Part shown: positions 1 through 46,922 of the stretch, piece by piece
Position numbering within the stretch: the stretch's first letter is position 1
How the letters are laid out: every line of letters begins with the position of its first letter
DNA from: an uncultured Bacillota bacterium
GTDB lineage: Bacteria > Bacillota_I > Bacilli_A > RFN20 > CAG-826
Assembly (NCBI GenBank): GCA_949298195.1
Contig: CASFVT010000002.1
Location: 1-46,922 of the forward strand
Reading direction: 5' to 3'
Length of the DNA: 46,922 bases
The notes under the pieces: model-generated
Seen by the model: the letters and a program-made list of their open reading frames with translations, nothing else
Database searches by the model: none
Told to the model about the DNA's origin: nothing
Program-made: the position numbers and the translations under genes

Positions 1-693
1 ATCACCGACGAGGAGAAGCACCGGAAGTTCGTCTGCGTCGATCCCCACGACATGCCGATCGTCGCCTTCGTCGACCCCCTCATGATGGCTACGATGCCGA
101 AGGGACTTACCGCGGCCACCGGAATGGACGCGATGACCCACGCCATCGAGGGCCTCATCACCAAGGCGGCCTGGGAACTCTCCGATTGCCTCCACCTCGA
201 GGCCATCGGCCTCATCGGGAAACACCTCCGCTCGGCCTATAAGGGCGAGAAGGAGGGGCGCGAAGGGATGGCCCTCGCCCAGTACATCGCCGGCATGGGC
301 TTCTCGAACGTCGGGCTTGGGATCGTCCACTCGATGGCCCACCCCCTCTCGGCCCTCTACGACACCCCCCACGGGGTTGCCTGCTCGATCCTCCTCCCCT
401 CGGGGATGAAGTACAACGCCGAGTACACCGGGGAGAAGTACAGGGAGATCTGCCGGGTCCTCAACGTCCCCGGCTACGAGAAGATGAACCAGGACGAGTA
501 CCGGGAAGCCGCCATCGAAGCGGTCAGTACCCTCTCCAAGGACGTCGGCATCCCAACCTCCCTCAAGGGCATCGTGAAGGAAGAAGACCTTTCCTTCCTC
601 GCCGATTCGGCCTTGGCCGATGCCTGCATGGGCGGGAACCCGCGTACTCCGAGCAAGGAAGAAGTCATCGCGATCTACCGTTCCCTCATGTAA
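1..693 (+). CDS. fucO: Lactaldehyde reductase / iron-containing alcohol dehydrogenase (C-terminal part)
   Basis: This is the C-terminal 230 residues of a group III Fe-dependent alcohol dehydrogenase; the reading frame is open from base 1, so the N-terminal NAD-binding half lies before the window. The visible part keeps the metal ligands of the family: Asp and His in GMDAMTHAIEG, His in HSMAHPL and His in DTPHG. It matches Escherichia coli FucO, from memory, along its whole length, including the VCVDPHD and YIAGMGFSNVGLG stretches. FucO reduces L-lactaldehyde to 1,2-propanediol with NADH during anaerobic fucose or rhamnose use in the cytosol. No fucose or rhamnose genes are in view, so the substrate is inferred from similarity. 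A strong intrinsic terminator follows the stop codon. Confidence 0.9.
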   Translation: MTDEEKHRKFVCVDPHDMPIVAFVDPLMMATMPKGLTAATGMDAMTHAIEGLITKAAWELSDCLHLEAIGLIGKHLRSAYKGEKEGREGMALAQYIAGMGFSNVGLGIVHSMAHPLSALYDTPHGVACSILLPSGMKYNAEYTGEKYREICRVLNVPGYEKMNQDEYREAAIEAVSTLSKDVGIPTSLKGIVKEEDLSFLADSALADACMGGNPRTPSKEEVIAIYRSLM

Positions 694-700
694 GGAAGAG

Positions 701-732
701 AAGGCCGGCCCTTTCGCGGGGCCGGCCTTTTT
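701..732 (+). terminator. Intrinsic terminator of fucO
   Basis: Perfect 11-bp stem (701-711 with 719-729), 7-base loop and a run of five T. It lies 7 bases after the fucO stop codon. Confidence 0.92.
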
Positions 733-734
733 CC

Positions 735-746
735 TATGATTGGGTC
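735..746 (+). promoter_or_regulatory. -10 element, leaderless start of the 747 gene
   Basis: TATGAT at 735-740 ends 6 bases before the ATG at 747. No Shine-Dalgarno fits in that space. It starts directly after the T tract of the fucO terminator. Confidence 0.6.
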
Positions 747-1064
747 ATGAAGTGGAGGAAAGTTTTCTCTAGTATCCTGATGGTCCTCGGGATCATCGGC
801 TTCCTCGGTGGGATTCCCCTCGCCTTCCTGGTGAAGGGCATCACCCAAGGCGAACTCCCCCTTGGGATCTGCATCGGGGTAACCGTCTCCGGCTTTATGC
901 TCATTTTCATTGCTCAGGTCATCATGACTGGCATCCGCCTCGAGAAGAGGAAGGGCGGTGGGGTCGAACCGGAAGGGAAACCCATTTTGCCACCCATTCC
1001 CTCCGACCCGGAGTTGAAATCTGACCTCCCTCCGATCCCATCCGACCCGGACGGGAAGGATTAG
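747..1064 (+). CDS. Small two-helix membrane protein with proline-rich tail
   Basis: A 105-residue protein I cannot assign to a family. Two hydrophobic helices are clear (about residues 8-29 and 38-62), joined by a short loop, followed by a basic stop-transfer segment (RLEKRKGGG) and a proline/acidic tail. The tail holds the octamer LPPIPSDP twice, about 12 residues apart, which looks like a small tandem duplication or a docking motif. Topology by the positive-inside rule places both ends in the cytoplasm (inference). There is no ribosome site; the -10 element ends 6 bases before the ATG, so the mRNA is probably leaderless. The gene is convergent with the next one and shares a two-way terminator with it. 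Confidence 0.7.
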   Translation: MKWRKVFSSILMVLGIIGFLGGIPLAFLVKGITQGELPLGICIGVTVSGFMLIFIAQVIMTGIRLEKRKGGGVEPEGKPILPPIPSDPELKSDLPPIPSDPDGKD

Positions 1065-1081
1065 CCCCCGCGATAGCATCT

Positions 1082-1107
1082 GAAAAGACCGCCGCGGCGG
1101 CCTTTTC
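1082..1107. terminator. Bidirectional terminator
   Basis: Near-perfect inverted repeat with a GCC-rich stem flanked by AAAA on the left and TTTT on the right. It serves the rightward gene ending at 1064 and the leftward gene ending at 1126. Confidence 0.8.
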
Positions 1108-1125
1108 CATTCGTTCTTGCCCGTT

Positions 1126-1701
1126 TTACTTGATCCAGTCGCGGCGCTTCAGCCCGATGAAGAGGCCGGCCCCGATGAGGATGAGCCCGGCGGCAAGCAA
1201 GATCGAGGTGAGGAAGTTGGTGAGATTGAAGCTCCCACCGTCCACGGCCGAAATGATGGCCGTCACGATGTAGCTCACGATGACGAAAGCCCCGTAAACG
1301 AGGCTGGAGACCGCCCCGGTCATCCCGAGCCACTTCTTGGGGACGAAGACGAAAACGAAAACGGAGACGAGGATGAGGACCCAGATCATCGAGCCGATGC
1401 CCCCGATGACGGAATTGACGTCCTCGTTCCCGAAGTCCAGGGCGCACTCACCGCAGACGGCGAGGATGAGGACCGAGGGGGCCAAGGCTTTCCAAGGGCT
1501 GTTGAAACCCGGGAGGCCGAAGACGAAGAGGACGTAGAAGCCGATGAGGACGATGAAGACGAAGAGGGTGACGATGAATTTGAAGACATCGTTGGTCGAT
1601 AACGAGTTCTCGAGGATGTAATTGACCAGGAGTAAGAGCCCGGCGACGAGGAACATGATCTGGGCGAACGTGATCTTCCGTTCGGATTTGGATGTGGACA
1701 T
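1126..1701 (-). CDS. Multi-pass membrane protein of unknown function
   Basis: 191 residues with six likely membrane helices (about residues 12-29, 40-63, 70-88, 97-117, 125-147 and 162-183) and very short loops; it ends in a basic KRRDWIK. No catalytic or transport motif is recognisable. The start ATG at 1701 is preceded by AGGAGG at 1712-1717 (10-base spacing) and by TATAAT at 1725-1730, so this is one of the few first genes here with a conventional leader and ribosome site. It is transcribed alone, towards the bidirectional terminator. General build resembles small unannotated Bacillota membrane proteins; function unknown. Confidence 0.7.
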   Translation of the reverse strand: MSTSKSERKITFAQIMFLVAGLLLLVNYILENSLSTNDVFKFIVTLFVFIVLIGFYVLFVFGLPGFNSPWKALAPSVLILAVCGECALDFGNEDVNSVIGGIGSMIWVLILVSVFVFVFVPKKWLGMTGAVSSLVYGAFVIVSYIVTAIISAVDGGSFNLTNFLTSILLAAGLILIGAGLFIGLKRRDWIK

Positions 1702-1711
1702 AAAGACATTG

Positions 1712-1730
1712 CCTCCTTTGCTTAATTATA
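1712..1730 (-). promoter_or_regulatory. -10 element and Shine-Dalgarno for the 1701 gene
   Basis: On the minus strand TATAAT (1730-1725) is followed by AGGAGG (1717-1712), then 10 bases to the ATG. Useful as a contrast with the leaderless starts elsewhere in the window. Confidence 0.6.
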
Positions 1731-1824
1731 TGGTCAGTTTGCATTACCAAGGGGGAAATCTTGGCAAAACCCCCTTGGATTTTGGAAAACGTCTGAGAAT
1801 CTTGTTTTTCGACAGGAAACGAAA

Positions 1825-1849
1825 GGCCGACCCCGAAACGAGGTCGGCC
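1825..1849 (-). terminator. Terminator of tRNA-Ser(CGA)
   Basis: 8-bp stem GGCCGACC/GGTCGGCC (1842-1849 with 1825-1832), followed on the minus strand by TTTCGTTT. It lies just downstream of the tRNA 3' end. Confidence 0.8.
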
Positions 1850-1860
1850 GCACGTCCATC

Positions 1861-1951
1861 TGGCGGAGAAACGGGGATTTGAACCCCGGCTGGGCTTGCA
1901 CCCACTATCAGTTTTCGAAACTGACCCCTTCAGCCGCTTGGGTATTTCTCC
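1861..1951 (-). tRNA. tRNA-Ser(CGA)
   Basis: 91-base class II tRNA. Acceptor stem GGAGAAA pairs with TTTCTCC, discriminator G, and CCA is encoded. The anticodon arm TCAGT-TTCGAAA-ACTGA gives anticodon CGA for UCG codons. A long variable arm and the GTTCAAATC T-loop are present. Confidence 0.96.
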
Positions 1952-1959
1952 GGCGCGTT

Positions 1960-1989
1960 ATATTAACGCCGGCCCGACCTCCTTTTCAA
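1960..1989 (-). promoter_or_regulatory. Promoter of tRNA-Ser(CGA)
   Basis: Minus-strand TTGAAA (1989-1984), 18 bases, then TAATAT (1965-1960), ending 8 bases before the tRNA 5' end. One of few promoters here with a recognisable -35. Confidence 0.6.
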
Positions 1990-2027
1990 GGAAATCTCTC
2001 CCTCTAGGAGGGAGGGGGTCGAAGCGC

Positions 2028-2042
2028 TATAATGGCCCGGTC
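2028..2042 (+). promoter_or_regulatory. -10 element, near-leaderless start of the GGDEF-EAL-like gene
   Basis: Perfect TATAAT at 2028-2033, 9 bases before the ATG at 2043. An AGGAGG at 2006-2011 is upstream of the -10 and so cannot serve as a ribosome site. Confidence 0.6.
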
Positions 2043-3815
2043 ATGGGTGTCAGTGCGCTGATCGAACTGAGTTCCTCCTACGATTGGGCCGGGCTTTTCG
2101 TCTTCTCGACGTGTCTAGTGCTCCTCTTCGTTATCTTCGCGGTCATCGGCTCCCACTTCGCCTTCTCCCTGGTAAGCGACAACGAGTATTCCCTCTCGGT
2201 GGCCCGCGAGACCTCGAGCGTCCGCTTCTTCCGCCTTGACCTTGCCCATCAGGAAGTGACCTACTTCAATCTCTCGAGCCTCCGCAACGTCCGCCACGCC
2301 ACCGTCAAGGACTTCATCGCCTCCTTTCCCTCGGCCGGGCGGGAACGCCTGGGTGCCTGGATCGACGAACTCGCCTCCGGCCGCCCGACCCCCGATTACC
2401 TCGAACTCGACGTTTACATTGGAAAGCGGGGAAAGCGCCAGCTCGTACCGAGTTTCCTCAAGATGACCGACGTCGACCTCCCCAAGGGCATCATTCACCT
2501 TGAGAGCTACCTACTCTCGGCCCTCGGCCCTTCCTCCCCGACCCTCGGCTTCCGCCTCTCGACCGAGGACGAGTTCGCCGAGGCCCTCAAAAGCAACGGC
2601 CCCGGACGCGGCTTCACCTTTTGCTTCTCCTTCTATCCCCAGAAGAACCGGGCCAGCAAAACCAAGGTCCGCTTCTCCAAGGAACTCTCCTCCCGTTTCC
2701 GGGGGCTGGTCGCTCCCTATGTCAAGGGGAATCAGCGCCTCCTCCCTTGTTCGGAAAGCGAGTTCGTCCTCGCCAACTTCGACATGGCCGAGCGGAGCGA
2801 AGCCATCGACTTCGCCCTCCGGGCCCGCAAGGGGATCGAGACCCTCCTCATAACCACGCGGAAAAAGAAGGAGCCCCTCTTCGAATGCCGAATCGGCATC
2901 GTCGTCAACCGCGACCTGGCCGGCGATAGCGATGCCATCATCGCCGAAAGCCGCTCCTCGGCGGAACTGGCTCGGGCAAACGATGTCGGCTTCGAGTTCT
3001 ATTCCCGCGAGAGGGCTTCCCTCACCCGGGAAGACGAGGTCGGCATCTTCAAAAACGAGGTCGAGCGGATAATCGATTCGAAGAAGATATCCATTGCCTA
3101 CCGCCCCGTCTACTCGGTGACCCGCCGCTTCGTCTACGCCTACCTTTCGGAAGCCAAGCCGGTCAATACCTCCTTTGCGAACATCGACGAACTCAAGAAC
3201 TACGCCCGTCGGGCCAAGGACGACAAGAACCTCTTCGCCCACGTGGCCAAGCAGACCATCTCCCGGTTCGTCAACGAACGGGAACTGAAGTCCCAAAAAC
3301 TCGTCTTCCCGGTCCGTTATGACGAGCTCCCCCTCATCCAAAGCTTCTTCCCCCGGTATCGGACGGCCAAGGAAGCCAACCTCTCCTTCCTTTTCAAGGA
3401 AGACGACTGCGTTCAGAACATCGGTCCCGGGCGGATCGACGACTTCGTCCTCGCCCTCACTAACCTCAAGGAACGGGACTTCCAAATCGCCTTCTCCCTC
3501 TCCGGGAACGGCCTCCTCCTCGACCAGAAGGCCCTCGCCCTCTCCGATGCCTTCTACGTCGACTTCTCCTCGACCGGGGGAAGCCACATGGACACCCGCG
3601 TCCGGAGCCAGCTCCACGCCCTCGTCGAGAAGCTCCTCAAGTTCAAGAAGCCGATCGTTGCCTCGAACCTCCCGACCTGGACCTCCCTCGAACTGGTGGT
3701 CGGAAGCGGCATCGACTACATCAGCTGCGACTGTTTTGCCGGATACGACATCAACCTCCGGCCGGTCAACCCCAAGAACATCCAACGGATTCAGAACCTC
3801 CGGGAAAGGAAATAG
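2043..3815 (+). CDS. Membrane-anchored degenerate GGDEF-EAL protein
   Basis: 590 residues. One N-terminal membrane helix (about residues 15-40) precedes a cytoplasmic part with the outline of a GGDEF domain (about 170-330) and an EAL domain (about 335-590). Both active sites are lost: the GGDEF loop reads CSESEF, and the EAL signature after YRPVYS reads YLSEA instead of EAL, with no DDFG-like loop later. I read it as a pseudo-enzyme, perhaps a nucleotide or protein sensor, rather than a cyclic-di-GMP enzyme (inference; fold assignment is by pattern only). An upstream in-frame extension to 1896 would overlap the tRNA gene and the TATAAT box, so ATG 2043 is chosen. proS follows after 4 bases with its ribosome site inside this gene, so the two are co-transcribed. 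Confidence 0.6.
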   Translation: MGVSALIELSSSYDWAGLFVFSTCLVLLFVIFAVIGSHFAFSLVSDNEYSLSVARETSSVRFFRLDLAHQEVTYFNLSSLRNVRHATVKDFIASFPSAGRERLGAWIDELASGRPTPDYLELDVYIGKRGKRQLVPSFLKMTDVDLPKGIIHLESYLLSALGPSSPTLGFRLSTEDEFAEALKSNGPGRGFTFCFSFYPQKNRASKTKVRFSKELSSRFRGLVAPYVKGNQRLLPCSESEFVLANFDMAERSEAIDFALRARKGIETLLITTRKKKEPLFECRIGIVVNRDLAGDSDAIIAESRSSAELARANDVGFEFYSRERASLTREDEVGIFKNEVERIIDSKKISIAYRPVYSVTRRFVYAYLSEAKPVNTSFANIDELKNYARRAKDDKNLFAHVAKQTISRFVNERELKSQKLVFPVRYDELPLIQSFFPRYRTAKEANLSFLFKEDDCVQNIGPGRIDDFVLALTNLKERDFQIAFSLSGNGLLLDQKALALSDAFYVDFSSTGGSHMDTRVRSQLHALVEKLLKFKKPIVASNLPTWTSLELVVGSGIDYISCDCFAGYDINLRPVNPKNIQRIQNLRERK

Positions 3816-3819
3816 GAAA

Positions 3820-5250
3820 ATGGACAAGAAAAACGAGGCCATCACCTCACGCGACGTCGACTTCGCCAAGTGGTACACCGATGTGTGCCGCAAGGCCGAG
3901 CTCATGGACTATAGCTCGGTCAAGGGCTTCATCAACTACTTGCCATACGGCTATGGCATCTGGGAGGCCATCAAGGAGTTTGCCGACCGGCTCTTCAAGG
4001 AGAAGGGAGCGGAGAACGTCTACCTTCCCTCGGTCATCCCGATGTCGATGTTCGATCGGGAAAAGGAGCACGTCGAGGGCTTTGCCCCCGAGATCCTCGT
4101 CGCGACCATCGGCGGGGGCAAGCGCCTCGAGGATCCCCTCGTCATCCGCCCGACCAGCGAGATCCTTTTCTCCGACCTCTACAAGCACCTGGTCAAGAGC
4201 TACCGCGACCTCCCCAAGCGCTTCAACCAGTGGTGCTCGGTCGTCCGTTGGGAGAAGACGACCCGCCCCTTCCTGAGGGGAAGCGAGTTCCTTTGGCAAG
4301 AGGGACACTGTCTCTTCGAGACCGAGAAGGAAGCCAACGACAACGCCCTCGAGATGCTCGAGGTCTATGACCGAATCGGTCGCGAATGCCTGGCCATCCC
4401 CTTCCTCAAGGGAAAGAAGAGCGCCCACGAGACCTTCGCCGGGGCAGTGGCCACCTATTCGATCGAGGCCCTCATGCACGACGGGAAGGCCCTGCAGGCC
4501 GGGACGACCCATTACCTCGGGACGGGCTTTGCCAAAGCCGGGGGAATTGCCTTCCAAGGCCGGAACAACGCCCTTGAGACCCCGCATCAATCCTCGTGGG
4601 GCATTTCGACCCGCCTCATCGGGGCCGTCATCATGGTCCACGGAGACGACAACGGCCTCGTCCTTCCCCCGATGGTCGCCCCGATCCAAGCCGTCATCGT
4701 CGGGATCAAGTCCCAAGACGAGAAAGTGAAGGAGGCTTGTAGGGGCCTTTACGAAGAACTGAAACGGGCCGGGATCAGGGTCAAGCTCGACCTCGATCCG
4801 AGCAAGACCCCGGGCTGGAAGTTTGCCGAGTACGAGATGAAGGGGGTTCCCCTCCGAATCGAAATCGGCCCCCGTGACATCGAAAGCGGGCTCTCTGGGC
4901 TTGCCATCCGCTTCTCGGGCGAGAAACGGAGTGTCAAGTTGAACGAAATCGCTCACCAGATCCCCTTGCTTTTGAGGGAAATCCAAGAGGGTATGTACCT
5001 CGCGGCCAAATCCAGGCTCGAGGCTTCGATCGTCGATGTCGAGACGCTCGAGGAGCTGAAAGCCACCCTCGAGAAGGGGGGGTACGCCCGGATGGCCTAT
5101 TGTGGGGAAGAGGAGTGCGAACTGAAGATCAAGGAACTCACCCTCGGGGGAACCGCCCGCTGTATCTACCAAGAGAACGTGGAGGGGAAGACCTGCCCCG
5201 TCTGCGGGAAGAAGGCCACGGTCGTTTCCTACTTCGCGAAGGCCTATTGA
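3820..5250 (+). CDS. proS: Prolyl-tRNA synthetase, short archaeal/Thermus type
   Basis: 476 residues, the size of the Thermus/archaeal-type ProRS and not the longer E. coli type with an inserted editing domain. It charges tRNA-Pro in the cytosol. Class II motifs are visible: the RPTSE motif near residue 110, the motif 2 region RFNQWCSVVRWE with FLRGSEFLWQEGH, and motif 3 in the GLAIRFSGEKR-side region. The anticodon-binding domain follows (VIVGIKS onward). The C-terminal zinc site keeps Cys428, Cys433, Cys459 and Cys462, spaced as in Thermus. The start ATG at 3820 has AAAGGA upstream, inside the preceding gene. A perfect terminator follows. Confidence 0.95.
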   Translation: MDKKNEAITSRDVDFAKWYTDVCRKAELMDYSSVKGFINYLPYGYGIWEAIKEFADRLFKEKGAENVYLPSVIPMSMFDREKEHVEGFAPEILVATIGGGKRLEDPLVIRPTSEILFSDLYKHLVKSYRDLPKRFNQWCSVVRWEKTTRPFLRGSEFLWQEGHCLFETEKEANDNALEMLEVYDRIGRECLAIPFLKGKKSAHETFAGAVATYSIEALMHDGKALQAGTTHYLGTGFAKAGGIAFQGRNNALETPHQSSWGISTRLIGAVIMVHGDDNGLVLPPMVAPIQAVIVGIKSQDEKVKEACRGLYEELKRAGIRVKLDLDPSKTPGWKFAEYEMKGVPLRIEIGPRDIESGLSGLAIRFSGEKRSVKLNEIAHQIPLLLREIQEGMYLAAKSRLEASIVDVETLEELKATLEKGGYARMAYCGEEECELKIKELTLGGTARCIYQENVEGKTCPVCGKKATVVSYFAKAY

Positions 5251-5265
5251 GCGTTAATTCGAGTG

Positions 5266-5288
5266 AGCGGCCATAGGCCGCTTTTTTC
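5266..5288 (+). terminator. Terminator after proS
   Basis: 7-bp stem AGCGGCC/GGCCGCT with a 3-base loop and six T. Confidence 0.92.
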
Positions 5289-5324
5289 TTTCTCCCACCT
5301 AGCCAAGGGCGACGGCTCTTGGGT

Positions 5325-5339
5325 TATAATCCAAGCGAT
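5325..5339 (+). promoter_or_regulatory. -10 element, near-leaderless start of the helicase gene
   Basis: Perfect TATAAT at 5325-5330, 9 bases before ATG 5340. A TTG at 5319 in the same frame lies upstream of the -10 and cannot be the start. Confidence 0.6.
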
Positions 5340-8300
5340 ATGTCCCAAGCGCGTTTCTCTTTCCTCCTCGACGGGCTCGAGGATCTCTCCTATCCCTCAT
5401 ACCAAGCCGAAAAGGCCATCCGCTCCTATTCCCCCGGTGACCGCCCGAACGCCTTTTCCTTCCTCAAGGGCATCTACCTCGAGGGTCACGCCCCGGGGAC
5501 CTACCGTGACCTCGTCATCTCCCTCGAGGCCGATTTCCCCGGTTTTTCCTTCCCCGACGTCCATCTCGCCCGGCTCGGGGTTGCCGAGAAGGCCATCGTC
5601 GACTCCTTTTCCTATGGCCTTGACGAGAAAGCCCTCCTTGAGCTCACGGAACCGCGCGAAGTCCATCTTCGCCTCCGTCTCATTGCCCCCGGGGGCGAGA
5701 TCGCCCATCACGACGCCAAGATCAAGGCCCTTCCGGTTGGCCTGGCCCTCACCAAGGAGGCCGATCCCGTCCTTCTTGCCTCCTACGTGACGAGTGAGGA
5801 CTCCGAAGTCGGGAAGGCTTTCGGGAAAGCCCTCGGGTTGGCCAAGAAAAAGGGCGTCCGCCTCGATGGCTACCTCGACCGTGACCCGAACGCCGTCCTC
5901 GCGGCCGCCGAGACGATCTACCGCTCCCTCCTCGAGGAGAAGATCGAGACCGTGGCCATGCCGACCGGGCGGGGAAGGATCTACGAAAGCGTCGCCCTCC
6001 CCGGCACGACCCTCCTCAATAAGAAGGGCACCTCCCTTGAGATCGCCCTCGTCTACGCTTCCCTCCTCGAGAAGGCGAACCTCCACCCCCTCATCCTCCT
6101 TTACGAGGACAAGGCAGCGGTGGGCCTCTACCTCGATGAGGAACTCGGGAGTTCTCCCCTCAACCGGAACGGGGCCTCGCTTCTGGTCATGGCCAGCCGC
6201 GGCTACGACCGCCTCCTTCTCATCGATCCCTCGAGCGGCCTCCCCCCGGAGGAGGCCCGGAACAAGGCCTATCAGGACCTCGATGTGGGCAAGCGCTTCC
6301 TCCTCGCCATCGACGTCAACGCGGCCAGGAAGGAACACATCCTCCCCCTGCCTACCCCCGATGAGAAAGGCAACATCGTCTTCCCGAGCTTCGAACGGGA
6401 GGGGCCGGATGGCCTCCGGGGAGTCGATGAGGGTTCCCGCCGTTACATCGATAGCGAAGACCGCGGCGACAAAAACCGTTACGACCACTGGCTCGATCGT
6501 CTCCTCGACCTCAATCTCAAGAACCGCCTCATCAACCTCCGCCCGAATAGAAGCCTCCCTCAACTACTGGTCCCCGATGCCGAGAAGTTCCTGGATTTGC
6601 TTAAGGAGAACCGCAAACTCGTCCTCTCTCCCTATGAGAGTTACGTCAGCAACTCGAAGCGGGGGGATGGGCTCCTCGACTTCCCGCTTTCCTATTTCGC
6701 CAAGATCGCGGAGGAGAACTACGAACGGGGCATCGTCCCTTTCCTTCTCTCCGGGGAAGAGGCGAATGACGACGTCATCAAGGCCCTATCCCGGAAAAGC
6801 AACACCGCCCTCGAGGAAAGCGGCTCCAATCCCCTCTTCCTCACCATCGGCCTTCTCCGCTATTTCGACAACGACCGGGCAGCCAGCCGCGGAAAAGGGG
6901 CGATGTATGCCCCGATCCTCCTCCTCCCGGTGAAGATCCCCCTCCGGAAAAGCGGGGCGCACTTCCATTTCGAATACGATTACGATGACATCACCGTCAA
7001 CACGACCCTCTTCGAATACCTCGACCAGGCCTTTGGGATCGACCTCTCGCCCCTGGAAGGGACGATCAGGCGGAAGGACGGTCAGGTCGACCTCCGCCTC
7101 ATCTACAACTACATCCGGGGGAAGATTGCCGCCAAGAAGGGCTTTGCCCTCATCGAGAATGCCTCCGGGATCGGCCTTTTCTCATTCGCCCACTTCGTCA
7201 TGTGGGACGACCTCCGCCGACGGAAGGACGACCTTCTCAAAAACCCCCACATCGCTTCCCTTGTTTCCGGGGAGATCTCCTTCCGGGAGCCGGAAGGCCT
7301 TCTAGGGAAAGAGGAACTCGATTCCTCGAAGGAACCTCTACATCCCCTCCCCCTCCCGGCCGATTCCTCTCAGATCAAGGCCATCGACGATGCCCTCAAG
7401 GGAGCCAGCTTCGTCATGGACGGCCCCCCGGGAACCGGGAAGTCCCAGACCATCGCCAACATGATCGTCGCCTTCCTCACGGAGGGAAAGAAAGTCCTCT
7501 TCGTCGCCGAGAAGGAAGTGGCCCTCGACGTCGTCAAGAAACGTCTCGACCAGATCGGCCTCGGGCGTTTCGCCCTCTTCCTCTCCTCTTCGCGGACGGC
7601 CAAGGGCGAGGTCCTTTCCTCCCTTGGGGAACTGATCGGCCTCGGGGCCCTTAAAAGCGACATCTCGTTCGAGGAGAAAAGCACAGCCTTCAAGAAGAAG
7701 GGCGACGAACTCAACAGGATCGTCGATTCGATCCATGGGAAAGGCCAGTTCCTCTTCTCGATCGAGAAGGGAATCGACCTCTACCTCGAGACCCTCGCGG
7801 GGCGGACGAAGTTCGATTTCCCCCTCGACGAGGCCCGTCGGCTTGACCTTGCGACCTACCGCACGAGCGTCGATTCCATCAAGGAACTCGCCTACGCCGA
7901 CGAGAAGGCCAACGGGGCCGGGGCCTCGCCCTTCACCCCCTTCACCGGCCGGGAGTACAGTCCCATCGTCCGCGATGCCCTCCTCGAGGAACTTCGCCCC
8001 CTCGTCGACCTCGACCAGGAACTCTACTTGGCCGAGCACAATGCCTTCTCTTGCTATCCCAGCCTCCCAAAAACGCGGCAAAACGCCCTCCTCTTCAAGG
8101 AAATCGTCGATCTTGATGCCTCTTCGGGGGGACTTTTCGCCTCCTATTACCTCGATCCGGATTCCCGTTTGAAGGACGAAGAGACACGGCGAACCATTGC
8201 CACAATGGCGAAAAAGGAGGCGGCCAGGAAGAAGATCCTTGCCCTCTTCAAGGAAAGCGCGTTCAACCTTCCCGCCGAAGCCCTCGAACAACGCGAAAGG

Positions 8301-11063
8301 GAGCTTCGGGGCGGCTTCTTCGCCCGACATCGGGCCAAGAAGGACCTCCAAGCCCTTCTCGAGGAGCATCTCCTCGTCAAGCGGAAACTCACGACCGCGG
8401 AACTTAATACCTTCCTCGCGGCGTATCGCGACTACCACGCTTCCGGTCAGGGGAATCCCATCCTCGAGTTCGAAGGGGATAACCTTTCCGCCCGTTTCGA
8501 GGCCACCCTCGAGGCGAGGGCGAAGGTCGAATCCCTCATCGCCTCCTCCCGCGACCCGAAAAAGGCCAGGAAGGAGATCGCCACCGCGAATCCGGGATTC
8601 GGAAGCGAAGCGGCCCGTCGCCTCTCCCGCCTTCTCGATGACCACCTCGGAATCGAGGGCCGTCTTGAAAACAAGCACGCCTTTGACCTCCGCCGTTACG
8701 AGGACGCGAACGACTACTACAAGAAGGAACGGGGAAAGATCGGCGACTGCCTTTCCCGTCCCGGGGAGATGGCCGCCTATTTCGCCTACCTCGAGGCCAA
8801 GGAGAAGTGCCGTGCGCTCTCCGCTTCCCTCGTCGAGCTCTTCGAGAAAGGGAAATGCCCCGCGAAACGTCTTCTGGCCACCTACCAGAATGCCCTCGCC
8901 CTCCGGATCGTGAGCGAGGAAGCCAATAGAAACGGATTGAGCGGCCTCTCCCACGAACGGATCGACCGGCTTCTGGCTTCCTACGCCCAGTCCTTGAAGG
9001 AATACCAAGCCGCCTCGATTGCCGAGTGTGCCGCGGTCATCACCTCCAAATACCCTTCGCCCCAATCGGGGAATGCCGCCTCCAGCGATCTCTACCGGCT
9101 TCGGAAATTGATTGCCAACGGGGGCCGCGGGGTTTCCCTACGGAGCCTCCTCCACGAGTTCGGGGGACTCATCTCGACCCTTTGCCCCTGCTACCTCATG
9201 TCGCCCCTATCGGTCGCCCAGTTCCTCCGGAAGGAAGACCATTTCGACGTGGCCATCTTCGACGAGGCCTCCCAGATCCCGACCAGCGAAGCCATCGGGG
9301 CCATTTCCCATGCCGGTTCGATCGTCGTCGCCGGCGACCAGATGCAGATGCCCCCGACCGACTTCTTCAAATCGACCGTCACGGGGGTCGAGGAAGGGGA
9401 AGATAGCTTCCTTTCCATCGACGAAGACCTCGAATCCCTCCTCGACGACGTCATCGTCATGGGTTACCCCCGGAACCGCCTCAATTTCCATTACCGGTCC
9501 CGGAACGAGAAGCTCATCGCCTTCTCCAACGAACGCTTCTATGGGAATTCGCTGTTTACCTTCCCCTCCCCGAGCGACCGGGGAACCGGGGTCTCCTTCG
9601 TGAAGGTACATGGCGATTACCTCGTCGGACGGGGGATCAACCGTCCCGAGGCCATGGCCCTCGTCGAGGAGGTGAAGCGGCGGCTCTCCGACGAAAACGA
9701 GAGGAAGCGCTCGATCGGGATCGTCACCTTCAACGAGGCCCAGCAGAACCTCATCCTCGACCTCCTCGAGCGGAAGGCCCCCGAGGCCTTCGCCTACGTC
9801 GAGGGAAGGGAACCGATCTTCGTCAAGAACCTCGAGAACGTCCAGGGCGACGAACGGGACGTCATCCTCTTCTCGACGACCTACGGCCCCTCCAAAAGCG
9901 GGGAACTTTCCATCAACTTCGGCCCCCTTTCGCGGGCCAAGGGGGAACGCCGCCTCAACGTGGCCATCTCGCGGGCCCGGGAAGAGATGCTCGTCTATTC
10001 CTCCTTCGAACCGGAGGAAATCCGGGCCGAACGGGCCAAGAACGCCGGGGCCCGCTTCCTCCGCGACTTCCTCTTCTATGCCCGGGATGGGGAGAAGGCC
10101 CTTTACAAGGTGGCCGGGAGCCTTTCCTACGAGGAACGGGGAAAGGTGGCTTCTTGCCTTGCTAGCGACCTTCGGAAGCTTGGCTACGAGGTCGATCTCG
10201 ACGTCGGGACTTCCCTTTTCCGCATCGATTTGGCCATCAAGGGGAACGACGGCGGCTACGCCCTCGGGATCCTCCTCGACGGGGCTTCCTATCTTTCGGC
10301 CCCGACGAGCCAAGACCGGAACCTCGTCCAACCCTCGATCCTCTCTTCCCTTGGCTGGAAGTACATTCGTTTCTATTGCCTCGAGTACTTTGACCGGCCC
10401 GACGAGGTGATCAGGGAAATCGTCAACGTCCTCAATGGGGGGGATGCCCTTGACCTCGATAGCGGCAAACCCGATCTCCCTTCCTTTCAAAAGGAGGAAA
10501 TGAACCTCGCCCCGAACGCCGTCCCATATCGACTTTATCGGGAAGATGCCCCTTCTAATGACGAGGCGGCCCGGATCGATCGCCTCGTCCGGGGAATCGT
10601 CTTCACCGAGGCTCCGGTCGCCCACTCCCTCCTCGAGAGGCGGATCAAGGAGACGCTCGGGCTAAAGGCGTTGACCAGCAAATACCGATCCCTCATCGGG
10701 ATGAGCCTTGAAGGCCTTGCCCCGGTCCGGGAAAACTATCCAAACGAACAGGCCTTCTACTATCCCCCGGGCTTCGACGTCCGTTCCTACCGTTATTACC
10801 GCCCCGACCTCCTCACCGCCGGTCGGAGCGTCGAGGAAGTGGGCTTCGTCGAGCTTTCCAATCTCTATCGCGACATCCTCTTGACCGAGGGGCGCCTCGT
10901 CAAGGAAGACCTTGTGAAGACGGCTCTTCTCCGCCTCGGAAGCCCCGCCTTCCGCAAGAAGGGGAACGACCATCTCCTCTTGGCCATCAAGTGTGCCCTC
11001 AACGAACACCGGGGAATCAAGATCGACGATAGCGGCTACCTGACGCTCGACGATGTCTATTGA
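5340..11063 (+). CDS. Giant DUF4011-type SF1 helicase with transglutaminase-like and Vsr-like domains
   Basis: 1,907 residues. Order: an N-terminal beta-rich region; a transglutaminase-like domain (about 215-265); the DUF4011 signature LDRLLDLNLKNRLINL (about 383-400); a split SF1 helicase with Walker A GPPGTGKS (about 695), DEASQ (about 1308), GDQMQMPP, QGDERDVILFS (about 1502) and RLNVAISRAREEM (about 1540); a Vsr/MTES_1575-like nuclease fold (about 1600-1700); and a DUF3320-like end (about 1765). The motor motifs are all intact. In contrast the usual GTC-D of the transglutaminase domain reads GTSLE and its GHAF reads DKAAV, and the nuclease E-DG reads GILLDG with the following YH as YL, so both flanking enzymes look dead. 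Relatives of this architecture occur in anti-phage loci (family knowledge). GH31 follows 17 bases later. Confidence 0.85.
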   Translation: MSQARFSFLLDGLEDLSYPSYQAEKAIRSYSPGDRPNAFSFLKGIYLEGHAPGTYRDLVISLEADFPGFSFPDVHLARLGVAEKAIVDSFSYGLDEKALLELTEPREVHLRLRLIAPGGEIAHHDAKIKALPVGLALTKEADPVLLASYVTSEDSEVGKAFGKALGLAKKKGVRLDGYLDRDPNAVLAAAETIYRSLLEEKIETVAMPTGRGRIYESVALPGTTLLNKKGTSLEIALVYASLLEKANLHPLILLYEDKAAVGLYLDEELGSSPLNRNGASLLVMASRGYDRLLLIDPSSGLPPEEARNKAYQDLDVGKRFLLAIDVNAARKEHILPLPTPDEKGNIVFPSFEREGPDGLRGVDEGSRRYIDSEDRGDKNRYDHWLDRLLDLNLKNRLINLRPNRSLPQLLVPDAEKFLDLLKENRKLVLSPYESYVSNSKRGDGLLDFPLSYFAKIAEENYERGIVPFLLSGEEANDDVIKALSRKSNTALEESGSNPLFLTIGLLRYFDNDRAASRGKGAMYAPILLLPVKIPLRKSGAHFHFEYDYDDITVNTTLFEYLDQAFGIDLSPLEGTIRRKDGQVDLRLIYNYIRGKIAAKKGFALIENASGIGLFSFAHFVMWDDLRRRKDDLLKNPHIASLVSGEISFREPEGLLGKEELDSSKEPLHPLPLPADSSQIKAIDDALKGASFVMDGPPGTGKSQTIANMIVAFLTEGKKVLFVAEKEVALDVVKKRLDQIGLGRFALFLSSSRTAKGEVLSSLGELIGLGALKSDISFEEKSTAFKKKGDELNRIVDSIHGKGQFLFSIEKGIDLYLETLAGRTKFDFPLDEARRLDLATYRTSVDSIKELAYADEKANGAGASPFTPFTGREYSPIVRDALLEELRPLVDLDQELYLAEHNAFSCYPSLPKTRQNALLFKEIVDLDASSGGLFASYYLDPDSRLKDEETRRTIATMAKKEAARKKILALFKESAFNLPAEALEQRERELRGGFFARHRAKKDLQALLEEHLLVKRKLTTAELNTFLAAYRDYHASGQGNPILEFEGDNLSARFEATLEARAKVESLIASSRDPKKARKEIATANPGFGSEAARRLSRLLDDHLGIEGRLENKHAFDLRRYEDANDYYKKERGKIGDCLSRPGEMAAYFAYLEAKEKCRALSASLVELFEKGKCPAKRLLATYQNALALRIVSEEANRNGLSGLSHERIDRLLASYAQSLKEYQAASIAECAAVITSKYPSPQSGNAASSDLYRLRKLIANGGRGVSLRSLLHEFGGLISTLCPCYLMSPLSVAQFLRKEDHFDVAIFDEASQIPTSEAIGAISHAGSIVVAGDQMQMPPTDFFKSTVTGVEEGEDSFLSIDEDLESLLDDVIVMGYPRNRLNFHYRSRNEKLIAFSNERFYGNSLFTFPSPSDRGTGVSFVKVHGDYLVGRGINRPEAMALVEEVKRRLSDENERKRSIGIVTFNEAQQNLILDLLERKAPEAFAYVEGREPIFVKNLENVQGDERDVILFSTTYGPSKSGELSINFGPLSRAKGERRLNVAISRAREEMLVYSSFEPEEIRAERAKNAGARFLRDFLFYARDGEKALYKVAGSLSYEERGKVASCLASDLRKLGYEVDLDVGTSLFRIDLAIKGNDGGYALGILLDGASYLSAPTSQDRNLVQPSILSSLGWKYIRFYCLEYFDRPDEVIREIVNVLNGGDALDLDSGKPDLPSFQKEEMNLAPNAVPYRLYREDAPSNDEAARIDRLVRGIVFTEAPVAHSLLERRIKETLGLKALTSKYRSLIGMSLEGLAPVRENYPNEQAFYYPPGFDVRSYRYYRPDLLTAGRSVEEVGFVELSNLYRDILLTEGRLVKEDLVKTALLRLGSPAFRKKGNDHLLLAIKCALNEHRGIKIDDSGYLTLDDVY

Positions 11064-11080
11064 AACGGGAGGAACGAAGC

Positions 11081-13264
11081 ATGCAAAGAAAGAACGCTTT
11101 CGAGTATGAAGCCCTCGAGGGCTCGATCATCCGCCTTTTCGACGGCCAGGGAACGGGGCTCTTCGCCAAACCGCGGGTCGTCAATGGGCAAAATGGCTCT
11201 TCCTCGCTCGTACACGGGGGCCTTCGCCTCGACATTGAGGGGGGCCAAATCCGCCTCCTAGCCGGGGAAGAAACGCTTCTTGAAGAGATTCCATACGCCC
11301 CGGATCCCCTCCGGACCTACATTCGTAACCCGATCATCGACCGCGAGCACGGGGAAGTGAAAGGGGGAGTGGGGGAAGGTACCCTCCTCGACGATGGTTT
11401 CCATTACAAGAAGATCGTCAGTTTCAAAGTCGACGAAAGGGCCGAGTTCTATGGCCTCGGCGACCACGTCGGGCCCCTTTCCCGCCGGGGCTATGAGTTC
11501 GTCAACTACAATACAGACGACCCTTCCGACCATACCGAGAACAAGAAAAGCCTCTACAAATCCTTCCCCTTTGTCCTGATTCGCCTTGGCAAAGGGTATC
11601 TCGGGCTATATCTAGACAATTCCCATCGTACCCTCTTCGACTGCCAGGTCGAGCCCGGCCGTTTCACCGTGGCTGCCCTCGACGGGGCCTTGGATTTCTA
11701 TTTTGCCTATGACGAGGATCCGAAGGCGGTCCTCTTCCGCTTCTCAGCTTTCCTTGGGCGGATTTCCCTCCCCCCGCGCTGGGCCTTGGGCCTCCAACAG
11801 ACGCGCTGGGGTTACGACGGGGAACAGGAAATCCTCCGGGTGGTGGAAGGCTATAAGAGAGCCGGGATCCCCCTTTCCGCCGTCGATCTCGACATCGATT
11901 ACATGGACGAGTACCGGGTCTTCAGCTTCGACAAAAACCGCTTCCCCGATCCGAAGGGTTTCTTCGAGAAGATGGAGGAGAAAAAGGTCAAGGTAGTGGC
12001 CATCATCGACCCCGGGGTCAAGAAGGAAAACGGTTACCGCGTCTACGAGAAGATGCACGGGGAGGGGCTTGTCGCCACCCTCGAGGGAAAGGAATACATC
12101 AACGAAGTCTGGCCTGGCGAGGCCGTCTACCCAGCCTTCAATGACGAAAAGACGGCAGCCGCCTGGGGCGATTACCTCAAGGAGATGTTGGATCTCGGGG
12201 TCGCCGGCTTCTGGAATGACATGAACGAGCCCGCTTCCTTCAAGGGGGAACTTCCCCCGGAGGTCGATTTTGCCGGGGTCAAGCACCGGGAAATGCACAA
12301 TCTCTATGGTCTCTACATGGGCCGGGCGACTGCCCGGGCGATGCTTGAGCAAAGCCGTCGACCCTTCGTCATCACCCGGGCTACCTTCATGGGTGGGCAG
12401 AAGGACACGGTGGCCTGGACCGGGGACAACCACTCGACTTTCGATTCCCTCCGCCTTCTACCGAGCCAACTCGCCAACCTCGGCGTAAGCCTATACCCCT
12501 TCGTCGGAAGCGACGTCGGCGGCTTCGGGGGCGATGCGACGCCGGAACTCATTCGGAAATGGGCGGCCTTTGCCGTGGCTTGCCCCCTCTTTCGGAACCA
12601 CTCGGCCATCAACACGAGAAGGCAGGAACCTTTTGTCTTCGACGAAAGGACCGTCGAGGCCTATCGGAAGGCCGCATTGAGACGGTATGAACTGGTTCCC
12701 TTCATCTATGACTGGTTCTTCGCCTCGGTTTTGACGGGGATTCCCTTCCTCCGGCCCCTCTTCCTGGAATTCCCCTCCGACGATGTTACCCGTGACCTCG
12801 GCAACGAACTCTTCCTTGGCAAGGAGCTATTGGCTGCCCCGATTCTCGAGCCGGGGCCCGATGTCAGGGTCGTCTACTTCCCCAAGGGAAGCGTTTATTA
12901 TCCATTCGCCTTCGGCGAGAAGATCGAGGGCGGGAGTTGGGAACCCGTCGAGGGCCAAGACGGCCTCATGCCTCTTTTCGCCCGGGAAGGCAGCGTCGTT
13001 CCCCTCTATCCGGAAGGCCATCACGACCTGACGCGGAATCCGGAAGTCCTCCGCCTCAGGGTCTACCCTGGGCGCGGGAAGCATTACCATTACCTAGATG
13101 CCGGAGACGGCCTTGCCTACAAAAAGGGCGAATATGTCCTCTATGAGTTCCTCAACGACAATGGCAAGATCACTTGCCGCCTTCTCCATAAGGGGATGGA
13201 ATCTTATCGGAAGATAATCGTCGAGGCCGTCGACGGATCATACGAACTTCCCCTGAACGACTAG
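11081..13264 (+). CDS. GH31 family alpha-glucosidase
   Basis: 727 residues. Family GH31 enzymes hydrolyse alpha-glucosides from the non-reducing end with retention. The catalytic nucleophile is Asp380 in FWNDMNEP and the acid/base is Asp449 in WTGDNHS; the upstream substrate-pocket signature VDLDIDYMDEY is also present. An N-terminal beta-sandwich (Gal-mutarotase type, about 1-225) precedes the barrel. No signal peptide, so it should be cytosolic, acting on imported maltose- or isomaltose-like sugars; exact linkage cannot be read. Start ATG 11081 has GGGAGGA 7 bases upstream; a TTG at 11060 overlaps the helicase stop and is less likely. It is co-transcribed with the helicase gene, which is an odd pairing. 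Its stop overlaps the stop of the convergent gene in one CTAG. Confidence 0.92.
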   Translation: MQRKNAFEYEALEGSIIRLFDGQGTGLFAKPRVVNGQNGSSSLVHGGLRLDIEGGQIRLLAGEETLLEEIPYAPDPLRTYIRNPIIDREHGEVKGGVGEGTLLDDGFHYKKIVSFKVDERAEFYGLGDHVGPLSRRGYEFVNYNTDDPSDHTENKKSLYKSFPFVLIRLGKGYLGLYLDNSHRTLFDCQVEPGRFTVAALDGALDFYFAYDEDPKAVLFRFSAFLGRISLPPRWALGLQQTRWGYDGEQEILRVVEGYKRAGIPLSAVDLDIDYMDEYRVFSFDKNRFPDPKGFFEKMEEKKVKVVAIIDPGVKKENGYRVYEKMHGEGLVATLEGKEYINEVWPGEAVYPAFNDEKTAAAWGDYLKEMLDLGVAGFWNDMNEPASFKGELPPEVDFAGVKHREMHNLYGLYMGRATARAMLEQSRRPFVITRATFMGGQKDTVAWTGDNHSTFDSLRLLPSQLANLGVSLYPFVGSDVGGFGGDATPELIRKWAAFAVACPLFRNHSAINTRRQEPFVFDERTVEAYRKAALRRYELVPFIYDWFFASVLTGIPFLRPLFLEFPSDDVTRDLGNELFLGKELLAAPILEPGPDVRVVYFPKGSVYYPFAFGEKIEGGSWEPVEGQDGLMPLFAREGSVVPLYPEGHHDLTRNPEVLRLRVYPGRGKHYHYLDAGDGLAYKKGEYVLYEFLNDNGKITCRLLHKGMESYRKIIVEAVDGSYELPLND

Positions 13265-13746
13265 GGGAGCTGTTTTTGGGGAATCGGGACTACCGGGAGG
13301 GGGCGACCGGACTTTTCGGCGAGGAAAAGGGCGATCGAACGGAAATAGGCATATAGTTGCTTGGCATCAGTGTCGGGATAATCGACGTAGCGCCTTTCAA
13401 GGTTCCGCCCGTCCGGGTTGAAGAGGTAATCGGGAAGGAGGAACGGCTCGAGGTCAAGGAACTGGACCTCGGCATGGCGGTAGGGTAGCCCTTCCCGACC
13501 GACGTGCTTCCCCTTGACGAGGGAAACGATTGTCCCGAAGCCCCCCTTTACCAGTTCCTTGAAGGAATCCTGGTCTTCTTTTGAAAGAAAAAACTCGGCA
13601 AAACGGTCTTCTTTCTCTAGGAAACGCCGGCTCCGGACAACGATTCGGCCATTTTCGAGATCGACGGCATAGATATGGTGGACCGGGTCGATGTCCCCTT
13701 CGTAGAATGAGGCGTCGATGAGGGATATTTGAACGAAATAGGCCAC
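13261..13746 (-). CDS. Hypothetical cytosolic protein
   Basis: 161 residues, no recognised family, no membrane helix. Alternating short beta strands and acidic loops dominate (HHIYAVDLENGRIVV, then an EEKED-rich helix), and the C-terminal half has an amphipathic helix ending in a proline-rich tail. The start is GTG at 13746: on the minus strand CATAAT ends 6 bases upstream and there is no ribosome site, so the transcript should be leaderless. The TAG stop shares the CTAG tetramer at 13261-13264 with the TAG of the GH31 gene on the other strand, leaving no room for a terminator between the genes. Confidence 0.65.
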   Translation of the reverse strand: MAYFVQISLIDASFYEGDIDPVHHIYAVDLENGRIVVRSRRFLEKEDRFAEFFLSKEDQDSFKELVKGGFGTIVSLVKGKHVGREGLPYRHAEVQFLDLEPFLLPDYLFNPDGRNLERRYVDYPDTDAKQLYAYFRSIALFLAEKSGRPLPVVPIPQKQLP

Positions 13747-13758
13747 GTTGCAATTATG
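13747..13758 (-). promoter_or_regulatory. -10 element, leaderless GTG start
   Basis: Minus-strand CATAAT (13758-13753), then 6 bases to GTG at 13746. Confidence 0.55.
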
Positions 13759-13828
13759 AGGCAGACTCCCCTACATGGGAAGGGCGTGCTGCCTCAAGTT
13801 CGGGGTGGAATCGCCATTTCAACTGGTG

Positions 13829-13834
13829 TATATT
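13829..13834 (+). promoter_or_regulatory. -10 element of tRNA-Ser(GCT)
   Basis: TATATT, ending 10 bases before the tRNA 5' end. A -35 match is not clear. Confidence 0.45.
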
Positions 13835-13844
13835 AGCCGGGCAC

Positions 13845-13935
13845 GGAGGCGTACCCAAGAGGCCGAAGGGGACGGTTTGCTAAACCGTTAGACCGGGATA
13901 CTGGTGCTCGGGTTCGAATCCCGACGCCTCCGCCA
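13845..13935 (+). tRNA. tRNA-Ser(GCT)
   Basis: 91-base class II tRNA. Acceptor GGAGGCG pairs with CGCCTCC, discriminator G, encoded CCA. Anticodon arm ACGGT-TTGCTAA-ACCGT gives GCT for AGC/AGU codons. Long variable arm and GTTCGAATC T-loop are present. Confidence 0.97.
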
Positions 13936-13948
13936 GAAATGGAAATGG

Positions 13949-13980
13949 CCCGTGATGACAGTCATCACGGGATTTCTTTT
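13949..13980 (+). terminator. Terminator of tRNA-Ser(GCT)
   Basis: Inverted repeat CCCGTGATGA/TCATCACGGG around a CAG loop, followed by ATTTCTTTT. Confidence 0.88.
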
Positions 13981-14549
13981 ACTCAATGGGGAATAAGCGG
14001 GCCCCCGGTTAAGACTTTCCATTCGGGAGATTCATATTAAGCCTGATGGAAAAATATAGGACTTTTACTTAGTTGACTTTGCCCACGCCTTACGATGCCG
14101 AATGCCGTTGCAGTATAAGCGAGTCTTTGCTCCTATTATTTTGGTATTCTCCGTTCCCAAAATGTCGAGTTGCCACGGATGTCTTTCCGGAAAATGAACG
14201 CCTTATTTCAGACCATTTTCTCTTCTTTCCTTCGATGCCGGAACGTCACCGGACCGTCAAAAAACCGAATGTGTCTAGAGTGGAATTATCATCTAATGAT
14301 GGGTTGTGACTGGGGTTGCTAGGGCTTTGAAAAAGCATGAAACAAAGGTAAAACAGATAGCTAAACAGGTCTCTTATGAATATTTCCAACGATAGAAGTA
14401 AGATAATTTACATAGAATTTGTTTCGATAGTATCTATTTAACATGGTCTCTCTCCTGAGTAGAGCCACATCTATGAGGTCACCGTGGTGCATTAGGGGGC
14501 TTTTCAATCCCCTTCATTCGAGAATAACGCCGGCCGAAGGGCCAAGCGT
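13981..14549. other. AT-richer gene-free stretch
   Basis: About 570 bases without a convincing gene, visibly richer in A and T than all flanking coding DNA. A 78-codon frame (14073-14309) has neither local codon bias nor a start signal and is rejected. Towards the right end TTTACA (14407-14412), 18 bases, TATCTA (14431-14436) is a possible promoter that would give the 14550 gene a leader of roughly 105 bases. No transposase remnant, terminal inverted repeat or tRNA is recognisable. Confidence 0.5.
14407..14436 (+). promoter_or_regulatory. Possible promoter for the exported-protein pair
   Basis: TTTACA-18 bases-TATCTA. The -10 is a weak match. It is the best candidate upstream of 14550, where no -10 element stands close to the start codon. 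Confidence 0.3.
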
Positions 14550-15449
14550 ATGCAAGCGAAGACCAAGACTCTCATCATTACCCTTTCCGTTCTCGGGGTG
14601 GCTGTGGCCGTCGGCATCCCGACGGGGCTCATTCTAGGGGAGAACCTGAAAGCCCCGACGGTCAGCTATGGCGATTTTTCGGGCGACGCCTATTCCTACG
14701 ACATGACGGCTGGGCGGATCAAGTACCAAGCCTGCGACGGCGATTACTCTGACCTTACTGCGGTCGATGCCTTCAATATCTCTCTCGATCTCCTCTCTGA
14801 CATTGAGAACTACCGTCTCCAAGGCTACGGGCAGGCCACGGCCCTCATCGTTACCCAAGACATCAGGTCGACCATTATCCGGGACGGCGACTCGTATTTC
14901 GAGGAGAGCTTCTCCAAGTCGAGCATGGTTCAGTGTGCCTGGCGGATGTATCAAAGCGAAGATGATGTCAGGCAATACCGAGGCGAACTCACTTCCCTCG
15001 AGACGGCGACTTTCGACGAGACCGAGGGCGAGACGTATTCCTTCCCTTCCTATGCCGAACGGATGGGGCGGCTGATTTCCGATCGTTCCATTTACATTGT
15101 GTCCGACAAGACGGTCCTGCCGGACGGAATCTCCAGTTTTGAGAAGGACGGGGACGGTTACCGCCTTCACATCGATCTCCATCCGGGGCTGGCTGTCCTC
15201 AATTACGTGAAGCAAATGCAGACCGTCTCCGACCTACCGTCACCCCCGTCCTTCAACTCTTTCAGTCTGGAGATGGAGATGGACGAGAGCCTCCGGCCGG
15301 TTTCCCTCACCACCTTCGAAAGCTACTATGCGACGACTTCGATGGGCATCGGATCGAACGTCAACGGCGAGATGACCACCTATTTCGAACTCGACGGGGG
15401 CTTCGAGATTCCCTCGCTCAATGAACCAGAGTCTTACGACCACGTCTAA
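14550..15449 (+). CDS. Membrane-anchored exported protein of unknown function
   Basis: 299 residues. Residues 3-8 are basic, then a single helix of about 22 residues (LIITLSVLGVAVAVGIPTG) acts as an uncleaved signal anchor; the rest (about 270 residues) should lie outside the membrane. The outer part is rich in beta strands, Asp, Ser and Tyr, with two Cys only. No lipobox and no sorting motif. The start ATG 14550 has only a weak purine stretch (GAAGGG) upstream. The next gene starts 11 bases after the stop with a good ribosome site and has the same N-terminal layout, so the two form an operon and probably act together at the cell surface (inference). Overall look resembles lipoproteins of the LppX/LprG lipid-carrier type, but I cannot show homology. 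Confidence 0.7.
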   Translation: MQAKTKTLIITLSVLGVAVAVGIPTGLILGENLKAPTVSYGDFSGDAYSYDMTAGRIKYQACDGDYSDLTAVDAFNISLDLLSDIENYRLQGYGQATALIVTQDIRSTIIRDGDSYFEESFSKSSMVQCAWRMYQSEDDVRQYRGELTSLETATFDETEGETYSFPSYAERMGRLISDRSIYIVSDKTVLPDGISSFEKDGDGYRLHIDLHPGLAVLNYVKQMQTVSDLPSPPSFNSFSLEMEMDESLRPVSLTTFESYYATTSMGIGSNVNGEMTTYFELDGGFEIPSLNEPESYDHV

Positions 15450-15460
15450 AGGAGAACACA

Positions 15461-18445
15461 ATGGAACCGAAAACTAGGAAAAAACTTCGCAAAACAGCCT
15501 TCTTCAGCGCCTTATTCACGGTTGCTTTCTCGACTTCGACTGCCATTACCTACTTCCTATCGCCAGTCCGGACGGTGGCTTTCGTTCCCCCGGAGAGCTC
15601 AGAACCAGTGACCCCGACCCCCGAGGCCCCGACCGATCAAATCGGAATGCTACTCAATCGCCTGAGCATCCTTCCGGGGCTAAGTGGCAAGATTTCGGGC
15701 ACCATCGACTTCCCGAAGGCGAGTGGTTCGGCCGAGCTCTCAACCGCTAGCATCGATGCCGATTTGGTCTTGAGCCTCGCGGATTCTTCTTCCTATGGCT
15801 TTGCCCTCGATATTGAAGCCGGGCTCAATGGCTCGAAAAAGTCCCTCAGCGCGGCCTATCTCGATGGCGAACTCTGCTTCGACCTTCTTGGGGCCAAGTA
15901 CTACGCGGAAGGCGAGGATCTCAACGAAGCCCTCAATCACCTGGTTCGAATCTTCGGCGAGGAGGCCTTTGAGACCCCGGATCTATTGGCCCTCCTCGGC
16001 GACCTCGACCCGAGCATGCTCGATTCCATCGATATCACGGAGAACGATTCCTTCATCCTCTTCGACATCGGGCTCAATTTGAGCGAAGGCGGGGAAGCTT
16101 CCCACATTTATCTGACTACCGATAGCCAATATACCCCAACGAATCTCCTGATCGAGGATTTGACCGTTGGTGACCTCACCGTCGACGTTACGGGTTCCTT
16201 CAAGCTCGAGGAGAACGGCCCGACGGCTGTCCGGAGCCGCTTCCCTTCTTCCTTCGAGGAAAGCGGATACCGGCCAATCGTCAATAGCCTCGGCCTCGTT
16301 GAACGGGTCTATGGCTTGGTCGAGAATCCTCGCTTCGGGGTCGCCCTCGAGGCCAGGATTCTCAACTCCTCGATGATGAAACCCGGCGACGAAGAGTCCG
16401 ATTACGCCCTTAACCTCGACCTCGAGGGACAAGTCGACCTCGTCGATGGAGCCTTCGATGCCAATCTCGCCCTCTTAGGCGATGGGCAAGACGCCCCCGT
16501 TGCCTCCACCATCGCCCTTGGGTACCGGGGCGATGAAAGCGGGGAAGAAGGCAAAGCCTACCTCTCTTACGGGAAAGGCATGAACCTCAGGATGTCAACT
16601 CTGACCATGGACGCCCTCTTGGCCAGAATGGAGGCTCTCGTCCCAAGCGATTCCCCCTCCTTGATCGATTCGTTGCTCTTCAATGACGAACTCAAAGCCG
16701 TTGCCGCCGGCGAATACGAACGGGTCATCGATGCCGTGACCGGCTTCTCGACCCCGGCCGACAACATCCTCGAATTGGGCCTTGACCTCTCGCATCTCGG
16801 CCTCGGCGATGGAGCCGAGGTGAAGGTGCGGATCGACGGCCGGGATGTCGAGGAAGGCTTTGCTGGCAACACGGCCCGTCTGGAGATTAGCGGTGTCGAG
16901 GCCTTCGGCATCGAACTCGACGCCTGCATTGAACTCACTCCCTATTCCGAACTGGCCAGCATCGATTTCGATGCCTACGATTCCCTCGATGGCCTACCAA
17001 CCCTCTTCGACCAAGTCTCGACCCTCGTCAACGAAAAGAAGGCTGGTTTCCATTTGGAAGGCTCCCTCGTCGACGAGGCGGGACTTGGCATGGATGAACT
17101 GAGCGGCGACCTCCAATTCGACCTCGCGGGCATGATGATGACCGGTTCCCTTAGGATCGGCGAGAAGACCGCCGAATACGAACGCGACCACACCCTCGTC
17201 CTCGATCTCAATGGGAAATCCGCCTCCCCCGCGGCCGTCCGCTTCGCCTTCAACGAGAAGATGAAGGGCAAATTGACCGTCGATACCCTCGGGGGAATCC
17301 TCGAGCTTGCCACCGGACTCCTCAGTTCGGATGATGAGCGGTGGGACATCTTCCTCGATCCTCTCCGGGAGATGATGGTCGATACCGTCGTCTCCGACCT
17401 CATGGCCGGGAAGATTGCCGCCCTAGCCAAATATTCATTCATCGATTCCCTTCGAGTGAACGCGGAATCCATCGCCCTCACCATCGACATGGTCGCCCTC
17501 GGGATGGGCGGGAAGCTCAACCTCACGGCCAAACTCGATGGGAATGGGGAAATATCCTCTCTCGCCCTCACCGATCTGAGCCTCGGGAGCAGCACCCTCA
17601 ACCTCGCCATCGGACTCGTGGATTATGACGGGGAAGTCGAAAACCGCCTCGATCCGAATGATGCCTATATGGATTTCTCGAGCCTCGACCTCTTGGTCGG
17701 CGACCTCCTCAACACGGCGAGTCTCGGGACATACCACTTCGATAACGGGGTTCTTTCCATCTCCTTGCTCGGCTTCATCAGCGGAGCCGACCTCGACCTC
17801 GATGCCGATGTCCGGGTCGATGGACTCAACGTCGAGGCCTACGTCCATCTTGGCGGTCTTCGGAGCGGTGCCCTTGCCCTGGTGACCGAAGGCTACATCG
17901 GTTCAAGCCGCGACACCTACATCTATTACGACGGACGGGACGGCCGGAGCGACCTCTACATCAATAACGTCCAGACCGGTTGGCTTGGGGAGCGTGCCTC
18001 GACATACAAATACACGGCCGCCTCGTTCCTCGAGAACCCAATCAAGATCATCATGAAGGACATCCTCTCCCTCTCCGACGGGGCTTATGACCTCATTGCC
18101 GGTAGCGATAGCGAGCCGACGGGGGAGCCGATTGCCTACGAAAGCATCGTCACCGCCTATGCCTATGACGAAGCCAATCGCCGCTTCGACCTCGGGGTGG
18201 GGCTTCCGACCCTCCTCCAGTCTTCCATTCTTTCCGATTTGACGGCCAGCCTCTACGTAGGCGAGGTCGGGGGAATCGATTACCTCACCCGGATCGTCGG
18301 TGGCCTCGACATCGTCGGGGGACTTGCCAAAATCGAACTCGACGCGAGTCTCTCGAACATTGGTGCCGATTCCTTCTGGAGCAACCCCGCGAACGCCTAT
18401 GCCACCTACTTGTCTGCCCACGGAGGGGATGGCTATACGGCTTGA
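15461..18445 (+). CDS. Large exported beta-rich repeat protein
   Basis: 994 residues. A basic N-terminus and a helix at about 12-32 form a signal peptide or anchor, followed by a Pro/Thr/Glu linker (about 38-60). The remainder is built from several similar beta-rich modules of about 200 residues: each has a run of alternating Asp/Leu strands (as in ALNLDLEGQVDLVDG), then a Tyr-containing strand (AYLSYGKGMNLRMS), then a helical part (LDALLARME type). At least three to four such modules can be seen by eye near residues 70, 290, 520 and 680. No sorting signal, catalytic motif or metal site is evident. AAAGGAG lies 6 bases before ATG. A function in binding lipids, glycans or other cells is possible but not shown. 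A two-way terminator follows. Confidence 0.75.
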   Translation: MEPKTRKKLRKTAFFSALFTVAFSTSTAITYFLSPVRTVAFVPPESSEPVTPTPEAPTDQIGMLLNRLSILPGLSGKISGTIDFPKASGSAELSTASIDADLVLSLADSSSYGFALDIEAGLNGSKKSLSAAYLDGELCFDLLGAKYYAEGEDLNEALNHLVRIFGEEAFETPDLLALLGDLDPSMLDSIDITENDSFILFDIGLNLSEGGEASHIYLTTDSQYTPTNLLIEDLTVGDLTVDVTGSFKLEENGPTAVRSRFPSSFEESGYRPIVNSLGLVERVYGLVENPRFGVALEARILNSSMMKPGDEESDYALNLDLEGQVDLVDGAFDANLALLGDGQDAPVASTIALGYRGDESGEEGKAYLSYGKGMNLRMSTLTMDALLARMEALVPSDSPSLIDSLLFNDELKAVAAGEYERVIDAVTGFSTPADNILELGLDLSHLGLGDGAEVKVRIDGRDVEEGFAGNTARLEISGVEAFGIELDACIELTPYSELASIDFDAYDSLDGLPTLFDQVSTLVNEKKAGFHLEGSLVDEAGLGMDELSGDLQFDLAGMMMTGSLRIGEKTAEYERDHTLVLDLNGKSASPAAVRFAFNEKMKGKLTVDTLGGILELATGLLSSDDERWDIFLDPLREMMVDTVVSDLMAGKIAALAKYSFIDSLRVNAESIALTIDMVALGMGGKLNLTAKLDGNGEISSLALTDLSLGSSTLNLAIGLVDYDGEVENRLDPNDAYMDFSSLDLLVGDLLNTASLGTYHFDNGVLSISLLGFISGADLDLDADVRVDGLNVEAYVHLGGLRSGALALVTEGYIGSSRDTYIYYDGRDGRSDLYINNVQTGWLGERASTYKYTAASFLENPIKIIMKDILSLSDGAYDLIAGSDSEPTGEPIAYESIVTAYAYDEANRRFDLGVGLPTLLQSSILSDLTASLYVGEVGGIDYLTRIVGGLDIVGGLAKIELDASLSNIGADSFWSNPANAYATYLSAHGGDGYTA

Positions 18446-18459
18446 ATGGCGAATTGAAG

Positions 18460-18490
18460 AAAGGGAGGCCGGGCGGCCTCCCTTTCTTTG
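18460..18490. terminator. Bidirectional terminator
   Basis: 11-bp stem AAAGGGAGGCC/GGCCTCCCTTT with loop GGGC, between the convergent genes ending at 18445 and 18498. On the plus strand CTTTG follows. Confidence 0.85.
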
Positions 18491-18497
18491 CATAAGA

Positions 18498-19292
18498 CTA
18501 GTCTTCGATGATCCCGAAATGGACGAGGGCCTTGGCAAGCCCGTCGTTTTCGATGGTGTCGGTCACGTAGTAGGCCTTGGCCTTGGCCTCTTCCTTCCCG
18601 TTTCCAAGGCAGATGCCGTATTTGACCATCCCGAACATCGGGATGTCGTTGAGGTCGTCTCCGAAGGCCATGGCCTCGTCCTTCTTCAGGCCGAGGTAAT
18701 CGTACATCGTCTTCACCCCTTTGCTCTTCAGAAACTCCCGCGCGGTCAATTCGACGTTGTTTTCGGCGAAGCGGTTGTAGAGGAGGCCGAGGTGTTCGGC
18801 TTCCCTTTTCAGCACGGAATCTTCCTTTTCAAGGGTGAAGACCTGGATGGCGAGAACTCTTTCACCACGATAAGCGGAGATGGGGAGGGGATATGGTTCG
18901 TAATAGACCTGGTAGAAGGAATCGATCAATGCGCGGTCGACTTCCTTGATGTAGGTGTCGTGCTGCGTGATGAGGTTATAACCGAGCCCGAGCCTTTCCA
19001 AAAGGGCGACGAACCCATCCTTTGCTTGGTCGGGAATGAAGTCGGCGTAGAGGGTCTTTTCACGCGTGAAGGCCGCTCCGCCGTTGGAGACGACGAAGCC
19101 ATCGATCGGGAGCAGCTCGAAAGTCCCGAGTCCCTTGAGGGAGTAATACGAACGCGCGGAATCGATGATGAGCTTGATTCCCTTGCCGTGGGCCTCGTTG
19201 AGGGCCTCGACGCCACGTTCATTGAAGCAACGGGTCTTGTGGTCGAAAAGGGTCCAATCGAAATCGAGGAAGATGGCCTTGATGTTGTCCAT
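18498..19292 (-). CDS. Cof-type HAD phosphatase
   Basis: 264 residues, the usual length of HAD subfamily IIB (Cof) phosphatases, which dephosphorylate small cytosolic sugar or nucleotide phosphates. Motif I is DFDWTLFD with nucleophile Asp10 and Asp12; the usual Gly is Trp, which some members of the family tolerate. Motif II lies in IDSARSYYS (Ser), motif III Lys in VKTMYDYLGLKK, and motif IV is GDDLNDIPMF. The cap domain fills about residues 85-190. Start ATG 19292 is set by a perfect TATAAT ending 6 bases upstream; the longer frame to 19550 would cross that promoter and the next gene. Substrate unknown. Confidence 0.88.
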   Translation of the reverse strand: MDNIKAIFLDFDWTLFDHKTRCFNERGVEALNEAHGKGIKLIIDSARSYYSLKGLGTFELLPIDGFVVSNGGAAFTREKTLYADFIPDQAKDGFVALLERLGLGYNLITQHDTYIKEVDRALIDSFYQVYYEPYPLPISAYRGERVLAIQVFTLEKEDSVLKREAEHLGLLYNRFAENNVELTAREFLKSKGVKTMYDYLGLKKDEAMAFGDDLNDIPMFGMVKYGICLGNGKEEAKAKAYYVTDTIENDGLAKALVHFGIIED

Positions 19293-19304
19293 GGCAGGAT
19301 TATA
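19293..19304 (-). promoter_or_regulatory. -10 element, leaderless start of HAD gene
   Basis: Minus-strand TATAAT (19304-19299), then 6 bases CCTGCC, then ATG at 19292. Confidence 0.65.
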
Positions 19305-19403
19305 TCCGTTTGGGGCGTCATTTGACTTGCTTCCGGAAGTAAAACCGCTTTCGAAAAAAGCGGACGGAAGGCCATAAGGACGCCTGCTTCCCGGCTTAAC
19401 CGT

Positions 19404-19420
19404 TATGATAATGGCGGAGG
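19404..19420 (+). promoter_or_regulatory. -10 element and Shine-Dalgarno of DUF2130 gene
   Basis: TATGAT (19404-19409) followed by GGAGG (19416-19420) and 7 bases to ATG 19428. The transcript would start at about the ribosome site, so the leader is very short but not absent. Confidence 0.5.
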
Positions 19421-19427
19421 TAAGGAA

Positions 19428-20729
19428 ATGGCCAAGATCATCTGCCCGCACTGCAAGAAGGAATTCGAACTCACCGATGCCGGATATCAAGACATTCTTT
19501 CCCAAGTACGGGGAAAGGAATTCGAAAAGGAACTCGCTGCCCGGCTCCACGTGATCGAGGAAAAGAATGCCTCGGAACTCATGATGGTGAAAAAGGAGGC
19601 CGAGGCGAAGGCCGATGCCTTGGCAAGCACCATCGCCCTATTGAAGGAAGACCATGCCAAGGAGAAGAAGGCCATCGAGAGCATCCACGCGGCCGAGAAG
19701 GCCGACTTCCTTTCCAGGAAGGAGAGGGAAATCGCCGCTCTCCGATTGGAGATGGAAAAGTCGAAGGCCTCGATGAACGAGGAGAGTGGGAAGAAGGTGG
19801 CCGCACTCGAGAAGATCCTTCTTGAGACCCGCTCGGCGATGGAACTGCTCAAAAGCAAAGAGGAGCTCGAGAAGAAGAAACTCCGCGAGGATTACCAGCG
19901 CGACATGGCGTTACGGCAAGAGGAAATCGACCGCCTCAAGGACTTCAAGCTCCGCGAATCGACAAAGATGGTCGGGGAGGACCTCGAATCCTATTGCCAG
20001 AACGAATTCGAAAAAGTCCGGGCGATGGGTTTCCCGACCGCCTATTTCGAGAAGGACAACGATGCCTCGTCCGGTTCGAAGGGGGACTTCATCTTCCGGG
20101 ATTACGATGACGGGGTCGAATACGTCTCCATCATGTTCGAGATGAAGAACCAGTCGGATTCCTCCTCCAAGAAAAAGAAGAACGAGGCCTATTTCCTCGA
20201 GCTCGACAAAGACAGGAAGGAAAAGAAATGCGAGTACGCGGTTCTCGTCAGCATGCTCGAGCAAGACAGCGACCTCTACAACCAGGGAATCGTCGACGTT
20301 TCCCACCGTTACCCGAAGACGTACGTCATCCGACCTCAGTTCTTCATTCCCCTCATCTCCCTCCTCCGTAACGAGGCCCGGAATTCCCTCGCCTACCGGA
20401 AGGAACTCGCCATCGTGAAAGAGCAGGGAGCCGACCTCACGAATTTCGAGAACAACCTCAACGCCTTCAAGGAAGGCTTCTCCAAGAATTTCAATAGGGC
20501 CAAGCAACGCTTCGACGAGGCCATTGGGGAAATCGACAAGACGATCGAAACCCTCCAGAAGGTCAAGGAAAGTCTCCTGGGGAGCGAACGGAACCTCCGC
20601 CTTGCCAACGACAAGATCGACCGCATCAGCATCCGGAAGCTTACCAAGGACGCCCCGAGCATTGCCGCCCGGTTCAAGGAGCTGAAGGAAGGGGAAAAAG
20701 AGGAAGAAGATACCGTGGAAGGCGAATAA
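19428..20729 (+). CDS. DUF2130 family coiled-coil nuclease-like protein
   Basis: 433 residues. The N-terminus carries one CxxC knuckle (CPHC, residues 6-9). A long charged coiled coil occupies about 35-195, then the conserved DUF2130 domain (about 200-360) with the restriction-nuclease-like signature: SSGSKGDF with Asp220, and the E-x-K triad Glu238-Met-Lys240 in FEMKNQS. RmuC-like nucleases have a comparable coiled coil plus PD-(D/E)XK plan, so a role in DNA processing is plausible but unproven. The C-terminal part (about 360-425) is again helical. Transcribed alone, divergent from the HAD gene, with 135 bases between the two start codons. Confidence 0.85.
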
Positions 20730-20810
20730 TGCCGGCAAAAAGGCCTTCTGTTCAGGGAAATCAGCATAAGCAAAAGGGAAAGGGAACTGGCCCCTCGCCT
20801 TGCCGTTTGC

Positions 20811-20822
20811 TATGATGCGGTG
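20811..20822 (+). promoter_or_regulatory. -10 element, leaderless GTG start
   Basis: TATGAT (20811-20816), then 6 bases to GTG 20823. An adjacent in-frame GTG at 20820 is only 3 bases from the -10 and therefore upstream of the expected transcript start. Confidence 0.55.
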
Positions 20823-21812
20823 GTGAGTAAAAGCGTCGGCCTTTCCGTTGGTTCCGTCGAAGAGGCATTGAATTACCTCGATGCCTTTCGGAGGAAACGC
20901 CTCATCCTCGCCGTGCTCTTCATCGTCCTCGCCTCCTTCTTCGGGGCCGGCGGCTTTGCTCTCCTCGTCACCGGCATGATCATGGCCGAGCCGCCTTTCA
21001 TCCGTCCCCTCTTTATTCCCCTCGGCGGAGTCTTCTTCCTTGTCATCCTCCCGACTTTCGTCCTTCTTTCCATCAAGATGGGCCGCGACTACCGTGCCCG
21101 TTTTCTTACTGCCTTCGTGCCTTCCTTCGGGAGGGAGGCTTATGAGGACTTCTCGTATTCGTTCAAATCGGGGGGAAGGGATTTCTCCAAGTTCCTTTCC
21201 GAAGCCAGAAGGCTGACCCTCAAATCCCCCGATGCCGACGAGGCCTCTTTCTACGAAGGCAGCTACCGGGGGGTAAAGTTCGCTTCCTTTGCCTATGATT
21301 GCCTCGGCTTCCGTCTTTCCGAAGGCGGCGCCCTTTCCAAGATTGCCAGCCCACGGAGGAAATCTGCCTCGTCTTACGGCCAAAATGATCTTGGGGGCCG
21401 CTATTTCTCCTTCGAGTTCGATAAGGCAAGCACGGCCGCGATCTATCTCCGTGACCGGCGTTCTTTTTCTTCGATCAGGAGGGAAAAAGGCAAGTGGGTT
21501 CGTTTCGAAAGCGAGTCGACCCGCTTCAACGAGACCTTCGAGGTCTATTTCCAAGGCGAGGACGAATTGGCCGCTCAGTCGAAACTGAGCCCCCGGCTCA
21601 TTGCCGGACTTTTATCCCTCAACGAGGAATTCGCCGGTTATCTCCACGTCCTCCTCGTTGGCAAAAAGGCCCTTTGCCTCTATGACCACTATGACTCCGG
21701 GGTTCGCCTCTCCCTCCTTAGGAAAGCGACCCCCACAACCCTGGCGTGTTTAAAGGAAGGGACCATTCTTCCTAGGCGTCTCATCGTGGCTTTGGGACTC
21801 GCTAGTAAATGA
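20823..21812 (+). CDS. DUF3137-like membrane protein
   Basis: 329 residues. A cytoplasmic N-terminus of about 20 residues is followed by two membrane helices (about 24-50 and 57-80) and a cytoplasmic domain of about 245 residues. The domain has the flow of DUF3137 proteins (a YSF/YEGSYRGVKFASF strand pair, later a DELAAQ helix and an AGLLSLNEEF segment), an uncharacterised family often found with LemA. No catalytic residue can be named. The last 11 bases overlap the 3' end of the permease gene on the other strand. Confidence 0.65.
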   Translation: MSKSVGLSVGSVEEALNYLDAFRRKRLILAVLFIVLASFFGAGGFALLVTGMIMAEPPFIRPLFIPLGGVFFLVILPTFVLLSIKMGRDYRARFLTAFVPSFGREAYEDFSYSFKSGGRDFSKFLSEARRLTLKSPDADEASFYEGSYRGVKFASFAYDCLGFRLSEGGALSKIASPRRKSASSYGQNDLGGRYFSFEFDKASTAAIYLRDRRSFSSIRREKGKWVRFESESTRFNETFEVYFQGEDELAAQSKLSPRLIAGLLSLNEEFAGYLHVLLVGKKALCLYDHYDSGVRLSLLRKATPTTLACLKEGTILPRRLIVALGLASK

Positions 21813-23220
21813 CGTCGATGATTAGACTTGCCGTGAATAAGGCCGCGAGCACATATAGAGGTGGTTTTATCTCCCTTGCTTTTCCGGATGCCAGATTCAT
21901 GAGCAGATAGGAGATGACCCCCATGGCCATACCGATCTGGAGGGAGTAGGCGAGGGCCATCGTGAGGACGGTTAGGCTGGCCGGGATGAGTGAGGCGAAA
22001 TCACCGATGGCTATTTCCTTTAGCGAGGAAACGAAGATGAGGAGCCCGACGTGGAGAAGGGCGACCCCGTAAACGGAAGGGGTGGCGAAAACAGAGAAAA
22101 GGGGGAAGGCCAAGCCAGAGAGAAGGAAGAGCCCTGCGACGACAAGGTTGGAGAGCCCCGTCCGGGCCCCAAAGGAGGTTCCGGTACTCGACTCGGCAAA
22201 GGGAGTGATCGAGGTCGTTCCAAGCCAGCCGCCGAGAAGGGCGCTTACCCCGTCGGCGATTTGTTGTCTCCGATCATTGAGGGGATTGCCCTCGGCATCA
22301 ACAAGACCGCCGGCTTTTGAAACGGCCACCATGCAAGCTGTCGCATTGAATAGCGAGAGGCAGAAAATCGAGAAAATCGCCGCGTAGGAAGAAGGGGAGG
22401 AGAAGACGTTGCTGAAGCTTGCCCCGAGATCGGTTTTCCCATCTAGCGCCCCGAAGAAGACGACTTCCCGGATGCCGGTGAAATCGAAAAGAAAGCCCCC
22501 TTCGTGCCACGGGGCAATCGGAAGGCCGAAGGAGGATACGCTTTCAAGGCTTTGACTTAGAAGGAGCATAGAGGAAGCAACCGTTCCTGCGAGGGCGGTC
22601 GTCAATAGGGCAAGCGGAAGGGCGAAACGACCAAGGGAAGCCGGCTTCTTGACGGAAAGGAGAACGAGGGAAAGAAGGAAACCGAGAAAAGAGAGAATGA
22701 CCCCCGGGCAGGAGAAATCGCCGAGTTTGAGGATGGTGGCGGCATCGCTTACGACAATGCCGGTCGATTGGAGACCGACGAAGAAGATGAAGCCACCGAG
22801 TCCGACGGCAATCGAGGAACGCAATAGTGGGGGAATCGCCGCAACGAGAGACCGTCTCACTGGGGTCAATGAGAAGAGAAAATAGAGGATACCGGCAGCG
22901 AAGACGATGATCATCCCTTCCGACCAATTAAAACCCATCGAGCCGACGATCGTGTAAGCCAAGTAGGCGTTGAGCCCCATCCCGGTAGACGAGACCATCG
23001 GGGAGTTGGCAAGGAAGCCGATGAAGACGGAAGCGAGGGCCGTCGTGAGGGCCGTCATGAAAAAGACCCCGCCCTCGCTCATGCCCACATCGGAAAGCAT
23101 CGCCGATTCGACGGGGAGGATGTAAAGCACCGAGAGAAAGGAAATGACACCGCCGAGAATTTCCCCCTGCAAGGTGGCATTACGACCCTTGAAATCAAAA
23201 AAACGCTGCAAAAAGGCCAT
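21802..23220 (-). CDS. NCS2-family purine permease
   Basis: 472 residues with about 12-14 membrane helices. It matches the AzgA/PbuG branch of the NCS2 family, which imports adenine, hypoxanthine or guanine by proton symport. Family marks seen: an N-terminal RFFDFKGRNATLQGEILGG start, STGMGLNAYLAY in helix 3, and GTTSITPFAESSTGTSFGARTG in the substrate-binding helix 10 region. The start ATG 23220 is 3 bases after the exonuclease gene stop, with no clear ribosome site, so translation is probably coupled. It closes the DtxR-xth-permease operon. No purine riboswitch precedes it. Confidence 0.92.
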   Translation of the reverse strand: MAFLQRFFDFKGRNATLQGEILGGVISFLSVLYILPVESAMLSDVGMSEGGVFFMTALTTALASVFIGFLANSPMVSSTGMGLNAYLAYTIVGSMGFNWSEGMIIVFAAGILYFLFSLTPVRRSLVAAIPPLLRSSIAVGLGGFIFFVGLQSTGIVVSDAATILKLGDFSCPGVILSFLGFLLSLVLLSVKKPASLGRFALPLALLTTALAGTVASSMLLLSQSLESVSSFGLPIAPWHEGGFLFDFTGIREVVFFGALDGKTDLGASFSNVFSSPSSYAAIFSIFCLSLFNATACMVAVSKAGGLVDAEGNPLNDRRQQIADGVSALLGGWLGTTSITPFAESSTGTSFGARTGLSNLVVAGLFLLSGLAFPLFSVFATPSVYGVALLHVGLLIFVSSLKEIAIGDFASLIPASLTVLTMALAYSLQIGMAMGVISYLLMNLASGKAREIKPPLYVLAALFTASLIIDVIY

Positions 23221-23223
23221 CGT

Positions 23224-23997
23224 TCAATTCAAATCGAGTTCAAGTGAAACCGGGCAGTGATCGCTTCCGTAGATGTCGCCATGGATGGAAGCTTTCTTGA
23301 TCTTGCCTTTCAAAGCCGGGGAAACGATGAAATAGTCGATCCGCCAGCCGGCGTTCTTCTCCCGGGCGTGGAAGCGGTATGACCACCACGAGTAGGCGAC
23401 TTCCGTCGGGTGGAGGTAGCGGAAGGAGTCGATGAACCCGCTCTCGAGGAGGGCGGTCATCTTCTCCCGCTCCTCAATGGTGAAGCCGGCATTATGCGTA
23501 TTCTGATCGGGGTTCTTGAGGTCGATCGCCTCATGGGCGACGTTGAGGTCGCCACAGTAGACGACCGGCTTTGCCGCATCGAGCTTGAGAAGGTATTCCC
23601 TCATCCTTTCCTCGAACTCCATTCGATAAGGAAGGCGCTTGAGTTCCTCACCCGAATTCGGGACGTAGGCCCCGACGAAATAAAAAGCGGGATATTCGAG
23701 GGTTATGATCCGCCCCTCTTCGTCGTAACTTCCGTCTTCGAGGCCGAAGTGGACGCTAAGTGGCTCCATGCCCAGCCGATAATAGGCCGCGGTTCCGCTA
23801 TAGCCCTTCCTCAGTTTCGAGGAAGTGTGGACGACTACGTAGCCTTCCGGTGGGGTTGGAAAACTCTTTCCCTCGACATCGGTCCACTTGGTTTCCCCGA
23901 CGAAGAGAAGGTCCGGCTTGAGGGCAAGGAACGAGTCCGAAAAGCCCTTGCCGATGACTGAACGAATGCCGTTGACGTTCCAAGCGACGAAGCGCAT
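23224..23997 (-). CDS. xth: Exodeoxyribonuclease III / AP endonuclease
   Basis: 257 residues, standard length for the ExoIII family. It cuts 5' to abasic sites and trims damaged 3' ends in base excision repair. Catalytic residues are in place: Asn7 and Asn9 (WNVNG), Glu35 (GETKW), Tyr111 with PNSG, Asp150/Asn152 (GDLN), Asp221 (GWRIDYF) and Asp246-His247 (GSDHCPV). The ATG directly abuts the TGA of the DtxR gene and GGGGGA stands just before it. Co-transcription of an AP endonuclease with an iron-dependent regulator would fit repair of iron-driven oxidative damage (inference). Confidence 0.95.
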   Translation of the reverse strand: MRFVAWNVNGIRSVIGKGFSDSFLALKPDLLFVGETKWTDVEGKSFPTPPEGYVVVHTSSKLRKGYSGTAAYYRLGMEPLSVHFGLEDGSYDEEGRIITLEYPAFYFVGAYVPNSGEELKRLPYRMEFEERMREYLLKLDAAKPVVYCGDLNVAHEAIDLKNPDQNTHNAGFTIEEREKMTALLESGFIDSFRYLHPTEVAYSWWSYRFHAREKNAGWRIDYFIVSPALKGKIKKASIHGDIYGSDHCPVSLELDLN

Positions 23998-24381
23998 TCA
24001 ATCCCCCTTGGCCAACCGGCGGATGGCTTGGTAGGTTTCCTCGCTGAGATCGTGCTCCATCTTGCAGGCGTCTTTGTAGGCCGCTTCCTTGTTCACCCCA
24101 ATCGAGACGAGCCAATCGCCAAGGAAACGATGCCGTTCGTAGGTGGCCTCGGCCACATTCCGGCCAGACTCGGAGAGGATGATTTCCTCTTTCTCGTTCG
24201 TCTTCAGATAACCGAGGGCGTTGAGTTTCTTAAGGGCCTTGCTGACCGAGGGCTTGCTATAGCCTAGGGAAGAGGCGATGTCGATCGCGTGAACCTTCTC
24301 ACGGCCCTTTTCCTCTTCCAGCATGATGATCCGCTCGAGATAGTCCTCGCCGGATTCGTGGATGTCCATGTCGATTTCCAT
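23998..24381 (-). CDS. DtxR/MntR-family metal-dependent repressor, short form
   Basis: 127 residues: an N-terminal winged helix-turn-helix (about 1-65, recognition helix in SLGYSKPSVSKALKKL) and a metal-binding dimerisation domain (about 65-127, with HRFLGDWL and CKMEHDLSEE carrying the expected His, Cys/Glu and His ligands). The SH3-like third domain of long DtxR proteins is absent, as in MntR. It lies divergent from the feo operon, and DtxR-like palindromes occur there, so it most likely represses ferrous-iron uptake when iron is ample (inference). Start ATG 24381 is chosen because TATAAT ends 7 bases upstream; the longer frame to 24498 runs through the feo promoter. Confidence 0.9.
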   Translation of the reverse strand: MEIDMDIHESGEDYLERIIMLEEEKGREKVHAIDIASSLGYSKPSVSKALKKLNALGYLKTNEKEEIILSESGRNVAEATYERHRFLGDWLVSIGVNKEAAYKDACKMEHDLSEETYQAIRRLAKGD

Positions 24382-24394
24382 ATCTTGGATTATA
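24382..24394 (-). promoter_or_regulatory. -10 element, leaderless start of DtxR gene
   Basis: Minus-strand TATAAT (24394-24389), 7 bases, ATG at 24381. Confidence 0.6.
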
Positions 24395-24454
24395 CAGAGA
24401 AGAGAGAGGGCAAACCTCAATTTGTTAATCTGTTGCCACTGTGCGACTAACCTA

Positions 24455-24482
24455 TTGACAATTAGCCATGGGTAACTATCAT
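24455..24482 (+). promoter_or_regulatory. feo promoter
   Basis: Consensus TTGACA (24455-24460), 16 bases, TATCAT (24477-24482), giving a start near 24489. The best -35 in the window. Confidence 0.8.
24462..24475 (+). promoter_or_regulatory. DtxR operator 2 (imperfect)
   Basis: TTAGCCATGGGTAA, a palindrome with one mismatched pair, placed in the spacer between the feo -35 and -10 elements. Similar half-sites to the stronger operator downstream. Confidence 0.55.
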
Positions 24483-24489
24483 TGTGGCT

Positions 24490-24507
24490 GGTTAGCAAAG
24501 GCTAACC
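24490..24507 (+). promoter_or_regulatory. DtxR operator 1
   Basis: Perfect 7-base arms GGTTAGC and GCTAACC around AAAG, starting at the expected feo transcript start. The half-sites match the DtxR box core (GGTTAG/CTAACC). Binding here would block transcription from the feo promoter. Confidence 0.8.
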
Positions 24508-24520
24508 TGAGGATATGCCT

Positions 24521-24736
24521 ATGCCACTCCTGCTTGCCCCCGCCATGAAAGAACTGACCGTCAAACAGGTCAAAGGGGATAAAAGCCTTGTCCGTCACCT
24601 GGCATCGCTCGGAATCGTTCCCGATGCCAGCCTCACGCTTCTTCAAAGAACGTCGAATTCTGCCATTTGTCAAGTGAAGGCCTCGCGATTGGCCCTCTCT
24701 AATGAAATTGCCCGCATGATTTTCGTTGCCATCTGA
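24521..24736 (+). CDS. feoA: FeoA-like protein, first copy
   Basis: 71 residues with the SH3-like FeoA plan: an N-terminal strand (ELTVKQVKGDKS), HLASLGIVPDASLTLLQRT, and SRLALSNEIARMIFV. FeoA is a small cytosolic partner that supports FeoB activity. This copy is more divergent than the second; it lacks the usual R-RLLEMG wording. Start: ATG 24521 has GAGG at 8-base spacing, while ATG 24515 is too close; a third ATG at 24544 would remove the MPLLLAP start that resembles other FeoA N-termini. First gene of the feo operon, 12 bases before the second feoA. Confidence 0.85.
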   Translation: MPLLLAPAMKELTVKQVKGDKSLVRHLASLGIVPDASLTLLQRTSNSAICQVKASRLALSNEIARMIFVAI

Positions 24737-24748
24737 AGGAGGGAAGCA

Positions 24749-24976
24749 ATGTTACTGGACGAACTAAAGATCGGCGAAAGCGCGACGGTGGTTGCCCTGC
24801 TTGGGGAAGGAAAGATCCGTCGACGGCTACTTGACATGGGGCTCACACCCGGCGCGGCCGTCTATCTTCGGAAAAAGGCCCCCCTCGGTGATCCAATCGA
24901 GCTCACCGTCCGGGGCTATGAGCTCTCGCTCCGGAAAGACGAAGCCCATTACGTAGAAATCCAAAAGAGGCAATAA
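24749..24976 (+). CDS. feoA: FeoA protein, second copy
   Basis: 75 residues, canonical FeoA: RRRLLDMGLTPGAAVYLRKKAPLGDPIELTVRGYELSLRK covers the typical core, written here only as a span of residues 24-63. It is the more typical of the two tandem copies and is probably the main FeoB partner. GGAGG lies 7 bases before the ATG. Two feoA genes ahead of feoB are common in Bacillota. Confidence 0.93.
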   Translation: MLLDELKIGESATVVALLGEGKIRRRLLDMGLTPGAAVYLRKKAPLGDPIELTVRGYELSLRKDEAHYVEIQKRQ

Positions 24977-24979
24977 GGC

Positions 24980-27253
24980 ATGAAAGAACACGAAGAAAGA
25001 CGCATCCGGGTAGCCCTTCTGGGGAACCCGAACTCTGGGAAGACGACCCTTTTCAACGCTTTGACCGGGGCGACCGCCTATGTCGGCAACTGGCCCGGGG
25101 TCACCGTCGAGAAGCGGTCTGGTGTGTACCGCCGTATCAAGGGAATCAAACTGGAAATAGTCGATTTGCCGGGGATTTATTCCCTTTCACCCTATTCCCC
25201 GGAGGAGGAAATCGCCCGGAACTACATCATCGATGAGCATCCCGACGTCGTGATAAACGTCGTTGATGCAACCAACCTCGAACGAAACCTCTACATGAGT
25301 ACCCAGCTCTTGGAAATGGACGTCCCTTCGGTCATCGCACTCAACATGAGCGACATTCTCGATAAAGAGGGAAAACAGCTCCAAGCCGCTCAGCTGGCCA
25401 AGGTCCTCGGCGTTCCGGTCGTGAGCATCTCGGCCTTAAAGGGCAAGGGAATCCACGAGTTGATGGAAAAGGCCAAGGAAGCCGCTTCAACTCCGCGGGA
25501 AGGCCGAACGGTCCTTTCTCTCGACAAGACGATGGAGGACGCACTCGATGCCTATAGGAAAGCCGGAATCGAATCTCCTCTCTTCCACGCCATCAAGGCC
25601 ATGGAGAAAGACGAGCTTGAGGCCAAAAAGAATCCTGGGCCCTACAAGGAAGTAACCGGTATCTTGAGCAGTTCCGAAAAGGACTACGAAATCGAGATCG
25701 CCGATGGGCGCTATGCCTTTATCGAGAAGGAGTGCGCGCCTCTCCAGGCTGGACGCCCGAAGGAGGCGAGGGAAAAGCTCAATTTTTCCGACAAGGTCGA
25801 CAAAGTCTTGACCAACCGCTTTGCTGGCATCCCGATCTTCGCTGTCCTCCTTTTCCTCATCTTCCACATCGTCTTCTCGGAAGATTTCCTCTATTTAAGT
25901 GCCTCGGGTGCCATCCAGGGCACCTTTGCCGAGGGAACGATGTGGGAAGGGCTCTTTTACGCTGACGGGGCCATCATGTCCCCGGGCGTGATCCTTGCCA
26001 ACTTCGTAAATTGCCTGACCGGAGGGCTCACCACCGCCGTCTCAGGCTGGTTCACCGATCCATCGCTCATCCCGCTCCAGGGTTTCATCTGCGATGGGGT
26101 CCTCGGGGGGCTATTCGCCGTCATCGGCTTCATACCTCAGATCCTCTTCCTCTTCCTATTCTTCTCGATTCTCGAGGATAGCGGCTACATGGCCCGGGTC
26201 GCCTTCATCTTCGACCGCATCTTCCGTCGGTTTGGCCTTTCCGGGAGGGCGTTCCTACCGATGATCATGGGTTTCGGCTGCTCCGTCCCGGCCATGATCA
26301 ACACCCGTACCCTCGTTACCGAAAAGGAACGGATCCAGACCATCCGGGTCATCCCATTCTTCTCTTGCATGGCCAAGGCCCCGATCCTGGCCGCGGTGGC
26401 CGGTGTCCTCGCCTCCGACTTCGGCTGGGTGGCTTCTGACCTCATTGCCCTCGGGGTCTACGTCTTCGGGATGATCATTGCCATCGTCTCCATACTCGTG
26501 ATGCACCTGACGACGATGCGTGAGAAGGTGCCTCCTTTCATCATGGAGCTGCCCTCGTATCACCTCCCCCAGGCGAGGGCCCTCGGCATCCACATCTGGG
26601 ACAAAGCCAAGCATTTCTTCAAGAAGGCCTTCACCATCATCTTTCTCACGACCATCATCATCTGGGTTCTCTCTCACTTCAGCTGGGATTACACCTACCT
26701 AGCCAACAATCAGATCAACGAGTCCGTTCTTGCCGACATTGGGCGGCTCATCCAGCCCCTCTTCACTCCCTTGGGCTTCGGTAGCCAGCTTGGCACGGCG
26801 TGGGGATGGGCCTTCGCGGTGACCGCCATCACCGGACTCATCGCCAAGGAGAACGTCATCATGACGATGGCTTATCTCGGGGCGGCCATCCTCCACATCG
26901 AGGAATTCGGCGGTAGTGACGTCGAGGCCGTCCAGGCCCTGGTGGAGGCCGTCACCTCGACGGGTGGGGTCCTTACCTCTGGTGCCCTCTTCGCCTTCAT
27001 CATGTTCAATGTCCTGACCATCCCGTGCTTTGCCGCGGTGGCGACTGCCCACGCCGAACTCCCGAAGGGCAAGCTCAAGTGGACGCTTCTCTTCTGGCTC
27101 GTCGTCTCCTACGTGGGCGGCACCTCCTTCTATCTCATGATCGACTATCCTTGGACGATTGCCATCGTGGCCGCCCTTCTCGCTGGCCTCTTCGCCTTCG
27201 CCTATTTCTACAACAAGAAGATGAATGAAAAAGAGAGGGGCGTGACAGCTTGA
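24980..27253 (+). CDS. feoB: Ferrous iron transport protein B
   Basis: 757 residues. FeoB is the membrane permease for Fe(II), powered or gated by its N-terminal GTPase. G motifs: G1 GNPNSGKT (residues 15-22), G3 DLPG (62-65), G4 NMSD (122-125), G5 SALKG (151-155). A helical linker follows, then the membrane part with two Gate domains (first around FLFLFFSILEDSGYMAR, second around FFKKAFTIIFLTTIIIW). The invariant GFGCSVPA segment lies between them. ATG 24980 follows the feoA stop by 3 bases with AAGAGG just upstream. Controlled by the operators at 24462-24507. Confidence 0.97.
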   Translation: MKEHEERRIRVALLGNPNSGKTTLFNALTGATAYVGNWPGVTVEKRSGVYRRIKGIKLEIVDLPGIYSLSPYSPEEEIARNYIIDEHPDVVINVVDATNLERNLYMSTQLLEMDVPSVIALNMSDILDKEGKQLQAAQLAKVLGVPVVSISALKGKGIHELMEKAKEAASTPREGRTVLSLDKTMEDALDAYRKAGIESPLFHAIKAMEKDELEAKKNPGPYKEVTGILSSSEKDYEIEIADGRYAFIEKECAPLQAGRPKEAREKLNFSDKVDKVLTNRFAGIPIFAVLLFLIFHIVFSEDFLYLSASGAIQGTFAEGTMWEGLFYADGAIMSPGVILANFVNCLTGGLTTAVSGWFTDPSLIPLQGFICDGVLGGLFAVIGFIPQILFLFLFFSILEDSGYMARVAFIFDRIFRRFGLSGRAFLPMIMGFGCSVPAMINTRTLVTEKERIQTIRVIPFFSCMAKAPILAAVAGVLASDFGWVASDLIALGVYVFGMIIAIVSILVMHLTTMREKVPPFIMELPSYHLPQARALGIHIWDKAKHFFKKAFTIIFLTTIIIWVLSHFSWDYTYLANNQINESVLADIGRLIQPLFTPLGFGSQLGTAWGWAFAVTAITGLIAKENVIMTMAYLGAAILHIEEFGGSDVEAVQALVEAVTSTGGVLTSGALFAFIMFNVLTIPCFAAVATAHAELPKGKLKWTLLFWLVVSYVGGTSFYLMIDYPWTIAIVAALLAGLFAFAYFYNKKMNEKERGVTA

Positions 27254-27459
27254 TGATCCATTGGGCCTATTACCTGGTCATCGCCCTTCTCGTTGCCTAT
27301 TTCCTCTCGCTCTTCCTCTATGGTCGTTACAAGAGGAAGAAGGGCATTCCCCCCAGTTGTGACTGTGGAGGGAAAGGGAAGATGCTCCTCGCCAACTACC
27401 ATTTGGAAAAGGCGAAGGAGGAAAGGCGGCAAGCCAGCAAAGGCAACCAAGCGCAGTGA
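27253..27459 (+). CDS. FeoB-associated small membrane protein
   Basis: 68 residues: one membrane helix (about 5-24), a basic RYKRKK stretch, and a short Cys motif CDCGGKG (residues 36-42), then a charged tail. This is the layout of the FeoB-associated Cys-rich membrane proteins (PF12669 type) that end feo operons in many Bacillota; their role is unknown but they accompany iron uptake. The ATG overlaps the feoB TGA by one base (TGATG), so translation is coupled. Only two Cys are present, fewer than in many relatives. Confidence 0.8.
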   Translation: MIHWAYYLVIALLVAYFLSLFLYGRYKRKKGIPPSCDCGGKGKMLLANYHLEKAKEERRQASKGNQAQ

Positions 27460-27580
27460 AAAGGATTTGAGCGGTTTTCAGCGAAAACCCTCGTTAACCA
27501 TCAATTTATCCTGTATTTCTCAATCGATAACCTTGATAAATAACTACAAAATATAGAAGTAGTTAAATATCAATTAAATA

Positions 27581-27602
27581 AAAAGGGCCCAGCGGCCCTT
27601 TT
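27581..27602. terminator. Bidirectional terminator after feo operon
   Basis: 9-bp stem AAAAGGGCC/GGCCCTTTT with loop CAGC. Works for feo and for the convergent methyltransferase gene. The 120 bases before it (27460-27580) are AT-rich with no feature seen. Confidence 0.85.
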
Positions 27603-27629
27603 ATCAATATCCAAAAATGAAACAACAAT

Positions 27630-28622
27630 TCAAGGCAGCTCGATTTGTTTCAACAGGTTCTTGAGAGATTCGTCACCGAATAGTTCCTTTAGCTCGGCGA
27701 AGGACTTGAACTCCCGCCCCTTCAAAAGGAAGTGGAAACCGTTTACAAGGACATTGCTCAGACTAGCGGACCCTTCGTATTCGGCATCGCTTCTACTAGT
27801 GATGAGCTCCTCTTCGACGAGGATGGCCAGTGAGAGCCGGGCATATAGGAGGATGGTGTGCTCGAGCCAATAGAGGGTAGTAGCCGCTTTGCCTTCCAAC
27901 GTCTTCAGCAGCTCGGCGTATAGCGGTAGACCGTCCTCGCTATCGTGCCAGAGGTCGGCGAAGACCATCTTTCCTGTCAAATCAATCGTCCTCAATCTCG
28001 CAATGGCATCGCCATGGACGATCTTGATCTTCTCTTTTCCCGCGATTCCAGGGAGGACTTGCTTCTCGAAGAAGGAAATGACGTCTTCGTTGATCTCGAC
28101 TACCTCAATCGTCCGGACATCCTTTTTCCGAGCGAGGGAGAAGGGGACGTAGCCTAAGCCAAGCCCGAGTATCTCGACATCGCCTGAAAGGCCCGAGATG
28201 GCCGTTTTCATTGTCTCGATTTCATGGGGACAGAGGCTCATCCAGGTCGTGCCGTTTTCTTGAAGGGAGGGATAGCAAAAATCCTCGCGGAAATAGCCAA
28301 TTGGCCGCTCCACTTGGAAGGGGTCGTCCTTGCGCGAACGTTCCTCTTGGCAGAGAAAGGGAGAAAAGGCCGGATATCGTTCCGCATGAAAGCGGATGTT
28401 TCCTTTCCGGTAAGGGCCTTTCCCGACTAGGAACTGGAAGTAGGGGTCGTCCCGGTAAGTAGCAGGGCTGAGTTCCTTGGCCCCGAGGCGGTGGAGCGAG
28501 TCAATGGAAGCCTTCCTTCGTTCCAATTCATTGAACCGATGGTCGTCGTCAATGGCGCGGAGAAGGCACCGGAGTCTTTCGATGAGCCATGAGCGGTCTC
28601 CAACGTTCAGGCGGAATTCCAT
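27630..28622 (-). CDS. Class I SAM-dependent methyltransferase-like protein
   Basis: 330 residues. A helical, charged N-terminal part of about 135 residues precedes a Rossmann methyltransferase core: motif I EILGLGLGYVPFSLA, then the acidic end of strand 2 in EVVEINEDVI (Glu contacting the ribose), motif DAIARL and the FADLWHD strand 4 region. The spermidine-synthase-like order of motifs is suggestive, but the substrate cannot be read. The N-terminal GKGPYRKGNIRFHAERYPAF block is not a domain I know. Start ATG 28622 is set by TATAAT 6 bases upstream. Head-to-head with the Nudix gene, 38 bases between start codons. Confidence 0.75.
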   Translation of the reverse strand: MEFRLNVGDRSWLIERLRCLLRAIDDDHRFNELERRKASIDSLHRLGAKELSPATYRDDPYFQFLVGKGPYRKGNIRFHAERYPAFSPFLCQEERSRKDDPFQVERPIGYFREDFCYPSLQENGTTWMSLCPHEIETMKTAISGLSGDVEILGLGLGYVPFSLARKKDVRTIEVVEINEDVISFFEKQVLPGIAGKEKIKIVHGDAIARLRTIDLTGKMVFADLWHDSEDGLPLYAELLKTLEGKAATTLYWLEHTILLYARLSLAILVEEELITSRSDAEYEGSASLSNVLVNGFHFLLKGREFKSFAELKELFGDESLKNLLKQIELP

Positions 28623-28634
28623 GCCAACATTATA
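28623..28634 (-). promoter_or_regulatory. -10 element, leaderless start of methyltransferase gene
   Basis: Minus-strand TATAAT (28634-28629), 6 bases GTTGGC, ATG 28622. Confidence 0.65.
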
Positions 28635-28646
28635 GAAGAAGGGAGC

Positions 28647-28660
28647 TAAAATACCCCCAA
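28647..28660 (+). promoter_or_regulatory. -10 element, leaderless start of Nudix gene
   Basis: TAAAAT (28647-28652), 8 bases, ATG 28661. It is only 12 bases from the divergent -10 on the other strand. Confidence 0.55.
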
Positions 28661-29077
28661 ATGGAAAAAGAGCGCGGACACGTTATCCTCACGACGATGA
28701 CGATGCTATACCGAAGCGATGGTTCCTTTCTCGTCGAGAAGCGTGAGAAAAACGATTGGCCGGGCATCAATTTCCCCGGCGGGCACGTCGAGGTCGGAGA
28801 GGACATTCCTTCCGCGGCGGCCAGGGAATGCCGCGAAGAGACGGGACTCAATCCCACCTCGTTGGAGAGCTGCGGCTACTACGAGTGGAATCTCCCCCTC
28901 GAGAAGACCAGGCATCTCGCCATTCTCTTCCGTTCCCCCGAGTACGAGGGGAAACTCCATTCCTCGAAGGAAGGCGCGGTCTTCTGGCTGAGGGAAGAAG
29001 AGCTCGATGCCTATCCGCTTTCGACCGATTTCCGCGAGGTCCTCGCCATCATGAAAAAAGGCCTTTCGTTCAATTAA
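28661..29077 (+). CDS. Nudix hydrolase, 8-oxo-dGTPase-like
   Basis: 138 residues, a single Nudix domain. The 23-residue Nudix box matches exactly: Gly41, Glu47, Arg55-Glu56, Glu59-Glu60 and Gly62. Nudix enzymes cut nucleoside diphosphate linkages; the size and the EKREKNDWPGINFPGGH entry to the box resemble MutT/YtkD-type 8-oxo-dGTP diphosphatases, so cleansing of oxidised nucleotides is the likely role. Start ATG 28661 fits the -10 element 8 bases upstream and avoids the longer frame that overlaps the methyltransferase gene. The stop codon lies within the terminator hairpin. Confidence 0.88.
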   Translation: MEKERGHVILTTMTMLYRSDGSFLVEKREKNDWPGINFPGGHVEVGEDIPSAAARECREETGLNPTSLESCGYYEWNLPLEKTRHLAILFRSPEYEGKLHSSKEGAVFWLREEELDAYPLSTDFREVLAIMKKGLSFN

Positions 29078-29087
29078 AAGGCCTTTT
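29056..29087. terminator. Bidirectional terminator overlapping the Nudix 3' end
   Basis: 11-bp inverted repeat AAAAGGCCTTT/AAAGGCCTTTT (29056-29066 with 29077-29087). Its left arm codes for the last residues of the Nudix protein. On the minus strand TTTTTT ends the acyl-CoA synthetase operon. Confidence 0.8.
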
Positions 29088-29102
29088 GCTGGGGATATAT
29101 CG

Positions 29103-30713
29103 TCAAATATCGAGGTTTTTTTCGATTTTGGCAAACTCCGCGGCATCGATTTTCCCAACCGGCGTTCGCGGGAGGGAATCAAGGAAGACGATCTTGGCCG
29201 GGTAGTGGTTGGGCGGAAGGTTCTTCTTGATGGAGAGCAAGACTTCTTCCTCGACTTCCTCTTTCTTCCTTTTCCCCTTCGGCCCTTCCCGCTCGACGAG
29301 GGCAAGGCAAAGAACGTGGCCCTTCCGCTTGTCCTCGATCGGGAAGCAATAGGCCTCATAGACATCGAAGAGGCCGAGGGCGACGTCCTCGACGTCGGAT
29401 GGGCAGACGGTCTCCCCGTTGATCTTGACTACCCTCCGGAGGCGTTGACGGAACGTCAGGTAGCCGTCTTCATCAATGTAACCGTAGTCGCGGGTGCGGA
29501 AGTATTTTCGCCCATCAAAGGCGAGGAAGCTTTTCGCGGTTAGTTCCGGGTCGTTCAAATACCCGTTCATCAGGCAATCACCCCCGATGCAGATCTCGCC
29601 GCTTGTGCCGAGGGGAAGGGGGTTCCCGCTCTCGGGGTCGACGATGATTTGCCTGATGCCGGGGAGGGGACGACCGATGGTTCCCCGTTTTTCCCGGCCA
29701 TAGGTATTGACGTTGGTGACGTTGACCGTCTCGGTGAGCCCATAGCCTTCGAAGAGACGGGCCGAGCTGCCGAAGCGCGACATCGCCGTATTCCACTGGT
29801 CGAGGAGGGATTGGGGAACCGAATCGCCTCCGATGAAGGCGACGATTTGCTTTCGAAGCCACTTCCCGTAGAAACGGTCCCGCGAGAGGAGGGCGTTGTA
29901 AAGGGCCGGCACCCCGATGATGACGGTCGCCTGCCCCTTCCTGATGAAACGGATGGCCTCCTTGGTATTGAATTTGAGGACAAGGACGGTCGAAGCTCCC
30001 CACGAAAGGGGGGTATGGATGCCCATCGCGAGGCCAAAGCCGTGGAAGAGGGGAATGGCGGTAAGCATATGGATTCCGTCGATCTTGCCCCCGAAGAGGG
30101 CATAGCCCTTCAGGGCGAGGTTGTTGATGGAGTGGGAGGAGAGGCGGACGATCTTCGGTTCCCCGTTGGTTCCCCCGGTATTGAGGTAGACGGCATCTTC
30201 ATTGGGATCGGGGTGGACGCACTTGCTCTCCTTGACCGGTTTGATACCTAGATAAGAGACGATTCCGTGCGTTCTTTTGGAGATGCGGTAGAGAACGAAG
30301 GCCTTGAGGGGATTGACCTTGACGTAGGGATTGACCGAAACGACCTTGACTTCGTCAGGGAGGGCCAGCCGATGCTCATAGCAGGCGTTGGCGAGGCAGA
30401 TGAGGAGGCGCGATCCCGATTTCTCCATGTGCTTCTTCATGAGGGAAGCCGGGGTGAGGGGATGGATGTTGTAGGAAATGGCCCCGATCTTGTTGATGGC
30501 ATAGAAAAGGAAGAGGGCCTCCGGGCAATTGGGCATGGCCACCGCGACGACTTCCCCTTCCTTGATCCCCAGGGCAAGGAGCCGCCGGGCGGCTAGGTCG
30601 ATTTCCCTATCGAGTTCGGCAAAGGTCCAGGCCTTGTTCTCGAAGCGGGCAGCGAGGGAATCCGGATAGGCCTTGGCCGCGTGTTCGAATTGATCGTAAA
30701 TGGATTTTCCCAT
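29103..30713 (-). CDS. AMP-forming acyl-CoA synthetase / ligase
   Basis: 536 residues of the adenylate-forming (ANL) superfamily, which activates a carboxylic acid with ATP and usually passes it to CoA. Motifs: P-loop NTGGTNGEPKIV (about 185-197), EGYGLTETVN (A5 type, about 330), YFRTRDYGYIDEDGYL (A7, about 425), RLRRVVKINGE hinge (A8) and catalytic Lys in TPVGKIDAAEF (A10, near the C-terminus). No signal or membrane helix. Start ATG 30713 has TAAGGA upstream overlapping the stop of the acyltransferase gene; longer frames run into that gene. The partnership with a membrane acyltransferase suggests it supplies acyl groups for an envelope product (inference). Substrate chain length unknown. Confidence 0.9.
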   Translation of the reverse strand: MGKSIYDQFEHAAKAYPDSLAARFENKAWTFAELDREIDLAARRLLALGIKEGEVVAVAMPNCPEALFLFYAINKIGAISYNIHPLTPASLMKKHMEKSGSRLLICLANACYEHRLALPDEVKVVSVNPYVKVNPLKAFVLYRISKRTHGIVSYLGIKPVKESKCVHPDPNEDAVYLNTGGTNGEPKIVRLSSHSINNLALKGYALFGGKIDGIHMLTAIPLFHGFGLAMGIHTPLSWGASTVLVLKFNTKEAIRFIRKGQATVIIGVPALYNALLSRDRFYGKWLRKQIVAFIGGDSVPQSLLDQWNTAMSRFGSSARLFEGYGLTETVNVTNVNTYGREKRGTIGRPLPGIRQIIVDPESGNPLPLGTSGEICIGGDCLMNGYLNDPELTAKSFLAFDGRKYFRTRDYGYIDEDGYLTFRQRLRRVVKINGETVCPSDVEDVALGLFDVYEAYCFPIEDKRKGHVLCLALVEREGPKGKRKKEEVEEEVLLSIKKNLPPNHYPAKIVFLDSLPRTPVGKIDAAEFAKIEKNLDI

Positions 30714-30724
30714 TGTCGTTTTCC

Positions 30725-31696
30725 TTAGAAATTGAGCGAATACCCCATGAGGAGCATCACGCCCCCGAGGACGAGGTAGACAAGCGGCATGTGGAGGACG
30801 TAAAGAAGGAGGGAATGCTTCGAGAGGAAGACGATTGGACGGGCCCAAGGCCTCTTCTTGTCCTTGAGGAAGCCTTTTCGGTTCGGGTAGAAGAGCTTCC
30901 CGGCTACTGCCCCGAGGAAGAGGACGGCCGTGCATTGGAGGGGCGAGAAATAGTCATCTCCGAAGCCGGCGAGGCCGAAGAGGAGTTTCCAGGATTCGTT
31001 TCGGTCGGTTGGGTAAAGGTTGCTCGGATGATAGATAGTCCCCCCGTTGACGAGGTTGAGGTAACGGTATTCGTAGACAAAATCGGGGTCGATCCAGTGG
31101 GCGAGCTTGCCCCAGATGGTTTCATCGCCGGGGTAGTGGTTTCCATAGAAGGTGCAAATTATTGTCGCGACGACCAGAATGGCGGCTACCCCGAAAAGCA
31201 CGTAAAGGTTTCCCTTAGAGAGCCAGTTGACGAAGGAATAAACGAGGATGGCGATGCTCAAGGCGTGGAGGATGCCGCAATAGATGTGTACCCCGGCCCC
31301 GGTGAGGTATGAGAAGAGATCGAGGACGAGGCTCATGGCAACGGCAACCATCAGAAGCCGCATCCCCCGGAGGGCATTCGACCTCGAGAAACTCGAGGAC
31401 ACCCCGGAAAGGAAAACGAAGAGCATCGAGAAGAAGAACTCGAGGACGAAGAGACTTCCGTGGTTGATGAGGTCAAAGACCTCGGCTCCGAATTCAAGAA
31501 GGGCGGTCATCCCGGCCGGGGGTTCCCCCGAACCGTTCCAAATCATGAAGTAGGCGATGAGTTTCAGGGCGCAGGCGAAGTGCAATAGCACCATCAAGAT
31601 GACGTCGAAGCCGCGGAGGAAGTCGATTTCGAAGATCCGTGGACGGGGCCTACCTAGCCGCGGCGGAAGGGCATATCGATTCGTCGACTTCAGCAT
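30725..31696 (-). CDS. Heparan-alpha-glucosaminide acetyltransferase-like membrane acyltransferase (DUF1624)
   Basis: 323 residues with about eight membrane helices. The N-terminal EIDFLRGFDVILMVLLHF is the hallmark of the HGSNAT catalytic family (DUF1624/PF07786), whose members move an acyl group across the membrane to a sugar amine or hydroxyl. A His lies in helix 1 (LLHF) and two more in the HIYCGILHAL helix. A long external loop (about 185-240, YGNHYPGDETIWGKLAHW) carries aromatic and acidic residues. First gene of a two-gene operon with the acyl-CoA synthetase 11 bases on. Upstream minus-strand TATATT is 10 bases from ATG. Substrate not known. Confidence 0.8.
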   Translation of the reverse strand: MLKSTNRYALPPRLGRPRPRIFEIDFLRGFDVILMVLLHFACALKLIAYFMIWNGSGEPPAGMTALLEFGAEVFDLINHGSLFVLEFFFSMLFVFLSGVSSSFSRSNALRGMRLLMVAVAMSLVLDLFSYLTGAGVHIYCGILHALSIAILVYSFVNWLSKGNLYVLFGVAAILVVATIICTFYGNHYPGDETIWGKLAHWIDPDFVYEYRYLNLVNGGTIYHPSNLYPTDRNESWKLLFGLAGFGDDYFSPLQCTAVLFLGAVAGKLFYPNRKGFLKDKKRPWARPIVFLSKHSLLLYVLHMPLVYLVLGGVMLLMGYSLNF

Positions 31697-31712
31697 ACAG
31701 TAGAGAAATATA
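31697..31712 (-). promoter_or_regulatory. -10 element of the acyltransferase operon
   Basis: Minus-strand TATATT (31712-31707), 10 bases before ATG 31696; near-leaderless at most. Confidence 0.45.
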
Positions 31713-31720
31713 AAGCAAAT

Positions 31721-31736
31721 ATGGCCTTATGGCCAT
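31721..31736 (-). terminator. Weak terminator after the PAP2-like gene
   Basis: 6-bp stem ATGGCC/GGCCAT with a 4-base loop; downstream on the minus strand comes ATTTGCTTTATATTT, which also holds the next -10 element. Stem is short, so termination may be partial. Confidence 0.4.
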
Positions 31737-31772
31737 TCTACGCCTACTTCATCCTCGGGTGGAAAGCAAACC

Positions 31773-32831
31773 CTAGCGGCGGCGACGGGAATTACGCCTG
31801 GTTGAGTAAGGCGGAAGCTCCTCGAGGGGGATGACGGCCTTGATTCTTGCGTCCCTTCTCTTGATGCGGATGGAATTCTCGTCCCGCTCCGCCAAGGCCA
31901 ATTTCTTCCTTGAGCGGAGAATCTCGGCATTCAGGGGTGATTTACGGGTCTTTTTCCGTACGTTGGACCGGTCGGGAACCAAAAACGGGAAGGTCAGGCC
32001 GATAATCGAGCCGAGGATGAGCGAAAAACCGACGTCACTCAAATAGCAGTGGCCCGAGGCGATCTCCCCGTAGGCGAGAAGAAGGGAGAACAGGAAGACG
32101 GTTGCAGTGACGATCCAACCCCCTTTCCGTTCGTCGAACTCGAAAAAGGGGAGAACCCGGACATAGACGGCGGAAGAAGACAAACCGATGAGAGCGAGGG
32201 ACGGAAAGCTCCAAAGCTGCCGCCCCGAGGCCCCTTCGTAAGGTAGGGCAGCCTCCGGATTGAAGGAGTACCAAGGGCGGAAGAGCCCTTCCCCACCTCG
32301 GAGGACGGCTTCGTAAGTAGCCCGGCGGGCGGCTAGGGCGAGGAAGAGGGCAAAAAGGACGGAAAACAGGACGTTGAGGAAGACGATCATGGCGATTCTG
32401 AAGGCCTTTCCTTCGTCTACGTCGAAAATGGCGTAAAGGAAACTCAAGCCAATGATGGCGATGGCGAAGACGCCAACACCGATGGCGAGGGCTAGGTCGT
32501 CGATGTAAGAGCCGATGGTGAAATAGCCGAAGAGGAAGCCGCCCGCTGCCCCGAAAAGGAGGGTGATCAGGATGGAGGCAAAAGGCTGGAGGTGGGAGTT
32601 TCGGTGGCCAAAGGCTACCCCTGAGGCGGCCCCGGCCAGCCCGAAGAGGGCATAGAAAGGGAGGGGCAAAACGATCCCAAGGATGGTCGTAAGGACAGCA
32701 TCTTCTTCATAAAGGGCCGCGGACACCTCCAAATCGAGGAAGCTGCCGCTTAGCAAGAAGGCGAATCCAACCAATAGGAGAAAGGCTGTCGGAAGGAGAT
32801 ACGGGCTACCGTGGAGGAACTTCTTTGCCAC
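31773..32831 (-). CDS. PAP2-like membrane protein, probably catalytically dead
   Basis: 352 residues, about six membrane helices plus a long basic C-terminal tail (about 290-352) ending in RRNSRRRR. The helix order and loop landmarks are those of type 2 phosphatidic acid phosphatases, which remove phosphate from lipid phosphates at the outer membrane face. The three motifs are only partly kept: Arg178-x6-Arg185-Pro186 in place of Lys-x6-Arg-Pro, SFPSLA (208-213) in place of PSGH, and GHCYLSD (260-266) where Cys262 sits at the usual His position. I infer loss of phosphatase activity. GTG 32831 is the start because TATAAT ends 6 bases upstream. Confidence 0.65.
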   Translation of the reverse strand: MAKKFLHGSPYLLPTAFLLLVGFAFLLSGSFLDLEVSAALYEEDAVLTTILGIVLPLPFYALFGLAGAASGVAFGHRNSHLQPFASILITLLFGAAGGFLFGYFTIGSYIDDLALAIGVGVFAIAIIGLSFLYAIFDVDEGKAFRIAMIVFLNVLFSVLFALFLALAARRATYEAVLRGGEGLFRPWYSFNPEAALPYEGASGRQLWSFPSLALIGLSSSAVYVRVLPFFEFDERKGGWIVTATVFLFSLLLAYGEIASGHCYLSDVGFSLILGSIIGLTFPFLVPDRSNVRKKTRKSPLNAEILRSRKKLALAERDENSIRIKRRDARIKAVIPLEELPPYSTRRNSRRRR

Positions 32832-32843
32832 GCCGGAATTATA
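32832..32843 (-). promoter_or_regulatory. -10 element, leaderless GTG start of PAP2-like gene
   Basis: Minus-strand TATAAT (32843-32838), 6 bases TCCGGC, GTG 32831. Confidence 0.65.
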
Positions 32844-32898
32844 TACGCCGAACGACCGTGATTCCCATGCTTTCGGCATAGGATGGCCCCATCTATGC

Positions 32899-32911
32899 TA
32901 TGATTTCGGCA
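32899..32911 (+). promoter_or_regulatory. -10 element, leaderless start of zinc-ribbon/Sel1 operon
   Basis: TATGAT (32899-32904), 7 bases, ATG 32912. An in-frame ATT/ATG start at 32900 lies inside the -10 element. Confidence 0.6.
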
Positions 32912-34318
32912 ATGAAGAAAAACGGTCCCCAAGCTTCCTCTCCCCACGATCCTTTGAAACGTTATCGGGCGGCGATGTCGAACAACGCGTCCAAAATCCT
33001 CGTTTCCCAACGATGCGGTTGCCCAAATTGCGGCTTTTCCTTCCCGACGAGCGAAATCCAGGATTGGTATTCGCAACCGAGCGGCGGAAAGATGACCGCC
33101 ATCTGCCCGCACTGCGGCTTCCACGACATCATCCCCGATGCCAGCGGCCTTTCCATCGACGATGCCACCTTGAAGGAAATCGGTAAGAAGCTCTTCGACG
33201 ACGGCAAGAGCCCGTTGGCCGGGGAAATGCAAGCCGACTTCCTCTCGGCCTTCGATGACCGCATCATCAACGACACTGAACGGAACGAAGCCATTTTCCT
33301 CCAGTATTCAGACGGTTTTGCTTCCCGTGGGGGTACCTATGCCTTGACCCGAATCGGGATGTTCTACGAATTCGGGACGCGCTTTGCCAAGCCTGACCTC
33401 AAGACGGCCTTCTCCTATTACGCCAACGACGCCTTGGCCACCGATGGCTTCGCCTTGGCCCGGATGGGCAAATGCCTTGAGAAGGGAGAGAAAGGCGAAG
33501 ACAGCCTCCGCGAGGCTTTCCAGTGCTACGCCCATAGCGCCGCCCTCAACAACGACTACGGCAAGATGTACCTCGGCGACTGCTATTGGCATGGCATCGG
33601 GGTCGAGCCCAATCCCGACGCCGCCGGCAGTATCTACATCGGGCTCTTCCACTCCGTCTACGAGATGTTCGTCTTCTCCCACGGGGACAATCCCCACATC
33701 CTTCCCGAGCTCTGCCTCCGCCTCGCCAAACTCCTCATCGAGACCAAGCAAAAGGATGACGAAAGCGAGTTATCTGCCCTTCGCTACGCCCTCCTCGGGC
33801 GCTTTGCCCTCGCTTACAAACAAAACGATACCCTCTTTCGCTTCTACGAACTCGATGACATCGGCCGGGAACTCGGGACGATCATTTCCGATCTGGCAAG
33901 CCAAGTCGGGGCGGTCATCGGCAATCCAGTCTACGACGAGGACACCTTCTACGATTCCTTTGATGCCTTCGGGAACATGTTCTACCTCAACCAAGGGGCG
34001 GGGCAAGTCAGTTTCCAGGAAGGCGATGATCATTCCCACTCTTTGACCCTCAACCTCGCCTGCGGCTGGATGCTCGTCATCGACGTCATGAACCTCTATG
34101 TCGACTTTGAGGAGGGGAATGTCAACTTCCAATTCGCGACCCCCGGCTACTTCTATCCGAAGAAGCGGAAGACCTTCTTCTTCGTGAATGTCTCCATATC
34201 CTCAGGGGGGACCATCTGTTTCCTCTCCGAATCCGGTCCCGACCGTGACCTCTATTTCGAATTCGATGAGGACGGAAGCGGGGAACCCCTTCCGAAGGGC
34301 CGGGCCGGGGAAGCGTGA
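32912..34318 (+). CDS. Zinc-ribbon and Sel1-repeat protein
   Basis: 468 residues, soluble. A zinc ribbon is formed by Cys35/Cys37/Cys40 and Cys65/Cys68 (CPNCGF and CPHCGF knuckles). Residues about 142-250 hold three Sel1-like helical repeats (ALTRIGMFYEFG, ALARMGKCLEKG, MYLGDCYWHGIGVEPN), which usually bind partner proteins. Residues about 360-468 are beta-rich (LTLNLACGWMLVIDV, DVMNLYVDFEEGNVNF, TFFFVNVSISSGG) and look like a separate sandwich domain I do not recognise. The TGA overlaps the GTG of the first ABC gene, so it heads a four-gene coupled operon and may be a cytosolic adaptor of the exporter (inference). Confidence 0.75.
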   Translation: MKKNGPQASSPHDPLKRYRAAMSNNASKILVSQRCGCPNCGFSFPTSEIQDWYSQPSGGKMTAICPHCGFHDIIPDASGLSIDDATLKEIGKKLFDDGKSPLAGEMQADFLSAFDDRIINDTERNEAIFLQYSDGFASRGGTYALTRIGMFYEFGTRFAKPDLKTAFSYYANDALATDGFALARMGKCLEKGEKGEDSLREAFQCYAHSAALNNDYGKMYLGDCYWHGIGVEPNPDAAGSIYIGLFHSVYEMFVFSHGDNPHILPELCLRLAKLLIETKQKDDESELSALRYALLGRFALAYKQNDTLFRFYELDDIGRELGTIISDLASQVGAVIGNPVYDEDTFYDSFDAFGNMFYLNQGAGQVSFQEGDDHSHSLTLNLACGWMLVIDVMNLYVDFEEGNVNFQFATPGYFYPKKRKTFFFVNVSISSGGTICFLSESGPDRDLYFEFDEDGSGEPLPKGRAGEA

Positions 34319-36036
34319 GCACGATGACCACTCTCACTCCCCTGCGGAAATACAGGGCCAAGGTCATCCTGGCCCCATTTTTGAAGCTGATCGAATGTTT
34401 GGCTGAGTTGGCCACCCCGTTCCTGGTGCGCTACGTAATCGACGACGGGATCGTCTCGGGACGAATGGATGTCATCCTCGTCTTGGGTGCCGTCATCGTC
34501 GCCCTGGCCATCGTCGGTTTCGCCTCGACGATGGTCGCCCAGTATCTGGCCAGTCGGGTGGCCAGCGATTATGGGGCCGACCTTCGGACTCTCCTCTTCA
34601 AGCGGAGCCTTGAACTCGATGAGAGGACGCTTGATTCCTATTCCAAGTCGAAGGTCGCCACCCTCATCGGGAACGATGCCTTCGCCATGCAAAATGGGGT
34701 GATGATGTTCATGCGCCTCATCTTCCGCCCCCCTTTCCTCCTGCTTGGTTCCCTCATCCTCAGCTTCGTCTTTTCCCCTTGGGCCGGTCTCATCTTCGCC
34801 GGAGCCATCCTCCTTTCCGCAGCCACGATGGTGGCGGTAATGCTCCTATCCCCCAAGCGGTACCGGGCGATCCAGGAAAGGCTCGACGAGCTTTCCGCGG
34901 TCAGTGCGGACGACATCCGGGGGCGTCGCCAGATCAAGGCCTTCAACAACCAAGAGCGGGAGAAACGGCGCTATGAGGGAAAAGCCCTCGCCTACCAAGA
35001 GGCCTCGATGAAGATGGGGAAGCTCTCCTCCTTCGTCAATCCGTTGACGTTCCTCTTCATCAACGCCGGAATCGTCCTCGTTGTCTATCTCGGGGGAAAC
35101 TACGATGGGGCCGGCGGTCTCACGACCGGGGAAATCGCTTCCCTGGTCTCTTATTTAGTTTCTTCCCTTGCCGCCCTCGTCATGTGGTCGCGCCTCGTCA
35201 CCTCCCTCAACAAAGCCCTTGAGAGCAATCGCCGCATCAATTCCTTCCTTGAACTCCCGGTGAAAGGCAGAGGGGAAGAGGTCGAAACCGAAAGCCCCTC
35301 CGAGATCGCTTTCGAGGACGTTGGTTATACCTATGGGAAAGTAGGGGAAGGAAAGGCCGTTTCCTCCCTCTCCTTCAAGCTCGGGAAGGGCCGGGCAATC
35401 GGGGTCGTCGGGGGAACCGGCTCGGGCAAATCGACGGCTGCGAAGCTCTTGACCGGCCTTTTCGCCCCCACTGAGGGGAAGATTCTCCTCAACGGTGATG
35501 TTGTATCCGAAAACGGGGAAAGGAAACTCGATTTGCGGCCTTTATTCACCTACGTCCCCCAAAAACCGACCCTCTTTTCCGGGACGGTGAAGTCGAATCT
35601 CCTCCTCGCTAATCCAAAGGCGGACGAGAAGCAGATGCTCGCGGCCCTTCAAAAGGCCAGGGCCCTCGATTTCCTTTCCGAGAAGGGCGATCCCCTCGAG
35701 GTGGAGATCCGGGAAGGCGGGACCAATTTCTCGGGCGGGCAGAAGCAGCGCCTCGCCCTTGCCCGGGCCTTCCTCTCCCATGCCCCGATCCTTGTTCTCG
35801 ACGATGCCCTCTCGGCCCTCGATTACCTGACTGAGAAAGCCATCCGCGACGAGCTTCCGTCCCTCTTCCCGACCCGCTTCATCGTCTCGAGCCGCCTCTC
35901 CCTCGTCGAGAAGATGGACGAGATCCTCTTCTTCGAGCACGGGGAAATCGTGGCCCGGGGTAATCACATGGAACTCCTCGCCACCTGCCCCCCTTACCGG
36001 GAATTCCACGAAATCCAGAAGGGAGTGACCGCATGA
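34315..36036 (+). CDS. ABC exporter half-transporter, degenerate ATP site subunit
   Basis: 573 residues: six membrane helices (about 15-325) and a nucleotide-binding domain. Walker A GGTGSGKST (about 366) and signature NFSGGQKQR are intact, but the catalytic Glu after Walker B is Asp497 (VLDDALSALD) and the switch His is Ser526 (VSSRLS). This is the typical non-catalytic partner of heterodimeric exporters such as TM287/288 or LmrCD. The start GTG 34315 overlaps the previous stop (GTGA); ATG 34324 is the alternative. The TGA overlaps the ATG of the partner. Cargo cannot be predicted; such pairs export drugs, lipids or peptides. Confidence 0.92.
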   Translation: MSTMTTLTPLRKYRAKVILAPFLKLIECLAELATPFLVRYVIDDGIVSGRMDVILVLGAVIVALAIVGFASTMVAQYLASRVASDYGADLRTLLFKRSLELDERTLDSYSKSKVATLIGNDAFAMQNGVMMFMRLIFRPPFLLLGSLILSFVFSPWAGLIFAGAILLSAATMVAVMLLSPKRYRAIQERLDELSAVSADDIRGRRQIKAFNNQEREKRRYEGKALAYQEASMKMGKLSSFVNPLTFLFINAGIVLVVYLGGNYDGAGGLTTGEIASLVSYLVSSLAALVMWSRLVTSLNKALESNRRINSFLELPVKGRGEEVETESPSEIAFEDVGYTYGKVGEGKAVSSLSFKLGKGRAIGVVGGTGSGKSTAAKLLTGLFAPTEGKILLNGDVVSENGERKLDLRPLFTYVPQKPTLFSGTVKSNLLLANPKADEKQMLAALQKARALDFLSEKGDPLEVEIREGGTNFSGGQKQRLALARAFLSHAPILVLDDALSALDYLTEKAIRDELPSLFPTRFIVSSRLSLVEKMDEILFFEHGEIVARGNHMELLATCPPYREFHEIQKGVTA

Positions 36037-37754
36037 AACGCCTAAAGGCCCTCCTCCCATATCTACACGGCTCCCGCCTCCCGTTTATCCTGTCGTTGCT
36101 TTCGGGAACCGTTTCGACGGCAAGCAAGCTCCTGATTCCCTTCCTGGCCGGGAAGGCCATCAACCTTCTACTCGACGGGGAAGGCGACATCAGCCTTTAC
36201 CTCGTCATGATGGCCGCCCTCCTCATCGCCGGCACCTTGTTCCGTTACGCCTTCGATTATCTCACCTATCTCGTCGGGCAACGGGTGGTCACGAGGATGC
36301 GGAAGGCCGTCTTCGCCTCCTACATGGACGCTTCCCTCAGCGGGCTCGACCGCCATAGTGAGGGCGACCTCACCCTCCGCCTCATGTCGGATGTCGAAAA
36401 CGTCAATAACGGCCTCGTAACCGGCTTTGCCTCCCTTTATGACGGAATCATCTCGATTGTCATGACCATCGCCTTCATGCTGGCCCTCAACTACCTCCTC
36501 GCCCTCGTCGTCATCGTCCTCACCCCCATCAGCCTCCTCGCCAGCCGCTTCCTCTCGAAGTTCAACTCCAAGTATTTCAAGAAGCAGGGGAAGAACAGCG
36601 GCCTCCTCTCCTCCTATCTCTCCGAGACCCTCGACGGAAGCCAGACCGTCTTCTCCCTCGGAGCCGAGGAGGAACGCCTCAAGGGCTTCGAGGAAATCAA
36701 CGAGAGCTACCGGAAGAGCACCTTCAAAGCCAACATGGGAGCCTCCCTCATCAATCCCTTGACGCGACTGGTCAACGCCATCGTCAACTGCGTCGTCCTC
36801 ATCGTCGGGGCCCTTTTCATTGCCCTCGATTGGCGGGTCGGGATCGTCTTCCTCGTCGGCGACCTCTCGGCTTTCCTCACCTACGCGAGCAGCTATACCC
36901 AGCCCTTCAACGAAGTCTCCTCGGTCATGAGCGAGATTTCCTATGCGGTTGCTTCCTTCGAACGGGTCGAAAAGGCCGTCCAGCTCGAACCGGAAATCGA
37001 CGAGGGGCGTTTGCCCATCCCACGCGACATCGGGGAAATCAAGGCCGAAGGCATCCACTTCGCCTACGAGGATTCCCCGCACGAGGTCATCAAGGGAGTC
37101 GATTTCTCCCTCCTCCAGGGGAAGTCGATTGCCCTCGTCGGCCCGACCGGCTCGGGAAAGACGACCATCATCTCCCTCCTCATGCGTTTCTATGACCAAA
37201 ACGAGGGTTCCTTCAAAATCGACGGGAGCGATGCCCGCGACATCGAGAAGAAGTCCCTCCGCTCTTCCTTCGGGATGGTCCTCCAGGACACCTGGGTCTT
37301 CCGGGGAACCGTTGCCGAAAACATCGCCTATGGGCGGCCTGAGGCGAGTCTTGCGGAAATCGAATCCGCGGCAAAGGCAGCCGGGGCCGATTCCTTCATC
37401 AGGCGTTTACCCAGGGGTTACGAGACCCTCGTGAGCGAGGATGGGGGGCTCTCCAAGGGGGAACGCCAACTCCTCTCGATCGCCCGGGTCATCCTGATGA
37501 ACCCCTCGTTGGTTCTCCTCGACGAGGCCACGTCGAGCATCGACGTCCTCACCGAGAAACGTCTCTCGGCATCGTTAGCGACCCTCCTCTGGGGCAAGAC
37601 TTCCCTCGTGGTCGCCCACCGCCTTTCGACGGTCGAGCATAGCGACCTCATCCTCGTCCTCGAGGACGGGAAGATCGTCGAACGGGGCACCCATGCCGAG
37701 CTCCTCGCCACTGGGGGTTTCTACGCCTCTCTCTACGCTGCCCAGTTTCAATGA
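36033..37754 (+). CDS. ABC exporter half-transporter, catalytic subunit
   Basis: 573 residues, six membrane helices then a nucleotide-binding domain. Walker A GPTGSGKTT, Q-loop MVLQDTWVF, Walker B LVLLDEATS with catalytic Glu498 and switch His529 (AHRLST) are complete. Its signature is altered to LSKGERQ (about 473-479). In the dimer this weak signature faces the degenerate Walker site of the upstream subunit, while the good SGGQ of that subunit faces this complete site, giving one working and one inactive ATP site. ATG overlaps the preceding TGA (ATGA). The Vsr-like gene overlaps its 3' end in the same way. Confidence 0.93.
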   Translation: MKRLKALLPYLHGSRLPFILSLLSGTVSTASKLLIPFLAGKAINLLLDGEGDISLYLVMMAALLIAGTLFRYAFDYLTYLVGQRVVTRMRKAVFASYMDASLSGLDRHSEGDLTLRLMSDVENVNNGLVTGFASLYDGIISIVMTIAFMLALNYLLALVVIVLTPISLLASRFLSKFNSKYFKKQGKNSGLLSSYLSETLDGSQTVFSLGAEEERLKGFEEINESYRKSTFKANMGASLINPLTRLVNAIVNCVVLIVGALFIALDWRVGIVFLVGDLSAFLTYASSYTQPFNEVSSVMSEISYAVASFERVEKAVQLEPEIDEGRLPIPRDIGEIKAEGIHFAYEDSPHEVIKGVDFSLLQGKSIALVGPTGSGKTTIISLLMRFYDQNEGSFKIDGSDARDIEKKSLRSSFGMVLQDTWVFRGTVAENIAYGRPEASLAEIESAAKAAGADSFIRRLPRGYETLVSEDGGLSKGERQLLSIARVILMNPSLVLLDEATSSIDVLTEKRLSASLATLLWGKTSLVVAHRLSTVEHSDLILVLEDGKIVERGTHAELLATGGFYASLYAAQFQ

Positions 37755-38194
37755 AGCGGGATCCGGAGCTCAACCACAAGATCATGTCCTCCATCAAGGG
37801 GAAGGACACCGGGATCGAACTGCTCCTTCGGAAGGCCCTTTACCGGAAGGGGCTTCGATATAGGAAGAATGCCCGGGGGGTCATCGGCCACCCGGACATC
37901 CTCTTCAAGGGGCTAAAGATCGCCGTTTTCTGCGATAGCGAGTTCTGGCATGGGAAGGATTTCGAGGCCAACAAGGCCAAACTCATGACCAATTCGGCCT
38001 TCTGGATCAAGAAAATCGAACGGAACATCGCCCGTGACAAGGAGGTGAACGAGGCCTTAGGCAAGGATGGCTACCTCGTCATCCGGTTCTGGGGAGCCGA
38101 AATCGAGAAAGACCTCGCCTCCTGCGTTGAAACAGTCGCCTCCGCGGTAAGGGAAAGAAAAACCCGCTTGGCGAAGCGGGCTGGTCAATCCTAG
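37751..38194 (+). CDS. Vsr-like endonuclease without zinc ligands
   Basis: 147 residues of the very-short-patch repair family. MSSIKGKDTGIELLLRKAL and the following GLRYRKN match the Vsr N-terminus; Asp49 (GHPDILF) and His67 (EFWHG) correspond to the E. coli catalytic Asp51 and His69. The structural zinc ligands of E. coli Vsr are replaced: the Cys before FWH is Glu64, the HxC after it is missing, and WECE reads WGAE. Classical Vsr nicks T:G mismatches made by a Dcm cytosine methylase, but no methylase is in view, so its target is open. ATG overlaps the ABC gene stop. The last codons contain the terminator of the convergent gene. Confidence 0.85.
   Translation: MKRDPELNHKIMSSIKGKDTGIELLLRKALYRKGLRYRKNARGVIGHPDILFKGLKIAVFCDSEFWHGKDFEANKAKLMTNSAFWIKKIERNIARDKEVNEALGKDGYLVIRFWGAEIEKDLASCVETVASAVRERKTRLAKRAGQS
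38155..38180 (-). terminator. Terminator of the 38664 gene, inside the Vsr-like coding end
   Basis: Minus-strand CCCGCTT-CGCC-AAGCGGG followed by TTTTTCTTTC. The 7-bp stem (38180-38163) lies in the last codons of the Vsr-like gene on the plus strand. Confidence 0.8.
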
Positions 38195-38202
38195 CAGCTA
38201 CC

Positions 38203-38664
38203 TCAGGCTTCCTTTTTCTTGAGCAGGAGATAGAGGCCGATGAGGACGGCGAGGTAGGCGAAGACGGCCGGCACGATCGAACCGGGCCCGAGGGTCGTGA
38301 CCCCGGTGTTGTTGATGTCGACGATGCCGTTGGCGGCGGTGTAGAAGGGAATCGAAAAGAGGCAGAGGGTTCCTCCCGCGGCGGCCAGGACGATGAGGAC
38401 GATGGCGAAGGCCTTCGTTCCCTTGTCGGTCAAGCTGAGGCCGAAGAGGCAGGCGATGAGGGCCAGGCAGAGGAGGACGAAGCCGACGACGAGCAGGAGG
38501 ACGACGCTTGTGCCGTCGATGAGGCCGAACATCACCTCGTAGAAGTTCCCGCGGACCGCGCCTTGGTCCTCGGTGAAGGCTTTCGCGAACATCGAGAAGA
38601 TGCTGACGAGGAGGCAGATGACCCCGAGCAGGGCGGCGATTTTTACTGGATATCTCTTTTTCAT
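38203..38664 (-). CDS. Four-helix membrane protein of unknown function
   Basis: 153 residues with four membrane helices (about 8-28, 54-77, 84-106 and 128-147), a short basic N-terminus (MKKRYPVK) and a basic end (LLKKKEA). The external loop after helix 1 holds DQGAVRGNFYEVMFG. The plan recalls tetraspan small proteins common in Bacillota, but no family motif is seen. Minus-strand TATACT (38701-38696) gives a leader of about 25 bases; a clear ribosome site is missing. Confidence 0.65.
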   Translation of the reverse strand: MKKRYPVKIAALLGVICLLVSIFSMFAKAFTEDQGAVRGNFYEVMFGLIDGTSVVLLLVVGFVLLCLALIACLFGLSLTDKGTKAFAIVLIVLAAAGGTLCLFSIPFYTAANGIVDINNTGVTTLGPGSIVPAVFAYLAVLIGLYLLLKKKEA

Positions 38665-38781
38665 GGCTACTTACCGGATTTGCTTTCCGGGGACAAGTAT
38701 ATGCTTGAGCGGTAAATGGGGCAACATCTTCTTGACTCCCCTTCCCTAAGGGAAGTCCTTCACAGATTGGTGGGGATGGGC

Positions 38782-38793
38782 GATAATTGCCCC
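38782..38793 (+). promoter_or_regulatory. -10 element, leaderless GTG start of lipoprotein gene
   Basis: GATAAT (38782-38787), 6 bases, GTG 38794, which begins a perfect lipoprotein signal. Longer frames to 38716 add a non-signal N-terminus and are rejected. Confidence 0.6.
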
Positions 38794-40509
38794 GTGAAAA
38801 AAGCTTTTCCGGTCTTTGCCCTTCCATTAGCCGTCCTCGGACTCGCTTCTTGTTCCACCGGTGGTTCGACTTCGTCCACCTACGTTCCGCCGAAGCCCCT
38901 TCTCGTTTCCTTCTATGACGACTCGCCCGAACCGGTTCTCGTCGGGACGGCTTACTGCCGACCCGGCACCCAAGCCGACCCGACCTTCCAAGGCTATGAT
39001 TTCCTTTCCAACGACCCGGAACTCGAACTTTTGCCCGGCGAGCACGCGGTCTTCCGTCAGTTCGAGGGAACCTACGAGGACGGGACCCCGGTCGATTTGA
39101 CCAGCGTCAAGGAAGATTGTTGCGTTTATTCCGTTTTTGCGAAGGAAATTTACAAAATGAGCTTCCGTTACTACAACGGATCGAATCTCATCCGCGACGA
39201 GGAATCCGTTGGCCGGGCGGCCATTACCACGACGATGGAGTGGGGGAAGGCAGCCACGCGTACGGGGGAGAATCCCCCATCCTCCGTCCTCAAGGAAGGC
39301 GGCGACTACGGTGTTGACTACCTCTTCGATGGCTGGACCGTCAAAGGCCATCCGGAAGCCGGGATTCTCCCCCCGGATCTCGGCTTGGGGGATTCGTCGC
39401 TCCCCGGGGCATTGGCCTTTTCCTCCTTCGATACCGTGCCCCCCTCCAAAGGCGAGGTCGGCACTTTCTACCTCGACATTTCCAAATTCGACGAAAGCGG
39501 CGAACCCCTTTATCCGGTCTACGTCCATGGGGAGGAGGATTACTCGCTCATTTCCTTGGGGAGCCTTGCCGAGAATGCCCTTTCCCCATTTGGCCTCCTC
39601 ATCGAGCTCGAGGCCCATTTCGCCGAGAGTCCAGCCGTCCACGAGGTGATGATCGTGACCACCGGCGATTCGATTACCGGAGGAGCGAACCTCGAACTCA
39701 TCCACGGTTCCTCGATCGAGGTGAGCAAGTCGATTTCCCCCGATGAGGGCGAGTACCGCATCGATTTCAGCGCCGGTGGGGAAACGTTTAGCTTCTCCGC
39801 GCCTTTGACGGAAGGGAAGGAACTTGCCTACGAGGCCCTCTACACGAAAGAGGCCGAGCCCCATCTCGTCGGGCGTTCAGTCGATCTCTCATTCATCCAG
39901 GGCCCAGTAGAAATCACCGTCTCCCTCAAGGAAAGCAAGCACATGGTCAACGTCTATGACGGGGATGTCTACGGCAATCACCTGGGCTCGTTCCTGGTAA
40001 GCCCGGGAACCAATGTCGAAGCGGACTTCATACGCGGTTCCGGCAACATCGATTTCTCAGTCGCCCCGATGGGAGGGGAGGCTTGGATCGAACACCGGGT
40101 CGAGTTTGCCCCCGACGCCATCCCGACCGGAATCGCCTGGCGGATGCTCGACGAGGACGATTACCTCTCTTACTACCTCGATGACGGTAGCGATCCCGCC
40201 AGCCGGACGATTGCCGTCTATGGCGATATCAGCCTCTTCGTTACCTTCACCGGTTCCTCGAAGGTCGAGATCATGGGCGGCCTAGGCGGGGTCGGCGGTA
40301 TCGAAAAGACCATCGAGGTTCCTAGCGATGCCAAGATCATGCTCGGGCGGGTCATCTACGATGAAGAAGTTGCCTCCTATGAAGCGCGTCTACTAATCGG
40401 CATCAACGAATACCAGTTGAGCCTGCCTTCGTCCGATCCGGGTCTTGGCCTTTCCCTCGTTGAGGAAAAGACGGAGACCGGAGTCCGAATCTATCTAGGT
40501 GAATCCTGA
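38794..40509 (+). CDS. Surface lipoprotein of unknown function
   Basis: 571 residues. The signal is classical: MKKAFPVFALPLAVLGLASC with the lipobox LASC, Cys20 being the lipidated residue, followed by a Ser/Thr-rich tether. The mature protein is acidic and almost all beta: modules of about 70-90 residues with patterns like YRYYNGSNLI..YLFDGWTVKG, reminiscent of InlB B-repeat/Flg_new-type bacterial surface modules (pattern only). Three modules near residues 300-480 contain VSPGTNVEADFI-like turns. No enzyme motif. GTG start fits the leaderless -10 element. The terminator lies in the end of the convergent MFS gene. Confidence 0.75.
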   Translation: MKKAFPVFALPLAVLGLASCSTGGSTSSTYVPPKPLLVSFYDDSPEPVLVGTAYCRPGTQADPTFQGYDFLSNDPELELLPGEHAVFRQFEGTYEDGTPVDLTSVKEDCCVYSVFAKEIYKMSFRYYNGSNLIRDEESVGRAAITTTMEWGKAATRTGENPPSSVLKEGGDYGVDYLFDGWTVKGHPEAGILPPDLGLGDSSLPGALAFSSFDTVPPSKGEVGTFYLDISKFDESGEPLYPVYVHGEEDYSLISLGSLAENALSPFGLLIELEAHFAESPAVHEVMIVTTGDSITGGANLELIHGSSIEVSKSISPDEGEYRIDFSAGGETFSFSAPLTEGKELAYEALYTKEAEPHLVGRSVDLSFIQGPVEITVSLKESKHMVNVYDGDVYGNHLGSFLVSPGTNVEADFIRGSGNIDFSVAPMGGEAWIEHRVEFAPDAIPTGIAWRMLDEDDYLSYYLDDGSDPASRTIAVYGDISLFVTFTGSSKVEIMGGLGGVGGIEKTIEVPSDAKIMLGRVIYDEEVASYEARLLIGINEYQLSLPSSDPGLGLSLVEEKTETGVRIYLGES

Positions 40510-40519
40510 TCCAGGACGC

Positions 40520-41920
40520 TCAATTTCCGGGAACCGGGGCTTCCGGTTCCTTTTTCCTTTCCTTGAGGAAGAGGAAGGTGCCGGGGACGGCGGCGAGGAG
40601 CATGAAGGCGAGGGCGACGAGGAACATGACCGCGGTTGGGGCGTAGACTTCCTCGAAGGTGGAACCGGAGACGTAGATCTCACCGGTCAAATTGAAGAAG
40701 AGCTGGCTCACGTTGCTCCCGATGATCATCGGGAGCATGACGGCAAAGACCATCCTGACCCCTTGGAAGAGACCGACTTCCCCTTTGGGGGTGAGATCGC
40801 GGACGATGGCCCCGAGGGAGGAGGTACCGATGAGGTAGCCGGACATGAGGAGGGTGGCCGAGACGATGACGAAGGCCGGCTCGACCGCGAAATATAGAAG
40901 TAACGACCCGAGGGCCCCGAGCCCGATGGCCGGGAAGATGAGATTGTGTTTCTTGATCTTCTCCATGTAGAAGCCGGTCAGGATGGCCGCGGCCGCGGCC
41001 AGGACCAGGATGATGGCAAAGGCGAGGTAGAACATCCCGATGTTGTCGCCCGAATAGCCGAGCCCGCCCAGTTCGACCGGGTTCTGGAAGTAGACCATGT
41101 AGTAGGGGAGGAAGCTGTCGACGGCCGCGTTGAAGGCCATGAAGGTGAGTAGGGCCAGGTAAAGCCGGCCGTTTTTCTTCACTACCGAGGGCCGGAAGCC
41201 ATGGACGAGGTTGGCCCAGTAGTTGCCTTCCTTCCGGGGTTCCAGGGAGGAATCGTCGATGAGGAAGAAGGAGACGACCCCGACGATGATGACGAGGATC
41301 CCGAAGACGAGGAAGAAAAGCTGCCAACCAGGGGCCGCTTTGGCGGCGTTTTCGGCGATGCTCAGATCTGGATCGATGTTCGCATTGGCATTGAAGGCCA
41401 TCTGGGCGAAGAGCATCGCGACGTTGGCCACTAAGGGCAGCACGGCGAGGATCGATTCGACCTTGCCCCGGTTGGAGGGGCTCGTCATGTCGGTGACGAG
41501 GGCGTTGAAGCAAGCGTCGTTCCCGGTGCTCCCGAAGAAGGTCATGACCGTGTCGAGCAAGGCCATCGAGATGCCGACCGCGAGGGAGGCGGAGGCAGCC
41601 CCGTAGAGGACTTCCATGTTCGAGTAGGAGGCGAGCCCGAAGGCCCCGACCGAGAGGCCCCAAAGGACATAGCCGCCGGCAATGAAGATCTTCCGCTTGC
41701 CGAGTCGATCGCTCAAGACCCCCATGAAGAAGGTCGTGAGGGTGGCCGCGACAGCCGAGATGGTCGTCATCCAGGTGATGTAGTTGCTATTCTGGGTTTG
41801 CGAATAGACCCAGAGGTTGATTTGGTTGTTCTCAATGGCCCAGGCGAATTGCCCGGCCAAACCGACGAGGACGATGACGAGCCATTTTTTCCAACCGAGC
41901 GTCCCTTTTCTTCCGTCCAT
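40520..41920 (-). CDS. Major facilitator / GPH-like transporter
   Basis: 466 residues with 12 membrane helices. The loop 2-3 motif GVLSDRLGKRKIF (residues about 60-72) is the MFS signature with basic residues, and the early ENNQINLWVYSQ segment and TDMTSPSNRGKVESI loop resemble sugar:cation (GPH/SLC45-like) symporters. Substrate not readable. Start ATG 41920 has AAGGAGG with 6-base spacing; longer frames lead back into the ABC permease gene. Third gene of the NatAB-like operon. Confidence 0.88.
   Translation of the reverse strand: MDGRKGTLGWKKWLVIVLVGLAGQFAWAIENNQINLWVYSQTQNSNYITWMTTISAVAATLTTFFMGVLSDRLGKRKIFIAGGYVLWGLSVGAFGLASYSNMEVLYGAASASLAVGISMALLDTVMTFFGSTGNDACFNALVTDMTSPSNRGKVESILAVLPLVANVAMLFAQMAFNANANIDPDLSIAENAAKAAPGWQLFFLVFGILVIIVGVVSFFLIDDSSLEPRKEGNYWANLVHGFRPSVVKKNGRLYLALLTFMAFNAAVDSFLPYYMVYFQNPVELGGLGYSGDNIGMFYLAFAIILVLAAAAAILTGFYMEKIKKHNLIFPAIGLGALGSLLLYFAVEPAFVIVSATLLMSGYLIGTSSLGAIVRDLTPKGEVGLFQGVRMVFAVMLPMIIGSNVSQLFFNLTGEIYVSGSTFEEVYAPTAVMFLVALAFMLLAAVPGTFLFLKERKKEPEAPVPGN
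40530..40555 (+). terminator. Terminator of the lipoprotein gene, inside the MFS coding end
   Basis: 8-bp stem GGAACCGG/CCGGTTCC with loop GGCTT and five T. It lies within the last codons of the convergent MFS gene. Confidence 0.88.
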
Positions 41921-41931
41921 GTCTTTCCTCC

Positions 41932-43107
41932 TTATCCGAACATCGCCTTCTCGCTCCGGAAGAGTCGGACGCTCAAGTAGAGGAAGAGGGCAGTGACGAG
42001 AAGCGATTCGACGATTGCTATTACCCAATATAGGAGGGAAACGGGGGTTGAGAAGACGCTTCCCATGCAGTAGATGACGTTGAGGAAGGGAATGAAGGCG
42101 TAGGGAAGGGAGGAGAGGTCGGCCAGCATCGGGACGATCGAAAGGATGATTAGGACGGCCGTCATCGGCCCGAGGTAGGAGGTTGCTTCCTTGACCGAGC
42201 GGGCGAAGGCGCTCACGAAGCTGGAAACGGCCACCAGCATGAGGAGGACGGCGATGACCGCGAAGAAAAGGGCGACGACCTCGCCGATGCCGAGGCTCAA
42301 CGACATCCCGCCGAGGCTAAAGGGGAGGGAGAAGACGAGCCCGAGGGCCGAGACGGTTCCCGAGAGGACGGCGAGAACCGAAAGGGAGGCGATTTTGCCA
42401 AGGGCCAATTCATAAGGCTTGATCGGGGTGATGAGCAAGGTGGCAATCGTTCCTCGTTCCTTCTCCCCGGCAATCGATTCGGGGCAGATGGATAGACACG
42501 ATGAGAATAGGAGGGTCATCACCACCATCGGGAAGATGAAGGAGAGGAGGGAGGACATCGTGAACGACTCGCCCCCGACGTTCGGATGGGAGTTGGCGGC
42601 ATTGACCGTGAAGGAGTCATAGACGGAGGTAAGGGCAATGAGGCTCTGGTAGGCGGACTCGCTCTCGGCCACCGAGGCATCGTAGTAGATGTCGATGTTC
42701 GGGCGGGTCGGGGAGGCATGGGCGGTCTCCAATACCGCCTCGAAATCGGTTGAGAAGCGGACGACGATGTCGAGTTCCCCTTCCTTGAGGTCGGTTAGGC
42801 AGTCCTCGATGTCCGAGGAGGCATAGACGACGTAGGTGGTTTCCGCTTCGTGGCCGGTCGAGGAGAGGTATTCATCGAAGGCGCGGAGAAGGGAAGGCCT
42901 TCCCTCGCCCCCGAAATCCTCGCTATAGGCGATGCGGTAGGAATAGTGGGGGTCGACGCTTGGCATGGCAAGGTCGTCGAGGAAGGTCCCGAGGAGCATG
43001 TAGAGGGCGAAGATGAGGATGCCCGGGAGGAAGAGGGCAGAGAGCATCCTTGGGTCGGTGAAGTAGCGGCGGAATTCCTTCTTGACGATCGTCCAGGCGT
43101 TTTTCAT
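41932..43107 (-). CDS. ABC-2 type permease, NatB-like
   Basis: 391 residues: first helix at about 20-42 (MLSALFLPGILIFALYMLLG), an extracellular domain of about 150 residues, then five helices with the ABC-2 signature CPESIAGEKERGTIATLLITPI (written as residues about 210-231). This is the NatB/CcmB-like layout of sodium or drug efflux systems. ATG overlaps the ATPase TGA (ATGA). The following MFS gene uses a ribosome site that begins at this gene's TAA. Confidence 0.9.
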   Translation of the reverse strand: MKNAWTIVKKEFRRYFTDPRMLSALFLPGILIFALYMLLGTFLDDLAMPSVDPHYSYRIAYSEDFGGEGRPSLLRAFDEYLSSTGHEAETTYVVYASSDIEDCLTDLKEGELDIVVRFSTDFEAVLETAHASPTRPNIDIYYDASVAESESAYQSLIALTSVYDSFTVNAANSHPNVGGESFTMSSLLSFIFPMVVMTLLFSSCLSICPESIAGEKERGTIATLLITPIKPYELALGKIASLSVLAVLSGTVSALGLVFSLPFSLGGMSLSLGIGEVVALFFAVIAVLLMLVAVSSFVSAFARSVKEATSYLGPMTAVLIILSIVPMLADLSSLPYAFIPFLNVIYCMGSVFSTPVSLLYWVIAIVESLLVTALFLYLSVRLFRSEKAMFG

Positions 43108-43874
43108 CTTTCCTCCTCCTTGTAAAGGGAGAAGAAGGCATCCTCTACCGAGCCGAAACGTTGGCGGAGGCTTTCCATGCCGTCCTCGAGAACCAACTTC
43201 CCGTCGATGAGGAAGCCGACAGTGTCAGCCAATTTCTCGACGAGGGAGAAAATGTGGGTGGAGATGACGATGGCCCGCCCGTTGTCCCTTTCCTTGATGA
43301 GGAAATCCTCGACCTCCCGACTGGCCACGATGTCGAGCCCGTTGGTCGGCTCGTCATAAACGATGAGGTCGGGATCGGCGACGAGGGACATGACCAGTGA
43401 GCATTTCTGCTTCATCCCGGTCGAAAGGTCCTTGATCTTGCTCTCCGCGAAGCCCTCGATTCCGAAACGGCGGAAGAGCTCGTCTCTTCTTTTGAGCATT
43501 TCCTCCTTCGTTAGCCCATAGAGCTCCGATAGGAAAAGGAAAGTGTAATTGGGGGTGAAGAAAGGGTCGAGTTTGAGCTCGGAAGTAAGGAAACCGATAC
43601 GGGAACGGAGGGAATCAGTCTTTTTGGTCAGGGTTTTGCCGTCGATTTCGATTTTTCCTTCCGTCGGTTCGATCAGCGAGGAAATCATTCGGAGGCAAGT
43701 CGTCTTCCCGGCCCCGTTCGGCCCGAGGAGAGCGTAGATTTCCCCGCGGTGGACGGAAAAGGAAACATCATCGACCGCGGTCAGGAAATTTGCCGAGATT
43801 CCCCTGTTCGCGGCTTGTTTCCTGGAAAGGGGGAAGCGCTTGACGAGGTGGGAAGCGGTCAGGAAGGCATCCAT
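43104..43874 (-). CDS. ABC transporter ATPase, NatA-like
   Basis: 256 residues. Walker A GPNGAGKTT (about 51-59), Q-loop in RIGFLTSELKL, signature LSTGMKQK, Walker B DLIVYDEPTNGLD and switch His in ISTHIFS are intact. It energises the permease encoded next; NatA-type systems expel Na+ or toxic compounds. Start ATG 43874 has TATACT ending 6 bases upstream and no ribosome site. First gene of the NatA-NatB-MFS operon. Confidence 0.92.
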   Translation of the reverse strand: MDAFLTASHLVKRFPLSRKQAANRGISANFLTAVDDVSFSVHRGEIYALLGPNGAGKTTCLRMISSLIEPTEGKIEIDGKTLTKKTDSLRSRIGFLTSELKLDPFFTPNYTFLFLSELYGLTKEEMLKRRDELFRRFGIEGFAESKIKDLSTGMKQKCSLVMSLVADPDLIVYDEPTNGLDIVASREVEDFLIKERDNGRAIVISTHIFSLVEKLADTVGFLIDGKLVLEDGMESLRQRFGSVEDAFFSLYKEEER

Positions 43875-43886
43875 CGCCTAAGTATA
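43875..43886 (-). promoter_or_regulatory. -10 element, leaderless start of NatA-like operon
   Basis: Minus-strand TATACT (43886-43881), 6 bases TAGGCG, ATG 43874. Confidence 0.6.
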
Positions 43887-43908
43887 CCCGAATGGGGCGA
43901 GGCGAAGA

Positions 43909-44550
43909 CTAGAAAAGGAAGGAAAAGTCGTTGAGGCTCCGGAGGGTTTTGTGGATGAAGGGGGAGATATCGTTGTCGGGCGTGGTCAAATCGGGAACGA
44001 AATAGACCTCGAGCCCGGCCCGGTGGGCGGCGATTGCCCCGTTCGGGGCATCCTCGACCGCGAAAGCCTGCCCGGCTTCGACCCCGGCCTTGGAAAGGGC
44101 GAGGAGATAGCAATCCGGATAGGGCTTTCCATGGAGGCACTCCTTCGCGCTGATGACCCCGTGTAGATAGGGGAGGAAATCGAATTTGGCCAGTATTTCT
44201 CTGCATTTTTGTAGAGGAGTGGCCGTCACGACGAAGTTGGCGATTCCCCTGCTCTTGAGGTGGGCAAGGGCCTTGAGGGCCCCCGGCTTGGCTTCATAGG
44301 GATGTTCGAGGAGATATTCCTCCATCAGGCGGTCACGCGTCTTTCTAATGGCCTCGACATCGATTGCGGCGCCGTAGGCTTCATGGAATAGGAGGTCGGC
44401 AGCCGCCCGATCGAGGCTCCGTAGGCGGAGGGTATCAAGGTAGAAAGGGTCGAAGCCGGCTTCTTCGATGGCTTCCTTCCAGAAGCGTTGGTAGATCCGC
44501 TCGCTATCGATGAGGGTTCCGTCCAAGTCGAAGAAGGCCGCCTTTTTCAT
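43909..44550 (-). CDS. HAD-family hydrolase, beta-phosphoglucomutase-like
   Basis: 213 residues, HAD subfamily IA variant 3. Motif I DLDGTLIDSE (Asp8, Asp10), motif II VVTATP (Thr), motif III Lys in HGKPYPDC, and motif IV VEDAPNGAIAAHRAG. The helical cap (about 16-85) fits phosphoglucomutase/phosphatase relatives acting on small sugar phosphates. ATG 44550 is preferred: CATAAT ends 7 bases upstream, whereas ATG 44559 overlaps the -10 element. Divergent from the PF06541 gene. Confidence 0.88.
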   Translation of the reverse strand: MKKAAFFDLDGTLIDSERIYQRFWKEAIEEAGFDPFYLDTLRLRSLDRAAADLLFHEAYGAAIDVEAIRKTRDRLMEEYLLEHPYEAKPGALKALAHLKSRGIANFVVTATPLQKCREILAKFDFLPYLHGVISAKECLHGKPYPDCYLLALSKAGVEAGQAFAVEDAPNGAIAAHRAGLEVYFVPDLTTPDNDISPFIHKTLRSLNDFSFLF

Positions 44551-44563
44551 CCCTGACATTATG
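44551..44563 (-). promoter_or_regulatory. -10 element, leaderless start of HAD hydrolase gene
   Basis: Minus-strand CATAAT (44563-44558), 7 bases, ATG 44550. Confidence 0.5.
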
Positions 44564-44595
44564 CCATGCCCTCCTCGCAAAGCTCTGATGGATGC

Positions 44596-44606
44596 TAAAA
44601 TGACAC
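44596..44606 (+). promoter_or_regulatory. -10 element, leaderless GTG start
   Basis: TAAAAT (44596-44601), 5 bases, GTG 44607. Confidence 0.5.
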
Positions 44607-45383
44607 GTGAGCATCTTCATTGCCCTTCTCGCCTATTTCTTCCTTGGGGGGTTATTCGGCTTCGTCCTCGAACTTTTCTTCCGCCGCTTCGTTTCCCAGA
44701 AGCGGTGGGTCAAGCCAGGTTTCCTCGTCGGGCCCTTCATTCCCCTCTACGGTTTCGGTTTCGCCCTTCTTTACGCCTTCGATGCCTTCATTCCCTGGAA
44801 GACCCTATTTGAAGCCGAGTGGGGCGGCATCGTCCTCGAGATTTTCGTCCTTGGGGCCCTTCTCACCCTCATCGAGTTGATTGCCGGCCTCATCTTCGTC
44901 AAGGGAATGAAGGTCCGCCTCTGGGACTATGGGAAGCAGTGGGGGAACTTCATGGGCCTCATCTGCCCCCTCTTCTCCTTCTTCTGGCTCCTCGGGGCCG
45001 CTTTCTACGTCCTCGTATTGGCCAACCCCTTCGAGGCATTCGGGGTCTACCTCATGGACAATTGGATGTATCTCTCCTTCCCCCTCGGAGTGGGACTTGG
45101 CATCTTCCTCATCGACTCCGCCTATAGCATGGGCATTCTCCGCCGGCTCCGGGCCGCCATCGACGACAAGAAATTCGTGGCCAGTTGGGAAAAGGCCAAG
45201 CTCGTCCTCCGCGATTACTATGCCAAGCTGAAGGTAAAGCAGTCCTTCCTCCTCCCTTTCTTCAACAAGGAGGACCGTTTCTTCGAGGCCATCCGCGAGC
45301 ACATGGCTAGCCTCAAGGCCAAGGGCGAAAGCCTCCTTCAAAAGGCCGAGGAACGCCTTGGCGGGAAAGGAGACGCGGAATGA
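44607..45383 (+). CDS. PF06541-family (putative ABC type IV permease) membrane protein
   Basis: 258 residues, about five membrane helices in the first 180 residues and a basic, helical cytoplasmic tail. Typical family marks: GGLFGFVLELFFRRF near the start, VGPFIPLYGFG, and RLWDYGKQWGNFMGLICPLFSFFW (residues about 101-124) with the conserved WDY and GN motifs. The family is labelled putative ABC transporter, but evidence for transport is thin; in Bacillota these proteins are often small membrane proteins of unknown role. The last bases overlap the YhhN gene (ATGA). Confidence 0.82.
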   Translation: MSIFIALLAYFFLGGLFGFVLELFFRRFVSQKRWVKPGFLVGPFIPLYGFGFALLYAFDAFIPWKTLFEAEWGGIVLEIFVLGALLTLIELIAGLIFVKGMKVRLWDYGKQWGNFMGLICPLFSFFWLLGAAFYVLVLANPFEAFGVYLMDNWMYLSFPLGVGLGIFLIDSAYSMGILRRLRAAIDDKKFVASWEKAKLVLRDYYAKLKVKQSFLLPFFNKEDRFFEAIREHMASLKAKGESLLQKAEERLGGKGDAE

Positions 45384-46072
45384 CGATCATCGCCCTCCTC
45401 CTCATGCCGTTCTTTTTCACCTCGACCATCCATCTCGTTTTCGTCTACAAGGAGGATGAGAGGGGAAGGCGGATCACCAAGGTCTTCCCGGTCCTCACCC
45501 TCTTCCTCCTTACCGTCTACTATTTTTCCCAAATGACCTATTCCAGCCGTTTTTTCCTGACGGGGCTGGCTTTCTTCTTCTCCCTTATCGGGGACGTCCT
45601 CTTCCTCTACAAGAAAAAAGGGTTGCCCTATCTAATCACCGGCACCCTCTCCTTCTTCCTCGCCCACGTCTTCTTCCTCATGGCCAGCGGTTTCTTGACC
45701 CCGTATTGGCTGAGCCGCCACCCCTACACGGCCCTCTATTTCCCGATCGTCATCCTCATCGCGTTTTATCCGATCCTCCGCCTCGTCAAGGGGCGGGTGG
45801 GCCTCGCCCTCCTCGGTTCCGTCTACACGGCGACGGTGACCGCCCTGGCCTTTTCCTTCATCGTCCAGCTGATCGCTGGGGAGTCTTTCTATCTCTTCAA
45901 CCTGGTCGGGCTCATCTCGGCCCTCGCCTTCATCCTGAGCGATCTCCTCAACGCCCTCACCCTCTTCAAGAAGGACGTCAAGCGACGGGACTTCTACATC
46001 ATGCTCCCCTATCTCATCGCCCAAGTCGGGCTTTTCTTCGCCCTTGTCTACATGTCCTCCATGGTGTTTTGA
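45380..46072 (+). CDS. YhhN/TMEM86-family membrane protein (lysoplasmalogenase-like)
   Basis: 230 residues, about eight membrane helices. YhhN-family landmarks: SLIGDVLFLY with Asp, TLSFFLAHVFFLM with His, and ISALAFILSDLLNALTLF with Asp. Animal TMEM86 proteins cleave the vinyl ether bond of lysoplasmalogens; bacterial members are little studied, but plasmalogens occur in anaerobic Bacillota. Start ATG 45380 overlaps the TGA of the PF06541 gene. Ends 4 bases from the convergent rdgB stop with no terminator between them. Confidence 0.82.
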   Translation: MTIIALLLMPFFFTSTIHLVFVYKEDERGRRITKVFPVLTLFLLTVYYFSQMTYSSRFFLTGLAFFFSLIGDVLFLYKKKGLPYLITGTLSFFLAHVFFLMASGFLTPYWLSRHPYTALYFPIVILIAFYPILRLVKGRVGLALLGSVYTATVTALAFSFIVQLIAGESFYLFNLVGLISALAFILSDLLNALTLFKKDVKRRDFYIMLPYLIAQVGLFFALVYMSSMVF

Positions 46073-46075
46073 CCA

Positions 46076-46651
46076 TCAAATCGCGAGGTAAGTGGCCAAT
46101 TTGAGGAGGGCCCGCCCACGGTGGCTGTAATGGCTTTTCTCCTCTTCGGAAAGGAGCCCGAAGTTTTTTCCCTCGCTGGAGGAAAAGATCGGGTCGAAGC
46201 CGAAGCCGTGCTCGCCATGAGGCTCACGAAGGATTTTTCCCTCGCAAACGCCCTCGAAAAAGAGGGGTTTTTCCTTCTTGCCCTCCAAGAGGCAGATCGT
46301 GCAGACGAAGCGTGCCCGGTCGTCTTCCTCGGTCAGTTCGATGAGTTTTTCAAAGGCCGCTGGGCAGCCCCCGAGGGAGGCGGCGAAGCGGGCCGAGTAA
46401 AGCCCCGGCCCCCCGCCGAGGGCCTTTACTTCGAGTCCCGAGTCGTCGCTGAAGACGGGGAAGGGGAGGTAGGCGAAGGCCCGGGCCTTCTTCTCGGCGT
46501 TCTCCTCGTAGTTCTTCCCGTCCTCGACGACTTCGCTTTCGAGTCCGAGGTCGTCGAGTCCGTAGACGAGGTAGCCTAGGGGCGAAAGGAAATTCCTGGC
46601 TTCGAGCAGTTTCCCCCGGTTATGGGTAGCAAAGAGGATCTCTCGGTTCAT
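46076..46651 (-). CDS. rdgB: dITP/XTP pyrophosphatase (RdgB/HAM1)
   Basis: 191 residues, the normal size. Hydrolyses non-canonical purine nucleotides (dITP, dXTP) to monophosphates, preventing their entry into DNA. Motifs: ATHNRGKLLEAR at the N-terminus, DDSGLEVKALGGGPGLYSAR (active site acid pair and loop), GFGFDPIF, and SHYSHRGRAL at the C-terminus. ATG 46651 is supported by TATAAT ending 6 bases upstream; the longer frame to 46699 passes through it. Confidence 0.95.
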   Translation of the reverse strand: MNREILFATHNRGKLLEARNFLSPLGYLVYGLDDLGLESEVVEDGKNYEENAEKKARAFAYLPFPVFSDDSGLEVKALGGGPGLYSARFAASLGGCPAAFEKLIELTEEDDRARFVCTICLLEGKKEKPLFFEGVCEGKILREPHGEHGFGFDPIFSSSEGKNFGLLSEEEKSHYSHRGRALLKLATYLAI

Positions 46652-46663
46652 GCCGACATTATA
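46652..46663 (-). promoter_or_regulatory. -10 element, leaderless start of rdgB
   Basis: Minus-strand TATAAT (46663-46658), 6 bases GTCGGC, ATG 46651. Confidence 0.65.
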
Positions 46664-46745
46664 ATTCAGAGGCAAGTTCCACGATGCCCATCGAGCCATC
46701 TTTGCCCCGGCGGCCTTCCAAAGCGCCGCCCGCCATGTAGAATTG

Positions 46746-46767
46746 AAAACCCAGCCAGGAGGCTGGG
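46746..46767 (-). terminator. Terminator of tRNA-Asp/tRNA-Gly unit
   Basis: Minus-strand CCCAGCC-TCCT-GGCTGGG (46767-46750) followed by TTTTC, 9 bases after the tRNA-Gly 3' end. Confidence 0.88.
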
Positions 46768-46775
46768 CCGTTTTC

Positions 46776-46849
46776 TGGAGCAGGCGACGGGAATCGAACC
46801 CGCGTACTCAGCTTGGAAGGCTGATATTCTGCCATTGAACTACGCCTGC
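46776..46849 (-). tRNA. tRNA-Gly(TCC)
   Basis: 74 bases including encoded CCA. Acceptor GCAGGCG pairs with CGCCTGC, discriminator T. Anticodon arm CAGC-CTTCCAA-GCTG gives TCC for GGA/GGG codons. T-loop GGTTCGATTCC. Confidence 0.96.
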
Positions 46850-46851
46850 GC

Positions 46852-46922
46852 TGGCGGATCATACGGGATTCGAACCCGTGGTCTCCTCCGTGACAGGGAG
46901 GCATGTTAGGCCGCTACACCAA
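46852..46922 (-). tRNA. tRNA-Asp(GTC), 5' end beyond the window
   Basis: Encoded CCA, discriminator G, T arm ACGGGTTCGAATCCCGT, anticodon arm CCTCC-CTGTCAC-GGAGG giving GTC. The acceptor 5' strand is cut off by the window end. In tandem with tRNA-Gly, same direction. Confidence 0.93.

Follow-up and report, generated by a model that had tools for sequence, protein, structure and literature searches.

Described relatives

Giant proteins in which a transglutaminase, an SF1 helicase, a Vsr and a winged-helix domain follow one another, fused to HEPN (the MTES_1575 type), have been described, and these proteins are predicted to cleave DNA, and possibly proteins, in defence (PMC3710099). Among the named families, the Bacteroides-type anti-phage protein ProA (NCBIfam NF058533) is represented by a model of 1903 positions; a literature search for the origin of the name did not find the source paper. 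Hhe (NF042953, and the PADLOC model Hhe) is a second DUF4011 helicase named as anti-phage, and PADLOC also holds the candidate system PDC-S37. A core DUF4011 gene at the margin of a defence hotspot has been reported in Pseudomonas aeruginosa (PMC10250203).

The protein considered here is encoded in a contig of an uncultured Bacillota bacterium, the whole analysed stretch of which (46,922 nucleotides) is referred to as the window. An uninterrupted open reading frame on the forward strand runs from an ATG at 5340 to a stop at 11063 and encodes 1907 amino acids, and its orthologues can be aligned from residues 1-5 through to the C-terminus. NF058533 is the closest NCBIfam model, matched end to end and in the same domain order (residues 37-1867 to model positions 7-1900) with 1231 bits, which lies under the equivalog cut-off of 1500 bits; several congeners fall just short of it (1387-1482 bits) and one, G029, passes it with 1509. 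By its sequence the window protein is thus best described as a ProA-type relative and is not filed as an NF058533 equivalog. It is more distant from Hhe (574 bits, where the cut-off is 2000). The closest PADLOC model is that of PDC-S37, with 841 bits over residues 380-1886, although this match (model positions 9-1533 of 1550) begins past the N-terminal domain and PDC-S37 is itself a candidate system. The order of the putative transglutaminase-like, helicase, Vsr-like and candidate winged-helix domains is that of the published giants, from which the window protein differs in having neither the nuclease glutamate nor the Cys-His pair of the transglutaminase-like (TGL) domain. No Pfam match to HEPN, whose families diverge strongly, was found in the protein.

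Domain organization and phylogenetic placement

Pfam matches over the cut-off comprise DUF4011, AAA_11/AAA_12 and MTES_1575, all on the forward strand as are the remaining features of the gene. The putative TGL domain (approximately residues 185-345; 5892-6374) is followed by DUF4011 (PF13195, residues 387-561; 6498-7022; 89 bits) and by an SF1 motor in two parts. The first part (7329-7649) includes the Walker A motif GPPGTGKSQT at residue 695 (7422-7451), and the second (9207-10094) carries motifs II-VI, including FDEASQ from residue 1307, VAGDQMQMPP from 1330, HYRS, VQGDERD and LNVAISRA. Motifs I, II, III and IV-VI are complete and near-invariant in an alignment across the genus, which confirms the statement of the first-pass annotation that the motor is intact. 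Beyond the motor lies the MTES_1575 domain (PF18741, residues 1600-1700; 10137-10439), a predicted Vsr-like restriction-endonuclease fold that passes the gathering score of 38.2 with 65.3 bits. A weak DUF3320 match under the Pfam cut-off (residues 1743-1777; 10566-10670; E 0.0076) and a candidate winged-helix-like domain (residues 1830-1906; 10827-11057), the latter from a low-confidence model with Z-scores of up to 10 to winged helices, complete the protein.

Homologues were drawn from the genus, the order and the phylum, and from plasmid and phage records; a scan of viral contigs yielded no relative. A tree of 64 proteins was built from 403 columns of the motor, with the trait-bearing TGL and nuclease domains excluded. 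The window protein groups with the above-cut-off ProA proteins, apart from the Pseudomonadota long forms and the short forms, in a ProA-type clade (40 rows; support 100/95) in which the Bacilli long forms are joined by a Bacteroides finegoldii protein. A retron-type reverse transcriptase (PADLOC RT_III-A; L106, 13822-14952) adjoins the B. finegoldii gene.

The Vsr-like domain

Active MTES_1575 domains are recognized by the Asp and Glu of RIDLA...GIExDG. When the window protein is aligned with Pseudomonadota homologues, its RIDLA, GILLDG and YLS correspond to RIDLA, GIECDG and YHS, such that Asp1630 (10227-10229) is kept and Leu1645 (10272-10274) occupies the position of the glutamate. These replacements had been proposed in the first-pass annotation, and the alignment bears them out. 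The change of YHS to YLS (Leu1652) is equally real, but it was rejected as a sign of a dead nuclease, as the histidine is found in just 9 of the 18 Glu-bearing homologues.

The glutamate is absent from the ProA-type clade without exception (0 of 40), with L, I or M in its place, and this includes the proteins over the ProA cut-off (L076-L079, L007, and B. finegoldii with 2197 bits), which differ from the window protein in keeping the Cys-His pair of the TGL domain. A column comparison of 39 clade members with 18 homologues, the latter picked for bearing the glutamate and so revealing what accompanies it, not how frequent it is, uncovered two further changes that had escaped the earlier annotation. 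At position 1661 an acidic residue (D/E) is present in 18/18 Glu-bearing homologues and in 1/39 clade members, and at position 1664 a basic residue (R/K) in 18/18 and 0/39, in company with the glutamate at 1645 (18/18 and 0/39); the window protein has Asn1661 and Gln1664 (10320-10331). Most homologues outside the clade retain the glutamate, with additional changes on the tree in Acinetobacter, L038, L119 and L120-L122. As read from the tree and the alignment, the glutamate was lost in the ancestor of the entire ProA-type clade, the Bacteroides protein included.

Modelling of the C-terminal region reached only low confidence (mean pLDDT 50, with some of the nuclease core at 60-75), yet residues 15-119 of the model match the nuclease-like structure 3hrl (Z 10.7) and the catalytic domain of I-Bth0305I (3r3p, Z 9.9), and winged helices are matched by its final 77 residues. 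The model supports a nuclease fold and does not speak to active-site geometry. Searches of PDB sequences with the C-terminal profile, the N-terminal profile and a Klebsiella nuclease domain returned nothing useful.

The transglutaminase-like domain

Assignment of the N-terminal domain draws on weak Transglut_core and DUF553 matches of intact relatives (Transglut_core E 0.005 at best, under the cut-off) and on the published annotation (PMC3710099), and is to be read as provisional; a model of the window's domain (mean pLDDT 46) and the PDB search made with it were uninformative. The Cys-His pair of transglutaminase-like peptidases is missing from the window protein: GTSLE (230-234) aligns with GTCLD of relatives, placing Ser232 (6033-6035) at the cysteine, and DKAAV (257-261) aligns with GHAF, placing Lys258 (6111-6113) at the histidine, as had been suggested at first reading.

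Both residues are intact in most of the ProA-type clade and in all aligned Pseudomonadota and cyanobacterial long forms. Joint loss is seen in the window protein and L003-L006, where Ser is combined with Lys or Gly, as well as in L048, L098 and the L089-L097 group, and L010 has Ser at the cysteine position with the histidine retained. Parsimony requires 5 changes of the cysteine and 4 of the histidine; among 5 independent pairs joint loss occurred in 4, and the number of pairs is too small for significance (sign test, p 0.125). In the lineage of the window the loss is limited to the window protein and four close orthologues, two of these being near-duplicates of each other. The first-pass annotation had described a loss at both ends of this protein and had proposed that orthologues be inspected for shared substitutions. 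Both sites are indeed lost, but not as a double loss peculiar to this protein: the nuclease change is clade-wide and old, while the TGL loss is a distinct event, recent and local to the window's closest relatives. The window protein is in this sense a typical member of the ProA type to which a single local loss has been added, and the nuclease change shared by the clade is of greater interest.

Selective constraint

Between the window protein and L003, dN/dS is approximately 0.1 in the second part of the motor, 0.2 in the nuclease domain and 0.33 in the TGL domain, and between L004 and L006 the values are about 0.06, 0.17 and 0.13; dS is close to saturation in several pairs. Overall, the disarmed nuclease domain shows dN/dS of about 0.17-0.3, and its identity within the window's clade (0.69-0.90) exceeds that of the TGL domain, the insert and the winged helix. 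For the TGL domain, lineages that lost Cys and His give about 0.13-0.4 and most intact pairs approximately 0.02-0.1 (L007/L008, L011/L016, L018/L022, L018/L020, L078/L079), although L076/L077, likewise intact, reaches approximately 0.6, so that the contrast between intact and dead domains is not clean. Both end domains are held below neutrality (dN/dS <1). A plain pseudogene was rejected on the basis of dN/dS <1 in every domain, the invariant motor and the full-length frames in most genomes.

Possible functions of a probably disarmed giant

Taken together, the best explanation of the window protein, to which a probability of roughly 0.5 is assigned, is that of a non-cutting translocase or remodeller; the protein probably works without cutting anything itself. 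The SF1 motor would bind nucleic acid and use ATP to move along it or remodel it. DNA may be held or recognized by the winged helix together with the disarmed Vsr-like domain, and the TGL fold would have no more than a structural or binding role, whereas that of sister lineages is apparently still catalytic. A remodelling or scaffolding role of this kind had been put forward in the first-pass annotation, and the intact motor, the end sites devoid of their usual residues and the purifying selection agree with it. The replacement of the three nuclease positions in 39, 38 and 39 of 39 clade members also counts in its favour, as do the presence of the B. finegoldii ProA in the clade, the good conservation of the disarmed domain and the retention of the gene in most genus genomes. 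The likeliest purpose of such activity would be defence against phage or foreign DNA by displacing or blocking DNA transactions, as the names of the nearest families suggest.

Of 37 genus genomes, 33 carry the gene, usually directly after proS and a protein of approximately 600 amino acids, with three genomes using another shared place, and its divergence correlates weakly with that of proS (rho 0.33, Mantel p 0.011). The anti-phage link drawn at first reading holds through the family only; in the genus, the position of the gene next to proS on the chromosome is largely constant, and it does not lie in a variable island. Defence genes are not typically inherited vertically at one constant location, which argues against a defence role. 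It is conceivable, if rather unlikely, that the protein is a chromosomal maintenance factor engaged in repair or in the remodelling of replication conflicts or R-loops, and the core DUF4011 gene of P. aeruginosa fits with this, though it lies at the margin of a defence hotspot. In six genomes JetA adjoins the gene (G011, G018, G021, G025, G028, G032), followed by JetB and JetC wherever the flanks were read (five of the six), and no SMC hinge (except within the JetC of G006) and no ScpA was detected in the 37 genus genomes, with controls including B. subtilis positive. JetABC might substitute as condensin in those members of the genus that have it. Maintenance is hard to reconcile with the four genomes that have proS followed by other genes, where the absence of the helicase gene from the proS place is real in those assemblies and the gene is therefore dispensable, and the nearest named families are anti-phage.

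Several features around the gene may be recorded here. A TATAAT box (5325-5330, forward strand) ends 9 nt before the ATG, with a box at the same place in L007, L008, L009, L013 and L032-L035; this arrangement, a TATAAT-like box ending some 4-10 nt short of the start codon and no Shine-Dalgarno sequence, is common to the window and many orthologues, and the transcript is possibly leaderless. Behind proS (5250-5292), an inverted repeat with a T run on its downstream side, spotted by eye, looks like an intrinsic terminator dividing proS from the helicase gene. Downstream, a small protein on the opposite strand (13261-13746) has no Pfam match and is also encoded close to the helicase gene at seven further loci of the genus (cluster c2), and two adjoining forward-strand reading frames (14550-18445; 299 and 994 amino acids) have no Pfam, NCBIfam or PADLOC match.

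A second alternative, and an unlikely one, is that the Vsr-like domain is still a nuclease whose rebuilt site uses Asp1630, Asp1647 and Asp1659 instead of the glutamate. Vsr-like nucleases of the EDxHD type differ in the residues used for catalysis. The EDxHD family has been described (PMC3943268), and an altered metal site is made possible by the near-invariance of the three aspartates in a strongly conserved domain (Asp1647 and Asp1659 in 39/39 clade members, Asp1630 in 37/39), which counts against the non-cutting reading. The same residues are, however, near-invariant in the Glu-bearing homologues (18/18 for 1630 and 1647, 16/18 for 1659), so that they may be structural or represent half of the site; moreover, two clade members have Asn at 1630, and the base at 1664 and the acid at 1661 are lost along with the glutamate.

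It is improbable that a partner protein provides the nuclease, with ProA only its motor, as the first-pass annotation had envisaged with a second factor. An intact motor beside a lost nuclease, and JetABC directly downstream in a subclade, would suit such an arrangement, but JetABC there comes without the nuclease JetD, and no nuclease gene was found among the conserved neighbours across the genus flanks. In the window's own genome a JetD-type nuclease was sought as partner and not found, though JetABC is present. Regarding the Jet genes in general, JetA passes the cut-off in 15 of 37 genus genomes and JetD_C in one (G006), no DUF3322 was found in the genus genomes, and JetABC, a Wadjet-like SMC complex without JetD, is seen at 6097-11397 of L137 (G000:C31:13000-30000) and in L138-L148. 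Lastly, that the gene is decaying and the losses reflect drift is very improbable. In favour of it, conservation of the TGL domain as compared with DUF4011 tends to be lower in pairs from lineages that lost Cys and His, a contrast that is not clean; the mostly full-length frames, the invariant motor and dN/dS <1 in every domain speak against it.

Implications for the family

The non-cutting reading may, tentatively, be extended from the window protein to its relatives, in that the whole ProA-type clade would form a nuclease-free class of helicase defence proteins acting by translocation or remodelling, in which the protease domain has been repeatedly disarmed and the machine kept. The established account of these giants is that of enzymes with several weapons, which cut DNA and perhaps proteins as well (PMC3710099). 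Should the nuclease be disarmed throughout an anti-phage clade, this account would fail there, and the motor itself would be the weapon or the sensor.
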